Made by a program: the position numbers and the translations under genes. A stretch of DNA of 64,000 nt, from assembly GCA_011523795.1 (NCBI GenBank), contig WTFY01000008.1, positions 134,955 through 198,954 of the forward strand, in the 5' to 3' direction. Positions within the stretch are counted from its first letter, which is position 1. Each line of letters starts with the position of its first letter. The notes under the pieces were generated by a model. It made no database searches. It worked only from the letters and a program-made list of their open reading frames with translations, and was not told where the DNA came from. This document shows, in pieces, positions 1 through 64,000 of this stretch. Origin of the DNA: Gammaproteobacteria bacterium. GTDB taxonomy: Bacteria; Pseudomonadota; Gammaproteobacteria; UBA4575.

Positions 1-1
1 A

Positions 2-2518
2 AACCAAGAAACCAGTGGCTCTGTGATTGAAATGGCTGAAGCTGAGTATATGGTGCGTGCAACTGGGTATGTTGATGATATTCAGGATTTGTACAAAATA
101 CCTTTAGCAGTAAACGAACGCGGGACGCCAATACTACTTGAAAATGTCGCAGAAATACGACTAGGACCCCAATTAAGACGGGGCATTGCAGAACTAAATG
201 GAGAAGGTGAAGTGGTTGGGGGTGTAATCGTCATGCGATTTGGAGAGAACGCACTGCAGACCATCCAAAATGTAAAAGGCAAAATTGAGGAGTTAAAAAA
301 AGGGCTGCCAGAAAGTGTTGAAATTGTTGAAACCTATAATCGGGCTGCACTTATAGAACGCGCTGTCGATACATTAAATGAAAAGCTAGTTGAAGAATTT
401 ATTGTTGTTGCATTGGTATGTGCACTTTTCTTATTTCATTTGCGTTCCGCACTTGTCATTGTTTTATCTCTGCCAGTCGGTATTCTTGCTGCGTTTATTG
501 CCATGCAACAGATGGGCATAAACGCTAACATCATGTCACTTGGTGGTATCGCCATCGCAGTTGGTGCGATGGTAGATGCTGCGGTTGTGATGATCGAAAA
601 CACCCATAAACATTTAGAGAAAGAAGGAGCAGAGCAACGAAATAGATGGGAAATAATAAGTGAGTCGACTAAAGAAGTTGGACCACCATTATTTTTCTCA
701 CTCATTATCATTACTTTAAGCTTCTTACCTGTGTTTACTTTAGAAGCACAGGAAGGTCGATTGTTCAGTCCGCTTGCTTATACCAAAACGTTTGCGATGG
801 CTGCGGCAGCAGCTTTATCCATTACATTAGTCCCCGTGTTGATGGGTTATTTCATACGCGGGCATGTTATTCCAGAAAATAAAAACCCAATTAATCGATT
901 ACTCATTGCTGGATATCGGCCTCTAATCAGTTTTATTCTTAAAGCGCCAAAAATTGTTTTACTGGTTGCATTGATTGTGATCATTGTAGGGGTGTGGCCC
1001 ATAACAAGACTTGGTAGTGAATTTATGCCCGATTTAAATGAGGGCGATTTGTTGTACATGCCGACAACGTACCCTTCTGTCTCGATTGGTAAAGCTCAAG
1101 AACTTTTACAGCAAACTGACAAATTAATTCGTACCGTACCTGAGGTCGAGACTGTATTTGGGAAAATGGGTCGAGCAGACAGTGCAACCGATACCGCTCC
1201 ACTCACAATGATAGAAACCGTAATAAAACTTAAGCCAGAAAACGAATGGCGTGAAGGTATAACGATTGAAGATTTGAAACATGAACTTAACCAGCTTGTT
1301 CAGATTCCTGGTTTGACCAATGCATGGGTGATGCCAATTAAAAGTCGCATTGATATGCTTTCTACAGGCATTAGGACACCGGTTGGAATTAAGATCGCAG
1401 GTGCCGATTTATCTATAATTCAAGAAATCGGAAAAGAAATCGAAGTGATACTTAAGCGAGTGCGTGGCACTGTAAGTGCATACTCTGAACGTGTTTCAAG
1501 TGGGCGTTACATCATTATTGACATTGATCGTAATGCAGCATCTCGATATGCACTTGATGTTATGGAAATACAGGAAGTTGTACAAACCGCTATTGGTGGA
1601 ATGCAAATAGCGATGACGACGGAAGGGCTTGAACGTTACCCTATCAATTTAAGATATCCGCGAGACTGGCGTGATTCTATTACTCGTCTCCATAATCTCC
1701 CGGTGGTTACACCTACAGGTGCACAAGTAGCGCTACAAGAAGTTGCAGACATCCGGGTTGAAGATGGTCCTGCTTTAATTAAAACAGAAAATGCACGCCT
1801 CAATGGTTGGATCTATGTTGATATAGAAAATCGAGACTTAGGTTCGTATGTACAGGATGCTCAAAAAGCGGTCGCAGAACATATAACGTTACCCCCTGGT
1901 TACAGCATCTCCTGGTCAGGTCAATACGAGTATCTTTTGCGAGCAAAGGAACGCTTGTCGGTTGTGATACCACTAACATTAGTCATTATCGTACTCCTTT
2001 TATATTTGAACTTCCGTAGATTCACTGAAGTAATCATCATTATGTCGACACTCCCAATGGCACTAGTAGGCGGAATTTTATTGCTGTATCTGTTGGACTA
2101 TGACATGTCTGTGGCTGTCGGCGTTGGTTTCATTGCGCTTGCGGGCGTGAGTGTAGAAATTGGTGTGGTGATGCTGGTGTATTTAAACCAAGCTTTTAAA
2201 AATATACAACAACAAGCAGAAGCTAATCATCGTGAAGTAACTAGAGATGATATTCGAAGTGCGGTGATCTCTGGCGCATTGTTGCGAGTCAGACCAATCA
2301 TGATGACCGTTGCAGCAATTATTGCAGGTCTTTTGCCAATCATGCTGGGAAGTGGAACCGGGTCGGAAGTAATGCGGCGCATTGCTACACCGATGGTTGG
2401 TGGAATGATTAGCGTAACTTTGCTTACATTGCTTGTCATACCTGCTATGTTTCTAGTCATTAATCAATTTAAGCTGCCAAAATCAATTGATACAGAAACT
2501 GCTGTTTTTCGAGTCTGA
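2..2518 (+). CDS. Heavy-metal efflux RND permease, CusA/CzcA family (5' end outside window)
   Basis: Inner-membrane RND pump that exports metal cations (Cu/Ag or Co/Zn/Cd type) by proton antiport, normally with a periplasmic adaptor and an outer-membrane channel. The reading frame is open from base 2, so the gene begins upstream. About 838 residues are visible against roughly 1040 for the family, so some 200 N-terminal residues are missing. The family-typical TM4 motif DAAVVMIEN (Asp codon at base 574) and a second hydrophobic block near bases 1950-2460 are intact. The C-terminus is complete. Which metal is exported cannot be decided. Base composition is clearly more AT-rich (about 40-43% G+C by eye) than the genes after 3.3 kb, which suggests acquisition by transfer. 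No partner gene follows it inside the window. Confidence 0.93.
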   Translation, partial: NQETSGSVIEMAEAEYMVRATGYVDDIQDLYKIPLAVNERGTPILLENVAEIRLGPQLRRGIAELNGEGEVVGGVIVMRFGENALQTIQNVKGKIEELKKGLPESVEIVETYNRAALIERAVDTLNEKLVEEFIVVALVCALFLFHLRSALVIVLSLPVGILAAFIAMQQMGINANIMSLGGIAIAVGAMVDAAVVMIENTHKHLEKEGAEQRNRWEIISESTKEVGPPLFFSLIIITLSFLPVFTLEAQEGRLFSPLAYTKTFAMAAAAALSITLVPVLMGYFIRGHVIPENKNPINRLLIAGYRPLISFILKAPKIVLLVALIVIIVGVWPITRLGSEFMPDLNEGDLLYMPTTYPSVSIGKAQELLQQTDKLIRTVPEVETVFGKMGRADSATDTAPLTMIETVIKLKPENEWREGITIEDLKHELNQLVQIPGLTNAWVMPIKSRIDMLSTGIRTPVGIKIAGADLSIIQEIGKEIEVILKRVRGTVSAYSERVSSGRYIIIDIDRNAASRYALDVMEIQEVVQTAIGGMQIAMTTEGLERYPINLRYPRDWRDSITRLHNLPVVTPTGAQVALQEVADIRVEDGPALIKTENARLNGWIYVDIENRDLGSYVQDAQKAVAEHITLPPGYSISWSGQYEYLLRAKERLSVVIPLTLVIIVLLLYLNFRRFTEVIIIMSTLPMALVGGILLLYLLDYDMSVAVGVGFIALAGVSVEIGVVMLVYLNQAFKNIQQQAEANHREVTRDDIRSAVISGALLRVRPIMMTVAAIIAGLLPIMLGSGTGSEVMRRIATPMVGGMISVTLLTLLVIPAMFLVINQFKLPKSIDTETAVFRV

Positions 2519-2801
2519 TGTTCATTGATTGGTTCAACGATAAAGTTCATTGGTACACATAAGGCAACTAAATTTCTCTGAGTCAAACTCATAGAGGCGT
2601 CAGTTTTAACCTCGAATGTCGGGGTTGATAATCTTGCAGACAGTTTTGATCTGGAACTGCATAGGATCTTAGCTAAAAAAAGCTTCATTTCTGTAATGGT
2701 GGTAAGGCATAAGGGGATGTAAAACTTGAGTTATGCACTGTGGTCATTTATGACGAGCAAAAAGAAATATGAGTGGCTGAACCAGACCAGTAGTGTCACA
2801 C
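2519..2801. other. AT-rich intergenic stretch with no supported gene
   Basis: These 280 bases lie between the efflux pump stop and the nuclease remnant. The short open frames here match no family I recognise and lack a convincing ribosome binding site. No clear terminator was found after the pump gene. Confidence 0.5.
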
Positions 2802-3235
2802 TCAGTTCTTTGGGTCGAATAGGTTACACCATGACTGTTTTTTACCACCGTCATAGGGCTGTCCAAAGCCCACGTCAATCAGGATATTTGCAAGGTTTGA
2901 TCTGTCTTCCAGCAAAACTGTTGCAACGACTCGTCCTGCGTTCTTACCATGTTTTGCATTTTCCAGTAGGACCGTCTTACTGATCTTATCAATCACGAAA
3001 TCACGTGCCTTGATGGCAAAGCTGCGCTCCTGACCACATTTTCCTTTAATCTCGGGGGTATCCACTCCTTCCACCCTGATGTTGCCTTTCCAGATTAAAC
3101 CAAACCCGGCCATATCATGGCTTCAGCCTTGAACGTATTGCTGTCATAAACTGGAATTACTTGAGTTGGTGTAGCAGATAGAAAATAACAGCAGTATCAG
3201 CACTGGGATATGAAAATGTGCGGATATTTTTTCAC
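2802..3235 (-). pseudogene. Thermonuclease-like (SNase fold) pseudogene, two frameshifts
   Basis: The C-terminal part (from about base 3113 down to 2802) reads as an SNase-fold nuclease. It has VEGVDTPEIKGKCGQE, an NAGRVVATV segment and a YDGGKKQSWC end, as in secreted thermonuclease-like proteins. The upstream part of the domain is in a different frame (about 3108-3175: VIPVYDSNTFKAEAMIWPG) and hits a stop within the family's WPGL region. A hydrophobic signal-like segment (HIPVLILLLFSICY) lies in the third frame at about 3175-3225. The canonical DGDT active-site motif reads DSNT, so a metal/catalytic Asp is changed to Asn. Two frame breaks plus this change point to a dead gene. Sequencing error could explain one shift but not the motif change. 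Confidence 0.7.
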
Positions 3236-3281
3236 GCAGGTGTTTGAGTGAGAGTTAAACAGCAGAAAAGTATTTTTGGCT

Positions 3282-3310
3282 AAAAAAAAAGGGGTGCAAT
3301 TTGCACCCCT
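3282..3310 (-). terminator. Rho-independent terminator for the porin gene
   Basis: The inverted repeat AGGGGTGCAA/TTGCACCCCT spans 3290-3310. It is followed, reading the minus strand, by an uninterrupted T tract (the A run at 3282-3290 on the plus strand). It lies about 40 bases after the stop of the minus-strand porin gene. Confidence 0.88.
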
Positions 3311-3352
3311 CTGGTCTTGCGTAATGATTGCCTTTCAACAAAGCTGATCTGG

Positions 3353-4936
3353 TTATTTCCAGCGGTACTGGAGCAGTGCCCAAAACTTCTGGGTATCAGT
3401 GGAGAATCCGTCTTCACTGTTGAAGTCCGCATATTTCACAGCGAGCAGAAGTTTTTTGCCGATGGGCTTGCCCCAAAGTACACCCCACTCGTCTCCATAA
3501 TCAGAAATGCGGTTGCTTCCCTGCATGTATGATGTATCTGTACTGTAGTCATGAAAATTAACGACAATCTTGTTTTTTCCAATTACGTGACCGAATAGAC
3601 CTAGGATTTGCAAGGTAACACTGAAGTCTTCTATGCCACCCAAAGGGGTTGCCGAACCACCAGGTGCCGCGACAAACTTGTCAGCCCAGCCATTGAAGGC
3701 GTGCACTGTAGCCAACGGGGTTTGTAGTGCATTACTGCCGTTACCCCCACCTTCCAAGACTTCATAGCCTACTCTGATTTGATAGGTAGGCTCACCGATA
3801 GGCATAAAGCCTAAGTTATCAACCCGTGTACCCCCGAACCTGACCCCCATTTCAATGTTGTAATAATCATTGTCATCCAAATGGCTCGCTGCATCGTCGG
3901 AGGGATCTTGATTGGCCCATTCAAATTCAGTCAAGATATCCAACGAGTCACTCATTTCGTGTCTGCCTGTCCATCGCAGACCAAGGGTTTCCGAATCGAA
4001 ATTCACTGGACCTACAAAAGGAGGTGCCATACCTGTACCCTCGGGGAACGGGGTTCGTCTGTTGTCTTCAAAATCCAGCAGGTAGGCATAGGCCACCAGT
4101 TTGCCCCCTAGGCTTGGCATCTTGTAGGAGACATTAAGGAGGTGGGTATCATCCATATTCCATTCGTGGAAAATCGAATCTTCTCCAAAGATCCGCTTCA
4201 CTTTGTCAACGTACGTGTACGAGATTCCAAGGTGCTTGAAAGATTTGTCTACTCGTATGGCGTCCATGGATGCATTGTTATTACGCCAGACTACGTCACC
4301 TATCCAGCGGTGGTTGTCGTAGATTACTGTTTGGCGGCCTAACTTGAATGAGAAGTTGCCATCGCATGGACCTGGAGAATTGGGACAACCGCCAGTCGGG
4401 CTTCGCCAGCCAATGTACGCTTCGCTAATTTCCTCAAATTCGTTATCCGGGATGATTGCATGGCCCTCAGTATAGCGATTCATGGCCGGGAGGTTGCCAC
4501 GTATAGGTGCAGGGATTGCCATAACCCCACCGGATGGGAGGTTGGGTGGAAAGCCAAAGTCATCATCAATATTAAATGCCCGGTCAGTACCCAGTATCCT
4601 GTTGAAGTCCGTTTCCAGACGGGCATACCAGCCGTTCCAGCGACCTGTGGTATATCCAATCGCTGTACGCCAGACCAGTGCGTCGGCATCATTGGTATGA
4701 CCGAGCGGATGCCCAGGGGGGAAATCATCCTCAACGTCCTCAAAACGCAGGCGTGTCCAAAAATCAAGCTTCCCGTTAGCAACTGCACCCCCGATATCAG
4801 GAAATTGGGGTTGCATCTTGTGATGAGGGTTGTAGTGAGTGTTGGGGACATCAGGCAAGCCTACCGCATGAGCACCTTGTGCAAGCATCAGCATTGCAAA
4901 GGCCACGAAGAATGGCAGAGGTTTAAAGTAGACCAT
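3353..4936 (-). CDS. Outer-membrane porin, alginate-export-like beta-barrel
   Basis: A 527-residue secreted protein. A signal peptide of about 24 residues (hydrophobic FFVAFAMLMLAQGAHA, likely cut after AHA) precedes a sequence rich in alternating beta-strand patterns such as LDFWTRLRFEDV, WNGWYARLETDF and FKLGRQTVIYDNHRWIG. It ends in an aromatic-rich strand (FWALLQYRWK), as expected for an outer-membrane barrel. The pattern resembles the alginate-export (AlgE-like) porin family, which in many marine bacteria is annotated without known substrate; transport of alginate itself is not implied. The start is supported by a strong GGGAGGAG ribosome site 6 bases upstream of ATG. It is a single-gene unit with its own terminator. 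Confidence 0.82.
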   Translation of the reverse strand: MVYFKPLPFFVAFAMLMLAQGAHAVGLPDVPNTHYNPHHKMQPQFPDIGGAVANGKLDFWTRLRFEDVEDDFPPGHPLGHTNDADALVWRTAIGYTTGRWNGWYARLETDFNRILGTDRAFNIDDDFGFPPNLPSGGVMAIPAPIRGNLPAMNRYTEGHAIIPDNEFEEISEAYIGWRSPTGGCPNSPGPCDGNFSFKLGRQTVIYDNHRWIGDVVWRNNNASMDAIRVDKSFKHLGISYTYVDKVKRIFGEDSIFHEWNMDDTHLLNVSYKMPSLGGKLVAYAYLLDFEDNRRTPFPEGTGMAPPFVGPVNFDSETLGLRWTGRHEMSDSLDILTEFEWANQDPSDDAASHLDDNDYYNIEMGVRFGGTRVDNLGFMPIGEPTYQIRVGYEVLEGGGNGSNALQTPLATVHAFNGWADKFVAAPGGSATPLGGIEDFSVTLQILGLFGHVIGKNKIVVNFHDYSTDTSYMQGSNRISDYGDEWGVLWGKPIGKKLLLAVKYADFNSEDGFSTDTQKFWALLQYRWK

Positions 4937-5293
4937 GGTTTTCTCCTCCCTTGCAGAGTTCTTCTGATCAGGGTGTCCTTTTCTCGCCTGACCGAGTACA
5001 GTATACCGTATCGAAGCCAGTGTTCTCGGAACCTGAACTTCCAGCTGTTAACATAAGCTTAATACTCTATATATAGTAAATATAAAGCCATCCGTCCAAG
5101 ACTTTCTCATTATTGGACCCATAGATTTTAGCTATGGATAGATTAGCAACCATAGCGTGATAAGTATACTTCCACCGATAGGGCCATGTGGGAGCTTCCC
5201 CGGGAATACCTCGTTAGACCCGATACGCAGCCTTGTAGCATGCCCTGGCTGATTTTCACTCAGGACTGGCGGAAACTGCATCGTATGATGCAG
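4937..5293. other. Intergenic region holding the porin promoter
   Basis: An AT-rich 357-base gap between the porin start and the stop of the dihaem protein gene. It contains a CTATATATAG palindrome near 5068 and the inverted repeat listed at 5119-5137. An imperfect hairpin (GGAAACTG...CAGTTTCC, about 5270-5302) overlaps the dihaem gene stop but has no T tract. I could not assign -35/-10 boxes with confidence. Confidence 0.5.
5119..5137. promoter_or_regulatory. Inverted repeat, possible operator upstream of the porin
   Basis: CCATAG-N7-CTATGG, perfect 6-base arms, in the AT-rich region about 180 bases upstream of the porin start. It could be a regulator site; nothing identifies the binding protein. 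Confidence 0.25.
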
Positions 5294-6571
5294 TCAGTTT
5301 CCCGGTGCGGCCAGCCATTTCGAATCGGCCGCGACCGGACCTGTCAGTGTATGCAAGAAAGCTTCCAGTTGCCGTTTTTCCCTCCTGCCCAGGCCTAGAG
5401 TCTTGGCCTCGTTGTGGCCCACCATGGCTCCGGGTGCACGGTCGTAATGATTGATGACTTCCGTGAGGGTGGCCAGTTGACCTGCATGCATATAAGGGGC
5501 GGTTTCTGCTACATTCCTGAGCGACGGGGTTTTATGGGTTCCGATCAGTTCATCTCCAGTCCGTACGAAACGCAATTCCTCACATTCTGCTATTTCTGAA
5601 TCACTGAATTGTCCCATGCAATTAAACGGATCTTTCAGCAATTCACGCAGTCCCTCTACACGACCCATGCTTGGAAGTGTCCCCGGACCGGAAAGCACCC
5701 CGGTGTTATGAAATTCATGATTGGTGAAAAGTGGCCCGTTATGGCAATTTATGCACTGTGCTTCACCAATGAACAGCTTCAAGCCGGCAAGTTCATCGGG
5801 ACTCAGCATGTCCGTTTTTGCATTGTTGTCCGCAACCAGGGCCTCCACGTATTGGTCAAAGCGTGATGCTCCAAGAACAAGGAGGCGCTCATACGCGGCT
5901 ATTGCCTTGCCGATATTTACAAAGACTCTTGTGACCGCCTCCCTGTCCCCATTCGACATGGAGAGCCAGTTACTGTTCAGGGTTTTGTCATCAATTGGTC
6001 CTGCAGCGGCCGGAAAACGCAAGGGATCAGAAAAGTTTGCGAGGGGGCCAAACAGTTTTTCGTATTGCATACGGTAGCTGCTGTCTTGTGCGACCAGATG
6101 TACAAGCTGCATGCGCGTACTGCCATGCTCCAGCGGGTTTTCCAGTGGTGAAAGCGCCTGTGACCACAGGCTATCCTTGCGTCCATTCCAGAAAAACCAG
6201 GGGCTGTAGGCTGTCCCGACAATGCTCATGGTGTTGCGCACTCCCGTCTTGGCTCCCACAGCGACTTCAAGCCCATCGGTAAAATGTCGTTCTGGCTGGT
6301 GGCAGCTTGCACAGGAAACCTGTTCGCTGGTGCTTAGCCGCTTGTCAAAAAATAGCTGATGTCCTAGCTGAGCGACCTCGAGCGAGTCTGCTGCAGCATT
6401 ACTCTTGTTTGCAGGCAGTGTCGGTAGATTCGCAATCCACAACGAACGCAACAGGGTGATTTCTGCAGAGGTCCATGTCTCGGGAGAACGGGTTTGCGTG
6501 TACCACCAGATGATACTGGCCACTACGACTGAAATCACGGCAACTACCGCGAACGGTGCTGATTTTGACAT
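5294..6571 (-). CDS. Dihaem cytochrome c peroxidase/MauG-family protein, membrane-anchored
   Basis: A 425-residue protein with an uncleaved-looking N-terminal membrane anchor (residues about 8-23) and two c-type haem motifs, CASCH (C87, C90, H91) and CINCH (C273, C276, H277), spaced as in bacterial dihaem peroxidases and MauG-like enzymes. FTDG after the first haem site and GPLFTNHEFHNTG after the second are typical of the family. Such proteins reduce peroxide or oxidise protein substrates in the periplasm; which applies here is unknown. It is the last gene of the minus-strand respiratory cluster, 7 bases after the YtkA/FixH-like gene, so it may protect or mature the oxidase (inference). Confidence 0.88.
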   Translation of the reverse strand: MSKSAPFAVVAVISVVVASIIWWYTQTRSPETWTSAEITLLRSLWIANLPTLPANKSNAAADSLEVAQLGHQLFFDKRLSTSEQVSCASCHQPERHFTDGLEVAVGAKTGVRNTMSIVGTAYSPWFFWNGRKDSLWSQALSPLENPLEHGSTRMQLVHLVAQDSSYRMQYEKLFGPLANFSDPLRFPAAAGPIDDKTLNSNWLSMSNGDREAVTRVFVNIGKAIAAYERLLVLGASRFDQYVEALVADNNAKTDMLSPDELAGLKLFIGEAQCINCHNGPLFTNHEFHNTGVLSGPGTLPSMGRVEGLRELLKDPFNCMGQFSDSEIAECEELRFVRTGDELIGTHKTPSLRNVAETAPYMHAGQLATLTEVINHYDRAPGAMVGHNEAKTLGLGRREKRQLEAFLHTLTGPVAADSKWLAAPGN

Positions 6572-6578
6572 GCTACGC

Positions 6579-6983
6579 CTACAGGTTCAGGTTGAAGGTC
6601 ACGCTGTCAGAAATAGCACCTTGCAGGATTGAAAATGTAACTTGCCACCGCCCGCCCATGTGGAACTTCAGACCTTCAATCAGGTAATCGCCATTGCCAA
6701 GGTTCCGGGTGGCTTTGGGGCTTGTAGGAAGCCCATGGTCGTGTTCTGGCATCCCACCGGAAACCTGGATTTCTGCATCAATGACTGGTTCACCTGAGCT
6801 GTTTTCAATGTGAAGCATCCATGCGTGCATGGTGTTGATGGCGATCGGGTTCAGTTCACTGGTGAACTGTACTTGGAACTGTTGCTTGTCCGAAATTTTG
6901 ACGGTTTCCGCTACGGGCATGTTTTCAGCCGATGCCGAGATGAAAACTGCAAGGAGTAGAACGGAAATTGCTGCTGGTTTCAT
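6579..6983 (-). CDS. Periplasmic YtkA/FixH-like protein
   Basis: A 134-residue protein with a signal peptide (MKPAAISVLLLAVFISASA). The body has the YtkA/FixH-like pattern: GGMPEHDHGLPTSP (Met/His-rich), then GDYLIEGLKFHMGGRWQVTF. Relatives are found beside copper or cytochrome oxidase genes, and the Met/His cluster suggests metal binding. A role as a copper chaperone for the adjacent oxidase is an inference. Its ATG overlaps the stop of the upstream gene (ATGA), so the two are translationally coupled. Confidence 0.68.
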   Translation of the reverse strand: MKPAAISVLLLAVFISASAENMPVAETVKISDKQQFQVQFTSELNPIAINTMHAWMLHIENSSGEPVIDAEIQVSGGMPEHDHGLPTSPKATRNLGNGDYLIEGLKFHMGGRWQVTFSILQGAISDSVTFNLNL

Positions 6984-7621
6984 TTTTCTAGAGCTCTGCG
7001 TATGCGGGCATAGCCTCCACTCATGAGCCAGTAACCTACCTGCAGGAAAACTGCCAGAGCAATAAACCAGGGAATAGTTCCCCAGTCCGAACCGCCTACG
7101 CGAAACGGAAAGACAGCTGTATACATACGGTCTTGTTCCGGATTCGGGGTCGAGACAATACCAATGTAGCCGCCTTCCTCGGTAAACGTGTAAAGCGCTA
7201 GAAAAACACCGTCCTGGCGAATCTGGGGAGGTTGGTGAAATACGGTATCACGGGACAAGTCCTTGTCCTTGATGTCGTCCCAGCGAGCGAACCGGCCAAG
7301 GTTTGAAACATCCCTGATTATGCGGAAGTCAACCGGCACTTCTCTCATGCTCGCGTGCAGGTACTCAAGCACGAAAACACTTTCGCCTAAATGAGGTATG
7401 TCTTCACAGAGCTCAGCATGCTGACTTTCCTGTGGCTGGTAGATCTTGAAATGTGCCTTGTAAAAGCCGATCTGGATGACACACTGGTCATCTTCCAGAA
7501 ACACACCTCCATGTGCATGGACGCAGATGCTTGGCCACAGTGCCAAGCACGTGAACAAGGCTGTAGAGCGTGCAAAAAATATCGTATTAAACTGCTTAGG
7601 GTAGACAGTGCTGTTGCGCAC
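6980..7621 (-). CDS. Conserved membrane-anchored protein of the oxidase cluster, function unknown
   Basis: A 213-residue protein, starting at GTG because no in-frame ATG lies near. A signal-like hydrophobic segment (residues about 16-36, STALFTCLALWPSICVHA) is followed by a His/Cys-containing soluble domain (AHGGVFLEDDQCVIQIGFYKAHF, in parts). One membrane helix (IPWFIALAVFLQVGYWLM, about 184-201) and a basic tail complete it. The domain would face the periplasm. I do not recognise a named family. It overlaps the YtkA/FixH-like gene by four bases, and 145 bases separate it from the subunit IV gene. A role in oxidase assembly or metal delivery is only suggested by position. Confidence 0.72.
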   Translation of the reverse strand: MRNSTVYPKQFNTIFFARSTALFTCLALWPSICVHAHGGVFLEDDQCVIQIGFYKAHFKIYQPQESQHAELCEDIPHLGESVFVLEYLHASMREVPVDFRIIRDVSNLGRFARWDDIKDKDLSRDTVFHQPPQIRQDGVFLALYTFTEEGGYIGIVSTPNPEQDRMYTAVFPFRVGGSDWGTIPWFIALAVFLQVGYWLMSGGYARIRRALEK

Positions 7622-7766
7622 AGCATAGCAGATACGCTGTGACTTCTGTAGAAATCATACCCGGTGCTTCAGCAGCTTCAGGGAAATTATCCTGTGAAAA
7701 TGGAGAAGCCTCTTAAGGCTGGTACCACCTTCCCTTGCAGCAAGCTAGTTACTCGACTGGTACAGG
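7622..7766 (-). other. Gap inside the respiratory cluster with weak hairpin
   Basis: Read on the minus strand, AGCCT-TAAG-AGGCT lies near 7704-7717, followed by TCTCCATTTTC. This could be a weak terminator after subunit IV, allowing partial read-through into the three downstream genes. Confidence 0.3.
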
Positions 7767-8126
7767 CTAATGACCGCCATGATGCTCGACGACGGGTGCT
7801 TCTTCAACTCCGAAAAATTCGGCACGCGCAAGATAGGTGTAGTCACCTTCAATGGACATCATGCCCACCAGTACCAGCAAGGCAAGAGGAGGCAGAAGTA
7901 TGGCAGTGATCAGTGCCAGCCGTTCCCAGGCCATGTGCATGAAAATTGCCACGATGAAACCTGCCTTCAGCATCATGAAAATCAGAATCAGGTTCCATCT
8001 GAGGTATCCCTGAAACTGGAAATAGTCTACGAAATAGGAGGCTGTACTGAATACGAACAGCAGAATCCAGATCCAGATGTAGATGCTAAGCGGATGCTGC
8101 TGACCTTCTTCTGTGCTTGTAGCCAT
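7767..8126 (-). CDS. Cytochrome c oxidase subunit IV (prokaryotic COX4-like)
   Basis: A small 119-residue membrane protein with three predicted helices (about 16-34, 46-66, 72-95), matching the prokaryotic subunit IV family of haem-copper oxidases (IFMMLKAGFIVAIFMHMAWE). The start is set at ATG 8126, which has AAAGGG upstream; an in-frame TTG at 8144 would overlap the subunit III stop and has no such site. It ends in a His-rich tail (VEHHGGH). It lies directly after subunit III. Confidence 0.88.
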   Translation of the reverse strand: MATSTEEGQQHPLSIYIWIWILLFVFSTASYFVDYFQFQGYLRWNLILIFMMLKAGFIVAIFMHMAWERLALITAILLPPLALLVLVGMMSIEGDYTYLARAEFFGVEEAPVVEHHGGH

Positions 8127-8137
8127 GATGTTACCCT

Positions 8138-8818
8138 TTACCAAAGATAGAAAAATGCGAAGATAAATACCCAGACGAGGTCGACAAAGTGCCAGTACAG
8201 GCCTGCAATCTCGACAATGTCATACCCTTTTTTCTCATAACGCCCGTTCAGGACACCAACTGCAACATATATGAGGTAGATGACTCCTCCTGATACATGC
8301 CCTCCATGAAAGCCGGTGATCATGAAAAAGCTGGCCCCGAACTGGGCAGCACCGAACGGGTTACCCCATGGGCGTACCCCCTCGTCTACAATCAGCTTGG
8401 TCCACTCGAAGGCCTGCATGCCTACAAAAAGCAGCCCAAACGCTGCCGTGATGAGCAGGAAAATGGCTGTTTTGGTACGGTCGCGACGGTAGCCATAATT
8501 CACGGCCAGTGCCATGGTGCCACTGCTCGTGATCAGCACAAAGGTCATGATGGCGATCAGGATCAGTGGAATGGGCGCACCACCAAAACTCAGTGCAAAG
8601 ATTTCGCTCGAATTGGGCCAGGGCACGGTAGAGCTGATCCGCACCTTCATGTAGCTGACCAGGAACGACGTAAAAATGAACGTGTCGCTCAAAAGGAAGA
8701 TCCACATCATGGCCTTGCCCCAGTGGACCCTGAATACTTCTTTTTCAGCGCTCCAATCCGTAACCAGATCGGTCACGGCATCCTGCGTGGCGGCGACTTC
8801 TCCTGAACTTTGTGCCAT
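8138..8818 (-). CDS. Cytochrome c oxidase subunit III
   Basis: A 226-residue integral membrane protein of the COX3 family. It has about five helices and the conserved FGLLFVGMQAFEWTKL and FMITGFHGGHVSGG blocks, ending in the family-typical YWHFVDLVWVFIFAFFYLW (in parts). It supports electron and proton transfer stability of the haem-copper oxidase core. It lies in a tight operon, 20 bases after a second, divergent subunit III-like gene. Confidence 0.93.
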   Translation of the reverse strand: MAQSSGEVAATQDAVTDLVTDWSAEKEVFRVHWGKAMMWIFLLSDTFIFTSFLVSYMKVRISSTVPWPNSSEIFALSFGGAPIPLILIAIMTFVLITSSGTMALAVNYGYRRDRTKTAIFLLITAAFGLLFVGMQAFEWTKLIVDEGVRPWGNPFGAAQFGASFFMITGFHGGHVSGGVIYLIYVAVGVLNGRYEKKGYDIVEIAGLYWHFVDLVWVFIFAFFYLW

Positions 8819-8838
8819 GTTGTTCTATATCCTTTGAT

Positions 8839-9504
8839 TTACGTAGATAGCAGTAGTGCAAATAATCCCAGCCACACCAACAGCAAAAAGTGCCAGTAGA
8901 TCGTACAGAGTTCTACACTGGTACGGACCTTGTAGACTTCTACCTTGTTCTGCAGCCTGAATACGGTCCGGCTCCAGACCCAGAGCCCTCCCAGAATGTG
9001 CAATGCATGTATGGCTGTCAGTACATAAAAGAAAGCATTGGCGGGGTTGCCAGAGAGGAAATGTCCGGCTTTCTGCAATTCTTGCCAGGCCCACAGCTGT
9101 CCTGCGATGAAGGCAAAGGTAAGCAGGCCGGCCACAAGCAAGTGGACTTTCACGCCGCGTGCCTGATTACGCACTGCCGCATTGCGTGCAAGCTGGAAAA
9201 ATACACTTCCCAGTACCAGCAGAACCGTGTTGAACCACAGTACCCCGGGGTCTGCAAGCTGGCGCCAGTCTCCGAATTCCATGCGCTGGAAATAGGCACT
9301 GGCAAACAGCGAGAACAGTGATGTGGCCACACCAAGAAACACGATCAGGCCAATTTTGGCCGCGGGCACGGAATAGGGTCCGCCGGCATGGTCCTGTCCT
9401 ATTGGACCTTCTTCCGCCCAAGGCTGTACGTTGATGGTCTGGCGGATCAGCCAAAACACCATCGCGCCCATGATAAGGGCCAATACGACCAGTGTTGCTG
9501 TCAT
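8839..9504 (-). CDS. Second cytochrome c oxidase subunit III-like protein
   Basis: A 221-residue membrane protein with about five helices and the COX3-family signature in weaker form: FAFIAGQLWAWQELQKAG, AIHALHILGGLWVW and a terminal CTIYWHFLLLVWLGLFALL (in parts). It is only distantly similar to the next gene, which is also subunit III, so it is an old paralogue rather than a recent duplicate. It sits between coxA (3 bases after its stop) and the other coxC. Two adjacent subunit III types in one oxidase cluster are uncommon. It might replace part of the larger seven-helix subunit III (inference). Confidence 0.85.
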   Translation of the reverse strand: MTATLVVLALIMGAMVFWLIRQTINVQPWAEEGPIGQDHAGGPYSVPAAKIGLIVFLGVATSLFSLFASAYFQRMEFGDWRQLADPGVLWFNTVLLVLGSVFFQLARNAAVRNQARGVKVHLLVAGLLTFAFIAGQLWAWQELQKAGHFLSGNPANAFFYVLTAIHALHILGGLWVWSRTVFRLQNKVEVYKVRTSVELCTIYWHFLLLVWLGLFALLLST

Positions 9505-9507
9505 GCT

Positions 9508-11256
9508 CTAGACCTTTCCTTCGCCCCGGGTGTTCTCACTCGGAGGTTCATTCTGAGGTATGAAATCTTCCTTGGCTCCAGGCACGCTGTAGGAGTAGGC
9601 CCAGCGGTATACGACTGGCAGTTCCTTACCCCAATTGCCGTGTTTGGGCGGGTAGTCCGGAGTCTGCCATTCGATCGAGGTGGCACGCCAAGGATTCCGC
9701 TTGGATTTTCTGCCCTTGAACATACTCCAGAAGATATTGATCAGGAACAGGAACTGGGCCGCTGCCACGACCAGTGCTGCAATCGTGATACTCATGTTTG
9801 CAGCTTGGACACTGTCTGGCAGGAATTCCGTTGTACCGTTGGCATAGTAGCGTCGCGGTACACCCAGGATGCCTATGTAATGCATCGGCAGGTATATCGC
9901 GTAGGTGCCAAGGAATGTCATCCAGAAGTGAATCTTGCCCATGGCGTCGTTGAGCATGCGGCCGGTCAGCAGGGGGAACCAGTGATAGATGCCCCCGAAT
10001 ACCACCAGGAAGGGTGATACCCCCATCACCATGTGGAAATGCCCGACTACAAAATAAGTATCGGAGAGAGGCACATCCACGACCACATTTCCGAGAAACA
10101 GGCCCGTGATGCCGCCATGAATGAATGTGAAGATGAACCCGATTGCAAACAGCATGGGTACTGTCAGGTGGATATTGCCTCGCCACAGGGTCAGCACCCA
10201 GTTATAGACCTTGATTGCAGTGGGTACTGCAATGATCAGCGTGGTTGTGGCAAAGAAGAATCCGAAATACGGGTTCATTCCACTGACATACATGTGGTGG
10301 GCCCACACGATAAAGCTCAGGCCTCCGATGGCCACGATCGCCCAGACCATCATCCGGTAGCCAAAAATGTTCTTGCGTGCATGCGTACTGATCAGGTCCG
10401 AAACAATCCCGAACGCCGGCAGTGCCACGATATACACTTCCGGGTGGCCGAAGAACCAGAACAGGTGTTGGAACAGGATCGGGCTTCCACCTTCATGCGA
10501 CAGGTTCTCGCCCAGCGAGGAGATAGCGGGCATGAAGAAACTGGTGCTCAGGGCTTTGTCCAGCGTCATCATGATTACGCTGACAAGCAGTGCCGGAAAA
10601 GCCAGCAGGCCAAGTATCGTGGCCATGATGATCCCCCAGACTGACAGGGGCATCCGCATCAGTGTCATGCCGCGTGAACGCGACTGGAAAGCAGTGGTCA
10701 CGTAATTCAGGCCACCCATCGTAAAGGCAATCACGAACAGGGCCAGTGATACCGTCATGCATATGATACCCCAGTCGGCACCTGCCGAGCCTTCAGTAAT
10801 CGCTTGGGGAGGATACAGGGTCCAACCGGCACCCGTAGGTCCCTCCGGGACGAAGAAACTCGCGCAGACTACGATGACGGACAGCAGGTATACCCAGTAA
10901 CTCAGCATGTTCATGAAAGGGAAAGCCATATCACGGGCTCCGCACATAAGCGGCACCAGGACGTTACCGAAACCGCCAAGGAAAAATGCGGTGAGCATGA
11001 AGACGATCATGATCATGCCGTGCATGGTTACGGCTTGGTAATACTCATCTGGCTGAATGAAGCTGAATGCCCCCGGGAAACCCAACTGAAGTCGCATGAG
11101 GCCAGACAGGATCAGGGCCACCACCCCGACTGCCGTGGCAGTGATGATGTACTGAATTCCGATAATCTTGTGGTCTTGGCTCCAGACATACATGCCGATC
11201 CATGTTTTCGGATGGGCAAGTTCCTGTCCCTTATCGGCTAATGCGACGTGTGCCAT
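9508..11256 (-). CDS. ctaD: Cytochrome c oxidase subunit I
   Basis: The 582-residue catalytic subunit of a haem-copper oxidase that reduces O2 to water and pumps protons. About twelve helices are visible. The copper-B/haem motifs are present: WFFGHPEVY (His-Tyr cross-link spacing), WAHHMY and the haem ligands in HFHMVMG. The HPEVY pattern and neighbouring residues fit the A-type family. It lies in the minus-strand operon after the subunit II gene and before two subunit III genes. Confidence 0.97.
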   Translation of the reverse strand: MAHVALADKGQELAHPKTWIGMYVWSQDHKIIGIQYIITATAVGVVALILSGLMRLQLGFPGAFSFIQPDEYYQAVTMHGMIMIVFMLTAFFLGGFGNVLVPLMCGARDMAFPFMNMLSYWVYLLSVIVVCASFFVPEGPTGAGWTLYPPQAITEGSAGADWGIICMTVSLALFVIAFTMGGLNYVTTAFQSRSRGMTLMRMPLSVWGIIMATILGLLAFPALLVSVIMMTLDKALSTSFFMPAISSLGENLSHEGGSPILFQHLFWFFGHPEVYIVALPAFGIVSDLISTHARKNIFGYRMMVWAIVAIGGLSFIVWAHHMYVSGMNPYFGFFFATTTLIIAVPTAIKVYNWVLTLWRGNIHLTVPMLFAIGFIFTFIHGGITGLFLGNVVVDVPLSDTYFVVGHFHMVMGVSPFLVVFGGIYHWFPLLTGRMLNDAMGKIHFWMTFLGTYAIYLPMHYIGILGVPRRYYANGTTEFLPDSVQAANMSITIAALVVAAAQFLFLINIFWSMFKGRKSKRNPWRATSIEWQTPDYPPKHGNWGKELPVVYRWAYSYSVPGAKEDFIPQNEPPSENTRGEGKV

Positions 11257-11337
11257 GATGAGTCTCTCCCCAGTCTTTGCATGTTGGATACTGTATTAGT
11301 TTCGTTTCGTGTATTCAAATATATTAGCAGTAACCTG

Positions 11338-12690
11338 TCAGAAGGTATTGATGTACGCTATCAGGTCATTGATCTTTTCTTCGTTCAGGCTTATTACCAT
11401 GGATTCCATCTGTCTTCCCGTGGCATCCTGCGGATGCGCTCCACGCAGCCCGTGCTTGAAGTTGATGAGCTGTGTGGCCAGATACCAGTCACTCATTCCA
11501 GCAATCCGCGGTGCATTCACCGCCCACCGGCCTTCGCCCTGCTTGCCATGGCACTTGCCACACGTGGTGTACAGCTTGCGTCCCTTTCCTGCGTCACCTT
11601 GGACGGTCGTGGGTGCAGGTTCATCTGGCAGGGTCTGTATATAGGCTGCAATATTGTTCATCGCCATCTGGTCAACCAGAGTTGCAGCCATTGGTGCCAT
11701 TTGCTGGCCAAACACGTCTTCCGGATTCGAGCCTCTGATGCCATCCCTGAAATAGGTCAGCTGTCGCTTCAGGTACCAGTCTTCCTGCCCGCTGAGCTTG
11801 GGTGCATTGAGCGCCTGGTTGCCTTCACCCTGCACACCATGGCATGCGGTACAGACCTGATAAAGGGCTTCGCCCGCAGCAATATCACCAGGCGTCTTGT
11901 GTGACAGCTGTGCGTAAGTGGGTTGCTGTGCAAGCCAGGTATGGAATTTCTCTTCTTCCTCTACCACAACCTTGCCGCGCATGGTGTGATGGCCAATGCC
12001 GCACAATTCTTCGCAAAGAATCTCGAACGTCCCATTGCGTGTTGGCGTAAGCCATTGCCAGGTAACCATACCCGGCACCAGGTCCATCTTCACGCGGAAT
12101 TGAGGGACAGTAAAGTTGTGCAGCACGTCTTTCGAACGCAGCAGGAACTTGATAGGCAATCCGATGGGTATGTGGACTTCGTTCCCCTCGATCAGGATGT
12201 CATCCTGACCGTACGGGTCTTCCTCGTTCATGCCAAACGGATTGTCGAAACTGATCTTCCTGCTGTCTGTAGTACCTAGCTGACCATCTTCTCCCGGAAA
12301 GCGGAAACTCCATTGCCACTGCTGCCCGATCACCTCCACAATGGCTGCATTTTCCGGCGGAGAAACGAATTTCCCCCACACGATCAAACCAGGGGCCAGC
12401 ATCGCCACGACTCCGACGGTGGTAATGGCAGTCAGCCATCCCTCCAGTTTCTTGTTTTCCGGCTCGTAGCTGGCACGCTGATGCTTGTTCTTGTTACGGA
12501 ACTTGATAATGCAGTAGGCCATGAACAGGTTAGCAGCAACAAACACCACACCACAGACAATAAATGTGATGGTTACAGTCGTGTCGATAGCGCCCCAATT
12601 CGATGCAATTTCCGTAAAGTACCACGGGCTCATGAAATGGAAAATCACGGACCCGACTACCAGCAAGATTAGTATTATGGCAGCGGTCAT
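11338..12690 (-). CDS. Cytochrome c oxidase subunit II fused to two cytochrome c domains
   Basis: 450 residues, with ATG 12690 chosen because AAGGAG lies 8 bases upstream. Two N-terminal helices (about 4-20, 39-63) and a third near 88-108 are followed by the CuA cupredoxin domain, with ligands H191, C226, E228, C230, H234 and M237 all present (CEELCGIGHHTM). Two tandem cytochrome c domains follow: CTACH (C280, C283, H284) and CGKCH (C377, C380, H381). Both carry the NAPKLSG/NAPRIAG and WYL...QL..F..G.RG patterns seen in c4-like cytochromes. This is a caa3-type arrangement with one more c domain than the usual form. Confidence 0.95.
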   Translation of the reverse strand: MTAAIILILLVVGSVIFHFMSPWYFTEIASNWGAIDTTVTITFIVCGVVFVAANLFMAYCIIKFRNKNKHQRASYEPENKKLEGWLTAITTVGVVAMLAPGLIVWGKFVSPPENAAIVEVIGQQWQWSFRFPGEDGQLGTTDSRKISFDNPFGMNEEDPYGQDDILIEGNEVHIPIGLPIKFLLRSKDVLHNFTVPQFRVKMDLVPGMVTWQWLTPTRNGTFEILCEELCGIGHHTMRGKVVVEEEEKFHTWLAQQPTYAQLSHKTPGDIAAGEALYQVCTACHGVQGEGNQALNAPKLSGQEDWYLKRQLTYFRDGIRGSNPEDVFGQQMAPMAATLVDQMAMNNIAAYIQTLPDEPAPTTVQGDAGKGRKLYTTCGKCHGKQGEGRWAVNAPRIAGMSDWYLATQLINFKHGLRGAHPQDATGRQMESMVISLNEEKINDLIAYINTF

Positions 12691-12746
12691 GCTCAAGACT
12701 CCTTAGTCATTAGGTACAGTGGTTGTGCTGACTGTGTGCGGCGGTG

Positions 12747-13649
12747 TCACCATATAATTCCTCCGCTGCATCTGCAATCTACAAAAATCAGGGTAAACAG
12801 ACCCAGCAAATACAAGATAGAAAACCCGAACAGCCTGCGCGTGCCCTGAGGGGTGATCGGCTTGCGTGCAAAGTCTATGGTCATTAGCAGGTACGCCACT
12901 CCCAAGGCTGCTGAAGACACTAGATACGTGATCCCCACGAAGCCTAACCAGTACATGGCAGTACTTGCGGGTACCAGGGCAACAGTATACGCAAGCATTT
13001 TGATCTTGGTAGCTCTCTCACCTCGGGCAACCGGCAACATCGGTAACCCGGCTCTGCGGTACTCATCGGCTCTCAACAGGGCTAGCGACCAGAAGTGCGG
13101 AGGTTGCCATATGAACATGATGATGAACATCATCACCGCGGGCCAGCCAATATCATTGGTGACTGCAGCCCAGCCTATCAGCGGCGGTGCCGCACCAGCC
13201 ACTCCGCCAATTTCCGTACATAACGGTGATGTACGTTTCAGCCACATGGTGTAGACCACCACGTAGAACAGCGTCGTGGCTAATGCCAGGTAGGCTGTCA
13301 GCGGATTTACTAGGTAGAAAAGGATTGCAAACGACCACATGCTGAACATCACTCCCAGCCACAGTGCCTGTTGCGGGTGCAGGCGGTAGGAAGGCAGTGC
13401 ACGCATGCGTGTGCGGGCCATCTGTTTGTCCACTTCCCGGTCCACATAGTTGTTGAGTGCACCGCTGGCAGCCGAGGCAAGAGCAGTCCCGATGAGGGTA
13501 AAGGCAAGCAGGTCCAGGGTGAGCCTGCCGTTTCCTGCAAGCCACATGCCTGCAAAGGTGGTTACCAGCACCAGCGTGGCGATCCGCGGTTTGCACAATT
13601 CAGCAAAATCGCTCGCCTGATTACGGACTGCTGTTATTGTTGCATTCAC
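12747..13649 (-). CDS. ctaB: Protohaem IX farnesyltransferase (haem O synthase)
   Basis: A UbiA-family membrane prenyltransferase that converts haem B to haem O for the oxidase. It has the Asp-rich prenyl-diphosphate motif NNYVDREVDKQM, the AELCKPRI start block and YRRAGLPMLPVARG. The GTG start at 13649 gives 300 residues, the family's usual length; an in-frame TTG at 13745 would add 32 residues of unrelated sequence. It is the first gene of the oxidase cluster, 56 bases ahead of subunit II. Confidence 0.93.
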   Translation of the reverse strand: MNATITAVRNQASDFAELCKPRIATLVLVTTFAGMWLAGNGRLTLDLLAFTLIGTALASAASGALNNYVDREVDKQMARTRMRALPSYRLHPQQALWLGVMFSMWSFAILFYLVNPLTAYLALATTLFYVVVYTMWLKRTSPLCTEIGGVAGAAPPLIGWAAVTNDIGWPAVMMFIIMFIWQPPHFWSLALLRADEYRRAGLPMLPVARGERATKIKMLAYTVALVPASTAMYWLGFVGITYLVSSAALGVAYLLMTIDFARKPITPQGTRRLFGFSILYLLGLFTLIFVDCRCSGGIIW

Positions 13650-14592
13650 TCTCTGGCAATACTCCCTACTGAGCCATGCATACGATTGGTATCTCAACTT
13701 GAATTGGCTGGATTTAAGTCCCGGCTGACCTGTCAGCTTGCCCAAGTATATTGCCTGGCTGTCAAACTTCTGTTCGTATGTAAATAAATGAGTCCGGGTT
13801 TCTTCAAGCTAGTACTGTACGAAAGCGAAGCTTGTGCAAGGGGTTTCCCGTAGCCTTATCACAGGCATCTTGAAGTACATACCGCGTGCATGAAACGTAT
13901 CAATGTATCCGATTGTGTCGCTAGTCTGGTTCCTGCTCCGGAACTAAAGTTTTCTGGCTTGCGACCAGAATCCATAACCACGGCATTTGCAAATACCAGC
14001 AATGGCTGGTTTTACAAGGGTGCCGTACTCAAACAAGATAGATTTATCTCATTCTGTACTCACAATACCAAAATGGCAGGGAAATGATACCTGCCTGTTT
14101 TGGATAACCTGACATGCTACCACAAATTCATTTAGTAAGTTCAAACCGGGGATTATATATTTTACTAACCGAACAGCCTCAGGCAATGCTCAAGTCAAGT
14201 ATTCAGCAAGCGAAAATGCTCTCCGGACTGCTTGCCTCAAATCTGTGAAGGGCCTGCCGGGATGGGACTCTGTTGGCAGAGTGAATTTCGCGTCTGATCC
14301 TTCGGCTGTCTGTTTGAGGTCCTGATATCCCGTATTCGGAAACACGATCTGACACTGTTTCCTGGCATGGCAATCCTTGCAGCAGGCATTTTGTTTTGGA
14401 TGCATGGTCTGCGATGTCCATGCCTCATCCACTGCAAGATCAGTGAAAGGGCCGCTAAGCTGTTGTTCGGGAAGAATGTATTTCTCGGGCAAGAACAGGA
14501 ATTTCTGTCCAGATGTATTAATATTTTCTTCTAACCCGCCTTTGAAGCATGCTACGATGGGGATGCGGGTCAGAATGGGGAGGAGGCGCGGT
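13650..14592. other. Long intergenic region upstream of ctaB and of the barrel protein gene
   Basis: About 940 bases without a supported gene. It should hold the promoter of the minus-strand oxidase cluster and the plus-strand promoter of the barrel protein. A TTGACA hexamer lies on the minus strand near 13765, but the next TATACT is too close for a standard promoter. A minus-strand open frame covering 14190-14592 carries one CxxCH haem-like motif but has no credible start. Confidence 0.45.
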
Positions 14593-15498
14593 ATGAGACA
14601 AGTATTGTACTCGTCATGTGAGCGTATCGTTGTGGTAATGCTCGCAACATCAATGTTTTTTGTGTTGGCGTACGCGTCCAAGGCGCGTGCGGCAGATTCC
14701 AGATGGTATGTAGGTGCAAACCTGCCTGTGATGTACATAGATGATACGGATACAACGATCACTGGTGAAAGTGCTGACCATACGATGCCGATGGCCCCGA
14801 GAACGCCGTACAGGGCTGAAGCCGAAAATAAGTTTGATACAGGCTACAAGCTGGAAGGCTTTGTTGGTTACGAGCTGGGCTCCAATTTCCGCATAGAACT
14901 TGAAGTGTTTTATGCCGAGGCTGATGTGGACAAGCTCTATTACAGCGGTATAACAACTAGCCACCCTGTATTAGGGCCACAGTCTGTACCGGGCAGAAAA
15001 TCCATCCCCATATCCGGTACTGCCGAGCAGATGGGCGCCTCATTGAATCTCTGGTACGACTTTGATTTCGGGTCCAAATGGATTCCCTATGTGGGTGCCG
15101 GCATTGGTATTCTTGAAATCGACTTCGGTGATATTGATTACGATGACAACGCGCTTGCGCAAGAAGTGGCAAATCATCTCGCAGTGCTTGGCGCACAAGC
15201 CCTGGCAGCACAAGCAGGCCAACCCCCTCCACCTCCTGAATTGGTACTCATGGACCCGAGACTCCAGCTGCCAGAAGGTCATGTACCGGAAATTTCACGT
15301 ACCGATACAGTGGTTTCCTACCAGTTTGCTGCAGGTGTCAGTTACAAGTTTCGGGAAAACATGCTGTTTCGTATGGGTTATCGCTATCAGACCTCGGACG
15401 ACCTGAAATTCGATGGTTCGAACGCCTCGGGCACAGTAAGTACAAAGAGCGATTTTGAAGTTCAGTTCCTGGAGATTGGGATTCGGTACCATTTCTGA
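14593..15498 (+). CDS. Outer-membrane beta-barrel protein (OmpA/OmpW-like barrel)
   Basis: 301 residues. The start is ATG 14593, with AGGAGG 6 bases upstream. A signal peptide (hydrophobic VVVMLATSMFFVLAYA, cleavage near ARA) is followed by barrel-type strands: WYVGANLPVMYID, GYKLEGFVGYEL, FRIELEVFYAEA, IPYVGAGIGILEIDFG and LFRMGYRYQTSDD. It ends in FLEIGIRYHF, with C-terminal Phe as is common for outer-membrane insertion. An extra Ala/Pro-rich loop lies at about residues 195-220. Its function is unknown; it could be a small porin or surface protein. Confidence 0.82.
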   Translation: MRQVLYSSCERIVVVMLATSMFFVLAYASKARAADSRWYVGANLPVMYIDDTDTTITGESADHTMPMAPRTPYRAEAENKFDTGYKLEGFVGYELGSNFRIELEVFYAEADVDKLYYSGITTSHPVLGPQSVPGRKSIPISGTAEQMGASLNLWYDFDFGSKWIPYVGAGIGILEIDFGDIDYDDNALAQEVANHLAVLGAQALAAQAGQPPPPPELVLMDPRLQLPEGHVPEISRTDTVVSYQFAAGVSYKFRENMLFRMGYRYQTSDDLKFDGSNASGTVSTKSDFEVQFLEIGIRYHF

Positions 15499-15532
15499 GA
15501 CCGAGAGGTTTGTTTCGTAATAGTAGAGTTGC

Positions 15533-16402
15533 TTACTGCGATTGCCCTACTGGAGGTTCAGGAAGGCTGCTGCCGCCGGTCCGTTCTCTCAGTTTCAGGT
15601 GCTGAAGGATTGTCGTTGCAATCTCTTCTATCGAGATGGAAGTGGTATCCAGAAAGGGCAGTCTCGCAGCCCTGAAAATGGATTCTGCCCGCCGGGTCTC
15701 GTACTCGCATTGTTCCAGCGAGGCATAGCGGCTGTCTGGCCTTCTTTCTTGGCGAATCCTGTATAGCTGCTTGGGCGAAATGGTAAGTCCGAATAGCCGG
15801 TTCCGCACTTCCACAATGGCCCTGGGCAGTCCGGGATTCTCGAAATCGTCATCTGCGAGCGGGTAATTTGCAGCCTTGAGGTTGTAGTGCATTGCCAGGT
15901 ATAGGCAAGTTGGGGTCTTCCCGCATCGGGACACGCCTGTCAGCACGATATCTGCACTCGCTATGTCCGTAAATTTTGTTCCATCATCGTGGTTCAGTGT
16001 AAAATCAAGGGCCTTGATACGCTGTACATATTTCAGCGGACTGCCCACGCCATGCGTCTCGCCGACCGCATGCGATGCTTTAGCACCCAAACGGGATTCC
16101 AGTACTGGAATGAATGTGGAGAAAATATCCAACACCGGGATGTCATGGGAAAGGAACAGGTTCTTGAGGGATTCGTCGGCTAGGCTGGTGAACACGAGGG
16201 GCGGGTGTTGCCGGTTCAAATTCGTGATGCGTGAAATATGCGCGATTACGCGCAAGGCCTCCTGTTCATTTGAAACAAATGGGAATACAGTCTGTAGGAA
16301 CTCGGTATCCGGGAACTGTGTGAACAGGGACTGGCCCAGTGACTCGATGGTAATGCCCGTACTGTCTGATACGAAGAATACGTTTTGTTTTTTCCTGGCC
16401 AT
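15533..16402 (-). CDS. ppsR: Phosphoenolpyruvate synthase regulatory protein (kinase/pyrophosphorylase)
   Basis: 289 residues. The DUF299-type bifunctional enzyme uses ADP to phosphorylate a Thr in PEP synthase (inactivation) and Pi to remove the phosphate (activation). It has the family's N-terminal [16 protein letters not shown] block, the ADP-binding loop [15 protein letters not shown] and a [14 protein letters not shown] block. The start is ATG 16402, MARKK, as in relatives; a longer upstream reading would run through the ppsA start. It is divergent from its target gene, with start codons only 18 bases apart. Confidence 0.95.
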
Positions 16403-16420
16403 GCTGCAAATATACCCGAT

Positions 16421-18781
16421 ATGAACCGCTATACGATTGATCTTGATGAAATCAGTTCCGAGGACATATCCAGAGTAGGGGGCAAGAACGCCTCTCTGGG
16501 AGAAATGATCCGCAACCTCGGAAGCCTCGGGGTTTGCGTGCCAGGTGGCTTTGCCACGACTTCGGAAGCGTTTCATCTGTTCATGACCGTTAACGGCCTG
16601 ACAAGCAAGGTTTCGCAACTGCTTGATGTTCTGGATGTGGAGGATATCTCCATGCTGGTCAGGACCGGAAGGACCATACGTGAATGGATCCTGGGTGGGA
16701 AGTTGCCTGATGAGCTGCAGACCGAAATTGTCGTTGCATACCGGGGCCTCGAAAGCCGTGTGCGTCCGAATGTGGCAGTCGCAGTCCGCTCTTCGGCCAC
16801 GGCAGAAGACCTGCCGGAGGCTTCATTTGCAGGCCAACAGGAAAGTTACCTGAATGTGTGCGGTATTGCAGACGTGCTGGCTGCGGTCAGGAAGGTATTT
16901 GCATCCCTGTTCAGTGATCGTGCCATTGCATACCGGGTGCAGAAGGGATTCGGGCATGCCGGGCTCGCTCTTTCTGCAGGCATCCAGCAGATGGTGCGCA
17001 GTGACCTTGCCTCCAGCGGTGTGATGTTTACCCTGGATACGGAATCGGGCTTCAGGGATGTGGTGTTCATCACTGCCGGGTACGGGCTGGGCGAAACCAT
17101 TGTTCAGGGGCAGGTCAATCCGGATGAGTTCTATGTTGCAAAGACCGCCTTGAATCGTGGCCAGCCTGCCGTCATTCGGCGCAGTTGTGGCAGCAAGATG
17201 CAGAAGATGATTTTCAGTAGCCAGGGTAGCGGCACAGAGACCGTTGCAGTCGAGGCGTCCCGGCAGAACCGTTTCTGCATCACGGATTCTGATGCACAGT
17301 CCCTGGCCCGCATGGCCGTTTTGATCGAGCAGCACTACCAGCGGCCCATGGATATCGAATGGGCTAAAGACGGAACGGATCAGCAGCTGTATATTGTTCA
17401 GGCGCGCCCAGAAACAGTGCAGAGCCAGCAGCAAAGGGCGATCGAGAAATACTCTCTGGAAGAAGTTTCTGATGTATTGGTGACCGGCCGCAGCATTGGG
17501 CAGCGAATCGGTTCAGGTCAGGCCCGTATCATTGAATCGCTGGAGGAAATCGAGCAACTGCAGGCCGGTGAAGTGCTTGTGACGGACATGACAGACCCCC
17601 ACTGGGAGCCTGTAATGAAGCGTGCTGCGGCGATCGTTACCAACCGGGGCGGACGTACCTGCCATGCTGCCATTATCGCGCGCGAGCTGGGCCTGCCTGC
17701 AATCGTGGGATGCGGTGATGCTACCCGCAGCCTACGGTCTGAGCAGGAGATCACGGTATCATGTGCCGAGGGCGATACAGGCTATGTCTATGATGGCCTG
17801 CTAAGATTTGAAATCAACCGTACCCGGCTGGACAGGATGCCGGACATCCCCTGCAAGATCATGCTCAATGTCGGGGATCCCGAGCAGGCTTTTACATTTT
17901 CACAGACACCCAATGCAGGGGTTGGACTGGCTCGTCTGGAATTCATGATCAACAACTCCATCGGTGTTCACCCGCGTGCCCTCGTTGACTTTGACCTGCT
18001 TCCTGGCGAGTTGAAAGCAGCCGTTGGCAAACGCTGTTCGGCCTATCCGGATCCGGAGACATTTTTTGTCAGTAAGCTGACGGAGGGAATAGCGACCCTG
18101 GCTGCTGCGTTTGAAGGCAAACCTGTTCTGGTGAGGCTGTCGGATTTCAAGTCGAATGAATACGCGAACCTGCTTGGAGGCAACCTGTATGAACCTGCGG
18201 AAGAAAACCCGATGATCGGGTACAGGGGCACTTCGAGGTACCTGTCAGAGTTGTTCACACCCTGCTTCGAGATGGAATGCCGCGCACTGCGAACCGTGCG
18301 TAATGAAATGGGATTCACAAACATCCAGGTCATGGTACCGTTCGTGCGCACGCTGGATGAAGCGGAAGGTGTAACCGAACTGCTTGCCAGGCACGGACTG
18401 GAACGTTCAAAGAATGGCCTCAAGGTAGTAATGATGTGCGAGCTGCCATCGAACGCGCTGCTCGCAGACCAGTTTCTGCAGTATTTCGATGGGTTTTCCA
18501 TCGGCTCGAATGACCTTACGCAAATGACACTGGGACTCGATCGGGATTCCGAGCTCGTGGCCGGACAGTTTGATGAGAGAAATGCTGCAGTACGGCAGTT
18601 GGTCAGCAGGGCAATCCAGGCATGCAGGAAATCAGGCAAATATGTAGGAATTTGCGGGCAGGGCCCCTCTGATTTTCCCGACTTCGCAGATTGGCTGGTT
18701 GATCAGGGCATTGACAGCATCTCGCTGAATCCTGATTCAGTACTGAGTACGTGGATGTACCTTTCGAAACTTCACTCGTAA
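16421..18781 (+). CDS. ppsA: Phosphoenolpyruvate synthase
   Basis: 786 residues. It converts pyruvate, ATP and water to PEP, AMP and Pi for gluconeogenesis. Domains in order: N-terminal ATP-grasp-like domain ([19 protein letters not shown]), the swivelling phospho-His domain with [21 protein letters not shown] (in parts; His is the phosphoryl carrier), and a C-terminal PEP/pyruvate barrel with [16 protein letters not shown] and ICGQGPSD. The TCHA Thr next to the catalytic His is the usual PpsR target. The start is at [10 protein letters not shown]. Confidence 0.97.
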
Positions 18782-18793
18782 GTTCTGGGGCAT

Positions 18794-18853
18794 GCTGAAA
18801 GCCCTCCTTGTTCGCAGCCATTTCGAGGTGGTGCTTTCTTGAAGGGTTTCAGC
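18794..18853. other. Long imperfect hairpin after ppsA
   Basis: GCTGAAAGCCCT (18794-18805) pairs with AGGGTTTCAGC (18843-18853), with one bulged base and a loop of about 37 bases. It could end or stabilise the ppsA transcript, but no T tract follows, so it is not a classic terminator. Confidence 0.3.
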
Positions 18854-18973
18854 GGGTATTGCGCAATTTCATCCTGATTTGTTATACCCGTGCAACAATG
18901 CTGTGCGAGGATCTGTTATACAGTCGGCAGTTACTGCTGTATCCTGTGATCGCAATAATATGGAGGACAAACG

Positions 18974-19999
18974 TTGAAAGCGGTCGGCTTGTACAAGTAT
19001 TTGGCCATACACGAAGCAAATTCTCTGCTTGACCTGGAGCTTCCCAAGCCTAGTCCTGCTGGCAGGGAAATTCTGGTCAGGGTACAGGCCATAGCGGTCA
19101 ATCCGGTGGACACCAAAATGCGCGCCCCGCAAGACAAGGTGGAGGAAAGTCCCCGTATTTTGGGATGGGATGCTGCAGGTGTTGTCGAGGATGTAGGACA
19201 GGATGTCTCACTGTTTCGGCCTGGCGATGAGGTGTTCTATGCAGGCAGTTTCATCCGTCCAGGCTGTAACTGCGAGTTTCATCTCGTGGATGAGCGCATC
19301 GCGGGGGGCAAGCCGGAAAGCCTGGATTTTGTCCATGCTGCGGCCCTTCCACTCACCAGCATAACGGCATGGGAGGCCCTGTTTGACCGTCTCGGTATTG
19401 ACCCGGACGGTGCGGATCATGCTAGGCACCTGCTTGTTATCGGAGGTGCAGGAGGCGTCGGCTCCGTTGCCGTACAATTTGCAAAGCAGGTTGCGGACCT
19501 GACCGTGACGGCTACGGCTTCTAGGCCGGAGTCGCAGACATGGTGCAGGGAGTTGGGTGCGGATTACATCATCAACCACTACCTGGATATCCCGGCTCAG
19601 GTCAATGAACTGGGGATAGACGGTTATGACTATATCCTGTGTCTCAATGATACGGACGAACACTGGCAGGCCATGGCTGCAGTGATTGTTCCCCAGGGGA
19701 GGATCTGTTCAATCGTGGAAACCGCGGCCCTAGTCGACCTCGGCGCATTGAAAAGCAAGAGTGCAACCTTTGCATGGGAGTTCATGTTTACCCGTTCCAT
19801 GTACGAGACAGATGACATGATTGAGCAGCACCGCCTGCTGGACCGGGTAGCCGCGCTGGTGGATGAAGGTAAAATCAGAACAACGGTCAACAGGGTACTC
19901 GAACCCATTAATGCGAAAAACCTGAAGACAGCCCATGCCGAAATTGAAAGCCATCACACGATAGGCAAGATTGTTTTGAACGGCTGGGGTACCGCCTGA
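18974..19999 (+). CDS. Zinc-type alcohol dehydrogenase/quinone oxidoreductase family protein
   Basis: A 341-residue MDR-superfamily enzyme. The N-terminal GroES-like domain has AVNPVDTKMRAP and ILGWDAAGVVEDVG. The Rossmann domain has the NAD(P) motif VIGGAGGVGSVAVQFAKQ (residues about 156-173). The usual catalytic zinc cysteine is absent, as in quinone-oxidoreductase-like members. The start is TTG at 18974, with GGAGG 7-8 bases upstream; no in-frame ATG lies near. The substrate is unknown. It converges on cysQ. Confidence 0.85.
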   Translation: MKAVGLYKYLAIHEANSLLDLELPKPSPAGREILVRVQAIAVNPVDTKMRAPQDKVEESPRILGWDAAGVVEDVGQDVSLFRPGDEVFYAGSFIRPGCNCEFHLVDERIAGGKPESLDFVHAAALPLTSITAWEALFDRLGIDPDGADHARHLLVIGGAGGVGSVAVQFAKQVADLTVTATASRPESQTWCRELGADYIINHYLDIPAQVNELGIDGYDYILCLNDTDEHWQAMAAVIVPQGRICSIVETAALVDLGALKSKSATFAWEFMFTRSMYETDDMIEQHRLLDRVAALVDEGKIRTTVNRVLEPINAKNLKTAHAEIESHHTIGKIVLNGWGTA

Positions 20000-20101
20000 C
20001 CGTGAAAGCTTGTGAACACATAAGGGACAATGCCGGCGGGCGCTGTTAAGAGGATTTTGTCCGGCTAGTTGACTGTGAATAGCTGAAAAAGCCTGACAGG
20101 T

Positions 20102-20944
20102 TCATTGAAGCAGCACATTCCTCCATTGGTCATTCATGCTTCCAAGCACGATGAAAGAGGGGTTCAGTAGCGAATCCTTGGTGTTGTAGCGCACGGGCCT
20201 GAACCGTGTGTCAACCAATGAACCTCCTGCCTCCTGTACTACACAATGCGCCGCTGCCGTGTCCCATTCTGAGGTAGGCCCGAAACGGGGATAAAGATCG
20301 GCTTTACCCTCAGCCACCAGACAAGTCTTGATTGAACTGCCAACGCTGATCAGCTCATGTTCACCGATACGGGCCAGCAGGGTCATGAGCGAAGTGCCTG
20401 TATGAGAACGGCTGCCGCAGATTGTCGGGATGGAATCAGGCGAGGAAACACGGGTTCTGATCCTGTTTGCCGTCTTGTTCTGTTCCTGTTTGAAAGCCCC
20501 GTATCCCTTGGCCGCAAAATAGCAGATATCCTGTACCGGGATGTAGACCGCGCCAAGGTGGGCGGTATGTCCGACCACGAGTGCGACGTTCACAGTGAAC
20601 TCGCCGTTTCTTTTGATAAATTCACGGGTACCATCCAAGGGGTCGATCAGCCAGTACCGTTTCCACTTGGACCTTTGGTTGTACGGGATGGAAACGGATT
20701 CTTCCGAGAGCACAGGAATCTCAGGGGTGAGAGTCTGGAGCTGTTCGCAGATCAGCTTGTGAGAGGCCAGGTCTGCTGTGGTCAGAGGTGAACGGTCCTT
20801 CTTCTCCTCCACCTCGAATCCGCCCAGGTAAATATCCATGATCTTGTGTCCGGCCTGCTTTACAATGTTGCAGACTGGAGCAATGAGTGCTTCAAGCTTG
20901 GCAATATCCTGATCCATCACGGGCAATTTGCGTCGGGGAAACAT
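20102..20944 (-). CDS. cysQ: 3'(2'),5'-bisphosphate nucleotidase
   Basis: An inositol-phosphatase-fold enzyme (280 residues) that removes the 3'-phosphate of PAP, the by-product of sulfate assimilation. The metal-binding motifs are clear: EES in VLSEESVSI, DPLDGTREF (about 122-130) and EWDTAAAHC near residue 228. Start ATG 20944 is only 6 bases from the ATG of the divergent gene; an internal ATG at 20917 (MDQDIAKLE) is a plausible alternative. Confidence 0.92.
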   Translation of the reverse strand: MFPRRKLPVMDQDIAKLEALIAPVCNIVKQAGHKIMDIYLGGFEVEEKKDRSPLTTADLASHKLICEQLQTLTPEIPVLSEESVSIPYNQRSKWKRYWLIDPLDGTREFIKRNGEFTVNVALVVGHTAHLGAVYIPVQDICYFAAKGYGAFKQEQNKTANRIRTRVSSPDSIPTICGSRSHTGTSLMTLLARIGEHELISVGSSIKTCLVAEGKADLYPRFGPTSEWDTAAAHCVVQEAGGSLVDTRFRPVRYNTKDSLLNPSFIVLGSMNDQWRNVLLQ

Positions 20945-20950
20945 TTGACC

Positions 20951-21613
20951 ATGTCAATGCAGGCAGAGTGGAAACATGTCGATACCGTCTTTCTGGACAT
21001 GGACGGAACCTTGCTTGACCTGAGCTTTGATACGTACTTCTGGCACAGATACGTGCCCCTGCGATACAGTCAGAAAAACGGTATGGAGTTCAGTCATGCC
21101 AAGGAACTATTACAGGGTTATTATAAAGGAAAATCTGGCACGCTGGACTGGTATTGTACGGATTACTGGACGAAGGAACTGGGCCTCGACCTGCCTGCAC
21201 TGAAACGCGAGATTGCCGGGCGAATTCAGTTGTTCCCAAATGCTCTACGGTTTCTGGAGAAGCTGGTAGAAGCCGGCAAGCATGTTGCACTGATGACTAA
21301 TGCGCATCCTGACAGCATTGCAGTAAAACTGGAATCTGTACGGATAGAACCGTATTTCGACCGCATCGTCTCATCCCATGATTTTGGGTACCCGAAGGAA
21401 CAGCTGGACTTCTGGAACAGGGTGATGCATTCGTATTCCTATGATCCGAGGAAAACGCTTTTCATAGACGACAATCTTGCGGTGCTGGACGCTGCCAATG
21501 CATTCGGCATCCGGTACCTGATCACGATTCAGCAGCCGGATAGTTCCAAGCCGAAACGTGAATCCTTACCGTATGAATCTATTTCGGACTTTGACGAAAT
21601 CATGCCTGACTAG
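20951..21613 (+). CDS. yrfG: GMP/IMP nucleotidase, HAD family
   Basis: 220 residues. HAD hydrolase with motif I FLDMDGTLLDLSFD, motif II LMTNAHP and motif IV LFIDDNLAVLDAA. The YFWHRYVP and SHDFGYPKEQLDFW blocks match the YrfG purine-nucleotidase branch, which dephosphorylates GMP and IMP. The start is ATG 20951, with a second ATG two codons on; the upstream gap is too short for a separate promoter outside the divergent cysQ start. Its TAG abuts the stop of the next, convergent gene without a spacer base. Confidence 0.88.
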   Translation: MSMQAEWKHVDTVFLDMDGTLLDLSFDTYFWHRYVPLRYSQKNGMEFSHAKELLQGYYKGKSGTLDWYCTDYWTKELGLDLPALKREIAGRIQLFPNALRFLEKLVEAGKHVALMTNAHPDSIAVKLESVRIEPYFDRIVSSHDFGYPKEQLDFWNRVMHSYSYDPRKTLFIDDNLAVLDAANAFGIRYLITIQQPDSSKPKRESLPYESISDFDEIMPD

Positions 21614-22030
21614 CTAACCCCGCATCCAGTGCTTGAAACGTTGCTTGCAGTATTCGAGCAGGGTTTCATAATCGGGGAAATGCAGTTCATAGTCGTTTTC
21701 TACGGGCGCATCGAATTCACAATAGTCGTTGCTGTGGTCTCGACAGATCTGCGGGCGTGCCTCGTAAATACCGCACTGCCCGTTCTCTTGTAGATGGGAG
21801 CAGCGCCCGAATATCATCAGCCACCAGCCCTCTTCGTCCTTGTATACCTCAATGCCTTCATGTGAAACCTGCCAGAGCAGGTGCTCGTAATCCAGCTTGC
21901 TGCGGGGCGTGACCAGCCGTTCCGTGACATAGGTGCAGCAGTATGAATTTGTACAGAATCCGCACTTGTTTTCTGCAGTGATCCTGATGCCAGGCTCAAG
22001 CTTTACCTTGATGTCTGAGAGGCGTTCCAT
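21614..22030 (-). CDS. YkgJ-family cysteine-cluster protein
   Basis: 138 residues from ATG 22030; a TTG start at 22045 would add five residues. The family's Cys pattern is visible: CGFCTNSYCC near the N-terminus, then GRCSHL, GQCGIYEARPQICRDH and YCEF. This cluster is thought to bind zinc or an iron-sulfur centre; the molecular role is unknown. It lies 20 bases after a small conserved gene and is convergent with yrfG. Confidence 0.85.
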   Translation of the reverse strand: MERLSDIKVKLEPGIRITAENKCGFCTNSYCCTYVTERLVTPRSKLDYEHLLWQVSHEGIEVYKDEEGWWLMIFGRCSHLQENGQCGIYEARPQICRDHSNDYCEFDAPVENDYELHFPDYETLLEYCKQRFKHWMRG

Positions 22031-22050
22031 TACAGGGTTGTGCAACAGAC

Positions 22051-22335
22051 TCAGTTTTCATCCGGTGGTTTCTTGTGGGGGGGCTTGAACTTGAGAACGG
22101 TTGAGGTTTTCTGTTCGTCAGTAAAGTAGGGACGGTCCTTGTTTTCTATTCCGATTTCTTCAATGAGTTCGCGCTCCCGCGCCGCAATAAGGCTAAAGCA
22201 ATCACGAATATCCTTGATGGTCTGCTCACGCAAGGGGTGTCGTTCACCGGGACCAGGCGTGGTGTCCCGGACTATCTGTGCCAGCAGTTTCCTCATCACT
22301 ACCAGTATTCGCTGCTCGGTGCTTCTGCTAGTCAT
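22051..22335 (-). CDS. Small conserved protein, function unknown
   Basis: 94 residues, ATG at 22335. It is soluble, mostly helical and charged. A helix-rich core (ILVVMRKLLAQIVRDT, then REQTIKDIRDCFSLIAARERELIEE) is followed by a Lys/Pro-rich tail. Proteins of this type beside YkgJ genes are conserved in Gammaproteobacteria, but I know of no assigned function. It is probably co-transcribed with the Cys-cluster gene. Divergent from hspQ. Confidence 0.65.
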   Translation of the reverse strand: MTSRSTEQRILVVMRKLLAQIVRDTTPGPGERHPLREQTIKDIRDCFSLIAARERELIEEIGIENKDRPYFTDEQKTSTVLKFKPPHKKPPDEN

Positions 22336-22490
22336 TTTCAAATGGACTTCTGATGGAATCTGGCATGCTGGGCATCATTTTGGTTGGCGGCTCAGGCATA
22401 GCCTAACAGATTTTGAATCGCATACCATCTCAAGCAGGGCGGAAACTGCCGAATACCGCGTTATACATCATGGCACGGCAATTGAGGTAG

Positions 22491-22496
22491 TATAAT
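22491..22496 (+). promoter_or_regulatory. -10 box upstream of hspQ
   Basis: A perfect TATAAT lies 40 bases before the hspQ start. The -35 position holds no good match. I found no obvious heat-shock sigma-32 site. Confidence 0.4.
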
Positions 22497-22536
22497 GACA
22501 GACATAGCCAGCAAGCTCGAGCCTAGGAGAACCAGA

Positions 22537-22848
22537 ATGAATCAGGCACAGTTTTCAATCGGTCAGGTCGTAGTACACAAGAAGTTCAATTATCGTGGAG
22601 TAATATATGACGTGGATGCTGAGTACAGCGGCACGGATCAGTGGTATGAGGAAGTAGCAAAATCCAGGCCCCCGAAGGACCGGCCCTGGTACCATGTGCT
22701 CGTTGATGGTCAGCTGATGACGACTTATGTAGCCGAACAGCACCTGGAGCTGGATGACTTGCCCACACCAATCACCCACCCGCTGACGGAAAACTATTTC
22801 GAAACTTTTGAAGGAGGGCTCTACCGAAACTACCGGTACAGCAACTGA
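22537..22848 (+). CDS. hspQ: Heat shock protein HspQ
   Basis: 103 residues. HspQ/YccV-like protein that binds hemimethylated DNA in E. coli and acts as a Lon specificity factor. It has the family's FSIGQVVVHKKFNYRGVIYDVD start and RPWYHVLVDG and TYVAEQHLE (in parts). The start is ATG 22537, with AGGA upstream, rather than an upstream in-frame ATG at 22495. Two bases separate its stop from the next start. Confidence 0.95.
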   Translation: MNQAQFSIGQVVVHKKFNYRGVIYDVDAEYSGTDQWYEEVAKSRPPKDRPWYHVLVDGQLMTTYVAEQHLELDDLPTPITHPLTENYFETFEGGLYRNYRYSN

Positions 22849-22850
22849 CA

Positions 22851-23306
22851 ATGTTCGAAACCGTGGCAACCTTTATCGAAAAGAAAATCCGCCCGCAGCG
22901 CGATGCGGTGGACGATGCCCACATCATGCATCTGGCTATCGCGGTCCTTTTGCTGGAAGTAAGCCGGGCAGACTTCGATATCCAGGAGGAAGAACTTCAG
23001 ACTATCGTCTGTGCGCTTGCAGACAGATTCCATTTTACCGAACAGGAAGTGCAGAACCTTGTGGATCTTGCTCGTTCTGAGCAGGAAACCCATGTTTCGA
23101 TCTATCCGTTTGTAAAAATTGTCAATGAAGAATGTACGATGGAAGAAAAAAAGAACCTTCTGCTGGATTTGTGGAAGACTGCTTATGCTGATCACAGGCT
23201 GGATAAGTACGAGGAGTACCAGATCAGAAAGATCGCTGATTTGCTGCACCTCCCGCATAGTGCATTTATCCAGGCCAAGCTGGATGTGTTGGAAGGGCGG
23301 GGCTAG
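22851..23306 (+). CDS. TerB-family protein
   Basis: 151 residues, all helical. The TerB fold is shown by the acidic repeats: LAIAVLLLEVSRADFDIQEEE and WKTAYADHRLDKYEEYQIRK (in parts), each an A-D-x-x-x-x-x-E metal-binding pattern. TerB-like proteins are linked to tellurite and envelope stress, but chromosomal single copies like this have no firm role. Probably co-transcribed with hspQ. Confidence 0.85.
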   Translation: MFETVATFIEKKIRPQRDAVDDAHIMHLAIAVLLLEVSRADFDIQEEELQTIVCALADRFHFTEQEVQNLVDLARSEQETHVSIYPFVKIVNEECTMEEKKNLLLDLWKTAYADHRLDKYEEYQIRKIADLLHLPHSAFIQAKLDVLEGRG

Positions 23307-23343
23307 TAGACGAGCAGTTGCGGGTACCAGGATGCCCGTACGG

Positions 23344-23667
23344 TCAAATCATGTCCTTGAGTTTTTTAAGTGGCAGGATCCTGACTGACTTGCTGGCGGG
23401 CTTGGCCTTGAACGTCATTTCTTCACCGGTAAAGGGGTTGATGCCCTTGCGTGATTTCTTGGCAGGTTTTTTAACGAGTTTGATTTTCAGCAGGCCAGGA
23501 AAATTGAAGGACCCTGCACCGCGTGGCCTTAATTCCTTTGCAATCATGCGTTCCAGTGATTCTAACACCGATGTCACCTGCTTGCGGGAAAGCGAGGTGT
23601 CGTGTGCAATTTGATTAAGGATATCTGTTTTGGTGGGGGGTTTCTTTTCCGGTCTGGGAGTGGCCAT
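23344..23667 (-). CDS. HU/IHF-family DNA-binding protein
   Basis: 107 residues with a Lys/Pro-rich N-terminal tail. The HU fold follows: TKTDILNQIAHDTSLSRKQV, then a beta-arm region with SRKGINPFTGEEMTFKAKPA and a basic C-terminal VRILPLKKLK. The GRNPATGE-type arm motif is altered to KGINPFTGEE, as in an HU subgroup distinct from HupA/B and IHF. Nucleoid binding or bending is likely. Confidence 0.9.
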   Translation of the reverse strand: MATPRPEKKPPTKTDILNQIAHDTSLSRKQVTSVLESLERMIAKELRPRGAGSFNFPGLLKIKLVKKPAKKSRKGINPFTGEEMTFKAKPASKSVRILPLKKLKDMI

Positions 23668-23986
23668 GTAGTAAATTCCTAGGTTATGGTGAAAAGATCA
23701 AGCACTCGCGCCGTGTCACGCAATACGACAGAAAGACACAACGGTGATGATCATGGTAGCGCAGGGACAATCGGTTTTTCACTTGACTGCATTGTAATAA
23801 AAATATTCCTGCATATCATCTTCCAGGATCTTCAAATTCTGTACGAGAGCCCTGACCTGCCAGTCTGCGTGGGAGGACATGAGCGGGCATAGGGTGAGGC
23901 GCCATCACCAAAACAAAAACCTGCCGGCAACAAAGGAATGATTAGTCCTGTCGGGGGCTGCAGCTTCATTCGGGTGGCACGGTGCC
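23668..23986. other. Intergenic region, promoter of the HU-like gene expected
   Basis: About 320 bases between the HU-like gene start and the metW stop. AT-rich near 23780-23830. No gene, repeat or clear terminator was recognised. Confidence 0.5.
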
Positions 23987-24601
23987 CTATGAATTCGATT
24001 TGCTAAACCGGTAAATGGCACTTTCACCCAGCAGGTTGGGGCACAAGCGGGTTTCCCTGCCGGGTCGGAAGGCATGGCTTACGGCTGCGCGTTGCAGGAC
24101 CCTGATCCCTCGTTCCCGGCAAAGATCTTCGAAATCCCGGATAGAGCATAGATGGATGTTGGGGGTATCGTGCCACTCATGAGGGAGTGCTTTGGTGACA
24201 GGCATGTATCCGCCAAATCCCAGTTGTAGGCGGTTTTTCCAGTAAGCGAAGTTTGGGAAGGTGACAATCCCCTCCCGGCCTATGCGCAGCATCTCGTCCA
24301 AGAGCTTTCCAGGGTGCTGGATTGCCTGCAAAGTATGGGTCATGACGACATAGTCAAAGGAATTCTCATCAAAAAATTCGGTAATTCCCTTGTCCAGGTT
24401 GGTCTGAATGACCGGTATCTCCTTGGCAATACACTGCTGGATATTACTGGCGTCAATTTCCAGGCCATAACCAGTCACGTTGCGAGTCTGGCGCAGGTGT
24501 GTGAGAAGAGTGCCGTCCCCGCAGCCCAAGTCAAGGATGTGAGTGTCGGGGCGAATCCATTCGCATATGATCTCAAGGTCAGGACGCAATGCAGTGTTCA
24601 T
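23987..24601 (-). CDS. metW: Methionine biosynthesis protein MetW
   Basis: 204 residues. A SAM-methyltransferase-fold protein: [15 protein letters not shown] (motif I), YGLEID (motif II) and [12 protein letters not shown]. MetW is required together with MetX for homoserine acylation in many Proteobacteria. Its ATG overlaps the metX stop (ATGA), so the pair is translationally coupled. Confidence 0.95.
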
Positions 24602-25734
24602 GTCTGCAGAATATTCATGTAGCAGCGCAGGATGTCATGGTATTCCGGAATGGGGGTCAGAAACGCATCGTGTCCGAGTTCGGCTTCAATCTCCACATAG
24701 CTGACTTTCTTCTTGGCGGCAATCAGTGCCCGTACTATCTCCCTTGAACGGGCAGATGAAAATCTCCAGTCACCAGTGAAGGACACTACCAGGAAGTCTG
24801 CGCAGGTATCACAGAATGCCAGAGACAGATCATCTCCTGAGTTAAGGGCAGGGTCGAAATAATCCAGCGCCTTGGTCATGATCAGGTAGGTATTCGCGTC
24901 GAACCGGTCTACAAAGGACTTTCCCTGGTAGCGAAGGTAGCTCTCGACCTGAAATTCCACGTCAAAGCCAAAATTGAGCTTTCCCTTGCGCAGGTCACGC
25001 CCGAATTTTTCCCGCATGGCATGATCTGAAAGATAGGTAATGTGCCCTAGCATGCGTGCCAGCATGAGTCCCCGGCGCGGTGTCGTGTTGTGCTCATAGT
25101 AATGCCCCCGATGGAAATCGGGATCGGAAAATATGGCCTGTCGTGCGACTTCATTGAACGCGATGTTTTGAGCCGTGAGCTTGGGTGCCGCAGCGATTAT
25201 GATTGCATGGCGTAACCTGTCTGGAAAGTCGATGGCCCACTGCATGACTTGCATGCCGCCCAGGCTTCCTCCGATCACCGCAGCCCACTGTTCTATGCCA
25301 AGCTCGTTTGCCAGATAGCTCTGGCTCATTACCCAGTCATGCACAGTAACCAATGGAAAGTCTGGCCCGTAAGGTTTTTCCGTTTCTGGGTTCCTGCTCA
25401 TCGGGCCACTGCTGCCTTTGCAGCCACCCAGGTTGTTAGGGGAGACGACAAAAAAACGATTGGTATCAAAAGGCTTCCCAGGGCCAATGCAATTGTCCCA
25501 CCAGCCTGGTTTGCGGTCTTGTTTGCTGTGATAACCGGCAGCATGCTGATCTCCAGAAAGTGCATGGCAGACCAGCAAGGCGTTGCTGCGCGATGCATTC
25601 AGCTTTCCGTAGGTTTCATAAGCCAGCGTGAATTCAGGGAGTGACCTGCCGCAGTCCAGTTCAAGAGACCGTTTGATGGTCATGTATCGAGTCTCAACGA
25701 GACCCACAGAATTTACAGGAATAGAGTCAGGCAC
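24598..25734 (-). CDS. metX: Homoserine O-acyltransferase (acetyl/succinyl)
   Basis: 378 residues. An alpha/beta-hydrolase that acylates homoserine in methionine synthesis. The nucleophile Ser is in [12 protein letters not shown] (residues about 154-165). The Asp is in [10 protein letters not shown] and the His in LGHDAFL near the end. Whether acetyl- or succinyl-CoA is used cannot be read safely. GTG at 25734 is the likely start; an upstream ATG is not available in frame. Confidence 0.95.
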
Positions 25735-25820
25735 CTTGTTGGCATGGGTTGTTTAGATGACTAGTGTAATGAGAGCACGTGTGGCACACAAACTTCTGGC
25801 TGGCAGCGAGACTGACCGGG

Positions 25821-26372
25821 TCACGGTGAATGCAGGAAGATTTTCACGCAGAATAGGGCAAGCAGCACAACTGCCGTGGAGAAATCAAATACTCCTAGCC
25901 TGGGGATCAGTCTCCTTGCAGGACGCAGGACAGGTTCGGTGATTGACTGCAGAACTGAGACAAACGGGTTGTTATGTACGCGGACATGTGGCGCAAGCCA
26001 GCTAATCACGACCAGCACGATAATCGCGAAGATGTAGAGATTCAGTGCCAGGTCGATGACACCGAATATCGCTGAGAAAATTAACGGTCCGGTTTCGAGG
26101 GCTTTTCCAGCGAAATAGCCGCGCAGTACCAGTTCTGCAAACTTGACAGCTATCATCAGAATCAGGGCAGAGGTATCCAGGCGTCTGAAATTTGGAATCC
26201 ATTTGTGCAAAGGCCGCAGGGCCGGGTCTGTGATGGCCAGGATGGACTGGGAAAAAGGGTTGTAGTAATTCGCATGGGTCAATCCCAGCAGCATACGAAT
26301 CAATAGAGCGTAAATGTACAGGGTAAACAGGATATGGATCAGGAAATCAGCAATATTGAGCAAAGCAGTCAT
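25821..26372 (-). CDS. YggT family membrane protein
   Basis: 183 residues with two repeats of the YggT domain, each with paired helices and an NPF...I..P.LRP motif (YNPFSQSILAITDPALRPL and NNPFVSVLQSITEPVLRP). The protein is implicated in osmotic or K+ tolerance and membrane organisation in other bacteria. It lies 3 bases after proC. Confidence 0.92.
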   Translation of the reverse strand: MTALLNIADFLIHILFTLYIYALLIRMLLGLTHANYYNPFSQSILAITDPALRPLHKWIPNFRRLDTSALILMIAVKFAELVLRGYFAGKALETGPLIFSAIFGVIDLALNLYIFAIIVLVVISWLAPHVRVHNNPFVSVLQSITEPVLRPARRLIPRLGVFDFSTAVVLLALFCVKIFLHSP

Positions 26373-26375
26373 GAC

Positions 26376-27251
26376 TTACTTGCCTTGGTCGGAGACGGTG
26401 GAGTCTGGAGACATGATGGGGGCGGTCTCGGAAAGCTGTCTGGCTTTCTGTTCGGCTCGTGTGATGGCGGCGAAAATGGTTTTTTTGACCCCGCCCTGTT
26501 CCAGGACGTCCAATGCAGCCTCGGTCGTGCCTCCTTTTGAGGTGACAGCCCGGCGAAGTTCGCCGGGATTCTGGTTGCTGTGTTTGACCAGCTTGGCTGC
26601 ACCGGTCGCCGTGTGCGTGGTCAGCTGATACGCCTGGTCAGCGCTGAGCCCCAGTGACTGGGCCGCTTCCAGCATGGCTTCCATCAAGTAGAAAAAATAG
26701 GCTGGGCCGCTGCCGGACACGGCAGTTACGGCATCCAGCATCGATTCCTGTTGTAGCCACAGGGTCGATCCAACGCTGGCTAGAATAGCTTGTGCCAAGT
26801 CACGCTGTGCAGCGGATACATCCTGGCCAGCGAACAGGCCGGTGGTGCCTGCGCGTACCAGGGCAGGTGTGTTTGGCATACAGCGCACGACGGGAAAAGG
26901 GTCTCCGAGACAGGCCTGAATATCCTGGATCTTCGTTCCCGCTGCGATGGAAATGACAAGTGGTCTTTCCGATTTGCAGTAAGTGGCGATATCCCTGCAT
27001 GCAAGAGACACTACTTGCGGTTTCACTGCCAGCATGATGACTTGCACGGAACTCGGATTTGGCCTTGATTGCGGGCAGATATGGCACAGAGGGAATAGTT
27101 TTCTCAGTTTTTCACACACGGAGGGATCAGTGTCGATCACTGTGATTTGCCCGGATGCCCATCCTCCTTCCAGCAGCCCTCCAACCAGTGCCCGGCCCAT
27201 GTTGCCACCACCAAAAAAAACTATATTCGTGTTCTCTCTATGTTCATTCAT
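26376..27251 (-). CDS. proC: Pyrroline-5-carboxylate reductase
   Basis: 291 residues. It reduces P5C to proline with NAD(P)H. Dinucleotide motif FFGGGNMGRALVGGLL at the N-terminus; the family signature falls in the C-terminal helical domain (SGSGPAYFFYLMEAM, then TSKGGTTEAALDVLEQGG, in parts). It is joined directly to yggS upstream with no spacer between the yggS stop and its own start. Confidence 0.96.
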   Translation of the reverse strand: MNEHRENTNIVFFGGGNMGRALVGGLLEGGWASGQITVIDTDPSVCEKLRKLFPLCHICPQSRPNPSSVQVIMLAVKPQVVSLACRDIATYCKSERPLVISIAAGTKIQDIQACLGDPFPVVRCMPNTPALVRAGTTGLFAGQDVSAAQRDLAQAILASVGSTLWLQQESMLDAVTAVSGSGPAYFFYLMEAMLEAAQSLGLSADQAYQLTTHTATGAAKLVKHSNQNPGELRRAVTSKGGTTEAALDVLEQGGVKKTIFAAITRAEQKARQLSETAPIMSPDSTVSDQGK

Positions 27252-27944
27252 TTACTTGGATTTCCGTGCACCAAAAATTGCAGTGCCGACGCGGACAATA
27301 GTCGCGCCTTCGGCGATTGCAGCCTCCAGATCGCCGCTCATTCCCATAGATAAAGTGTCCATCCTGAATCCTGACTGGTTGAGTTTTTCCAGCAGGTTCC
27401 TTAGTTGTGCAAAGCGTCGGCGTTGCTGAATAGTATCATTACTAGGCCCAGGTATCGTCATCAGCCCGCGCAATTTCAGATTGGGGAGATCCTGCAGGGT
27501 GCCCGCCAGATCTTGCACCTGTTCAATGCGCATCCCGGATTTTGAGTCCTCATGATCAAGGTTTACTTGGATGCAAGCCTGAATCGGGGGCAGGTGAGCC
27601 GGACGCTGGGCATTCAGGCGTTCGGCAACAATCAGCCGCTCGATACTGTGTACCCAGCTGAAATTCGCAGCTATCTGACGGGTCTTGTTTTTCTGGACAG
27701 GTCCGATGAAGTGCCAGCACAGGTTTCTGTCTTCGAGCAGGTTGATTTTTCCCAGTGCTTCCTGCAGGTAGTTTTCACCGAAATCACACTGGCCTGTTCG
27801 TGCGGCGAGCATGATTTCGTCCACCGGTTTCTGCTTGCTAACTGCCAGCAGGCGTACGCTGCCAGGGACACGCTGATATCTGGTTTCAAGTTCACGGATC
27901 ATTGTTCTGACCTTCTCAAGGCGTGAGCTGGTCTGAGAATTCAT
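27252..27944 (-). CDS. yggS: PLP homeostasis protein YggS
   Basis: 230 residues. A fold-type III PLP-binding protein that buffers pyridoxal phosphate. The PLP lysine is in LLAVSKQKPVDEI; other blocks are FGENYLQEALGKI, HFIGPVQKNKTR and SMGMSGDLEAAIAEGAT (in parts). The start is ATG 27944 (MNSQTSS). Longer frames to 28064 give an unusual N-terminus. Confidence 0.95.
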   Translation of the reverse strand: MNSQTSSRLEKVRTMIRELETRYQRVPGSVRLLAVSKQKPVDEIMLAARTGQCDFGENYLQEALGKINLLEDRNLCWHFIGPVQKNKTRQIAANFSWVHSIERLIVAERLNAQRPAHLPPIQACIQVNLDHEDSKSGMRIEQVQDLAGTLQDLPNLKLRGLMTIPGPSNDTIQQRRRFAQLRNLLEKLNQSGFRMDTLSMGMSGDLEAAIAEGATIVRVGTAIFGARKSK

Positions 27945-28073
27945 GGACACCGAGCCCCTTGGCTGTGAGGCATGATTAAGCATTGCAGTACGTCGTGGCG
28001 GTTCACGCGTGATGGTTCCGGCATCTCCATGTACATACTGGCCAGCCTGGCAGCACAAGAGCATCCCATTCAG

Positions 28074-28943
28074 TCAGAATATATTGGTTGCATCGAACAC
28101 GGGGCCGTCCACGCATACCCGCTTCATCGCCACGACACGGCCGTTTTCCCTGTACGGCACGACACAGCCTGCACAGCCGCCGACTGCACATGCCATGAAC
28201 TCTTCCAGACAAACCTGGCAGGGTAGCCCGTGTTGCCTGCAGAAGGCTGCGACGGCTTCGAGCATCCGCACAGGTCCGCAGGCAAATACCTGTACGCCCC
28301 GCCTGGTAGAATGGTCCAGCCTCTGGAACCAGAGTTCAGCCAGTTCGTGTACGAAGCCGGTGTAGCAGCCCGGATAGCCCTGCAGGCTTGTCAGGCGTGA
28401 GGCAATGCCCCAGTCATCCAGCAGGGGCATTGCCGCGATGACGCCCTTCGGCATGTCCGGCACCAGGATCTTGGATGGACGGGTGGGAAATGGGAAAGGG
28501 ATTTCCGAGCCCATGATCACCAGAGGTTGAAGTCCTGATTTCTCCTTCAGGGTCTCCGCCATGAAAATCATGGGAGGGATGCCCACACCGCCGCCAAGCA
28601 GTAACGGATGAGTTGTATTGTCATGCAGGCTAAAGCTGTTCCCGACGGGTCCCAGGCATTGCAGCCTGTCTCCAGGTTTGCGCAGGGCCAGTTCGGAGCT
28701 TCCTACCCCCACGGTCTTGAACAGGACCTGGATGCAACCTGTGCCAGCATTGCTGCGCATGATGGAAAAAGGCCGCCGCATGGCATGTTGGGAGTCGCAT
28801 TGCAGGTGTACGAAGTTGCCGGGTGCTGCATGCTGCGCGCAGCCAGGTGCTTCCAGCGTGATGATGAACTGCTGTGCAGCCAGCGTTTCGTGGTGGGCCA
28901 CGCCGGCACGTTCCTCAAAGATGGGGTGTCGCCGAGTTTTCAC
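28074..28943 (-). CDS. Dihydroorotate dehydrogenase electron-transfer subunit-like flavoprotein (PyrK type)
   Basis: 289 residues. A ferredoxin-reductase-like protein: FAD motif RRPFSIM (about 57-63), NAD-binding LLLGGGVGIPPMIF and FACGPVRMLEAV, and a C-terminal [2Fe-2S] site with four Cys in ACAVGGCAGC and RVCVDGPVF. This is the PyrK architecture. PyrK normally pairs with PyrDB in Gram-positive bacteria, but no pyrD is next to it here. It sits after pyrX-pyrB, which points to pyrimidine synthesis or NADH-linked redox transfer. GTG start. Confidence 0.85.
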   Translation of the reverse strand: MKTRRHPIFEERAGVAHHETLAAQQFIITLEAPGCAQHAAPGNFVHLQCDSQHAMRRPFSIMRSNAGTGCIQVLFKTVGVGSSELALRKPGDRLQCLGPVGNSFSLHDNTTHPLLLGGGVGIPPMIFMAETLKEKSGLQPLVIMGSEIPFPFPTRPSKILVPDMPKGVIAAMPLLDDWGIASRLTSLQGYPGCYTGFVHELAELWFQRLDHSTRRGVQVFACGPVRMLEAVAAFCRQHGLPCQVCLEEFMACAVGGCAGCVVPYRENGRVVAMKRVCVDGPVFDATNIF

Positions 28944-28970
28944 GCCTGCATGGTGACTGGAATTGATCGT

Positions 28971-30251
28971 TCAATCGGTTTCGAGCCGGAACACTAGATT
29001 GCCCCCCAGGATTGTATGCGTGACCCTGCCTTTGAGTCGGTGATCCAGCAAGGGCGTGTTTTTGCCACGGCTAAGCAGGTTGTCATGGCTCAGGATCCAG
29101 GTCTGTTCGGGATCCACAACACAGGCATCGGCACGTCCTCCCACGGACAGCTTCCCTGCAGAAATTCCAAGGATTTCTGCGGGTTGCTGAGTAATGCGCC
29201 GGACAGCTTCTGTCAGGCTGAGGATATTCTCATGTACCAGTTGCAGGGTCTTGGGCAGCAAGGTTTCCAGGGTAGAGCACCCTGGTGCAGTAGATTGAAA
29301 GGGAGCAAGCTTGGCTTCGATTTCGTGAGGTTGGTGGTCGGCACAGATCGCCGACAGCGTGCCTTCGCATACCCCAATGCGCAAGCCTTCGCGATCAGCC
29401 TTCGTGCGATAGGGAGGCAGGTTATGGCAAAGTCCGTCAAAATCCCGGATATCCTGATCGGTCAGGTGCAGGTGCAGAATGCTGGTGTCCGCAGTGATAG
29501 GAAGCCTGTCCTGCCGGGCCCGGGCGATCATGTTGACTGCACGCAGTGTCGATATGCGGCAGAAGTGTGTCCGCACATTCAGTTCCTCGATCAAGGCAAG
29601 ATGAAACGCCAGGGCAGCGGTCTCTGCCGCTGCCGGGATGCCTGGAAGCCCCAGTCTCAGGCTGGTCAGTCCCTCATGTACGCAGCCAAGATTGGCAAGC
29701 TCGTGATCCAGTGGGTAGGTGAACACTGTCAGGGCCTGGCTGGATGCGTATTCCAGCGCACGGCGCAGTACGAGGGAGCTTTTGAGGGGGTGCAGAACAT
29801 TGGTGACTCCAACACACCCGGCTGCTTTCAAAGCGGCCATTTCACTCAGACTTTCACCTTTCAGACCCTTCGTTAATGCTCCGATCACGTGCACGTTGCA
29901 GTGCCCACTGTCCTGTGAAAGCTGCTGAATCAGTTCCACCTGTGCAGGGGAGTCCACGACGGGGTTCGTAGTGGGGAGGCAGGCGAGACTCGTGACACCG
30001 GATGCCGCCGCTGCTTTTGTTTCGGTTCGTATGGTGGCCTTGTGTTCCTGTCCAGGCTGACGCAGGCTCGCAGACAGTTCAACCAGTCCCGGCAGAACCA
30101 GTCTGCCTGATGCGTTGATGGTCAGGTCGGCTTGCCAGGCCGCGGGCGGCTTGCTGATTGCAACTACCTTTCCGTCGGCAATGAAGACATCCGCAATCTG
30201 GTCGATATCATTTGCAGGGTCGACAAGATGACCGTTCAGAATTTCAAGTTT
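28971..30251 (-). CDS. pyrX: Dihydroorotase homologue lacking metal ligands (PyrX/PyrC')
   Basis: 426 residues of the dihydroorotase family. The canonical metal site PGxxDxHxHxR reads [11 protein letters not shown] (residues 55-65), so Asp is Glu59 and both His are Ser. This should abolish zinc binding and activity. In Pseudomonas, such an inactive dihydroorotase (PyrC') is a structural partner needed by aspartate transcarbamoylase. A later site is partly retained (CADHQPHE). Its ATG overlaps the pyrB stop by 8 bases, which supports equimolar production with PyrB. Confidence 0.92.
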
Positions 30252-31185
30252 CATGGCTGACTTTGCGGTCACTTGTGCTGATGGCAATTGACAGGATTGC
30301 CATGCGTACGGCAATCCCGTATTTGACCTGCTGAAGGATCACTGACTGGGGGCCGTCAGCAACTTCAGAGCTGATCTCCACACCGCGGTTAATGGGGCCG
30401 GGATGCATGACAATCGCTTTCGGGCTGGCAAGAGCCAAGCGTTCCGGCGTCAGCCCGTAGAGCTGAAAATATTCATGTTCACTCGGGATAAAGGCTCCCT
30501 GCATACGTTCCCTTTGCAGCCGCAGCATGATAATCACATCCACATCACGAAGTCCCTGCCTGCAGTTCTGGAAAACCTGTACACCCAATTGCTCAATGTT
30601 TGCAGGCAGCAAGGTGCGCGGAGCAATCACACGGATTTCCCGGGTACCTAGAATGTTCAGTGCCTTGATCTGGGACCGTGCTACGCGTGAATGCAGGATA
30701 TCCCCAACGATGGCCACGCGCAGTCTCGAAAATTCCTGCAGATGCTCCCGGATCGTGAAGGCATCCAGCAGGGCCTGGGTTGGATGGGCATGCCGGCCGT
30801 CCCCTGCGTTGATGATACTGACGTGGGGCGCAACATGCTTTGCAATGAAATCCGCGGCTCCACTTTCAGGGTGCCTGACAATGAAAATGTCCGTATTCAT
30901 GGCTTCAAGGCTGAACAGGGTATCCAGTAAACTTTCACCCTTGACGGTTGCAGAAGTTGCGATGCTGATGTTCAGGACGTCGGCTGAAAGGCGCTTGGCT
31001 GCCAGTTCAAAAGTCGTCCGGGTTCGTGTGCTGGGTTCAAAAAAAAGGTTTACGATCGTCTTGCCGCGCAACAGCGGCACTTTCTTTACAGTCTGGCCAT
31101 CCACGCTGGTGAACGATTTGGCGGTGTCAAGAATATGGGTGAGTTCTGCCTGGTTGAGTTTGCCAATGTCCAGAAAATGTCTCAT
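30244..31185 (-). CDS. pyrB: Aspartate carbamoyltransferase catalytic subunit
   Basis: 313 residues. It makes N-carbamoylaspartate in pyrimidine synthesis. It has the carbamoyl-phosphate motif [15 protein letters not shown] (about 51-65), the HPTQALLD block and a C-terminal [13 protein letters not shown]. With pyrX and no pyrI visible, it probably forms the PyrB-PyrC' dodecamer known in pseudomonads. Confidence 0.97.
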
Positions 31186-31191
31186 GCGGGC

Positions 31192-31689
31192 TCAGTCTAA
31201 AATCTCAAGAACGATCGGCTCAGGGCCACTGAGTTGAACGTGTTGCCTGGCGTCCAGAGTCAATGTTACTCCTACAATGTCTGCCTGGATTGGCAATTCC
31301 CTTCCGTTCCTCTCTACCAGGATGGCAAGACTGACGGATGCGGGGCGGCCGTAATCGAAAATTTCGTTCAAGGCTGCACGCACCGTACGTCCGGTATACA
31401 GTACATCATCAATCAGGATGATGTCCCTGTCCGTTACATTCAGAGGCAGATGAGAGGGTTTCACCGTAGGCTGGATACCTGCACGGCTGAAGTCATCCCG
31501 GTAAAACGTGATATCGAGTACTCCGAGCTCATCTTTGATTTCCAGCATGGCCTTGAGCTGCTCTGCCACCCATACACCACCCGTGCGAATGCCAACCAGG
31601 AGGGGCTGGCTGATGCTCCGTTCGTTCATGAATGCACGCAGGTCATGGCCCAGCTTGTCAACCAGTTGCTGGGCATCCAGGACAGTCAT
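31192..31689 (-). CDS. pyrR: PyrR-type uracil phosphoribosyltransferase/regulator
   Basis: 165 residues. A PRTase-fold protein with the PRPP motif LIDDVLYTGRTVRAALN and ITFYRDDFSRAG. In Firmicutes PyrR is an RNA-binding attenuation protein with UPRTase activity; in Gammaproteobacteria it may only have the enzyme role. I saw no PyrR anti-terminator in the short leader. The ATG overlaps the ruvX stop (ATGA). Confidence 0.94.
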   Translation of the reverse strand: MTVLDAQQLVDKLGHDLRAFMNERSISQPLLVGIRTGGVWVAEQLKAMLEIKDELGVLDITFYRDDFSRAGIQPTVKPSHLPLNVTDRDIILIDDVLYTGRTVRAALNEIFDYGRPASVSLAILVERNGRELPIQADIVGVTLTLDARQHVQLSGPEPIVLEILD

Positions 31690-32132
31690 GCGGTCACTGC
31701 TGAGCAGGGGTCTGCATGACACGCAAACCAGGACTGTAAAATGATGGCGGCTGCGGCCTTGTCAATGTCCGACTTGCTGATTTTCCTGCGTCGGCCCTGC
31801 TTGCGCAATTCCCTGAGTAGATCATAGGCGCGAGAAGAAGAACCGGATTCATCGATAGTTTCCACAGGCAGCCGATAACGCGTATTCAGGTCTCTGCAAA
31901 ATCTCGCGATGTGTCGCTTGATCAGACCGTCATGCTGAGTGTCATGCTCTACGCGGCCTACCACCAGCATTCGGGGTGTCCACTGTTGGATGATCTCATC
32001 GATCTTGTTCCAGGGAATGCCGGATGCCGGTACGACCAGGGTCGCCAAAGGATTTGCAGTACCGATATCGGTTACGCCAACTGCTACCCCGATCCTGCTT
32101 TCTCCATAGTCGAAACCAATCACACTGCCCAT
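31686..32132 (-). CDS. ruvX: RuvX/YqgF family pre-16S rRNA nuclease-like protein
   Basis: 148 residues. RNase H-like fold: IGFDYGESRIGVAVG (first Asp), LVVGRVEHDTQHDG and a C-terminal acidic site DIDKAAAAIIL; VETIDESGSSSRA matches the family's DE..S block. It processes the 5' end of 16S rRNA. Of the candidate starts, ATG 32132 has GGGA upstream; 32141 is the alternative. Confidence 0.92.
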   Translation of the reverse strand: MGSVIGFDYGESRIGVAVGVTDIGTANPLATLVVPASGIPWNKIDEIIQQWTPRMLVVGRVEHDTQHDGLIKRHIARFCRDLNTRYRLPVETIDESGSSSRAYDLLRELRKQGRRRKISKSDIDKAAAAIILQSWFACHADPCSAVTA

Positions 32133-32186
32133 GGATGACATCCCGTTGTGCGGCGTACCATTGCAGGCGGATGCTTGCACGGGGAC

Positions 32187-32747
32187 TTATGCATGGCCGG
32201 CCTCGTTTGAAATCAGATGCAAATCTATGCCCAACTTGCTGGCTGCTGTCTGCCAGCGTTTTTCGACAGGTGTCTCGAAGAGGATCTTCGGCTGGTACGG
32301 GACCGTCAGCCAGGCATTGTCGGCAAGCTCCTGTTCCAGTTGCCCGGGACCCCAGCCTGCATATCCGAGTGCCACGATTGCATTCTCGGGTCCGATACCG
32401 CGACCGATATCCAGTAGAATGTCTTCCGATGTGGTCAGCTTGAGGTTTTCGTCAATCGTGTAGGTCGATTTCCAGTTCCGGTCCGAATCGTGCAGGATGA
32501 ATCCCCTGTTGGCATGGACGGGTCCACCGGCATATACCGGGTCACGGTTGGAAGTCATCTGGTCATCAGTTTTCACGTCCAGGTAACTGATCAGTTCTTC
32601 AATGCACAGGGTGATTGGCTGGTTTACGACGATGCCCATGGCCCCGTTCCGGTTGTGTTCGCAAATCAGGGTCACGGTACGGGAGAAATTCGGGTCATGC
32701 AGGGTAGGCATGGCAACGAGCATGTGCTTGGTGAGATATTCTGACAT
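32187..32747 (-). CDS. YqgE/AlgH family protein
   Basis: 186 residues. It has the family start LTKHMLVAMPTLHDPNFSRTV and NRNGAMGIVVNQP (in parts), and GYAGWGPGQLEQELADNAW near the middle. Its cellular role is unclear; the AlgH name comes from alginate regulation in Pseudomonas, which need not apply. The gene sits between gshB and ruvX, as in many Gammaproteobacteria. Confidence 0.95.
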   Translation of the reverse strand: MSEYLTKHMLVAMPTLHDPNFSRTVTLICEHNRNGAMGIVVNQPITLCIEELISYLDVKTDDQMTSNRDPVYAGGPVHANRGFILHDSDRNWKSTYTIDENLKLTTSEDILLDIGRGIGPENAIVALGYAGWGPGQLEQELADNAWLTVPYQPKILFETPVEKRWQTAASKLGIDLHLISNEAGHA

Positions 32748-32902
32748 GTCTGTACGTAGTCAAGTAGCAGGATGTCTGCCCTGAAACTGCCTGTCAAGTA
32801 TCACCAATATACAGCAGTTATCGTTCATTTTTCAGGAAATGATGAATTTGGAACAATTTTATCGCGAACCACGTCCAAATACCCTGCACAAGGGCACAGT
32901 AC

Positions 32903-33853
32903 TCAATGTCCAAGCCTCAGTTCAATGGTGTCAAGCAGTGTTGCCGCAACATTCAGTCCGCACAAGCTGTCAAGTTCACGGATTCCGGTTGGGCTGGTGA
33001 TGTTGATTTCCGTCAGATAGTCACCGATCACGTCGATTCCGGCAAAATCAATCTGCATGGCATTCAGCTCCGGCCTGATCCTGTCGCAAATCCACCGGTC
33101 CCGCACGGTCAGTACAGCAGAGCTGGGAGTACCGCCTCTTGCCAGGTTTGCGCGCAGTTCTCCCTGGGCCGGAACCCGCACCAATGCATGCGGTATGGGT
33201 TCGCCGCCAATGAGCAGGATCCGCTTGTCACCTTTTCTGTAATCTGCAATCAGCTTTTGTGCCATCACCGTTCTTGCGCCATGCTGCGTTGCAGTTTCCA
33301 GGATTACATTCCGGTTTGGGTCTTCATGCCAGATGCGAAAGACGGAATTTCCGGCCATGCTGTCCAGGGGCTTGATCACGATATCCTCGTGTTCATCAAT
33401 GAAGTGTCCGAGCGCTTGCCTGTTTCTGCTCACCATAAAGGGTACGGTGCAGTCTGGAAAGTGGGTGACTGACAGTTTTTCATTTGCATTGCGCAGGCTG
33501 TGAGGAGGGTTGATGATCAGCGTACCGGCCTGCTGTACACGCTCGAGCAAAAAGGTTGTATAGATGTATTCCATGTTGAAGGGCGGATCCTTGCGCATCA
33601 AGATGACATCAAGATCGCTCAGGCTCCGCACGGTACGGTCTTCGGGCTCAACCCAGCGCGCGGGATCGTCCTGCACCGAGACCCGCGTTGCAAACCCCAT
33701 GACTTTTGTATCCTGCAGGTAAAGGTCAGAAGGCTGAAGGTAGTAGATTTTCCAGGCACGGCGCTGGGCTTCGAGCAGCATGGCAAACGTGCTGTCCTTG
33801 TGGATGTTGATGGCTTCTATAGGGTCCATGACGACACCCAGGTCTATGGTCAT
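32903..33853 (-). CDS. gshB: Glutathione synthetase
   Basis: 316 residues. ATP-grasp ligase joining gamma-glutamylcysteine and glycine. It has the N-terminal GVVMDPIEAINIHKDST block, DVILMRKDPPFNMEYIYTT (in parts), DIVIKPLDSMAGNSVFRI and the C-terminal DVIGDYLTEINITSPTGIREL (in parts). A gap of 155 bases before yqgE probably holds a promoter. Confidence 0.97.
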   Translation of the reverse strand: MTIDLGVVMDPIEAINIHKDSTFAMLLEAQRRAWKIYYLQPSDLYLQDTKVMGFATRVSVQDDPARWVEPEDRTVRSLSDLDVILMRKDPPFNMEYIYTTFLLERVQQAGTLIINPPHSLRNANEKLSVTHFPDCTVPFMVSRNRQALGHFIDEHEDIVIKPLDSMAGNSVFRIWHEDPNRNVILETATQHGARTVMAQKLIADYRKGDKRILLIGGEPIPHALVRVPAQGELRANLARGGTPSSAVLTVRDRWICDRIRPELNAMQIDFAGIDVIGDYLTEINITSPTGIRELDSLCGLNVAATLLDTIELRLGH

Positions 33854-33975
33854 CGGAAGGGATACCTCTTCTGCGCCGGATACCTACAGGATACCACCCT
33901 GACCACCGGGAATGTCCGAATTCGACATGGACTGTATGCGCATGCCGGCGACAGGAGAATTATCGAAAAACCTGT

Positions 33976-34749
33976 TCACGGAGGTGGCGGGAACCTGGAT
34001 CCGGGAATGCCCTGCCCGGACAGGTCTCCCCACAGCATTTGAACTGCAACGAGTGCACCCAGTGCAGCCGTTTCAGTGCGCAATACCCTGGGGCCCAGCC
34101 TGACAGGCTGAAAACCCTTCTCCAAGAGTCGATCGATTTCACCTCTGGTCAGACCGCCTTCCGGCCCGACAATCAGCCATACCTTTTCCAGGGTACCGGA
34201 TGCATGCTCGTCCAGTGTCGTGCCGGAGAGGAAGTCCAGAACAAATCCCGTGGCATCTTCACGGACGGGGTCGAGGATAGCCAGGTCCCTGGTTTCGTGA
34301 AGCACGGGCAGGGCTGCGCGTCCACACTGTTCACAGGCGTTGATTATGATATTTTGCCAATGCAGCTGCCTGTTTGCCCTGGATTTGTCCGAAAACCGGG
34401 CAACCGTGCGTTCTGTCATAACCGGGTGGATTTCCGTGACTCCCGCCTCTACGGATTTCTGTATGGCATAGTCCATATGCGAGGCTTTCGATACACCGAG
34501 TACAAGGTGGGTTTTCAGCCTGGATTCCTTCGACACGAAGATTCGGTCAGTGAGCCGGACCCGGATCTTCTTCCTGTCGAAGGCCGCAGTCTGGCCGGAG
34601 TAGTCATAACCGTCCCCGTTGAACAGAATGAGCGGGGTGTGCCGGTTGATACGAAGCACGCAGGCGGCATGATGCCGTGTTTCGTCTTCCAGCTCGACCT
34701 CGTCCTGTACGGCCAGCTTCTGGTCAACATACAGACGGATAGCCCGCAT
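33976..34749 (-). CDS. rsmE: 16S rRNA (uracil1498-N3)-methyltransferase
   Basis: 257 residues. A SPOUT methyltransferase with an N-terminal PUA-like domain (DETRHHAACVLRI) and the knotted C-terminal SAM site (VWLIVGPEGGLTRGEIDRL and RLGPRVLRTETAALGAL, in parts). It methylates U1498 of 16S rRNA. It follows ahcY by 27 bases. Confidence 0.95.
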   Translation of the reverse strand: MRAIRLYVDQKLAVQDEVELEDETRHHAACVLRINRHTPLILFNGDGYDYSGQTAAFDRKKIRVRLTDRIFVSKESRLKTHLVLGVSKASHMDYAIQKSVEAGVTEIHPVMTERTVARFSDKSRANRQLHWQNIIINACEQCGRAALPVLHETRDLAILDPVREDATGFVLDFLSGTTLDEHASGTLEKVWLIVGPEGGLTRGEIDRLLEKGFQPVRLGPRVLRTETAALGALVAVQMLWGDLSGQGIPGSRFPPPP

Positions 34750-34776
34750 GGCTGAGAGGGTGGCTGATCGTCCGGT

Positions 34777-36090
34777 TCAGTACCGGTAGTAATCGGGCTT
34801 GTAAGGTCCGTTTACACCCACTCCGATGTAGTCGGCCTGCTCGGCAGTCAGTTTTGTCAACTTCACTCCGATTTTATCGAGATGCAGCCGCGCAACTTCC
34901 TCGTCCAGTGTCTTGGGCAGGACATAAACTTTCTTTTCATACCGGTCTGGATGTTTCCACAGCTCCATTTGGGCCAGAACCTGGTTTGTGAAGGAATTCG
35001 ACATGACGAAGCTCGGATGGCCGGTGGCACAGCCAAGATTCACCAGGCGGCCTTCGGCCAAAAGAATAATGCGCTTGCCGTCCGGAAAGACAATGTGGTC
35101 AACCTGTGGCTTGATATTTTCCCAAGGGTACTGCCTGAGGCTACCGACGTCGATTTCATTATCGAAGTGCCCGATGTTGCAGACGATGGCCTGGTCTTTC
35201 ATGGCTTTCAGGTGATTATGGGTAATGACGTGATAGTTGCCGGTCGCGGTGACAAACATGTCCGCAGTGGAGACGACCTCGTCCAGGGTGACCACCCGGT
35301 AGCCAGCCATGGCGGCCTGCAGTGCACAGATGGGGTCAATTTCGGTGACCAGCACATTTGCGCCCAGGCTGCGAAGGGACTGTGCGCAGCCCTTGCCCAC
35401 ATCCCCGAATCCCAGGACGACAGCGGTTTTCGCTGCAATCATGACGTCTGTCGCTCGCTTGATTCCATCCACCAGCGATTCTCGGCAACCGTACAGGTTG
35501 TCGAACTTGGACTTGGTTACCGAGTCGTTTACGTTGAATGCAGCGACTCTCAGCTTGCCGCTTTTCTCCATTTCATTCAGGCGAAGCACGCCGGTTGTCG
35601 TTTCTTCTGACAGTCCCCGCACATTGTCAGTTAATTCGGGGTACTGTTCGTGCATGGTCTTGGTCAGGTCACCGCCGTCATCAAGTAACATGTTGGGCTG
35701 CCAGCCGTCAGGCCCGTTGATCGTCTGTTCAATGCACCATGCGTAATCCTGTTCCGTTTCACCTTTCCATGCGAAAACAGGGATGCCCTTTGCAGCAATG
35801 GCCGCTGCAGCATGATCCTGGGTGGAAAAGATATTGCAAGATGACCAGCGTACCTGTGCACCCAGTTCGATCAGGGTTTCGATCAGTACTGCAGTCTGGA
35901 CGGTCATGTGCAGGCAGCCGGCTATGCGTGCACCTTCAAGCGGCCGTTCTTTCCTGTATTTTTCGCGCAAGGCCATCAACCCGGGCATTTCGGTTTCGGC
36001 GATGGCGATCTCTTTGCGGCCCCAGTCCGCCAGGGCCAGGTCGGCAACCCTGAAATCCGGTTCCACTTTTTCTGCTGACTGAATACTCAT
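34777..36090 (-). CDS. ahcY: Adenosylhomocysteinase
   Basis: 437 residues. It hydrolyses S-adenosylhomocysteine to adenosine and homocysteine. NAD-binding motif [35 protein letters not shown] and the C-terminal KPDYYRY (last residues) are family features. It lies 34 bases after metK, giving a SAM-cycle pair; no SAH riboswitch fits in that gap. Confidence 0.98.
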
Positions 36091-36124
36091 GATCCTGTTG
36101 GGTTCCTTCGGTGAATTTACGGCA

Positions 36125-37297
36125 TTATAGCATCGTGTCCTGTCCGGCCCTTTCCTTCAGTTCAGTAGCCTTGTCCGTACGTTCCCAGTGAAAGCTGTCC
36201 TCGTTTCGGCCAAAGTGGCCGTACGTGGCCGTGGCCTGGTAGATCGGTTGCAACAGATCCAGCATCCCCAGAATCCCGTAGGGAGACAGGTCAAACATGT
36301 CCTGCACGATCGCTTCGATCTTGTCGTCGGCGAGTACTCCAGTGCCGAACGTATCAATCGAGACAGAAGTCGGCTGCGCCAAACCGATGGCGTAGGAGAT
36401 CTGAATTTCACAGCGTTCCGCGAGACCCGCTGCGACTACATTTTTCGCTACGTAGCGGCCCGCATAGGCTGCCGAGCGGTCGACTTTGGAAGGGTCCTTC
36501 CCGGAGAAGGCCCCGCCACCGTGGCGGGCCATGCCACCGTAGGTATCGACGATGATCTTGCGTCCCGTGAGTCCGCAGTCTCCTACCGGGCCACCCGTTT
36601 CGAACCGGCCAGTAGGATTGATATGGAATTTCGTATCGACCGACAGCCATTTTGCAGGAAGCGTCGGCTTGATGATCAGCTCCAGGACCGCATCGTGCAG
36701 GTCTTTCTGGGTAACCTCCGGGTCGTGCTGGGTGGACAGCACCACGGTATCGAGGCGGCTCGGTTTTCCGTCCTCATAGACGAAGGTGACCTGGCTTTTG
36801 GCATCCGGGCGCAGCCAGGACAGTTCACCCGATTTCCTCACCGAGGACTGTTTTTGCACCAGGCGGTGCGCATAGGTGATGGGTGCCGGCATGAGAACAT
36901 CGGTTTCATTGCAGGCATAGCCAAACATCATGCCCTGGTCCCCGGCGCCCTGATCCTCCTTTCTCTCCCGGTCAACTCCCTGTGCAATGTCAGGAGACTG
37001 CTTGCCCAGGGCATTGATGATCGCACAGGTGTGCCCGTCAAATCCAACGCCCGAATTATCATAGCCGATCCCGTTTACAGTGGAACGGACCACGGGTTCT
37101 AGGTCCATGTGTGCGACCGTGGAGACTTCCCCTGCCAGCAGCACCATACCTGTTTTCACCAGGGTCTCGCATGCCACGCGCGCGCGCGGGTCCTGGTGCA
37201 GGATGGCATCGAGCACGGCATCGGAGATCTGGTCTGACATTTTGTCCGGGTGGCCTTCCGATACGGACTCGGAAGTGAATAAGCGTTTTGCTGGCAT
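36125..37297 (-). CDS. metK: S-adenosylmethionine synthetase
   Basis: 390 residues. It makes SAM from methionine and ATP. Signatures: [20 protein letters not shown] (ATP site), [16 protein letters not shown] and [19 protein letters not shown] (in parts). It starts the metK-ahcY-rsmE block and is divergent from the redoxin gene, with 103 bases between them. Confidence 0.98.
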
Positions 37298-37400
37298 TGT
37301 GCTTCGCTGTATGGGTGAGGCGTGGTCACCTGTTAACAGGGGGCCTGAATCGCGCTATTCTACGTAAATCTGGCTAAATTGAAACAGACACTCCTGGCAA

Positions 37401-37958
37401 ATGGCACTCACACCATCCAAAATGATGCCCCTGGGAACCCGGGCTCCGGATTTTTGCCTGCCTGACACGGTATCTGCCAAGGAATTGTGTCTGCAGGATC
37501 TGCGTGGGGAAGTGGCCACCGTGATCATGTTCATATGCAACCACTGCCCTTTTGTCAAGCATGTCCAGAGGGAACTGGTCAGGCTGGGCGAGGAATATCC
37601 CGCCCAGGGTGTTTCGCTGGTGGCCATAAGCTCCAATGACGTGGTCAATTATCCAGATGATTCCCCGCAAAACATGAAGGCCATGGCCATAGACCTCGGC
37701 TATACCTTTCCCTATCTGTACGACGAGAACCAGCAGGTTGCCAGGCTGTATGATGCCGCCTGCACACCTGATTTCTACATCTTTGACCAAGCCCTGAAGT
37801 GTGCATACCGGGGTCAGCTTGACGATTCGAGGCCAGGCAATGACATACCTGTAACAGGGAAGGATCTTCGCCATGCGCTCGATACACTTCTCGCAGGACA
37901 GGCGGTTGACCCGGATCAGAAACCGAGTGTGGGATGCAATATAAAATGGAAGGCATAG
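37401..37958 (+). CDS. Thioredoxin-fold redoxin (AhpC/TSA-like)
   Basis: 185 residues, no signal peptide. It has a thioredoxin fold with FICNHCPFVKHVQRE, giving a CxxC of form CNHC, and AISSNDVVNYPDDSP. The C-terminal end TPDFYIFD contains the cis-Pro region. Proteins of this group act as thiol-disulfide or peroxide-handling enzymes; the partner is unknown. Confidence 0.88.
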   Translation: MALTPSKMMPLGTRAPDFCLPDTVSAKELCLQDLRGEVATVIMFICNHCPFVKHVQRELVRLGEEYPAQGVSLVAISSNDVVNYPDDSPQNMKAMAIDLGYTFPYLYDENQQVARLYDAACTPDFYIFDQALKCAYRGQLDDSRPGNDIPVTGKDLRHALDTLLAGQAVDPDQKPSVGCNIKWKA

Positions 37959-38083
37959 AGCCCGGTCGCGGCTAAAGGGAGATGCCCTTTCTGGGGCACT
38001 GGCTCTTGAGAAATGTATATTCACCCATGGCCTGACCTAGGTGCGCAGGTCCGGGCCCACAGAAGCAACCAGGAGGGAACACC

Positions 38084-38431
38084 GTGAATGAAAATGATCA
38101 AAACGTAAAATCTACAATATCCACAACATCCTACGAGCCATTCATGTTGGGTGACAAGCAAGTGGGTGAAGTTCATTGGCTGACCCAGACCAACTCGAAT
38201 GGCCAGCCAACTTATTCTGGGTTATGGCGGTGTGAGCCGCTCACGTTTGAGTATGAGTTTCCCGGCGATGAAATTTTCCATGTGCTGCAGGGCAGCCTGC
38301 AAATCGCAATTTCAGATGGTAACGTCGTTCAGGTACAGCAAGGCGATATCGTTGCCTTCAAAAAGGGATTGAAATCAGTCTGGACCATACACAGTCCTTT
38401 TAAAAAGTTTTTTGTGATTTCCAACTGCTGA
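38084..38431 (+). CDS. Cupin-domain protein (ureidoglycine-hydrolase-like)
   Basis: 115 residues. One cupin barrel: FEYEFPGDEIFHVLQGSLQI (motif 1), GDIVAFKKGLKSVWTI (motif 2). The motif 1 His and Glu are partly retained (DEIFHV), but motif 2 lacks the usual His. It resembles the small cupin_3 (DUF861) group. GTG start with AGGAGGG 7 bases upstream, so translation should be strong. The substrate is unknown. Confidence 0.82.
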   Translation: MNENDQNVKSTISTTSYEPFMLGDKQVGEVHWLTQTNSNGQPTYSGLWRCEPLTFEYEFPGDEIFHVLQGSLQIAISDGNVVQVQQGDIVAFKKGLKSVWTIHSPFKKFFVISNC

Positions 38432-38953
38432 TGCCTGGCAGTGGGTACACTCCCAGCTGGTCCAGCTCAAATCGGGTCTGCGATTAAAAAGCTCCGTATA
38501 CGGGATTTTCCGGGTCAACGAAACATGCAAAATCCGGTCGGCGAATGATACTGTTGACCTGATTGCTTGTTCGTGAATATTGTCCTGGAGGCGGACCTGG
38601 GTAAGCAACTGATGCTTGAGTCAAGATTTGGGACGAGGCTCACGGGTTGCCAGCCCACACAGTGTGTGGCGGATTGTCGATGAATGTGTTCATTGAACGG
38701 TGGATTTTGATATGATGTCGTGGCGTAAGTACCAATGCGAGAAGATTGGCACACAAGGTCCCAGCGGAGCTGACAGAATATGCCGTCACCTGCGTGTACG
38801 CAGGCGAATGTCCTGCAGCAGTCGCCCCCGTCAATGCCGGATCTGCGTCCGATGACAAGGGCTGAAGACAGCACGGAACTTTGGAACAGCCCATTTCAGT
38901 GGGTTTCACCAGATCCCTTTGGAATCGCAGATGTGTCCCGGGAGCACCCCCGA
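38432..38953. other. Intergenic region upstream of the RND efflux operon
   Basis: About 520 bases. Contains the candidate promoter at 38688-38716. Open frames here (for example 38640-38990 on the minus strand) match no family and are not accepted. An in-frame ATG at 38780 would extend the channel protein, but the lipoprotein signal argues for 38954. Confidence 0.5.
38688..38716 (+). promoter_or_regulatory. Candidate extended -10 promoter with overlapping palindrome
   Basis: TG-A-TATGAT (38708-38716) is an extended -10. GTTCATTGAAC (38688-38698), an 11-base palindrome, lies where the -35 should be and could be a repressor site. It is 240 bases before the start I chose for the first efflux gene. 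Confidence 0.35.
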
Positions 38954-40522
38954 ATGACCATTCATTCAGGGCCACCCTCAAGGTCGCCATGGTACTCCTT
39001 GCAGGTTGTGGTATATCTGGTCACCATCGTGTGCCTTTCAGCTGCTTGTTCTTCCAAATCAATTCTGCCAGTTTCAGCACCGGCACCGCACTTACCTGAT
39101 AAATTCACCGGGGATCAGGTTGTCGACTCCTATGAACCGTTGGAGTGGTGGAAGACTTTTGATGACCCTGCGCTTGACCGGGCTGTCGAAACCGTGCTTG
39201 CCTCGAACTTCAATCTTGCGGAGGCCGTGGCCCGGGTGGAACAGGCTCGGGCAAGAGCGCGCATCGCGAAGGCAGCAGGGTATCCCATGCTGCAGCCGTC
39301 TGCTGGTGCTGAGGATATCGATACGCCTACAAATTCGGGAATCGGCGAGCAGATTGAGGAAATCGGTCTGAATCCAGAGTTGAAGGAGCAGTTCGGCATC
39401 TCCGTGCCGGACCGGCTGGCCCTGACCACGTATTCCTTGAGCGCGAACTTTTCCTATGAGGCCGACTTTTGGGATCGCAACCGCAACCAAGCCCGCTCCG
39501 CCAGTGCTCAGCATCTGGCTTCAGAATGGGACTATCGTGCGGCCCGCATTGCAGTCGTCGCGGAGACTGTGCATACCTACCTTGAGATCGCATACCTTCG
39601 CCGTCAACTGGGGCTGTTGGACGAGATCGTGGAAATCTTGCGGGAACGCGACAAGCTTACTGCGGCCCGATACAATCGCGGCTTAAATACTGCACGTGAC
39701 CTCTACACAGCCCGGCTTAGGCTGTGGAATGCACAGGCAGAACTCCCTGCAATCGAAGGGCAGTTGGCCGATGCGGAGGGGCGCTTCTGGGTACTGCTGG
39801 GGGGGTATCGTACGGATCTGGCCGACATGTTGCCTGACTCCTTGTTACCATCCGTGACGCTGAGCCCTGTTCCAGTGGGAATACCGGCGGACCTCTTGGT
39901 TCAGCGGCCCGATGTCGGAGCAGCAAGGGAGCGCATGGAAGCCGCTCGCTATGCAGTAGGGGCTCGGCGTGCGGAACTCCTGCCATCCCTGTCCCTGTCC
40001 GGTTCCATCGGTCTGCAAGGTTCGGATACCCACCAGTGGTTCGATGCAGCCCAGTGGTTCAAAAACCTGACCCTGAATTTGGTAGGTCCAGCATTTCAGG
40101 GACAGCGGCTGCGAAATAACGTGAGCTTGGCGGAGACTCGATGGAAAGAAGCCGTTTTCGCATACAAGCATTCTGTCGTTACTGCGGTCAATGAAGTTGA
40201 AGCCGTGCTGGCTAAGCTGGAAACCAGCCAGCGGCGCTATGCCCTGCTGAGTTCTTCTGTCGAGGAAGCCCGCGCCGAGGCGTCCTTCCAGGAACGACGT
40301 TACAGATCCGGTGTCGGGGACTATGATGATTACCTGGCTGCGTCGGAAACTCTCACTAGTGTCAACTCCTCGCTCGTGTCAGCGGAGCACGATCTGGGAT
40401 TCATGCGGCTCGCGCTGCACCGTGCCCTGGGTGGTGCATGGACATCCAAGACGGATTCCACTCAAGCTGACAGTTTGCTGCAGGCGGTGGGCCTGCAGGC
40501 CGTATCTTTATCTACCGAGTAA
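38954..40522 (+). CDS. RND efflux outer-membrane lipoprotein channel (NodT/OprM type)
   Basis: 522 residues from ATG 38954, with GGAG upstream. Lipoprotein signal with lipobox LSAAC (about residues 27-31), then two outer-membrane-factor repeats: WWKTFDDPALDRAVETVLASN (in parts), ANFSYEADFWDRNRNQARSA and a C-terminal ERRYRSGVGDYDDYLAAS. It forms the outer-membrane tunnel of the tripartite pump encoded by the next two genes. Confidence 0.93.
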   Translation: MTIHSGPPSRSPWYSLQVVVYLVTIVCLSAACSSKSILPVSAPAPHLPDKFTGDQVVDSYEPLEWWKTFDDPALDRAVETVLASNFNLAEAVARVEQARARARIAKAAGYPMLQPSAGAEDIDTPTNSGIGEQIEEIGLNPELKEQFGISVPDRLALTTYSLSANFSYEADFWDRNRNQARSASAQHLASEWDYRAARIAVVAETVHTYLEIAYLRRQLGLLDEIVEILRERDKLTAARYNRGLNTARDLYTARLRLWNAQAELPAIEGQLADAEGRFWVLLGGYRTDLADMLPDSLLPSVTLSPVPVGIPADLLVQRPDVGAARERMEAARYAVGARRAELLPSLSLSGSIGLQGSDTHQWFDAAQWFKNLTLNLVGPAFQGQRLRNNVSLAETRWKEAVFAYKHSVVTAVNEVEAVLAKLETSQRRYALLSSSVEEARAEASFQERRYRSGVGDYDDYLAASETLTSVNSSLVSAEHDLGFMRLALHRALGGAWTSKTDSTQADSLLQAVGLQAVSLSTE

Positions 40523-40528
40523 ACCAGC

Positions 40529-41758
40529 ATGAGCAGACTAATGAGCAAACTGATTGGCTACTTGGCCGCGGTAGCTATCATCGTTGGTGCGGGGGCACTG
40601 GCGGTCTATCTTGTGTCACTTGCACCCCAACCAGAGCGAAGCGAACAACCTCCTCAAATCCCGTTTGTACAGTCGGCCCGGGTGATCGCGGGTGTGGGGG
40701 CCATCCCCGTGCATGGTGCTGGAACTGTTCGGCCCAGTGCGGAAATCGAAATTACTACACAGGTCAGTGGCAGGGTCGACTGGATGAGTCCGAGCTTTCA
40801 TAGCGGGGGGCGGGTCAAGGCCGGTGAAACGATCTTTCGCATAGAGCAGGCAGACTACCTGTACCGTCTTCGCGAGGCAGTGGCCGATCTCGAAGACCGC
40901 AAGGTCGCGCTGCTTGAGGCTGAGGAGCAAGCGACTGTGGCGCGCACAGAATACGAGCAATATTCTGGACGACAACTTGAGTCAGGGTCTTCGGTCAATC
41001 TAGCGGGCCCCCTGGTTCTGAAGGAGCCTCAGTTGAAGGCGGCCCAGGCTGCACTGAAACGTGAGGAAGCCCGTGTAGCTCAAGCCAAGCTGGCTTTGTC
41101 CAGAACGCGGGTGAAGGCGCCTTTCGACGGTTATGTGCGTGAGGAGTCGGTGGACATCGGGCAGTTCCTGACAGTCGGCCAGCCTGTCGGGCGGCTGTTT
41201 GCAGCTGATGCCGTCGAGGTGGTCGTACCCCTGTCCGACGCCAACACTGCCATGATTCCTGGGTTGTGGGCGTTGCAGGCAGGAGACAGCAACCGGCGGG
41301 TATCCGCTCGTGTGAGGGCAAGATTCGGAGATGCCAGCTACGTTTGGGACGGTTACGTGGACAGGGCTGAAGCCTCGCTTGATAAGCAAACGCGTACCAC
41401 TGATGTCATCGTGCGTGTCCCCGACCCGTTTTCCGCAGGTACTTTGCTGGACGGGCCCGGTAACCGTGACCATGCCCCTCCACTCCTGATAGGCAAGTTC
41501 GTGGAGGTAGAAATCCGGGGCCTTGTACCGGAGAGCTATTTCCGGGTTCCCCGTTCAGCCCTGCAACCAGGTAACGAGGTTTGGGTAACACGCGATGATC
41601 AGAGGATCAGTATTGTTCCAGTACACATTTTGCAGCGTGGCGATGATGAAGTCTTTGTGACCGGTGCCCTTGAAGAAGGTCAGGCAGTTGTCATCGGCGG
41701 AATTCAGTTTGCCACTGAAGGCATGAAGGTCCGCACTCTGGACGCGATGGAACAATGA
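40529..41758 (+). CDS. RND periplasmic adaptor (membrane fusion protein)
   Basis: 409 residues. It has an N-terminal inner-membrane anchor (about residues 9-27) and a lipoyl/hairpin/beta-barrel plan: GRVDWMSPSFHSGGRVKAGE, a helical hairpin around 110-190, and RVKAPFDGYVREESVDIGQF (in parts). It links the permease to the outer-membrane channel. Its stop overlaps the permease start (ATGA). Confidence 0.94.
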   Translation: MSRLMSKLIGYLAAVAIIVGAGALAVYLVSLAPQPERSEQPPQIPFVQSARVIAGVGAIPVHGAGTVRPSAEIEITTQVSGRVDWMSPSFHSGGRVKAGETIFRIEQADYLYRLREAVADLEDRKVALLEAEEQATVARTEYEQYSGRQLESGSSVNLAGPLVLKEPQLKAAQAALKREEARVAQAKLALSRTRVKAPFDGYVREESVDIGQFLTVGQPVGRLFAADAVEVVVPLSDANTAMIPGLWALQAGDSNRRVSARVRARFGDASYVWDGYVDRAEASLDKQTRTTDVIVRVPDPFSAGTLLDGPGNRDHAPPLLIGKFVEVEIRGLVPESYFRVPRSALQPGNEVWVTRDDQRISIVPVHILQRGDDEVFVTGALEEGQAVVIGGIQFATEGMKVRTLDAMEQ

Positions 41759-44700
41759 GCCGGATAGGCAGTCATCTGGGAGAACCGGCCGGCCCGATCG
41801 CCTATATGGCGAGTAATAGCGTCGCTGCCAATCTGTTCATGTTCGCCATCCTGGCGGCCGGCCTGGTTGCACTGACCGGTCTGGAGCGAGAGTCTTGGCC
41901 CACAGTGCCTTTCAATACTGTCGAAGTCTCTGTGGCCTATCCTGGTGCAACACCAGAGGAGGTGGAAGAGTCGATCGTTGTCAAGATCGAGGAGCAGGTC
42001 AACTCACTGGATGATGTCAAGAGAGTAAAATCAGTGGCGGCCCCAGGGATGGCGTCAGTCCGTGTCGAACTGAAAGCGGGCACGGATATGGGTCGCATGC
42101 TGGACGAGATCAAAACTGCAGTCGGCCGAATCCAGTCTTTCCCGGCTGTGGCCGAGCGCCCAGAGTTCATGGAGATGACCAATCACCAGAGCGTGATCCG
42201 TCTCCTTGTCTACGGGGACATCTCCGAGCGCTCTCTCAAGGAATTGGCATACCAGATCGAGGATGAACTCGCTTCTCTTCCTACAGTGTCATCGGTTGAG
42301 ACCAGTGGTGTGCGAGATTATGAAATCTCAATCGAGGTACCGCAGTACAATCTGCGTGCCTTGGGGCTTACCCTGGCTGACATCGCAAATACGATACGCC
42401 ACGGTTCACTGGACCTGTCAGCAGGCAGCATCGAAACCCAGGATTCCGAGGTGCGTGTTCGCACTCTCGGCCAGCGCTACCACCAGCAGGATTTTGAGGA
42501 GATTGTTGTTCTCAGCCGCAGTGACGGCACGGTCGTGCGCCTCGTCGATATCGCAAAGGTGCATGACGGTTTCCAAGACAGCGATCTGATCATACGTCAC
42601 CAGAATCAACCAGCCGCGTTTGTCGAGGTCTACAGGGCTGACGGCGAACAGGTGATGGATGTCGCCACGGCCGTGCAAGAGCATGTTGCAAATGTGATAA
42701 TCCCATCCCTCCCTGATGGCGTGGGAGTCACCATCTGGAATGATGACTCTCAGACCTATAAGGAACGTGTCAATCTTCTTCTGAAGAATGGCACCCTGGG
42801 CCTGTTGCTGGTCCTGATTGCATTGGCCCTGTTTCTGGAAATCCGGCTCGCTGTGTGGGTGGCTGCAGGCTTGGCCGTATCGGGTATCGGAGCCTTGGCT
42901 GTCATGCTGGCAGTCGATATTGCAATCAATACCATTTCCCTGTTCGCGTTCGTCCTTGCCATCGGCATCGTGGTGGATGATGCGATTGTAGTAGCCGAGC
43001 ATATTCATTATGAACGCAAGCGAGGTACGCCTGGCGTCGTCGCAGCGATACGTGGTACTCGACGCATAAAAGTACCTTTGACGTTTGCAGTGCTTACTTC
43101 AGTCGCAGCATTCATCCCGTTGTTTTTTATACCTGGAGGCATTGGACAGGTATGGAAGGCGTTGCCGGTAATTATTATCGCGATGCTGTTGATTTCTTTG
43201 ATTGAATCACTGCTGATACTGCCTAACCACCTGTCCCATCTGCACGGTCCGGAATGGGCGCCGAAGAATTTTGTCAGCCGGTTCTTTGCCTGGATCCAAG
43301 GCAATGTCGACCGCCTGCTGAACAAATTTTTGGAAGGACCCCTGTATCATGCGCTGCGGTTTGCGACGGCCCAGCCCGCGGTAACGCTGGCGGGCGCCAT
43401 AGGTATGCTCATCCTCAGCATTTCCCTGATACCAGCGGGCATCGTTGCAACGACCTTTGCAGATGTGGTGGAGGGTGATTTCGTGACTGCCAGTCTTGAA
43501 ATGCCTGATGGAACGACTGCGCAAAGGACGTACGAGGTGGCCAAGGAACTGGAGGCAGCCGGACACCGGGTGATTGAACGAATTTCACTTGACCGGGCCG
43601 AGGATGCGCCCCCCTTGCTTTCCGGTGTAACCGTGACGGTTGGCCAAGGGCCGCGTGTCGAGGGAGGAGGGCTTGCGCCAAAACTTTCACTGAATCCGGA
43701 AGCCAATATCGCCACTATCGAATTCAAGCTGTTGAGTGCACAGCATCGGCAGATCTCTACTGGGGCCATTGCTCAGGCTTGGCGGGATGAGGTAGGCATA
43801 TTGCCCTACGTTCGTGGTATTGCCTTTAGCGGCAAGGTCTTTGATCTGGGCAATCCCATCGAGGCGGTCCTGTCGCATCCGGACCCGGAACGCCTCAATC
43901 AAATTGCAGGTTCCGTGGTTCATGGCCTGCGTGAACTGGAAGGAGTCTTTGATGTACGCTCCGATCATACACCGGGAGTCAGGGAGATCCAGCTCGAACT
44001 GCGACCTGAAGCGCGTACACTCGGGGTTACGCTTGAGGAAATGGCTCAACAGGCACGCTCGGCATTCTTTGGCGCGGAGGCTTCGCGGGTGCAGCGAGGG
44101 CGGGAAGAGGTTCGGGTTTATGTGCGACTGCCCGCGGATGAGCGAAATGCCATCACCGATGTTGAGAGGTATCTGATCCGTACGCCAAGCGGGGCTGAAG
44201 TCCCGCTAAGCCAGGTGGCCAGGCTCAAATCAGGTATTTCACCACCCGCGGTCCGTCGTAAGGACGGACAGCGTGTCATCACGGTCACCGCCGACGTTGA
44301 TCAGACTGTAATTACCGGCGGGGAAGCCAACACCATCTTGGCCGATTCGATTCTGGCCGAACTCATGGAGGTGTACCCAGGCCTGACCTATACATTTGGG
44401 GGCGAACAACAGGAGCAGATTGAATCATTGGACTCGCTGAAGCGCGGGTTTGCCATTGCGATGCTCATGATCTTTGCGCTGCTGGCCATTCCCCTTCGTT
44501 CCTATACCAAGCCATTTATCATCATGGCGATTATCCCGTTCGGACTCATCGGCGCGATCTTGGGCCACTTGGTCTTGGGAATCGCCATGAGTGCTGCATC
44601 CTTCATGGGCATCTTTGGTCTGAGCGGCGTCGTCGTAAATGACTCCCTGGTGATGATCGATTTCATCGACCAGAAGCTCGACGAAGGCGTCCCTGCGCGC

Positions 44701-44976
44701 ACCGCGATCATCGAGGGCGCCAAGGGGCGCTTTCGTCCAATCTTGCTCACTTCTGTGACCACCTTCCTCGGGTTCACGCCTCTCATACTCGAGCGTGCCA
44801 TTCAGGCGCAGTTTCTGGTTCCGTTTGCTGCATCACTCGGTTTCGGCATTCTCATCACCACGGCCATACTGATGATGCTCGTGCCTGCACTGATGGCGAT
44901 GCACCTGCACAGAAGAATTCGACGCGATGAAACAAGTACCCTCGCCTCCACAGCAGCCACTCACGCCGCAAACTGA
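41755..44976 (+). CDS. RND multidrug-type efflux permease (HAE1-like)
   Basis: 1073 residues, full length. Twelve helices in two halves with large periplasmic loops. TM4 carries the proton-relay Asp pair in AIGIVVDDAIVVAEH. RND family blocks FGLSGVVVNDSLVMIDFID and FRPILLTSVTTFLGF (in parts) lie in the second half. The motif set fits drug/solvent exporters rather than metal pumps. The substrate is unknown. It is the last gene of the operon. Confidence 0.94.
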   Translation: MSRIGSHLGEPAGPIAYMASNSVAANLFMFAILAAGLVALTGLERESWPTVPFNTVEVSVAYPGATPEEVEESIVVKIEEQVNSLDDVKRVKSVAAPGMASVRVELKAGTDMGRMLDEIKTAVGRIQSFPAVAERPEFMEMTNHQSVIRLLVYGDISERSLKELAYQIEDELASLPTVSSVETSGVRDYEISIEVPQYNLRALGLTLADIANTIRHGSLDLSAGSIETQDSEVRVRTLGQRYHQQDFEEIVVLSRSDGTVVRLVDIAKVHDGFQDSDLIIRHQNQPAAFVEVYRADGEQVMDVATAVQEHVANVIIPSLPDGVGVTIWNDDSQTYKERVNLLLKNGTLGLLLVLIALALFLEIRLAVWVAAGLAVSGIGALAVMLAVDIAINTISLFAFVLAIGIVVDDAIVVAEHIHYERKRGTPGVVAAIRGTRRIKVPLTFAVLTSVAAFIPLFFIPGGIGQVWKALPVIIIAMLLISLIESLLILPNHLSHLHGPEWAPKNFVSRFFAWIQGNVDRLLNKFLEGPLYHALRFATAQPAVTLAGAIGMLILSISLIPAGIVATTFADVVEGDFVTASLEMPDGTTAQRTYEVAKELEAAGHRVIERISLDRAEDAPPLLSGVTVTVGQGPRVEGGGLAPKLSLNPEANIATIEFKLLSAQHRQISTGAIAQAWRDEVGILPYVRGIAFSGKVFDLGNPIEAVLSHPDPERLNQIAGSVVHGLRELEGVFDVRSDHTPGVREIQLELRPEARTLGVTLEEMAQQARSAFFGAEASRVQRGREEVRVYVRLPADERNAITDVERYLIRTPSGAEVPLSQVARLKSGISPPAVRRKDGQRVITVTADVDQTVITGGEANTILADSILAELMEVYPGLTYTFGGEQQEQIESLDSLKRGFAIAMLMIFALLAIPLRSYTKPFIIMAIIPFGLIGAILGHLVLGIAMSAASFMGIFGLSGVVVNDSLVMIDFIDQKLDEGVPARTAIIEGAKGRFRPILLTSVTTFLGFTPLILERAIQAQFLVPFAASLGFGILITTAILMMLVPALMAMHLHRRIRRDETSTLASTAATHAAN

Positions 44977-45168
44977 ATTACTGTCGCATAACCATAGTTT
45001 GCATTGTTAGGTCTTCGCTTGGAGGATACGCGGACTGCATGTGTTCAACGAGTTCCATTTTCGAACTCGGGAGGAAGCTGATTTCACGCTACCTTTGAAA
45101 GGGCTAGGTCAGGGCAGATTGATTTTTCACCGAAGCAGGCTAGTCCACTGCGGGACTCGCAGCTCGTT

Positions 45169-47175
45169 TTAATGAACATTCACGGGGTTTCTGATCTCGG
45201 CAACCCTGAACTTCATCTTCTTGTTCGGTGCTGCTGTGGGAAAGGGGTTGATTCCTAACTTGTAGTTTTCAGGCTCCAATTCCAGTCTTACGTGATGTGT
45301 GATTAGCAGAAGATTGACCATCATCTGCAATTCAACCCAGCGATGCCCCAAGCAGGCATGCGTGCCCAAGCCATAGGGAGAGTAGGCACATGGAACCAGG
45401 TGTTCCTGACGTCCAGGCTGGTAACGTTCGATGTCAAACTTCTGTGGATCCCTGAACAGATCGTTCATATAGTGTGTAGCAGTATGGCAAATCAGTAACC
45501 GGGTTTTGGCGGATACCTCATATTCGTCGATGACGCAGTGATTCATCACGGTTCGTAACTGCCAGGGTATGACAGGGTACATGCGTTCGGATTCGAGAAA
45601 TACTCGATGGGTTATATCAATGTTTGAAGGGTTGAGATCCTCAGCATTTGGCTCCTTTCCATTTCCGAACAGTGAGTCCGTTTCCTGACGTACCCTATCG
45701 TACAGATCAGGATGATTAATCATCGAATACAAAGTAAAAGCCAAACCACTACCGAGGTAGATACTAGCAACCATTGAAGCCACAAACGGGAAAGTGATAT
45801 CTGTTTCAGGAAGAAATTGCGGGTCGGTTCGGTGAAGTTCAAGAACTGCATCAGCAAGGTCTTGCGGTTTACCCTCCCGTTGTGCCGGTGTGTGTGTGGC
45901 ATGGATGGCCTCAACCAGTTGCTGGACTGCCTTTTTAGCTCGCTTCATGCGTGGTGTGGAAAGCATGATTTTTGGTGTCATCCCGGATACATGGGCGTTC
46001 AACGCACGGTGTTCGTAGGCGAGAAGATCGTCAACATAGCTAGAACAATCCACGCCGATCATGAGATGGGAAATCTGGCTGCTAATATGATTCTGGCAAG
46101 CCTTGGTCGCACCGATAATCGAACCCTGCTTCCATTGCTCAAGGGATTTTCGGCAAAGGTAAAAGAGCTCTGGCAGTTTGCGGGAAAGACAGGCACGTGA
46201 ATACGCATTGCGTAATGATTTTCTCAATCGATAATGTTCCGCACCATCCATACCCGGCAATGTGCGAGACGCACCAAATTCACCTTCAAATTGCTTGATG
46301 TAATCCCTCGAACGAAGATAGAACCTTCCTTTTTTTTGAACCCACTGGTTGGTATTCAGACCTGCCAGCAGAAGTACTCGTTGCCCGTTCATCTTGAAGG
46401 GTGCTTCGACAACTGACCCATACTTCTCGTGGACCTGACAGACTGCTTTGGGTATGTAGCCTCTGCGGAAATCTGATATTCGCAGAATATCGGATTTCTT
46501 CATCTTTGGGATGGGCTTGGTTTGAATGATGCGCTTCGTCTTTGGCTTGATTGTGCTCTGCTTAACTGCCTTGGATATGGACTGGCCAACCAGGTCCATT
46601 GAGGCAAGCAATTCTATCCGTTCGACCTTCTCTTGGTAGTCTTCCTCAGAAAGAATGAGTTTGAACCCCTGACATGTATGCATAAGACAGATGAGAATGA
46701 CATCACGAGGTTCTGGAATTATGTCGTTAAGAATAATGTCCAGGATTCTTGTTCTAGCTTCCTCTTTAGATGTGCCGTCTGTCGTGGGATACGTCTTGGT
46801 ACGTGAAACCGACCGTGATAGAGACCAGAACCCACCGGTTTCATATTCCAAGATGCCCTTTTCAACTAATCGGTCCAGTGTAGTAGTGACGATATCTTCG
46901 GATCGTGTAGTGTTCTTTTCAATCCAATACTGGGTGCTGAAAGTGTCTTGCGATTCGCTGATCTCCTTCAATGTGGGATCGAGCATGGAGTCACCGGTCG
47001 GAGTTGCATCAATCAGGCGCAACGAGTCCAAATCGGTGTCAATTCGAAATTCCAAAGCAAGATCAGCGATTACCGCGCCAGCCATAACACATGAGAAGTC
47101 CCAACCCGGCACCATTTCCAGATAGCCGCTTTGCTCGTCAAGCATCAAAAGGACCAGTTCTTCAGTCAATCGCAT
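45169..47175 (-). CDS. GPP34 (GOLPH3-like) domain fused to cytochrome P450
   Basis: 668 residues; the start is ATG 47175 with AGGGAAG upstream. Residues about 2-203 match the GPP34/GOLPH3 fold: LTEELVLLMLDEQSGYLEM, AVIADLAL, DATPTGDSMLDPTLKEI and DRLVEKGILE. In eukaryotes this domain binds PI4P lipid. A Lys/Pro-rich basic linker (about 204-228) joins it to a P450 (about 230-660). The P450 has a C-helix H314/R318 pair, the ExxR motif (E528-R531) and a haem loop YGLGTHACLG with Cys608 as thiolate ligand (Tyr replaces the usual Phe). Helix I (about 464-485) lacks the A/G-G-x-D/E-T motif. Base composition is a little lower in G+C than the neighbours. The substrate is unknown; a membrane-associated lipid is my inference. 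Divergent from the Rieske gene. Confidence 0.88.
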   Translation of the reverse strand: MRLTEELVLLMLDEQSGYLEMVPGWDFSCVMAGAVIADLALEFRIDTDLDSLRLIDATPTGDSMLDPTLKEISESQDTFSTQYWIEKNTTRSEDIVTTTLDRLVEKGILEYETGGFWSLSRSVSRTKTYPTTDGTSKEEARTRILDIILNDIIPEPRDVILICLMHTCQGFKLILSEEDYQEKVERIELLASMDLVGQSISKAVKQSTIKPKTKRIIQTKPIPKMKKSDILRISDFRRGYIPKAVCQVHEKYGSVVEAPFKMNGQRVLLLAGLNTNQWVQKKGRFYLRSRDYIKQFEGEFGASRTLPGMDGAEHYRLRKSLRNAYSRACLSRKLPELFYLCRKSLEQWKQGSIIGATKACQNHISSQISHLMIGVDCSSYVDDLLAYEHRALNAHVSGMTPKIMLSTPRMKRAKKAVQQLVEAIHATHTPAQREGKPQDLADAVLELHRTDPQFLPETDITFPFVASMVASIYLGSGLAFTLYSMINHPDLYDRVRQETDSLFGNGKEPNAEDLNPSNIDITHRVFLESERMYPVIPWQLRTVMNHCVIDEYEVSAKTRLLICHTATHYMNDLFRDPQKFDIERYQPGRQEHLVPCAYSPYGLGTHACLGHRWVELQMMVNLLLITHHVRLELEPENYKLGINPFPTAAPNKKMKFRVAEIRNPVNVH

Positions 47176-47214
47176 CGTTCTTCCCTTGCTGCAAGAGTTT
47201 AACAAAAGGATTTA

Positions 47215-47226
47215 TATACATGTATA
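47215..47226. promoter_or_regulatory. Palindrome TATACATGTATA before the P450 gene
   Basis: A perfect 12-base palindrome of form TATA-N4-TATA, 40 bases upstream of the chosen start. On the minus strand, TATAAA (47211-47216) could be a -10 box and the palindrome then lies just upstream of it, a common place for a repressor site. Confidence 0.4.
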
Positions 47227-47575
47227 AGTCAAAACCAAATTTACATCCATTTTATAGGAATGCTGGTAAATTTTATCGAAAAAGTAATGGCTGCAAAGAT
47301 AATCTCAATTGCCCCCTGTGACGATAGCCAGGGTTACTGCAGTGTCAAGTTTGGCTAAATCTGGAAACCACTCGGGTGAAGACAATCAAGTGGATATCTA
47401 AGCGTCGCTTGGGGAATAGACAGCTTACATAAAGGGAAAATTTGATCGCAAACCCGGGGACTTGGGTTCCGTCACCCTTCTGGTTTCAATCTGCCAGGCT
47501 TTAGGTAGCCTGAGTCATAAGAGCCGTATCTCCCGAGGACTGGAAATCACATAAAATCGTGCATCCTCTATCGTA

Positions 47576-47605
47576 TATAATTGCCCGTAGTATATTCGTA
47601 TACTA
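47576..47605 (+). promoter_or_regulatory. -10 box and palindrome before the Rieske gene
   Basis: A perfect TATAAT (47576-47581) is followed 6 bases later by TAGTATA-TTCG-TATACTA (47588-47605), perfect 7-base arms. This would sit at the transcription start. It may be an operator, or an RNA hairpin with a stable UUCG loop at the 5' end of the transcript. Its core, TATA-N4-TATA, matches the palindrome on the P450 side. Confidence 0.45.
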
Positions 47606-47673
47606 GGGACACGGTATTTTTTGCAGCCCTTGGATGGTACCGCGTTGGTCTAACCACAGGATTCAGGTAAAAA

Positions 47674-48747
47674 ATGCAGACAAGTCAAACCGAGTGCAAT
47701 GACCTTTCCTTACTTTTCCCGTTCCCCGAGGGGTGGTATTTCGTAGCCAGCCGTCGATCCATACTGAAGGAAAGACTGATTCAAAAGACTTGGCTGGGTG
47801 AGCAAATCGTTGTTTGGTGCGATGAGGAAGGACGTATCTGCATGTCTGAGTCGGTATGCCCGCATATGGGTTCTGAACTGGGACCTGCTACCGGGGGCCG
47901 TGTACGCAACGGTTGCCTCGTGTGTCCTTTTCATGGTTTCGAGTACGATGTAACCGGCCAGTGTGTTGCCACCCCCTTTGCCCCGGCACCCAAGTCCGCC
48001 AAGCTGAAGGTGTTCGAAACACGGGAACTGCTTGGTCTCGTCTTCGCTTGGTGGGGGAATGGTGGACAGTCTCCTCGGTGGAGTCTTCCCGAAGATCCAA
48101 CCACTGGGCCTGACTGGGGCGAACTGGAATTTCGAAGTATGCGGTTCCCTGGCCATCCCCAGGAAACCACCGAAAATGCCGTGGACCTGGCGCACCTGAG
48201 GTACGTGCATGGTTACAGCAATGTGAGCCGGACAGCATCGGTATCGGTAAAAGGTGCCTGCCTTGAAAGCTGCTTTGACTTTAAACGGAGACAGAACATA
48301 GCAGGTATCATGAGATTTATGTTTGATGTTTCTGCCACCACCCACGTCTTTGGGCTGGGATACTCATTCGTGCAGATCCATGAGCGTACCCTTGGTATGG
48401 ATGCGCGCCTGTGGGTACTCGCAACGCCTGTCGATGGCAAGTTCATAGACTTGGTGTTGGTCGGGCAGTTGCGGGAATTACGCAAACCGAAGCGACCGAT
48501 CATTGGCATGCGATTTTTTCCTGTAGGTTTGCGTACCAGGATCATGGGCAAAATACTCGCGTCCGTGCAAAAGCGCGACGTTTTGCAGGATGTGGCAATT
48601 TGGAGCAGAAAACAGTATAGAGCTCACCCTCAGCTGTGTCGGTCTGACGGGGAGATTGCAATCTATCGACGCTATTGCGAACAATTCTATCCAGCTCGAC
48701 CGGATGGAATTCAGAACAGACGTAAGCTGCAGTCTGTACGGGTATAG
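47674..48747 (+). CDS. Rieske non-haem iron oxygenase
   Basis: 357 residues. The N-terminal Rieske [2Fe-2S] domain has CPH (C62, H64) and CPFH (C84, H87). The catalytic domain has the iron-binding ENAVDLAHLRYVHG with D171, H174 and H179. The layout resembles single-component-type oxygenases acting on sterols or other bulky hydrophobic substrates (KshA, cholesterol 7-desaturase and related groups); an exact substrate cannot be given. A reductase partner is not visible nearby. Divergent from the GPP34-P450 gene. Confidence 0.9.
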   Translation: MQTSQTECNDLSLLFPFPEGWYFVASRRSILKERLIQKTWLGEQIVVWCDEEGRICMSESVCPHMGSELGPATGGRVRNGCLVCPFHGFEYDVTGQCVATPFAPAPKSAKLKVFETRELLGLVFAWWGNGGQSPRWSLPEDPTTGPDWGELEFRSMRFPGHPQETTENAVDLAHLRYVHGYSNVSRTASVSVKGACLESCFDFKRRQNIAGIMRFMFDVSATTHVFGLGYSFVQIHERTLGMDARLWVLATPVDGKFIDLVLVGQLRELRKPKRPIIGMRFFPVGLRTRIMGKILASVQKRDVLQDVAIWSRKQYRAHPQLCRSDGEIAIYRRYCEQFYPARPDGIQNRRKLQSVRV

Positions 48748-48851
48748 GGGTTTAATGACACCATACATGGTTTCAGTAGGCCGTTTTCAGCTTGAAGTCC
48801 ACATGGTACGGGTTTATTCATCTTGTATTTTTAGAAATTTGGGAGATTGTT

Positions 48852-49331
48852 ATGAGGAAGATACTTTGGGGGCTACTATTCGGTCTGTGCCTGGCGGGTA
48901 CCGGAAATGCATGGGCGGGTGAGGCCGAGCTTTCCGAATCTGCTACAGGCCGGCACATGGTGGCACAGGCGACGCTTGCAGCATACTATGTTGATGCTGC
49001 ACTGAGGGCTGGCATGTCGGCTGATGAAATCAACGCTGTCCTGTCGAAGATTGCGGATCAGACTGTGATCGGTGAATTCTGGATCAGCGATGAAACCGGC
49101 AGGATTGCTTTTTCCAGTGCTCCGCCTCAGGGCTTTTCCTTTCCGACAGACCCTGAATCCGATGCACAGGCAGCACCGTTTGCCCGCCTGCTGTCAGGCC
49201 AGGCAGACGTGGTCGAGCAGGAGGTGCGGCCACGCGATCTGGATGGAACTCGGTACAAATATGTCGGGGTGGCTGGAGTGGATACGAGGCGTATCGTACA
49301 GGTAGGACTGCCTGCCAGTGCTGTCGAATAA
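48852..49331 (+). CDS. Secreted Cache/sensor-like domain protein, function unknown
   Basis: 159 residues; ATG 48852 with GGGAG upstream. Signal peptide cut near AWA (about residue 22). The mature part has a long helix (about 28-55), then GEFWISDETGRIAFSS, PFARLLSGQADVVEQ and KYVGVAGVDTRRIVQVG, a pattern seen in Cache-type extracytoplasmic sensor domains. No transducer domain is attached, so the role may be binding or sensing with a separate partner. It follows the Rieske gene by about 100 bases. Confidence 0.65.
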   Translation: MRKILWGLLFGLCLAGTGNAWAGEAELSESATGRHMVAQATLAAYYVDAALRAGMSADEINAVLSKIADQTVIGEFWISDETGRIAFSSAPPQGFSFPTDPESDAQAAPFARLLSGQADVVEQEVRPRDLDGTRYKYVGVAGVDTRRIVQVGLPASAVE

Positions 49332-49648
49332 TCCGTGAGCTTCAGCAGGGACTGCCTGGCAGGAAGCTGGTGCCATGATTGCGATGGCGTCATGCAGACT
49401 GGCCGTACAGATTCGGGAATACCCGCTTTTCATCTGGACCTGGCCAGGCGAACGGCTGATGTCAATGTGTTGTGATTTTTGAGGCTGTTTGCCAAGTAAC
49501 TGTTGCCCTTACGGAACAACTATTCCACAATAGCGCCCCCGGATGCGGGATGGAGGGTCCTGTGGCTTGCAGGACCTTTTCTATTTGAGGCTTGCCGCCA
49601 TGGCAGTTAATGTCTGCCGAGCGGTAATGGCTGGCAGGAATCGTCTGG
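49332..49648. other. Leader region of the transketolase cluster
   Basis: About 320 bases. Contains the hairpin-plus-T-tract element at 49556-49580. No open frame here has convincing support. Confidence 0.5.
49556..49580 (+). terminator. Rho-independent terminator or attenuator before tkt
   Basis: GGTCCTG (49556-49562), 7-base loop, CAGGACC (49570-49576), then TTTT. It lies 220 bases after the preceding gene and 70 bases before tkt, so it either ends that transcript or regulates tkt by attenuation. Confidence 0.6.
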
Positions 49649-51646
49649 ATGGAAAATCGTCGGGAACTAGCAAACGCGATCCGTGCACTGAGCATGGATG
49701 CTGTACAGAGTGCAAACTCGGGTCATCCCGGTATGCCCATGGGCATGGCCGATATCGCTGAAGTACTCTGGAATGATTATCTGCAACACAACCCGAAAGA
49801 TCCGTGTTGGCCGGACCGGGACCGCTTTGTGCTATCAAACGGCCATGGCTCCATGCTGCTGTATTCGCTGTTACATCTGACGGGCTATGGCGTTCCCATG
49901 GAAGAGATCAGGAACTTCAGGCAGCTGCATTCGATGACTCCTGGCCATCCCGAGTACGGGGATACCCCTGGAGTGGAAACGACCACCGGTCCGCTCGGAC
50001 AGGGGCTGGCGAATGCCGTCGGGATGGCACTCGCAGAAAAGATCCTGGCTGCCACCTTCAATCGGACTGGGCTGGATATCGTGAATCACTACACCTATGT
50101 GTTTGCTGGAGATGGGTGCCTGATGGAGGGTATCTCGCACGAGGTGTGTTCACTGGCGGGTACACTCGGACTGGGCAAACTGATCGTGTTTTATGATGAC
50201 AACGGGGTTTCCATTGACGGCGATGTCAGGGGCTGGTTTACCGACAATACCCCCATGCGATTCGAATCCTACGGCTGGCATGTCATAGCCGGCGTCGACG
50301 GACATGATGCAGAACTCGTTGGGCGTGCGATTGACGATGCCAGGGACGAGCAGGAACGCCCAACACTGATTTGTTGCAAAACCGTCATTGGCTGGGGTGC
50401 TCCGAACAAGCAGGGCACGGCAGCGACGCACGGTGCACCGCTGGGGACACAGGAAGTCGTGCAGGTGCGCGACACAATTGGCTGGCAGCACGAACCTTTT
50501 CATATTCCGGAATCCGTATACAGCAAGTGGGATGCGACGGATAAGGGCAGCATTTGGCAATCTCAGTGGGATGAGAAATTCATGGAATACCGTTTGCAGT
50601 ATCCTGAACTGGCCACTGAGTTTACAAGGCGGATGCAGGGGGAATTGCCGGGTGGCTGGGGTGAGGAATCTGCCAAGGTTATCGCGAAGGCCGTTGCGGA
50701 TGAAAAGACAGTGGCCACGCGCAAGGCATCCGAGTTGGCATTGGATGGGTACGCAAACCTTCTGCCAGAGCTTATTGGCGGTTCTGCAGATCTGACCGGT
50801 TCGAACAATACCTGGTGGTCAGGTTCCTCGGCAGTAAGTGCTGCACACGAGTCGGGAAACTATATTTTTTACGGTGTGCGTGAATTCGGGATGTCTGCGA
50901 TCAATTCTGGAATGGCCCTGCACGGCGGGTTTATCCCTTACGGGGCGACCTTTCTTGTGTTTTCAGAATATGCACGCAATGCCCTGCGCATGGCGTCCTT
51001 GATGGGCTTGCGGAACATTTTCATATACACCCATGATTCGGTAGGCCTGGGTGAGGATGGCCCGACCCACCAGGCAGTCGAGCAGCTGGCGACCCTCAGG
51101 TATATCCCGAACATGTCTGTATGGCGTGCAGCCGATACGGTAGAAACGGCGGTGGCGTGGAAGTTTGCCATCGAACACCGGGCCGGGCCGACCTGCCTGG
51201 TCTTTTCCCGCCAAAACCTTCCCTTCATACCTCGTAGCCCGGAACAGGTCGACTTGATTTCCCGTGGCGGATATGTGCTGTTCGATTGTGCCAATACCCC
51301 GGAACTCATACTCATTGCCACCGGTTCGGAATTGGACATAGCCCTGCAGGCAGGCAGGGAGCTGGTTGCCCGGGGCAGGCACGTGCGGGTAGTTTCCATG
51401 CCGAGCACGGATGTGTTCGATGTTCAGGATGAGAGCTACAGGCATGAAGTCCTTCCTCCGGGTATTACCAGGCGCTTGGCAATTGAGGCGGGTGTGCCGG
51501 ACTACTGGTCGAAATACGTAGGACTTGAGGGAGACACGTTGGGGATCTCCACGTTCGGGATGTCTGCTCCCGGTGCAGCCGTATTACAGCATTTCGGATT
51601 CACCAGCGATCACATCATCGAGCGTGCACTGGAAATGCTTGACTAG
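49649..51646 (+). CDS. tkt: Transketolase
   Basis: 665 residues. A thiamine-diphosphate enzyme of the pentose phosphate and Calvin cycles. ThDP/metal motif [19 protein letters not shown] with [14 protein letters not shown]; the catalytic His-region [17 protein letters not shown] at the start; [15 protein letters not shown] in the pyrimidine domain. It is the first gene of the carbon cluster. Confidence 0.98.
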
Positions 51647-51686
51647 CTGATATCTTGATTTTTATGAAAGCAGTACGGAGAAAGTA

Positions 51687-52691
51687 ATGACGATACGAGT
51701 TGCAATTAATGGTTATGGCCGAATTGGCAGGAACATCATGCGTGCTATTTATGAGTCAGGCCGTAATACGGAAATCCAGGTGGTTGCAATCAATGACCTC
51801 GCAGATGCCGGGACCAATGCGCACCTGACCCGGTTTGATACGGCACACGGAAAGTTCAATGGCACGGTCGAGGTTGATGGCGAGTACATGGTGATCAATG
51901 GGGACAAGATTCGTGTGTATGCCGAGCGGGACCCGGCCCGGCTTCCCTGGGGTGAGTTGAACATCGATGTCGTGCATGAGAGCACGGGATTTTTTGCCAG
52001 CAAGGAGAAAGCATCCGCACACCTGCAGGCCGGCGCGAAAAAAGTCATCATTTCCGCACCAGGCGGCAAGGATGTGGATGCTACGGTCGTATACGGTGTC
52101 AATCATCATATCCTGAGTGCGATGCACACGGTTATATCTAACGCCTCGTGCACCACTAACTGCCTGGCTCCGATGGTAAAGCCCCTGCATGAGTCGATCG
52201 GTGTCGAGAACGGCGTGATGACCACGGTGCATGCTTATACCAATGACCAGGTTCTCACTGACGTATATCACACTGACCTGAGGCGTGCGCGTTCGGCAAC
52301 CATGTCGATGATTCCAACCAAGACTGGAGCCGCCTCTGCAGTTGGTCTTGTATTGCCGGAACTGGACGGCAAGCTGGACGGATTTGCAATACGCGTGCCG
52401 ACTGTCAATGTTTCACTGGTAGACCTGACCTTTCTGGCGGCACGCGACACGAGCGTCGAGGAAGTAAATTCCGTCATGCGGGAGGCTGCGGACGGGCATG
52501 TACTGGAGTATGTGGACGCACCTCTGGTTTCCGTGGATTTCAATCACGATTCCCATTCGTCAAACTTCGATGCATCCATGACCAAGGTCATGGGAGGGCG
52601 TACGGTAAAGGTCTGTTCTTGGTATGACAATGAATGGGGCTTTTCCAACCGCATGCTGGATACGACACTGACCCTCATGAACGCAAAGTAG
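51687..52691 (+). CDS. gap: Glyceraldehyde-3-phosphate dehydrogenase
   Basis: 334 residues. Nucleotide motif [10 protein letters not shown]; catalytic [12 protein letters not shown]; Asp in AINDLADAG suits NAD use over NADP. CGGAG precedes the start. It is next to tkt and pgk. Confidence 0.98.
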
Positions 52692-52748
52692 CCGCTAATC
52701 GGTCGGAGACTGGTTTCTGCAGCTGGCAAAGACTGACCGGGCATATCC

Positions 52749-53921
52749 GTGCTGAACATGACTGATCTTGATCTCGCGGGTTTGAGAGTGCTGATCCGCG
52801 AAGACCTGAATGTGCCGATCAGGGATGGCAGGGTGAGCAGTGCCCAACGCATCGAGGCTGCATTGCCTACACTGCGTCGGGCTCTGGAGCAGGATGCCAG
52901 GGTCATACTGCTCTCCCACAGGGGGCGTCCTGTCGAGGGACGCCACGATGAGAACCTTTCAATGTTGCCGGTTGCCGAGTACCTTGGTGAGGAGTGCGGC
53001 CTGGACGTGCGGCTTGAAACAAACTGGCTGGACGGATTCGATGTCCGGGCCGGTGAAGTGGTAATGTGCGAGAATGTACGCTTTCTGGCGGGTGAGAAAA
53101 GCAATGATGAGCACCTCGCAAAACGCATGGCGGCATTGTGTGATGTATTCGTGATGGATGCGTTCGGAACGGCACACAGGGCGCAAGCATCGACCTGCGG
53201 AGTAGCCAAGTATGCTCCAGTGGCTTGCGCGGGTCCGTTGCTGGCCAGGGAGTTGAGCATGCTGGACCGTTCACTGGCCAGCCCGGCAAGACCGTTAGTG
53301 GCAATCGTAGGGGGTGCCAAGGTATCGACGAAGTTGACAGTTCTGAAGTCTTTGCTGGATAAGGTAGACAGGTTGATTGTGGGTGGGGGCATTGCAAATA
53401 CCTTTCTTGCTGCGGCCGGCAAGCCGGTAGGCAAGTCATTGTACGAGAAGAGTCTGCTGGATACTGCTGCAGATCTTTTGCAGGAATGCCGTCTCAGGAA
53501 TACGGACATCCCGTTGCCAAGGGATGTAGTGTGTGCGACTGAAGTTTCTGAAACGGCTGAGACTTCCACCAAGTATGTGGAGGAAGTTGATGAGGAGGAC
53601 ATGATCCTTGATATCGGACCGGATTCTTCGAGAATCCTGGCTGACTGCTTGGCCGATGCGGGCACGATCATATGGAACGGTCCGGTCGGCATGTTTGAGC
53701 TGGAACCTTTTTCCCGGGGAACGGAAGTCATGGCCCGAGCCGTGGCTGACAGTCGTGCTTTTTCCATAGCCGGGGGAGGGGATACACTGGCTGCCGTAGA
53801 CCGGTTTGCTCTGGAAGACGGGATTTCGTATGTTTCGACCGGTGGCGGGGCATTTCTGGAATACCTTGAAGGGAAAACCCTCCCGGCAGTTGAAATCCTG
53901 GAGCACAGGGCGCGGGGCTGA
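52749..53921 (+). CDS. pgk: Phosphoglycerate kinase
   Basis: 390 residues. It has [25 protein letters not shown], the KVSTKLTVL block and C-terminal [12 protein letters not shown] with [18 protein letters not shown] (in parts). Start is GTG 52749 or ATG 52758, both in the same frame. It generates ATP from 1,3-bisphosphoglycerate. Confidence 0.98.
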
Positions 53922-54012
53922 TACTCGGGATGCCTGTTAGGATGTGCACCTCAGGCAGGCAGGGCAGTAGAGCTGCCTGTGTCCGTCTCATGAGTTGATA
54001 AGGGGTAACAGA

Positions 54013-55491
54013 ATGGTGGCATTAACAGAAACTCGTGACCGGAAAACAATTTTTCGGCATACCAAAATCATTGCCACCTTGGGGCCTGCAACGGATAGTG
54101 ATGAAGTCATGGAAAGACTGATCGACGTAGGCATCGATCTTGTACGCCTGAATTTCTCGCACAGTTCCTATGCGGATAACGAATGGCGCATCAGGACCTT
54201 GCGCAGACTCAGCGAGACCAAGCACCACGAGGTGGGCGTGATCGGGGATCTGCAGGGTGCAAAAATCAGGATCGGTGCATTCAAGGAAGGAATTGTCAAC
54301 CTGGTTACCGGTGAACAGTTCTGCATTGACACAGACCTGCCCCTGAACCAGGGTGACCGGAATTCGGTAGGTGTGACTTACAGGGACATGGCGAATAATG
54401 TCAGCACGGGGGATACGCTGCTTGTGGATGATGGAAGAATCGTGCTGGAAGTCACCGAAGTATCAGGCAGCAGGATATTTACCCAAGTGGTCATGGGCGG
54501 TGAACTTGCCAGCAGCAAAGGGATCAACCGCAAGGGTGGAGGTCTTGCCGCAGATGCCCTCACGGACAAGGATCGACAGGACATTCTGGATTCCGTGAAG
54601 CTTGATATTGACTACCTGGCGGTTTCATTTCCCTGTTCGGCACGAGACGTCAGGCTTGCAAGGGAACTGTTTGTGGAGGCAGGGGGAAATGGAGGAATCA
54701 TTGCCAAGATTGAACGGTCGGAGGCACTGGATACCATTGACGAAATCCTGGAAGAATGTGACGCTATCATGATTGGCCGCGGAGACCTGGGTGTTGAAAT
54801 TGGGGATGCCGAAGTGCCGGGGCTTCAGAAACTGCTCATTGACCGGGCACACGCCAAGAACCGTACCGCGATCACTGCAACGCAGATGATGGAATCCATG
54901 ACACACAGTCCCATTCCGACCCGTGCGGAAGTATCGGATGTTGCCAACGCGGTACTGGATGGAACCGATGCAGTGATGCTTTCGGGTGAAACCGCAATCG
55001 GCCGATATCCAGTACAGGCAGTAAAAGCCATGCATCGAACCTGCATGGCATCCGAGCGCAGAGTCTTCAATTCAATGTCTGAACAGCGCCTTGACATCCA
55101 ATGCAGCCGGGTGGATGAAGCCATCGCCATGTCAGCAATGTATGCTGCTAATCATCTGGGTGTTGCAGCTATTGCAGCGCTTACGGAATCAGGCTCCACG
55201 GTGCTGTGGATGTCTCGCATCAACTCGGCGATTCCCATCTATGCCCTGACCCGGCATCCCAAAACCCTGCGCAGGGTAACCCTTTATAAGGGAGTCTATC
55301 CGGCACCGATGGAAACAATGAGCAAGTCCCACGCCGAAGTCAACCAGGAAGCGATCGACGTATTGCTCCGCTGTCGTGTCGTTTTTGAGGACGATCTAGT
55401 CATCATAACCAAGGGAGACTTGATCGGTGTCGACGGCGGGACCAATGCTTTGAAAATTGTCCGTGTTGGACACCTGATAGAGCCTGATTGA
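54013..55491 (+). CDS. pyk: Pyruvate kinase
   Basis: 492 residues; ATG 54013 with AAGGGG upstream. It has KIIATLGPAT, RLNFSHS, MIGRGDLGVEIG and NRTAITATQMMESM. The C-terminal allosteric domain is present. It converts PEP and ADP to pyruvate and ATP, the reaction opposed by PpsA encoded at 16.4 kb. Confidence 0.97.
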   Translation: MVALTETRDRKTIFRHTKIIATLGPATDSDEVMERLIDVGIDLVRLNFSHSSYADNEWRIRTLRRLSETKHHEVGVIGDLQGAKIRIGAFKEGIVNLVTGEQFCIDTDLPLNQGDRNSVGVTYRDMANNVSTGDTLLVDDGRIVLEVTEVSGSRIFTQVVMGGELASSKGINRKGGGLAADALTDKDRQDILDSVKLDIDYLAVSFPCSARDVRLARELFVEAGGNGGIIAKIERSEALDTIDEILEECDAIMIGRGDLGVEIGDAEVPGLQKLLIDRAHAKNRTAITATQMMESMTHSPIPTRAEVSDVANAVLDGTDAVMLSGETAIGRYPVQAVKAMHRTCMASERRVFNSMSEQRLDIQCSRVDEAIAMSAMYAANHLGVAAIAALTESGSTVLWMSRINSAIPIYALTRHPKTLRRVTLYKGVYPAPMETMSKSHAEVNQEAIDVLLRCRVVFEDDLVIITKGDLIGVDGGTNALKIVRVGHLIEPD

Positions 55492-55558
55492 TGCGGCATG
55501 GCCAGTACGGAAGAGCAACCTGTATACATACAGTATGACTAGCATCAGGAGAAACAGT

Positions 55559-56584
55559 ATGAATGTTGAAGAACTCAATAAGATTGCACGAGCCATGGTG
55601 GCACCTGGACGTGGGATACTTGCGATGGATGAAAGTCATCCTACCTGCAACAAGCGTTTTGAAAAGCTCGAAATTCCTACTACGGAACCCATGCGCCGGG
55701 CCTACCGCGACATGCTGGTGACTGCCCCCGGGCTGTCCGACTTCATCAGCGGTGCAATCCTGTTCGATGAAACCATTCGCCAGAAAACGCTGGAAGAAAT
55801 ACCCTTTGCTGCTCACCTTGGCAATCTTGGCATCATTCCCGGTATCAAGGTTGATGCTGGAGCCAAACCCCTGGCCGGCTACGAAGCTGAAAAAGTGACT
55901 CATGGACTGGATGGTTTGCGAGAACGATGCGAAGAATATTTTGATATGGGTGCGCGATTTACCAAATGGCGGGCGGTGATCACGATCGGGGAAGGCCTAC
56001 CCAGTTGGGCCTGTATAGAGGCCAATGCCCATGCACTCTCCCGGTATGCCCGTATCAGCCAGGAGGCCGGGCTGGTGCCAATAGTTGAGCCGGAGGTGCT
56101 AATGGATGGTAGCCATTCGATCGATCGCTGCTACACCGTGACAGAACTGACTCAACGAATTGTCTTTCACCATCTTAAAAACCAGGGTGTGGCGCTGGAG
56201 GGCATGGTTCTCAAGCCCAACATGGTCATTTCCGGAACCGAGGCCAGTGCCCGGGCAAATGTCAATGCCGTTGCCGAACAGACCATACGCTGTTTGATGA
56301 ACACCGTGCCCGCTGCAGTACCTGGTATTGCATTTTTGTCCGGAGGGCAAACGGACCAGGAAGCCAGTGCACACCTGAATGCCATGAATTCATCAGGTCG
56401 CTCATTGCCCTGGACACTGACGTTTTCCTATGGACGGGCCTTGCAGCAGACGGCCATGCAGGTCTGGAAAGGTGACCGTGCTAATGTATTGCCTGCCCAG
56501 CAGGCACTGCTATGGCGTGCCCGGTGTAACGGGTCTGCTGCGCTGGGCAGCTACAACGAAGGGATGGAAAGCCAGGCTGCGTAG
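55559..56584 (+). CDS. fba: Fructose-bisphosphate aldolase, class I
   Basis: 341 residues; ATG 55559 with AGGAG upstream. Schiff-base lysine in LEGMVLKPNMVISG (K219); other active-site residues in KVDAGAKPL, KWRAV and VPIVEPE. This is the metal-independent class, less common in bacteria than class II. It splits fructose 1,6-bisphosphate in glycolysis or condenses trioses in gluconeogenesis. Confidence 0.96.
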   Translation: MNVEELNKIARAMVAPGRGILAMDESHPTCNKRFEKLEIPTTEPMRRAYRDMLVTAPGLSDFISGAILFDETIRQKTLEEIPFAAHLGNLGIIPGIKVDAGAKPLAGYEAEKVTHGLDGLRERCEEYFDMGARFTKWRAVITIGEGLPSWACIEANAHALSRYARISQEAGLVPIVEPEVLMDGSHSIDRCYTVTELTQRIVFHHLKNQGVALEGMVLKPNMVISGTEASARANVNAVAEQTIRCLMNTVPAAVPGIAFLSGGQTDQEASAHLNAMNSSGRSLPWTLTFSYGRALQQTAMQVWKGDRANVLPAQQALLWRARCNGSAALGSYNEGMESQAA

Positions 56585-56662
56585 TAACGGATCATGGTGT
56601 ATGCGGCAGATGCCAAGCGACTTTTTTTCTCGGTCACCTGCCGTTCCGGTCACGGATTCTAC

Positions 56663-56668
56663 TATAAT
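56663..56668 (+). promoter_or_regulatory. -10 box upstream of glnK
   Basis: A perfect TATAAT about 95 bases before the glnK start. The -35 is poor. I saw no sigma-54 site, which would be usual for a nitrogen-regulated glnK-amtB pair. Confidence 0.4.
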
Positions 56669-56743
56669 CGGCGGGTTCCGGAGCTGGTCACCATTTCGGA
56701 GAGACGACCGCCGCCGGAGTGATTCATTCCGGTGCAAGATTGA

Positions 56744-58433
<1,690 letters not shown>

Positions 58434-58495
58434 TATCTGGAGGCCTTGGGTACAGGTAGAGGGCTTTCGAAAAGCATACAGGTGCGACACCACAG

Positions 58496-59179
58496 TTATG
58501 GATGCCGGATTGCCTGCAGGATCGAAAGGGTCTTGCCGCTTGTCAGGTCCATTTTTTCATGGCAGGAAATTGAGAAAACCGGCACATCCAGCAGTGCGGT
58601 CAAGTCTTCACTATTATTCATTGCCTCATCGCCAAGTGCTTCCTGCTGACTCAGGATGACTGAGCAGGTAGAGAGTCCTTGACCGCAAATCGCCTCGATC
58701 GTCAGCAGGACATGATTGATGCACCCCAGCTTGTCCTGTGCAACCAGCAGGACAGGCAGCTCCAGTATCTTTGCCAGATCTGAATTCAGGCCATCTTCGC
58801 ACAGTGGGGAATAAAATCCACCTGCACCCTCAACCACAAGAAAATCATCGCTGCTGGTTTCACTAAGGCAACTTGAAGCGAGATCTTCAAGGTACACTGG
58901 CCGCCCCGCGAGACGGGCAGCACGCTGCGGGGAGATGGCTGGCTCGAAGCGAAACGGGCAGACAGCTTCTAGAGAAAAAGTCCTGCTTGCTGCCTCAAAA
59001 TACTGTTGTGCATCCTCGGGCACCAGGGTGCCGTTTACCCGGTGGCATCCTGATTCAACCGGCTTGCGTGGAACGGCCTTGATTCCAAGCTCGTACAGTG
59101 CGGCGACCAGTTGTACGCCCAGGTATGTTTTACCAACCCCGGTGTCAGTCCCCGTAATAAATATCCCCTTGCGAGCCAT
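58496..59179 (-). CDS. bioD: Dethiobiotin synthetase
   Basis: 227 residues. P-loop FITGTDTGVGKTYLGVQL; KPVESGCH and VVEGAGGFYSPL are substrate and Mg blocks. It closes the ureido ring of dethiobiotin with CO2 and ATP. No other bio gene is next to it. Confidence 0.94.
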   Translation of the reverse strand: MARKGIFITGTDTGVGKTYLGVQLVAALYELGIKAVPRKPVESGCHRVNGTLVPEDAQQYFEAASRTFSLEAVCPFRFEPAISPQRAARLAGRPVYLEDLASSCLSETSSDDFLVVEGAGGFYSPLCEDGLNSDLAKILELPVLLVAQDKLGCINHVLLTIEAICGQGLSTCSVILSQQEALGDEAMNNSEDLTALLDVPVFSISCHEKMDLTSGKTLSILQAIRHP

Positions 59180-59190
59180 CAGTCAGGGCA

Positions 59191-60075
59191 TCAAATCTGG
59201 ATTCCTGTTAACTTCCGGCAGGCTTCCAGGTATTTGTTGCTGGTGTTGATTATGATTTCTTCAGGCAGCCTCGGTCCGGGCGCACGCTTGTTCCAGTTCA
59301 GGGTTTCCAGATAATCGCGCACGTACTGCTTGTCCAGACTTTTCGGGTTTTCCCCCGGAATGTAGGAGTCTTTTGGCCAGAAGCGGGAAGAATCCGGAGT
59401 GAGGGCCTCGTCGATCAGCATGATTTCTTGGTTCTCATCAAGGCCAAACTCAAATTTCGTGTCGGCGATTATGATGCCATGCTGCAGGGCATATTCGGCG
59501 GCGCTGCTGTACAGCTTCAGGCTGGTTTCGCGCACGCTTTCAGCGATTTCACTGCCAACCTTGCCGGCAACTTCTTCGAAGCTGATATTGACGTCGTGTT
59601 CTCCTACGGCGGCCTTGGTGGAGGGAGTGAATACCGGAGTTTCAAGCTTGTCTGCAAGCTTCAGGTCATTCGGCAGACGTACTCCGCTGATCGTGCCAGA
59701 TTTCCGGTAGTCCTTCCAGCCGGAGCCGATTACGTAGCCGCGTACGATGGCCTCGAAGGGCAGCGGCCTCAGTTTTCGTGCAATGACACTCCTTCGTTCC
59801 ACGAATTGCAGTTCCTGTTCATCTGTTACCACTTCCTCAACGGGAATGCCGGCTAGATGGTTATTTACCTGCGCGGCAAATCTGTCAAACCAGAAGTTGG
59901 AGATAGCGGTAAGGGCTATGCCTTTCTTGGGGATGAGGTCGGGCAAGATCACGTCGAATGCAGATATGCGGTCACTTGTCACAATCAGCCAGTGCGCAGG
60001 ATCCACTTCATAGATATCACGAACTTTACCCTGAAATACCTTCTTCAGGGACTTCAATCCCGAATTTGACAGCAT
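59191..60075 (-). CDS. purC: SAICAR synthetase
   Basis: 294 residues from ATG 60075, or 306 from an in-frame GTG at 60111. It has FQGKVRDIYEVDPAHWLIVT (in parts), DRISAFDVILPD, the ARKLRPLPFEAIVRGYVIGS block (in parts) and IADTKFEFGLDE. It makes SAICAR in purine synthesis. Divergent from purE. Confidence 0.95.
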   Translation of the reverse strand: MLSNSGLKSLKKVFQGKVRDIYEVDPAHWLIVTSDRISAFDVILPDLIPKKGIALTAISNFWFDRFAAQVNNHLAGIPVEEVVTDEQELQFVERRSVIARKLRPLPFEAIVRGYVIGSGWKDYRKSGTISGVRLPNDLKLADKLETPVFTPSTKAAVGEHDVNISFEEVAGKVGSEIAESVRETSLKLYSSAAEYALQHGIIIADTKFEFGLDENQEIMLIDEALTPDSSRFWPKDSYIPGENPKSLDKQYVRDYLETLNWNKRAPGPRLPEEIIINTSNKYLEACRKLTGIQI

Positions 60076-60185
60076 CTGAGTATTTTTAACAGGTAATTCT
60101 CCTGAGTGCACTGGTTTTATTCACCTGTCTCAGCCAAAATGCGCGTTTATTTTCAAAATCTGCCGGCAGGAAGAAGGAGGCCTTG

Positions 60186-60674
60186 ATGGCCAAACCAACA
60201 GTAAGCCTGATCATGGGAAGTGGCAGCGACTGGTCTGTGATGCGTGCTGCTGCAGAAATACTGGATCAGTTTGGTGTAGCGTATGAAAAGCGGGTGGTCT
60301 CGGCACACCGCACCCCTGAGTGGATGGCCGAATTCTCGCAATCTGCATTATCGAGAGGAATCCGGTGCATCATCGCGGGCGCTGGTGGAGCGGCTCATTT
60401 GCCGGGCATGGTGGCCGCGATGACCACGGTGCCTGTACTGGGCGTTCCGGTCCCGGGTAAACACCTGTCCGGACAGGATTCGCTGTATTCGATTGTACAG
60501 ATGCCAAAGGGCGTCCCGGTTGCGACCTTTGCAATAGGGGAAGCCGGGGCCACTAATGCTGCATTGTTTGCGATAGCAATGCTGGCCAGCTCCGATGTGC
60601 AGCTTAAGGAACAGCTGCAACAATTCCGTTCATCACAGACCTCAATGGCACTCAATACCCGGTTGCCGGACTAG
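60186..60674 (+). CDS. purE: N5-carboxyaminoimidazole ribonucleotide mutase
   Basis: 162 residues; ATG 60186 with AGGAGG upstream. Class I Pur[27 protein letters not shown] and [18 protein letters not shown]. It is followed directly by purK. Confidence 0.97.
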
Positions 60675-60675
60675 G

Positions 60676-61812
60676 ATGGTCTTACCTGGTGCCACGCTTG
60701 GTGTACTGGGCGGCGGCCAGCTGGGACGCATGTTCGTCTTGGCAGCATCGGCTATTGGCTATCGAGTTTTCGTGCTGGACCCGGATCCATCGAGCCCGGC
60801 AGGCGAAATTGCACACCAGCACCTGCAGGCTGACTACGATGATGGCGATGCATTGGACAGGCTTGCCAGTGAGTGCTCGGTAATTACCACGGAATTCGAA
60901 AATGTCCCGGCCGGGGCGTTGGAACAACTTCAGGACTGTTGCAGGGTGTGTCCAGGGGCCAACGCGGTAGGAATCGCACAGAGCAGGGTCAGGGAAAAGC
61001 AGTATGTGCAGTCACTTGGAATTTCTTGCACACCGTTCCAGCCTGTGACCAGTGAACAGGATATCGGGCAGGCCTTCGAGAATATGGGACCGGACCTGAT
61101 CCTCAAGACAGCAAGATTTGGCTATGACGGAAGGGGTCAGGCTGTGGTACGGGACTCCAGACAGGCAGCACAGGCATGGCAGGACCTGAACAAGGTCGAG
61201 TGCATCCTGGAGCAGAGAATCGATTTGCAGACTGAAATTTCATGTGTGCTGGCACGCTCATCTATGGGAGTAACGGACTTTTTCCCAGTTGCCGAAAATG
61301 TACACCGCAATGGCATTCTTTTCACCAGTACGGTTCCGGCAGGCGTGGATGAGGATATCCAGCGCGCGGCTTGCTCCCATGCCCAAAGCATTGCAGATGC
61401 TCTGGACTATTGTGGTGTGCTGGCATTGGAATTCTTTTTAGACCAGCACGGAAAGCTGTTTTTCAATGAAATGGCACCGCGCACACATAACAGTGGCCAC
61501 TACACGATTGATGCATGCTACACCTCACAGTTTGAGCAGCAGGTACGGGTGGTCTGCGGCTTGCCTCTGGGCAGTTCCAGGGCGCACAGTGCGGTCACCA
61601 TGGTAAATCTGCTGGGAGATCTTTGGGAGCCATGCGAGCCCAGCTGGGACCAGATCATGCAAGATAATCGAGTCAAGCTGCACCTGTACGGCAAGAAACA
61701 GGCTCGGCCTGGCCGGAAAATGGGTCATTTCTGTGTACTTGGGGCACCGGGTGAAGAAACCCGCCCGAGGGCCGAGCAGCTGTATTCGAGGCTGCACAGC
61801 GCGCAGGTGTAG
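60676..61812 (+). CDS. purK: N5-carboxyaminoimidazole ribonucleotide synthase
   Basis: 378 residues; ATG 60676, one base after the purE stop. ATP-grasp enzyme: LGVLGGGQLGRMFVLAA, LKTARFGYDGRGQAVV and FNEMAPRTHNSGHYTID. It supplies the PurE substrate. Confidence 0.97.
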   Translation: MVLPGATLGVLGGGQLGRMFVLAASAIGYRVFVLDPDPSSPAGEIAHQHLQADYDDGDALDRLASECSVITTEFENVPAGALEQLQDCCRVCPGANAVGIAQSRVREKQYVQSLGISCTPFQPVTSEQDIGQAFENMGPDLILKTARFGYDGRGQAVVRDSRQAAQAWQDLNKVECILEQRIDLQTEISCVLARSSMGVTDFFPVAENVHRNGILFTSTVPAGVDEDIQRAACSHAQSIADALDYCGVLALEFFLDQHGKLFFNEMAPRTHNSGHYTIDACYTSQFEQQVRVVCGLPLGSSRAHSAVTMVNLLGDLWEPCEPSWDQIMQDNRVKLHLYGKKQARPGRKMGHFCVLGAPGEETRPRAEQLYSRLHSAQV

Positions 61813-61813
61813 C

Positions 61814-62818
61814 ATGACCCCGATGAAAAGATTTCCCGCATTTCGCATCCATGCTGACGAGGCTGATACCCGTGCAGGAATCGAGCTTGTCGATCTGGAA
61901 CAGCTGTCTGACGGGGATGTGATCATTCGAGTGCATTACTCAAGCGTGAATTACAAGGATGCCTTGGCCGGCACCGGGAAAGCCAGGATTCTGAGGCGTT
62001 CCCCGCTTGTCGGTGGAATCGATCTGGCGGGTGAAGTCGTGATGTCATCCAGCAACCGGTTTGCACCGGGTGATACAGTGCTTGTCAACGGCAGCGGGCT
62101 GAGCGAGGTTCATGACGGAGGTTATGCAGGATATGCACGTGTTCCGGCTGACTGGATAGTGCCCCTTCCCGCCAAGTTGAATCTGGATGAGGCCATGATC
62201 ATTGGAACCGCAGGGTTCACGGCTGCATTGTGCATACATATGATGCAGCAGAATCATCAGTTGCCTGAAGCCGGCCCGGTCCTCGTGACAGGTGCCAGTG
62301 GAGGGGTAGGAAGCTTTGCCGTGCATCTGCTGGCCCGGCTTGGATATGAGGTCGTGGCTGCTACAGGCACTCCTGGCGCTGACGGATACCTTCGGAAGCT
62401 TGGTGCGCAGGAGGTAATTGCCCGTGATGAAGTCGAGATCGGTAGAGACCTGTTGGGAAAGGCTCGATGGGCTGGTGCCATCGACAATGTTGGTGGTAAG
62501 ACACTGAGTAGTGTGGTGCGTTCCACTAGACCTTGGGGAAATGTAGCAAGTGTGGGAATTGCGGGCGGGTCCAGTTTTCAGCTGTCCACGATGCCTTTTA
62601 TCATCCGTGGCGTGAATCTGCTAGGCGTGAGCTCATCCAATTGTCCGCAGAGTCTTCGCAGGCATATCTGGGAACGATTGGGGGAAGATCTTCGACCCGG
62701 GCAGATCAGGTCAATTCATGCACAAACCGTGTATCTGGAGGATTTGCCAGACGTGTTCACAAGGCTGCTCAACAACGAAATCAGGGGTCGGGTACTGGTC
62801 AAGGTATTAGACAGCTAG
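61814..62818 (+). CDS. Acrylyl-CoA reductase-like MDR enzyme (YhdH/AcuI family)
   Basis: 334 residues; ATG 61814, one base after purK. It has VHYSSVNYKDALAGTGKA, GGIDLAGEV and the NADPH motif VTGASGGVGSFAVHLLARLG, ending VYLEDLPDVFTRLLNNEIRGR (in parts). Family members reduce acrylyl-CoA, for example in DMSP or propionate metabolism; the function here is not proved. Confidence 0.9.
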   Translation: MTPMKRFPAFRIHADEADTRAGIELVDLEQLSDGDVIIRVHYSSVNYKDALAGTGKARILRRSPLVGGIDLAGEVVMSSSNRFAPGDTVLVNGSGLSEVHDGGYAGYARVPADWIVPLPAKLNLDEAMIIGTAGFTAALCIHMMQQNHQLPEAGPVLVTGASGGVGSFAVHLLARLGYEVVAATGTPGADGYLRKLGAQEVIARDEVEIGRDLLGKARWAGAIDNVGGKTLSSVVRSTRPWGNVASVGIAGGSSFQLSTMPFIIRGVNLLGVSSSNCPQSLRRHIWERLGEDLRPGQIRSIHAQTVYLEDLPDVFTRLLNNEIRGRVLVKVLDS

Positions 62819-62830
62819 CTCACAGGCCTG

Positions 62831-64000
62831 TCAGGCAAAAAACCAGTAGCCTATCGCTATGGCAGCAGAGATTCCTGCCAGGTCAGCAAACAGGCCGCAG
62901 CCGATGGCATGGCGCACACGTTGTATGCCAACGCTTCCAAAATAGACCGCAAGCACATAGAAGGTCGTCTCGGTACTGCCCTGTACCGTTGCGGCGAGAT
63001 TGGCTGCAAACGAGTCCACGCCATGGGTGTTCATGGTTTCGAGCAGCATCGCACGGGCTCCGCTGCCTGAGAACGGCCTCATCAATGCAGTAGGCAGGGC
63101 AGCGACGAAGTCGGTGTTCAGGCCAAAAACAGTCAGCAGACTTGCTACGGCCTCAAGCGCATGATCCAGGATCAGGCTGGCGCGTAACACGCCAATGGCA
63201 ACCAGCATGGCCACGAGGTAGGGAATAATCTTTATTGCAACTTCGAATCCCTGCTTGGCGCCGTCAATGAACGCATCGTAGACGTTAATCCTTCGGGCGA
63301 ATCCCAGTCCCAGGAAAGACATGATCACGAGCAGCAACAGGAGATTTCCGAGCAGGCTGGAACGTTCGGCAAGTTCGCCATTCCCGGCCAGCAGGAATCC
63401 CAGCAAGGCACCAAACAGTGTTCCGAGTGCCAGCAGGTAAACCAGAACAGTCCTGTTGAACAGGCTCAGGCCCTGTATGTAAGCAACAAGCAGCAGCCCC
63501 GCAAGCGTAGAAGCGCCGGTAGCAAGCAGGATCGGGATAAAGACCGCAGTAGGGTCGGTAGAACCTTGCTGTGCACGAAACAGGAATATTGTCACAGGCA
63601 GCAGGGTCACGGATGAGGTGTTCAGCACGAGGAACAAAATTTGCGCATTGCTCGCAGTACTTTTATTCGGGTTGAGATCCTGCAGGTCCTGCATGGCCTT
63701 GAGCCCCAGTGGCGTGGCAGCATTGTCCAGTCCAAGCATGTTGGCGGCCATGTTCATGGTGATAGAGCCGATTGCCGGGTGATTGCCGGGCACTTCAGGC
63801 ATGAGGTGTCTGAACAGCGGGCGAAAAATCCGTGCCAGAAGGTCTACGAACCCAGCCCGTTCGGCAATGGTGAAAAAACCCAGCCACAGGCAAAGAACAC
63901 CAATGAGCCCCAGTGAAATCTCGACGCTCAGCGCGGCCATGTCAAAGGTGGCCTGAATCACCTGTGCAAAGATTGCCGTATTGTCACGTAGCAGGGCCTG
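62831..64000 (-). CDS. SpmA/SpmB-like fused nucleoside-recognition membrane protein (5' end outside window)
   Basis: At least 389 residues; the frame remains open to the window edge, so the true start is probably outside, though a GTG at 63961 is possible. Two Gate/nucleoside-recognition halves with many helices: GLIGVLCLWLGFF and AANMLGLDNAATPLGLKAMQ in the first (SpmA-like), IPYLVAMLVAIGVLRAS and ALMRPFSGSGARAML in the second (SpmB-like). In sporulating Firmicutes these are separate proteins; the fused form occurs in non-sporulating bacteria, with unknown transport role. Confidence 0.88.
   Translation of the reverse strand, partial: QALLRDNTAIFAQVIQATFDMAALSVEISLGLIGVLCLWLGFFTIAERAGFVDLLARIFRPLFRHLMPEVPGNHPAIGSITMNMAANMLGLDNAATPLGLKAMQDLQDLNPNKSTASNAQILFLVLNTSSVTLLPVTIFLFRAQQGSTDPTAVFIPILLATGASTLAGLLLVAYIQGLSLFNRTVLVYLLALGTLFGALLGFLLAGNGELAERSSLLGNLLLLLVIMSFLGLGFARRINVYDAFIDGAKQGFEVAIKIIPYLVAMLVAIGVLRASLILDHALEAVASLLTVFGLNTDFVAALPTALMRPFSGSGARAMLLETMNTHGVDSFAANLAATVQGSTETTFYVLAVYFGSVGIQRVRHAIGCGLFADLAGISAAIAIGYWFFA

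Follow-up and report, generated by a model that had tools for sequence, protein, structure and literature searches.

The eukaryotic proteins GOLPH3 and Vps74, which belong to the GPP34 fold family (PF05719), bind Golgi enzymes; in bacteria the role of GPP34 is, to our knowledge, almost unknown. A GOLPH3-like protein of Streptomyces, SCO4440, is one bacterial member (PMC12402492). Steroid gene clusters are known from sponge symbionts of many phyla, where they comprise ERG24-CYP51-OSC operons, sterol methyltransferase and SdmA/B genes and show horizontal transfer (Kelly et al. 2022, PMC9531527; Brown et al. 2023, PMC10070321). The origin of the unusual sponge sterols bears on symbiosis and on how sponge-type steranes in the rock record are interpreted (Brown et al. 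2023, PMC10070321).

Here we analyzed a window of 64,000 nucleotides from a gammaproteobacterial contig (WTFY01000008.1), in which a single gene encodes a GPP34 domain fused to a cytochrome P450. The features to which we refer are as follows (window coordinates).

38780..40522, plus strand: outer-membrane efflux protein (OEP) of the RND exporter
40529..41758, plus strand: HlyD-type membrane fusion protein (MFP) of the RND exporter
41755..44976, plus strand: RND (AcrB-family) permease, with near-full-length copies 68–87% identical beside the fusion in other phyla
45169..47175, minus strand: GPP34-P450 fusion gene, 668 residues, with an alternative TTG start at 47205
46558..47169, minus strand: GPP34 (GOLPH3-type) domain, residues 3–206, net charge −18, PI4P-binding arginines absent
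46480..46557, minus strand: basic Lys/Pro-rich linker, residues 207–232, net charge +8, positive in all homologues
45241..46446, minus strand: cytochrome P450 domain, residues 244–645, nearest solved folds sterol P450s (CYP51-fx, CYP46A1, CYP51)
45718..45795, minus strand: I helix, residues 461–486, containing VASMVASIYLGSGLAF, one residue shorter than in orthodox relatives, acid-alcohol pair lost
45583..45594, minus strand: ExxR motif, residues 528–531, invariant in 40/40 homologues
45346..45378, minus strand: haem loop PYGLGTHACLG, residues 600–610, Cys608 invariant in 40/40
47674..48747, plus strand: KshA-like Rieske oxygenase, 357 residues, partner of the fusion in most genomes

The open reading frame starts with the ATG at 47175 and its stop ends at 45169; use of the in-frame TTG would yield a protein longer by 10 residues. 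The sequence-only reading had recognized the motifs of both domains and a basic linker between them, and all are present (DATPTGD at residues 56–62, LVEKG at 103–107, ExxR, and Cys608 in the haem loop). Both Pfam profiles matched far above their cut-offs: GPP34 yielded 116.9 bits (cut-off 29.1; profile positions 1–200 of 201) and p450 (PF00067) 122.3 bits over residues 244–645 (cut-off 22.8). As predicted by AlphaFold2 with 40 homologues, both domains fold with confidence (mean pLDDT 85.8, pTM 0.77), the low-confidence parts being the linker at residues 209–217 and residues 22–24. A scan of one genome per species returned 45 loci with relatives at 41–80% identity, most of them full-length; its two peptide patterns were derived from an alignment of four sequences, so the family may have members that it did not recover. 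The frame is intact in 44 full-length rows, which include a few duplicates (same gene fetched twice), and in 5 cut-off rows. Recovery of the intact fusion from other genomes, on more than 40 independent contigs, rules out the frameshift or assembly join that had been named as a threat to the reading. The GPP34-P450 fusion is real. No paper on a GPP34-P450 was found in the literature searched (many GPP34 matches concern the Bt toxin name Gpp34), and there the earlier statement that no role has been described for the fusion holds. A promoter scan revealed nothing above chance. A 15-pair inverted repeat at 46467–46499 lies within the coding sequence, near where the linker ends, and may have arisen by chance from that sequence.

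The P450 part carries the hallmarks of the superfamily: E528, R531 and C608 are invariant in 40/40 homologues, and the phenylalanine of FxxGxxxCxG is replaced by tyrosine in 27/40. In the fold comparison, CYP51, including the CYP51-ferredoxin of Methylococcus capsulatus, ranked at the top (Z 36.3). The PDB fold lists were filled by P450s, which makes the absence of GPP34 from them uninformative.

The I helix of the P450 part reads A-S-I-Y-L-G-S compared with A-G-L-D-T-A-A in orthodox relatives. Between the shared PE(T/S) and the later (H/N)P the window protein is one residue shorter than the distant relative L125; the alignment places this deletion at the acid of the acid-alcohol pair and pairs the threonine with Tyr473, which is invariant in 40/40 homologues. 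The AGx[DE]T pair of orthodox P450 monooxygenases is thus absent. Other P450s of the same genome, which served as controls, keep AGQHTS or AFETT, and D-T or E-T is retained in the distant GPP34-P450s, in a Planktothrix P450 and in an unfused gammaproteobacterial P450, so that the simplest reading places the loss on the fusion branch, as a derived state. The CYP51 signature AG[HQ]HTS is also absent from the fusion and present in the P450 of the genome's own sterol operon. The loss of the pair together with the invariant Tyr473 suggests altered chemistry: with the proton relay missing, the reaction would be other than plain O2-driven hydroxylation, or the relay would be replaced by the substrate or by Tyr473. 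In an alternative view, the P450 would be a haem protein that is not a monooxygenase or not a catalyst at all; it could be isomerase-like, use peroxide or sense sterols, and GPP34 would be its output or docking domain. A pair lost by a one-residue deletion and a Thr-to-Tyr exchange in every member, next to invariant ExxR and Cys, would fit such a protein, but the match to the CYP152 peroxygenase NCBIfam model is weak (25 bits; cut-off 600), and the conservation of the haem machinery and the presence of a Rieske partner suggest catalysis. We consider this alternative unlikely.

As judged from a search with the P450 part in 27 genomes, the fused P450s are one family of their own. Intact matches above 29% identity sit in frames of ∼660–1014 residues and one of 559 residues, the exceptions being short fragments at 67–77% identity in one fragmented assembly; unfused P450s begin at 29% identity or below. 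The distant members L123, L124 and L125 (31–34% identity) have GPP34 above cut-off too. Searches of viral contigs and plasmids found no fusion; the best unfused plasmid match to the P450 part is the Planktothrix P450 (3e-43), whose triterpene-type cluster also holds squalene synthase, a squalene-cyclase-type gene and several P450s.

The neighbors of the fusion recur across genomes and consist of the RND permease with its MFP and OEP, the KshA-like Rieske oxygenase (52–81% identity) and a sterol methyltransferase. The Rieske protein of the window yielded 85.7 bits for KshA_C and 62 bits for Rieske and matches KshA in the PDB at 1e-22, which identifies it as KshA-like. Its assignment as SdmA (NCBIfam NF052579) was rejected at 32.5 bits against a cut-off of 600; the SdmA-like protein of the genome's sterol operon, at 390 bits, is also below that cut-off. 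In L056, L052, L057 and L074 the Rieske gene lies 12–63 bp upstream of the fusion on the same strand. Homologues of the window Rieske (E<1e-40) occur in 33/39 fusion genomes versus 0/367 sampled genomes without the fusion, numbers that are descriptive because the 39 genomes were recovered by way of the fusion and are in part relatives of one another. In the class sample (369 Gammaproteobacteria) such a homologue is seen only in the window's genome, the other carrier, G220, being without one. Two Chloroflexota loci, L055 and L072, have MMPL genes near 9075 beside the fusion, and no RND gene was found in the stretch examined; in L067, a transporter of this MMPL family matches a sterol-sensing domain model.

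The fusion is nearly always accompanied by sterol-related genes, and sterol genes of several kinds are found at the fusion loci. A methyltransferase of the Sterol_MT_C type lies beside the fusion in 14 loci, SdmB-SdmA-ERG24 in L046, L048 and L049, and squalene epoxidase with oxidosqualene cyclase (OSC) in G074 and G077; an MMPL protein with a sterol-sensing domain is also among the neighbors. The window's own locus has no adjacent de novo sterol gene; the sterol operon of this genome resides on another contig and encodes SdmB (303 bits), SdmA (390 bits), osq_cycl (718 bits), ERG4_ERG24 (233 bits), a CYP51-like P450 (AGQHTS I helix) and Sterol_MT_C. Inside it, a frame of 1130 residues (L097 6677–10069, minus strand; C18 of the genome) joins squalene epoxidase to OSC; long frames with both parts are present in at least 10 other fusion genomes, and no report of such a fusion turned up in the literature searched. 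OSC matches above 500 bits were obtained in 16/39 fusion genomes versus 6/369 Gammaproteobacteria, with both fusion carriers among the 6 (Fisher p = 2.2e-4); these numbers are likewise descriptive. The genus mate G004 has a partial cyclase at a contig edge. Many fusion genomes, comprising most Acidobacteriota and Latescibacterota, have no OSC and would need imported sterol. The sequence-only reading had the P450 acting on a membrane lipid, a suggestion that is now well supported by the sterol gene context.

A KshA-like Rieske oxygenase could equally point to steroid catabolism or detoxification, in which host steroids would be oxidized by the Rieske protein and the P450 on the way to degradation, with the RND pump removing toxic steroids from the cell. 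Bacteria that degrade steroids abound in sponges, where sponge-specific KshA clusters are also seen (PMC5790920), and the many fusion genomes without OSC are consistent with this view. No ring-cleavage or side-chain degradation genes were recognized in the local neighborhoods of the fusion, however, and the recurrent neighbors are biosynthetic (sterol methyltransferase, SdmA/B, ERG24, squalene epoxidase-OSC), which leaves catabolism unlikely. Alternatively, the P450 might act on a non-sterol lipid such as a hopanoid, carotenoid or fatty acid, with the sterol linkage incidental to life in sponges. Fatty-acid and retinoid P450 folds score almost as high as sterol P450s (VIA-align Z values of 35 vs 36), and three fusion genomes have hopene-cyclase-like matches only, without squalene epoxidase; against this, the fusion is physically linked to sterol genes time and again, in independent loci of several phyla, and its association with OSC also stands in the even class sample, so that we give this alternative little credence.

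The GPP34 domain had been proposed to act as a lipid anchor of the GOLPH3 kind, and this part of the earlier reading is not supported as stated. Using phmmer, the N-terminal domain matches human GOLPH3 (3kn1) at 1.5e-6. The PI4P pocket of GOLPH3, which we take to be formed by R90, R171 and R174 (numbering checked on chain 9qpq), aligns with A32, E93 and V96 of the fusion. Among 40 homologues these three columns are occupied by A/V/I, E/D/S and V/I/S/N/G/L, with Arg or Lys in 0/40, leaving PI4P-type binding through conserved residues unsupported. The domain is moreover strongly acidic (net charge −13 to −26 across the family, mean −19), a property that argues against a plain anionic-lipid anchor; with the arginines absent as well, a simple lipid-head-group anchor is not supported. 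The P450 domain carries a net charge of ∼+7, and a 36-residue stretch at the linker averages +6 over the 40 homologues vs −0.5 when every 36-residue window of these proteins is averaged; the basic linker and the P450 could thus touch the membrane. Averaged over 19 residues, hydropathy peaks at 2.04 across the family and at 1.68 in the window protein, values that indicate no clear transmembrane helix. Elsewhere GPP34 is fused to MFS transporters and to a protein with four transmembrane helices, neither of which needs an anchor, and a general docking or scaffolding role is at least as likely as anchoring. We consider it most likely that GPP34 with its basic linker serves to dock the P450, either on partner proteins or on the surface of the membrane. 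That GPP34 is a mere evolutionary hitch-hiker or folding aid without a lipid role would agree with its acidity, its lack of the PI4P arginines and its fusion to proteins already in the membrane, but is hard to credit for a domain that no intact member lacks despite large divergence and in which many residues (such as W25, G33 and D66) are invariant.

Other GPP34 genes were seen along the way. The second GPP34 protein of the window's genome (L023 11928–13109, minus strand) combines GPP34 with a membrane domain of about four transmembrane helices and a conserved His, and its gene lies directly upstream of one for a multihaem cytochrome c with many CxxCH motifs (L023 10430–11917, minus strand); the pair is conserved in G001 and G003, and the GPP34-membrane part also occurs in G220. 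The gammaproteobacterium G035 has five GPP34 genes, among them N-terminal GPP34 fusions to transporters that appear MFS-like by eye (L024 7462–9327 and L025 5607–7514). L025 also holds a further, apparently frameshift-split GPP34-MFS gene (7757–8506 and 8376–9623) and a GPP34 followed by a domain that appears CYTH-like by eye (9882–11135).

Carriers of the fusion belong to the Gamma- and Alphaproteobacteria, Acidobacteriota, Rhodothermota, Latescibacterota, Chloroflexota and Gemmatimonadota. Within the window's genus the fusion was found in G000, G001, G002 and G003 (identity to the window protein 77% for G001, 45% for G002 and 80% for G003); it was not found in the genus mate G004 nor in the other family members sampled. 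Among 398 evenly drawn Pseudomonadota genomes, only the window's own has a full-length fusion, and GPP34 is above cut-off in 8/369 Gammaproteobacteria, two of which (G000, G220) have the fusion. As to habitat, the SB06xx records are presumably Ircinia MAGs, one record title says sponge, and many record names point to marine-sponge symbionts. The record prefixes RHO, COS, IRC and APA are consistent with host sponges in Robbins et al. (PMC8163846). The fusion bacteria thus appear to live mostly in marine sponges; roughly half of the loci have good support for the label of sponge symbiont, which we infer for the remaining ones (jk18, p16, Plut and others).

The tree of the fusion has three main groups in which phyla are mixed. 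Horizontal transfer of steroid genes has already been reported for sponge symbionts (PMC9531527). In the window's genus, G000, G001 and G003 have one form (A) and G002 (L056) another (B), both in the interval that separates the RND operon from transketolase, while the adjacent Rieske proteins group by genus. The same split is seen in Porisulfidus (L034 vs L057/L074). In the acidobacterium L061 both forms (2927–4948 and 8287–10353) flank one RND gene, and related species have form A or form B at this place. The slot thus stays while the P450 form changes, either because forms were exchanged or because one of an ancestral pair was lost, and the Rieske oxygenase, P450 and RND exporter are most likely a transferable module.

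Taken together, we propose with moderate confidence that the fusion is a sterol-tailoring P450 with a built-in N-terminal GPP34 module that works with the Rieske oxygenase and the exporter, and that it probably makes unusual sterols at the bacterial membrane. The substrate would be a sterol, either made by the symbiont or derived from the host; the P450 and the Rieske oxygenase would act on it in turn at the inner membrane, and the product would leave through the RND pump. The sterol link is supported by several independent lines; the reaction, the flow of substrate and the role of GPP34 are inferred. A bolder proposal, which we offer tentatively and would not yet expect to hold, is that a new P450 family with obligate GPP34 and an acid-alcohol pair deleted in favor of an invariant tyrosine performs an unseen sterol step in sponge symbionts and has moved among phyla in company with the Rieske oxygenase and RND exporter; some of the unusual sterols now attributed to sponges would then be made and exported by bacteria.

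In the steroid clusters known from symbionts, the genes account for nucleus synthesis and side-chain methylation; the module adds two oxygenases and an exporter, which travel together across phyla. Its occurrence in genomes without a sign of sterol synthesis points to the tailoring of shared or host sterols. The fused P450 also offers a natural case in which the proton relay is removed by a one-residue deletion, for which the orthodox GPP34-P450 relatives are controls.

Compared with the described systems, the locus shows both likeness and difference. CYP51 is the top profile match to the P450 part (2.5e-27) as well as the top structure, and the sterol gene context agrees; the fusion is, however, only ∼18% identical to CYP51, lacks the AGHHT/AGQHTS I helix and coexists with a separate CYP51-like P450 in the window's genome. 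The CYP51-ferredoxin of Methylococcus capsulatus is likewise a fused bacterial P450, but its partner is a ferredoxin instead of GPP34. The neighboring Rieske protein has the KshA_C and Rieske domains of KshA, the oxygenase of 3-ketosteroid 9alpha-hydroxylase, and is paired in the local region with a P450 and an exporter rather than with genes of 9,10-seco degradation. SCO4440 is a bacterial GPP34 protein like the fusion but without a P450, and whereas GOLPH3 and Vps74 bind Golgi enzymes, the GPP34 domain described here is itself joined to an enzyme, is strongly acidic and lacks the counterparts of R90, R171 and R174; the fusion thereby gives bacterial GPP34 a biochemical setting. The accounts of sponge-symbiont steroid clusters make no mention of GOLPH3 or Rieske (Kelly et al. 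2022, PMC9531527) or of P450, Rieske or GOLPH3 (Brown et al. 2023, PMC10070321), and the module of Rieske oxygenase, GPP34-P450 and RND exporter is an addition to these clusters.

What the first reader, a model, noticed from the sequence alone, without database searches (positions are those of the whole stretch)
45169..48747. Divergent GPP34-P450 and Rieske oxygenase locus: candidate lipid or sterol oxidation module
Two different oxygenases face away from each other around one 0.5 kb regulatory region, with a secreted sensor-like gene after the second. Rieske enzymes with this general layout act on sterols or similar large hydrophobic substrates, and the P450 carries a lipid-binding domain. 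Together they suggest a membrane-lipid, hopanoid, sterol or terpenoid modification path. No redox partners (ferredoxin, reductase) are encoded beside them, so these must come from elsewhere. The P450 gene also looks lower in G+C than its neighbours, consistent with transfer.
Basis: inference. Interest (0 to 1): 0.75.

Follow-up and report, generated by a model that had tools for sequence, protein, structure and literature searches.

The report
Sponge-symbiont sterol oxidation and export module
Two oxygen-using enzymes and a three-part export pump sit together in bacteria whose relatives live in sponges and that also carry genes for making sterols (cholesterol-like lipids), so the group probably modifies and exports sterols, which bears on who really makes the unusual sterols found in sponges.

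Summary
In detail: a GPP34-cytochrome P450 fusion (45169-47175, minus) and a KshA-type Rieske oxygenase (47674-48747, plus) lie 498 bp apart. The same genome has a sterol operon: squalene-epoxidase/oxidosqualene-cyclase fusion, CYP51, ERG24, SdmA- and SdmB-like genes, with a sterol C-24 methyltransferase (SMT) beside it. Of 12 genomes found with the fusion, 9 carry the KshA-clade Rieske and 9 an oxidosqualene cyclase; all 11 tested carry an SMT. Three lack cyclase and ERG24 but keep fusion, Rieske and SMT, which suggests action on sterols already made. The P450 keeps its haem cysteine and ExxR but has lost the I-helix acid-alcohol pair in 12 of 12. The Rieske model is closest to 3-ketosteroid 9-alpha-hydroxylase. 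Best reading: an accessory sterol-nucleus oxidation and export module; exact reaction, redox partner and product unknown. Sterol clusters in sponge bacteria are already published; I did not find this extension in the papers I examined.

The parts
45169..47175 (-). GPP34-cytochrome P450 fusion, 668 aa; haem Cys608 and ExxR (E528) kept, I-helix acid/alcohol positions are Y473/L474
47674..48747 (+). KshA-type Rieske oxygenase, 357 aa; [2Fe-2S] ligands C62/H64/C84/H87; D171, H174, H179, D306 invariant in 9 of 9
38780..40522 (+). outer-membrane efflux protein (TolC/NodT type), part of the conserved block
40529..41758 (+). periplasmic adaptor (RND_mfp), part of the conserved block
41755..44976 (+). 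RND permease, part of the conserved block
47176..47673 (.). 498 bp divergent intergenic region; the orientation of the pair is not conserved in relatives

Best explanation
The locus is an accessory sterol-modification and export module in sponge-symbiont-type Gammaproteobacteria. A sterol core is made elsewhere in the genome (fused squalene epoxidase/oxidosqualene cyclase, CYP51, ERG24, SdmA- and SdmB-like genes) and alkylated at C-24 by SMT. The KshA-type Rieske oxygenase then oxidises or desaturates the ring nucleus (ring B/C most likely, by analogy with KshA and the DAF-36/Neverland 7-desaturases). The GPP34-P450, placed at the inner membrane by its GPP34 domain, does a second oxidative or dehydrative step by a route that does not use the usual acid-alcohol proton relay. 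The TolC-MFP-RND pump exports the product to the outer membrane or the host. Shown: gene presence, co-occurrence, linkage, intact metal and haem ligands, loss of the acid-alcohol pair. Inferred: substrate class, order of steps, membrane docking, export. Unknown: exact carbon, redox partner, product.
For: Same genome: SMT, SE-OSC fusion (1130 aa), P450, ERG24, Rieske and 3beta-HSD-like genes at G000:C18; the closest NCBIfam names are oxidosqualene cyclase, SdmA and SdmB, each below that model's own cut-off; OSC motif DCTAE. Fusion carriers found: 12. KshA-clade Rieske in 9 of 12, 9 of 11 carriers against 0 of 9 non-carriers (one-sided Fisher p 0.0003; related genomes are not independent). SMT in 11 of 11 tested carriers; OSC in 9 of 12. 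In 369 class genomes only G000 and G204 (different families) have the fusion; both are among the 3 with the full-length SE-OSC fusion. Linkage: SMT next to the fusion in L024-L029 and behind the pump in L023; the sterol operon follows in L024, L026, L027. Pump + fusion in 6 of 6 loci outside the L024-L029 group; in L201 and L023 no other window gene is shared. Three genomes without OSC and ERG24 keep fusion, SMT and Rieske. Profile of the fusions: best PDB sequences are M. capsulatus CYP51, P450 entries 7f3w/7f3h, another CYP51, then cholesterol 24-hydroxylase. Rieske model: KshA Z 29.5 against 24.2 for the next family. A Planktothrix plasmid with OSC carries both a P450 of this clan and KshA-clade Rieskes.
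Against: No lipid or enzyme data. Rieske is missing in carriers G001, G056 and G204, so the two enzymes are separable. G004 and G046 have OSC without the module. In the window genome the module is on another contig than the sterol operon. The RND permease is closest to multidrug-type models, not to a sterol transporter model. Rieskes of the window group and the L024-L029 group are only about 36% identical, so they may act on different positions. KshA-type and P450 relatives also occur in catabolic-looking loci, so degradation is possible. Several counts rest on MAGs.
Confidence: 0.72

Rival explanations
1. Host-sterol remodelling or detoxification: the module acts mainly on sterols taken from the sponge (or from other symbionts), hydroxylating them for removal by the efflux pump; own synthesis is incidental.
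For: Three carriers (G057, G060, G061) have no OSC and no ERG24 yet keep fusion, Rieske and SMT, and L025 shows a contig in which the sterol operon is absent at that place; the pump is of multidrug type.
Against: 9 of 12 carriers do have OSC, and the module is kept beside SMT, a biosynthetic enzyme.
Confidence: 0.35
2. Steroid catabolism: Rieske and P450 start ring opening or side-chain degradation, as KshA and CYP125 do in actinobacteria.
For: The nearest P450 without GPP34 lies beside a 3-ketosteroid-1-dehydrogenase-like gene and acyl-CoA dehydrogenases; KshA fold.
Against: No KstD, acyl-CoA dehydrogenase or CoA ligase gene is evident beside the window pair or its close relatives by inspection of neighbours; the P450 has lost the acid-alcohol pair that those relatives keep. 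KstD was not searched genome-wide.
Confidence: 0.12
3. Non-sterol terpenoid or lipid oxidation: the module is unrelated to the sterol operon and co-occurs only because both are common in sponge symbionts.
For: Module and operon are unlinked in the window genome; weak NCBIfam similarity of the P450 to terpene oxygenases.
Against: Direct linkage to SMT in two other lineages; in the class sample both fusion genomes are SE-OSC genomes; related P450 and Rieske in a cyanobacterial OSC cluster.
Confidence: 0.12

Closest known systems
Clusters of steroid genes in sponge symbionts (Microbiome 2022, PMC9531527; Brown et al. 2023, PMC10070321)
   Same: ERG24, CYP51, OSC and SMT, with sdmAB homologues in Brown et al.; sponge-associated bacteria.
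   Different: The passages and sections I read mention no GPP34-P450, no KshA-type Rieske and no pump.
3-ketosteroid 9-alpha-hydroxylase KshA (Mycobacterium, Rhodococcus)
   Same: Pfam KshA_C, Rieske and mononuclear iron ligands, best fold match.
   Different: 22% structural identity; occurs with sterol biosynthesis genes in the genome rather than in an evident catabolic locus; activity untested.
SdmA, C-4 methylsterol oxygenase
   Same: Rieske oxygenase on sterols in bacteria; a separate SdmA-like gene is in the same genome.
   Different: The window Rieske lies outside the SdmA clade and scores 32.5 against a cut-off of 600.
CYP51 sterol 14-alpha-demethylase
   Same: Best sequence-profile match among solved structures.
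   Different: The fusion is outside the CYP51 clade, lacks the H-T pair seen in the four CYP51-like proteins, and carries GPP34.
GOLPH3/Vps74 (GPP34 domain)
   Same: Pfam GPP34; GOLPH3 1.5e-6 by sequence.
   Different: Here fused to P450 in bacteria; the GOLPH3 arginine in GLRGCM pairs with Ala32 in the alignment (its role in PI4P binding is recalled).
BstABC sterol transporters of Methylococcus (PMC10942540, passages)
   Same: An RND protein linked to sterol genes.
   Different: The window has a tripartite TolC-MFP-RND pump with multidrug-type permease; no comparison with BstA itself was made.
Steroid cluster on Planktothrix agardhii plasmid NZ_LR882940.1
   Same: OSC plus a P450 of the same clan and three KshA-clade Rieskes.
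   Different: No GPP34 and no pump among the annotated genes there; KstD-like and EBP genes present.

Membership tests
Cytochrome P450 | haem-binding Cys and ExxR | tested here: met
   Cys and E/R in 12 of 12; Pfam 3.3e-35
Cytochrome P450, canonical monooxygenase | I-helix acid-alcohol pair (usual, not universal) | tested here: not met
   Y at acid, L/M/P at alcohol position in 12 of 12; two P450-only relatives keep D-T
CYP51 | falls in the CYP51 clade | tested here: not met
   tree of 27 rows
GPP34 (GOLPH3) | Pfam GPP34 above cut-off | tested here: met
   116.9 bits, cut-off 29.1
GPP34 (GOLPH3) | PI4P-binding basic residues | tested here: inconclusive
   one Arg pairs with Ala32 in a weak alignment; residue role recalled
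KshA-type Rieske oxygenases | KshA_C domain, Rieske and 2-His-1-carboxylate ligands | tested here: met
KshA-type Rieske oxygenases | fold closest to KshA | tested here: met
   Z 29.5, 315 aligned, 2.9 A (model pLDDT 73)
KshA proper (3-ketosteroid 9-alpha-hydroxylase) | 9-alpha-hydroxylation of 3-ketosteroids | not testable with these tools
   needs enzyme assay
SdmA | SdmA clade / NCBIfam cut-off | tested here: not met
   32.5 of 600 bits; outside the clade. The operon's own SdmA-like protein reaches 390, also below the cut-off
Bacterial sterol biosynthesis gene cluster | OSC, SE, CYP51 and ERG24 in the same genome | tested here: met
   on another contig than the window; the CYP51 assignment rests on clustering and context, not on an assay
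BstABC sterol transporter | BstA-type RND with BstB and BstC | tested here: inconclusive
   only multidrug RND, MFP and OM models matched; no Bst model among the matches

The most novel reading that the evidence does not exclude
The module is a missing late stage of symbiont-made sponge signature sterols. In Ca. Porisulfidus TsSOB (host Theonella swinhoei, recalled) the set SE-OSC, CYP51, ERG24, SdmA- and SdmB-like genes, two SMTs and a second ERG4/ERG24-type reductase, with no EBP and no FA_hydroxylase found, plus this module and pump, would suit 24-alkylated sterols without a delta-5 bond, such as the 4-methylene 8(14)-sterols for which Theonella is known; the Rieske and the acid-alcohol-less GPP34-P450 would supply nuclear oxidation and dehydration steps. 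ERG24 is normally expected to give delta-8, so the 8(14) bond is unexplained.
Probability: 0.12. Interest if true: 0.87.

Novelty: new variant of a known kind. Interest (0 to 1): 0.62.

Why it matters
Who makes the odd, 24-alkylated and nucleus-oxidised sterols of sponges, host or symbiont, is an open question that also affects sterane biomarkers. The core symbiont pathway is published. This locus adds a conserved set of two extra oxygenases and a pump that keeps together in different genomic surroundings, with concrete candidates for later steps and for delivery, and gives a genetic marker (the GPP34-P450) to trace it. The P450 is also of interest in itself: a Golgi-type lipid-binding domain fused to a P450 that keeps haem binding but has uniformly lost the usual proton-relay pair.

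Tried and rejected
Hopanoid substrate: set aside for G000, which has a single SQHop cyclase with the OSC motif. Shared divergent promoter as the key feature: rejected, orientation varies. The secreted gene as part of the unit: rejected, seen only in G002. P450 structure: the model is poor in the P450 half (pLDDT 56 overall), so no fold search was made with it. Isomerase of the EBP type: 0 of 17 genomes; ERG2, DHCR24 and KstD were not searched genome-wide. FA_hydroxylase is too widespread to be informative (19 of 20); G055 alone has none. My recollection that Methylococcus uses ERG24 for its 8(14) sterols was wrong: a 2026 paper (PMC13277303; part 1 and search passages read) assigns this to another protein. 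Literature: GPP34 with P450 gave 4 papers, by titles and abstract starts insect and pesticide work; sponge + symbiont + sterol + Rieske + cytochrome P450 + gammaproteobacteria gave 0; this library is open-access only. Trees: the Rieske tree has 44 rows, 25 chosen plus 19 from 20 further loci tried, two pairs identical; the P450 tree has 27 chosen rows, a short Planktothrix P450 piece left out. Sampling is thin and the relation to the Planktothrix Rieskes is weakly supported (80/89). My simple ORF picker missed the fusion in L201 (an antisense ORF was longer); tblastn recovered it.
Full report
What is there. The window holds a GPP34-P450 fusion on the minus strand (45169-47175, 668 aa; the upstream TTG is not supported by homologues) and a KshA_C Rieske oxygenase on the plus strand (47674-48747). 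Upstream, in the order TolC, MFP, RND, lies a tripartite efflux pump (38780-44976). Downstream come a small secreted ORF and glycolytic genes.

Relatives. Twelve genomes with the full fusion were found: G000-G003 (one genus), G055 (Ca. Porisulfidus TsSOB, L023), G056-G061 (L024-L029, whose record titles include a Pseudomonadales and an OMG-group MAG, the others only Gammaproteobacteria) and G204 (another family). L023's record title names a sponge sample; TsSOB is listed as Poriferisulfidus primus (Lavy et al. 2018) in PMC12451612 (one passage). That the other MAGs come from sponges is recalled from their sample codes, and the habitat of the window's own genome is not told.

Sterol link. In the window's genome, contig C18 carries SMT, an SE-OSC fusion, a CYP51-like P450, ERG24, an SdmA-like Rieske and an SdmB-like dehydrogenase. 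The cyclase has the DCTAE motif. SMT occurs in 11 of 11 fusion carriers tested and, of 6 non-carriers tested in the same call, in G004 alone. OSC occurs in 9 of 12 carriers. The KshA-type Rieske occurs in 9 of 11 carriers and 0 of 9 non-carriers tested; the twelfth carrier, G204, gave no Rieske match at 1e-10. Counting genomes as if independent, which they are not, the one-sided Fisher p is 0.0003. Among 369 genomes sampled across the class, the full fusion is in G000 and G204 only (the other 8 of 10 matching genomes have GPP34 or P450 alone); the full-length SE-OSC is in G000, G204 and G046 only; the chance of both falling in the three is 4e-5.

Linkage. In L024-L029 SMT lies directly beside the fusion, with an alpha/beta hydrolase, and in L024, L026 and L027 the sterol operon follows. 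In L023 the order is Rieske, fusion, TolC, MFP, RND, SMT. The SMTs beside the fusion (L023, L024, L025, L029 compared) are of a second type by their region I sequence. In L201 (G204) and L023, of all window ORFs of 120 aa or more, only the pump genes and the fusion (plus Rieske in L023) match: the block is conserved while its surroundings differ. In G002 the fusion is 45% identical to the window's and groups with that of G204 (100/99), although Rieske and pump are 81-85% identical and the glycolytic flanks are conserved. I read this as replacement in place or differential loss of copies; either way the position was kept.

Without synthesis. G057, G060 and G061 have no match to SQHop_cyclase_C or ERG4_ERG24 but have fusion, SMT and Rieske. 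L025 shows a continuous contig without the operon after SMT and hydrolase. All are MAGs, so absence is not proof, but three of three for two families suggests that the module can work on sterols from elsewhere.

Enzymes. All 9 aligned Rieskes keep the cluster ligands and the D/H/H/D set. The AlphaFold model (pLDDT 73) is closest to KshA (Z 29.5, 315 residues, 2.9 A), then saxitoxin-pathway oxygenases (24.2). In the tree, the window group and the L135-L139 group form one clade (100/99), inside a larger KshA-type clade that holds the Planktothrix Rieskes (80/89, weak) and excludes SdmA. All 12 fusions keep the haem Cys and ExxR but have Y and L/M/P where P450s usually have an acid and an alcohol. 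Relatives without GPP34 at 28-30% identity (L202, L203) keep D-T; that of L202 lies beside a 3-ketosteroid-1-dehydrogenase-like gene. The profile's best solved-structure matches are M. capsulatus CYP51, then P450 entries 7f3w/7f3h and another CYP51, then CYP46A1. A Planktothrix agardhii plasmid carries an oxidosqualene cyclase, a P450 in the same clan, a CYP51-like P450, three KshA-clade Rieskes and a KstD-like gene: an independent case of these families together around sterol or steroid biosynthesis.

Literature. Sterol gene clusters and working SMTs in sponge symbionts are published (PMC10070321: parts 1-2, discussion and search passages; PMC9531527: passages). Bacterial cholesterol synthesis: PMC10202945, parts 1-3. 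Theonella 4-methylene sterols, 24-alkylated, with a rare nuclear double bond and a proposed oxidation-dehydration origin: PMC10223449, passages; also PMC3280575, passages. Sterol transporters BstABC: PMC10942540, passages. In these I saw no GPP34-P450 or KshA-type Rieske in the sponge context, but I did not read them all in full and no supplements.

Verdict. A sterol-oxidation module is the best reading (0.72); that the pump exports the product is an inference from linkage. Which carbon is attacked, in what order, with which electron donor, is not known.

Noticed in passing
L050:4676-8068 (G000:C18) and relatives L056, L057, L058, L094, L059: Squalene epoxidase and oxidosqualene cyclase fused in one protein of about 1130 aa; full-length in 3 of 369 class genomes. 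Whether this fusion is already described was not settled.
   Followed up: partly
L024-L029, upstream of the GPP34-P450: Tandem arrays of thioredoxin-like (TlpA type) proteins and of an unknown family, in varying copy number.
   Followed up: no
L051:6764-10108 (G000:C13); also L060, L061, L210: A GPP34 protein without P450 beside a multihaem cytochrome c and, in L051, L060 and L061, a Tll0287-like protein, conserved in several fusion carriers.
   Followed up: no
L204:8361-10889 (G385): P450 fused to two cyclic-nucleotide-binding domains, also lacking the I-helix acid-alcohol pair.
   Followed up: no
L233 (Planktothrix agardhii plasmid NZ_LR882940.1): Apparent steroid gene cluster on a cyanobacterial plasmid: oxidosqualene cyclase, squalene synthase, P450s, three KshA-type Rieskes, KstD-like, EBP family.
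   Followed up: partly
L092:9598-10683 (G000:C18) and L093:9660-10970 (G055:C13): Second ERG4/ERG24-family reductase, about 34% identical to the operon's ERG24; possible side-chain or other nuclear reductase.
   Followed up: no
L054:9411-11423 (G002): Divergent GPP34-P450 (45%) in the same position as the window's, with orthologous neighbours.
   Followed up: partly
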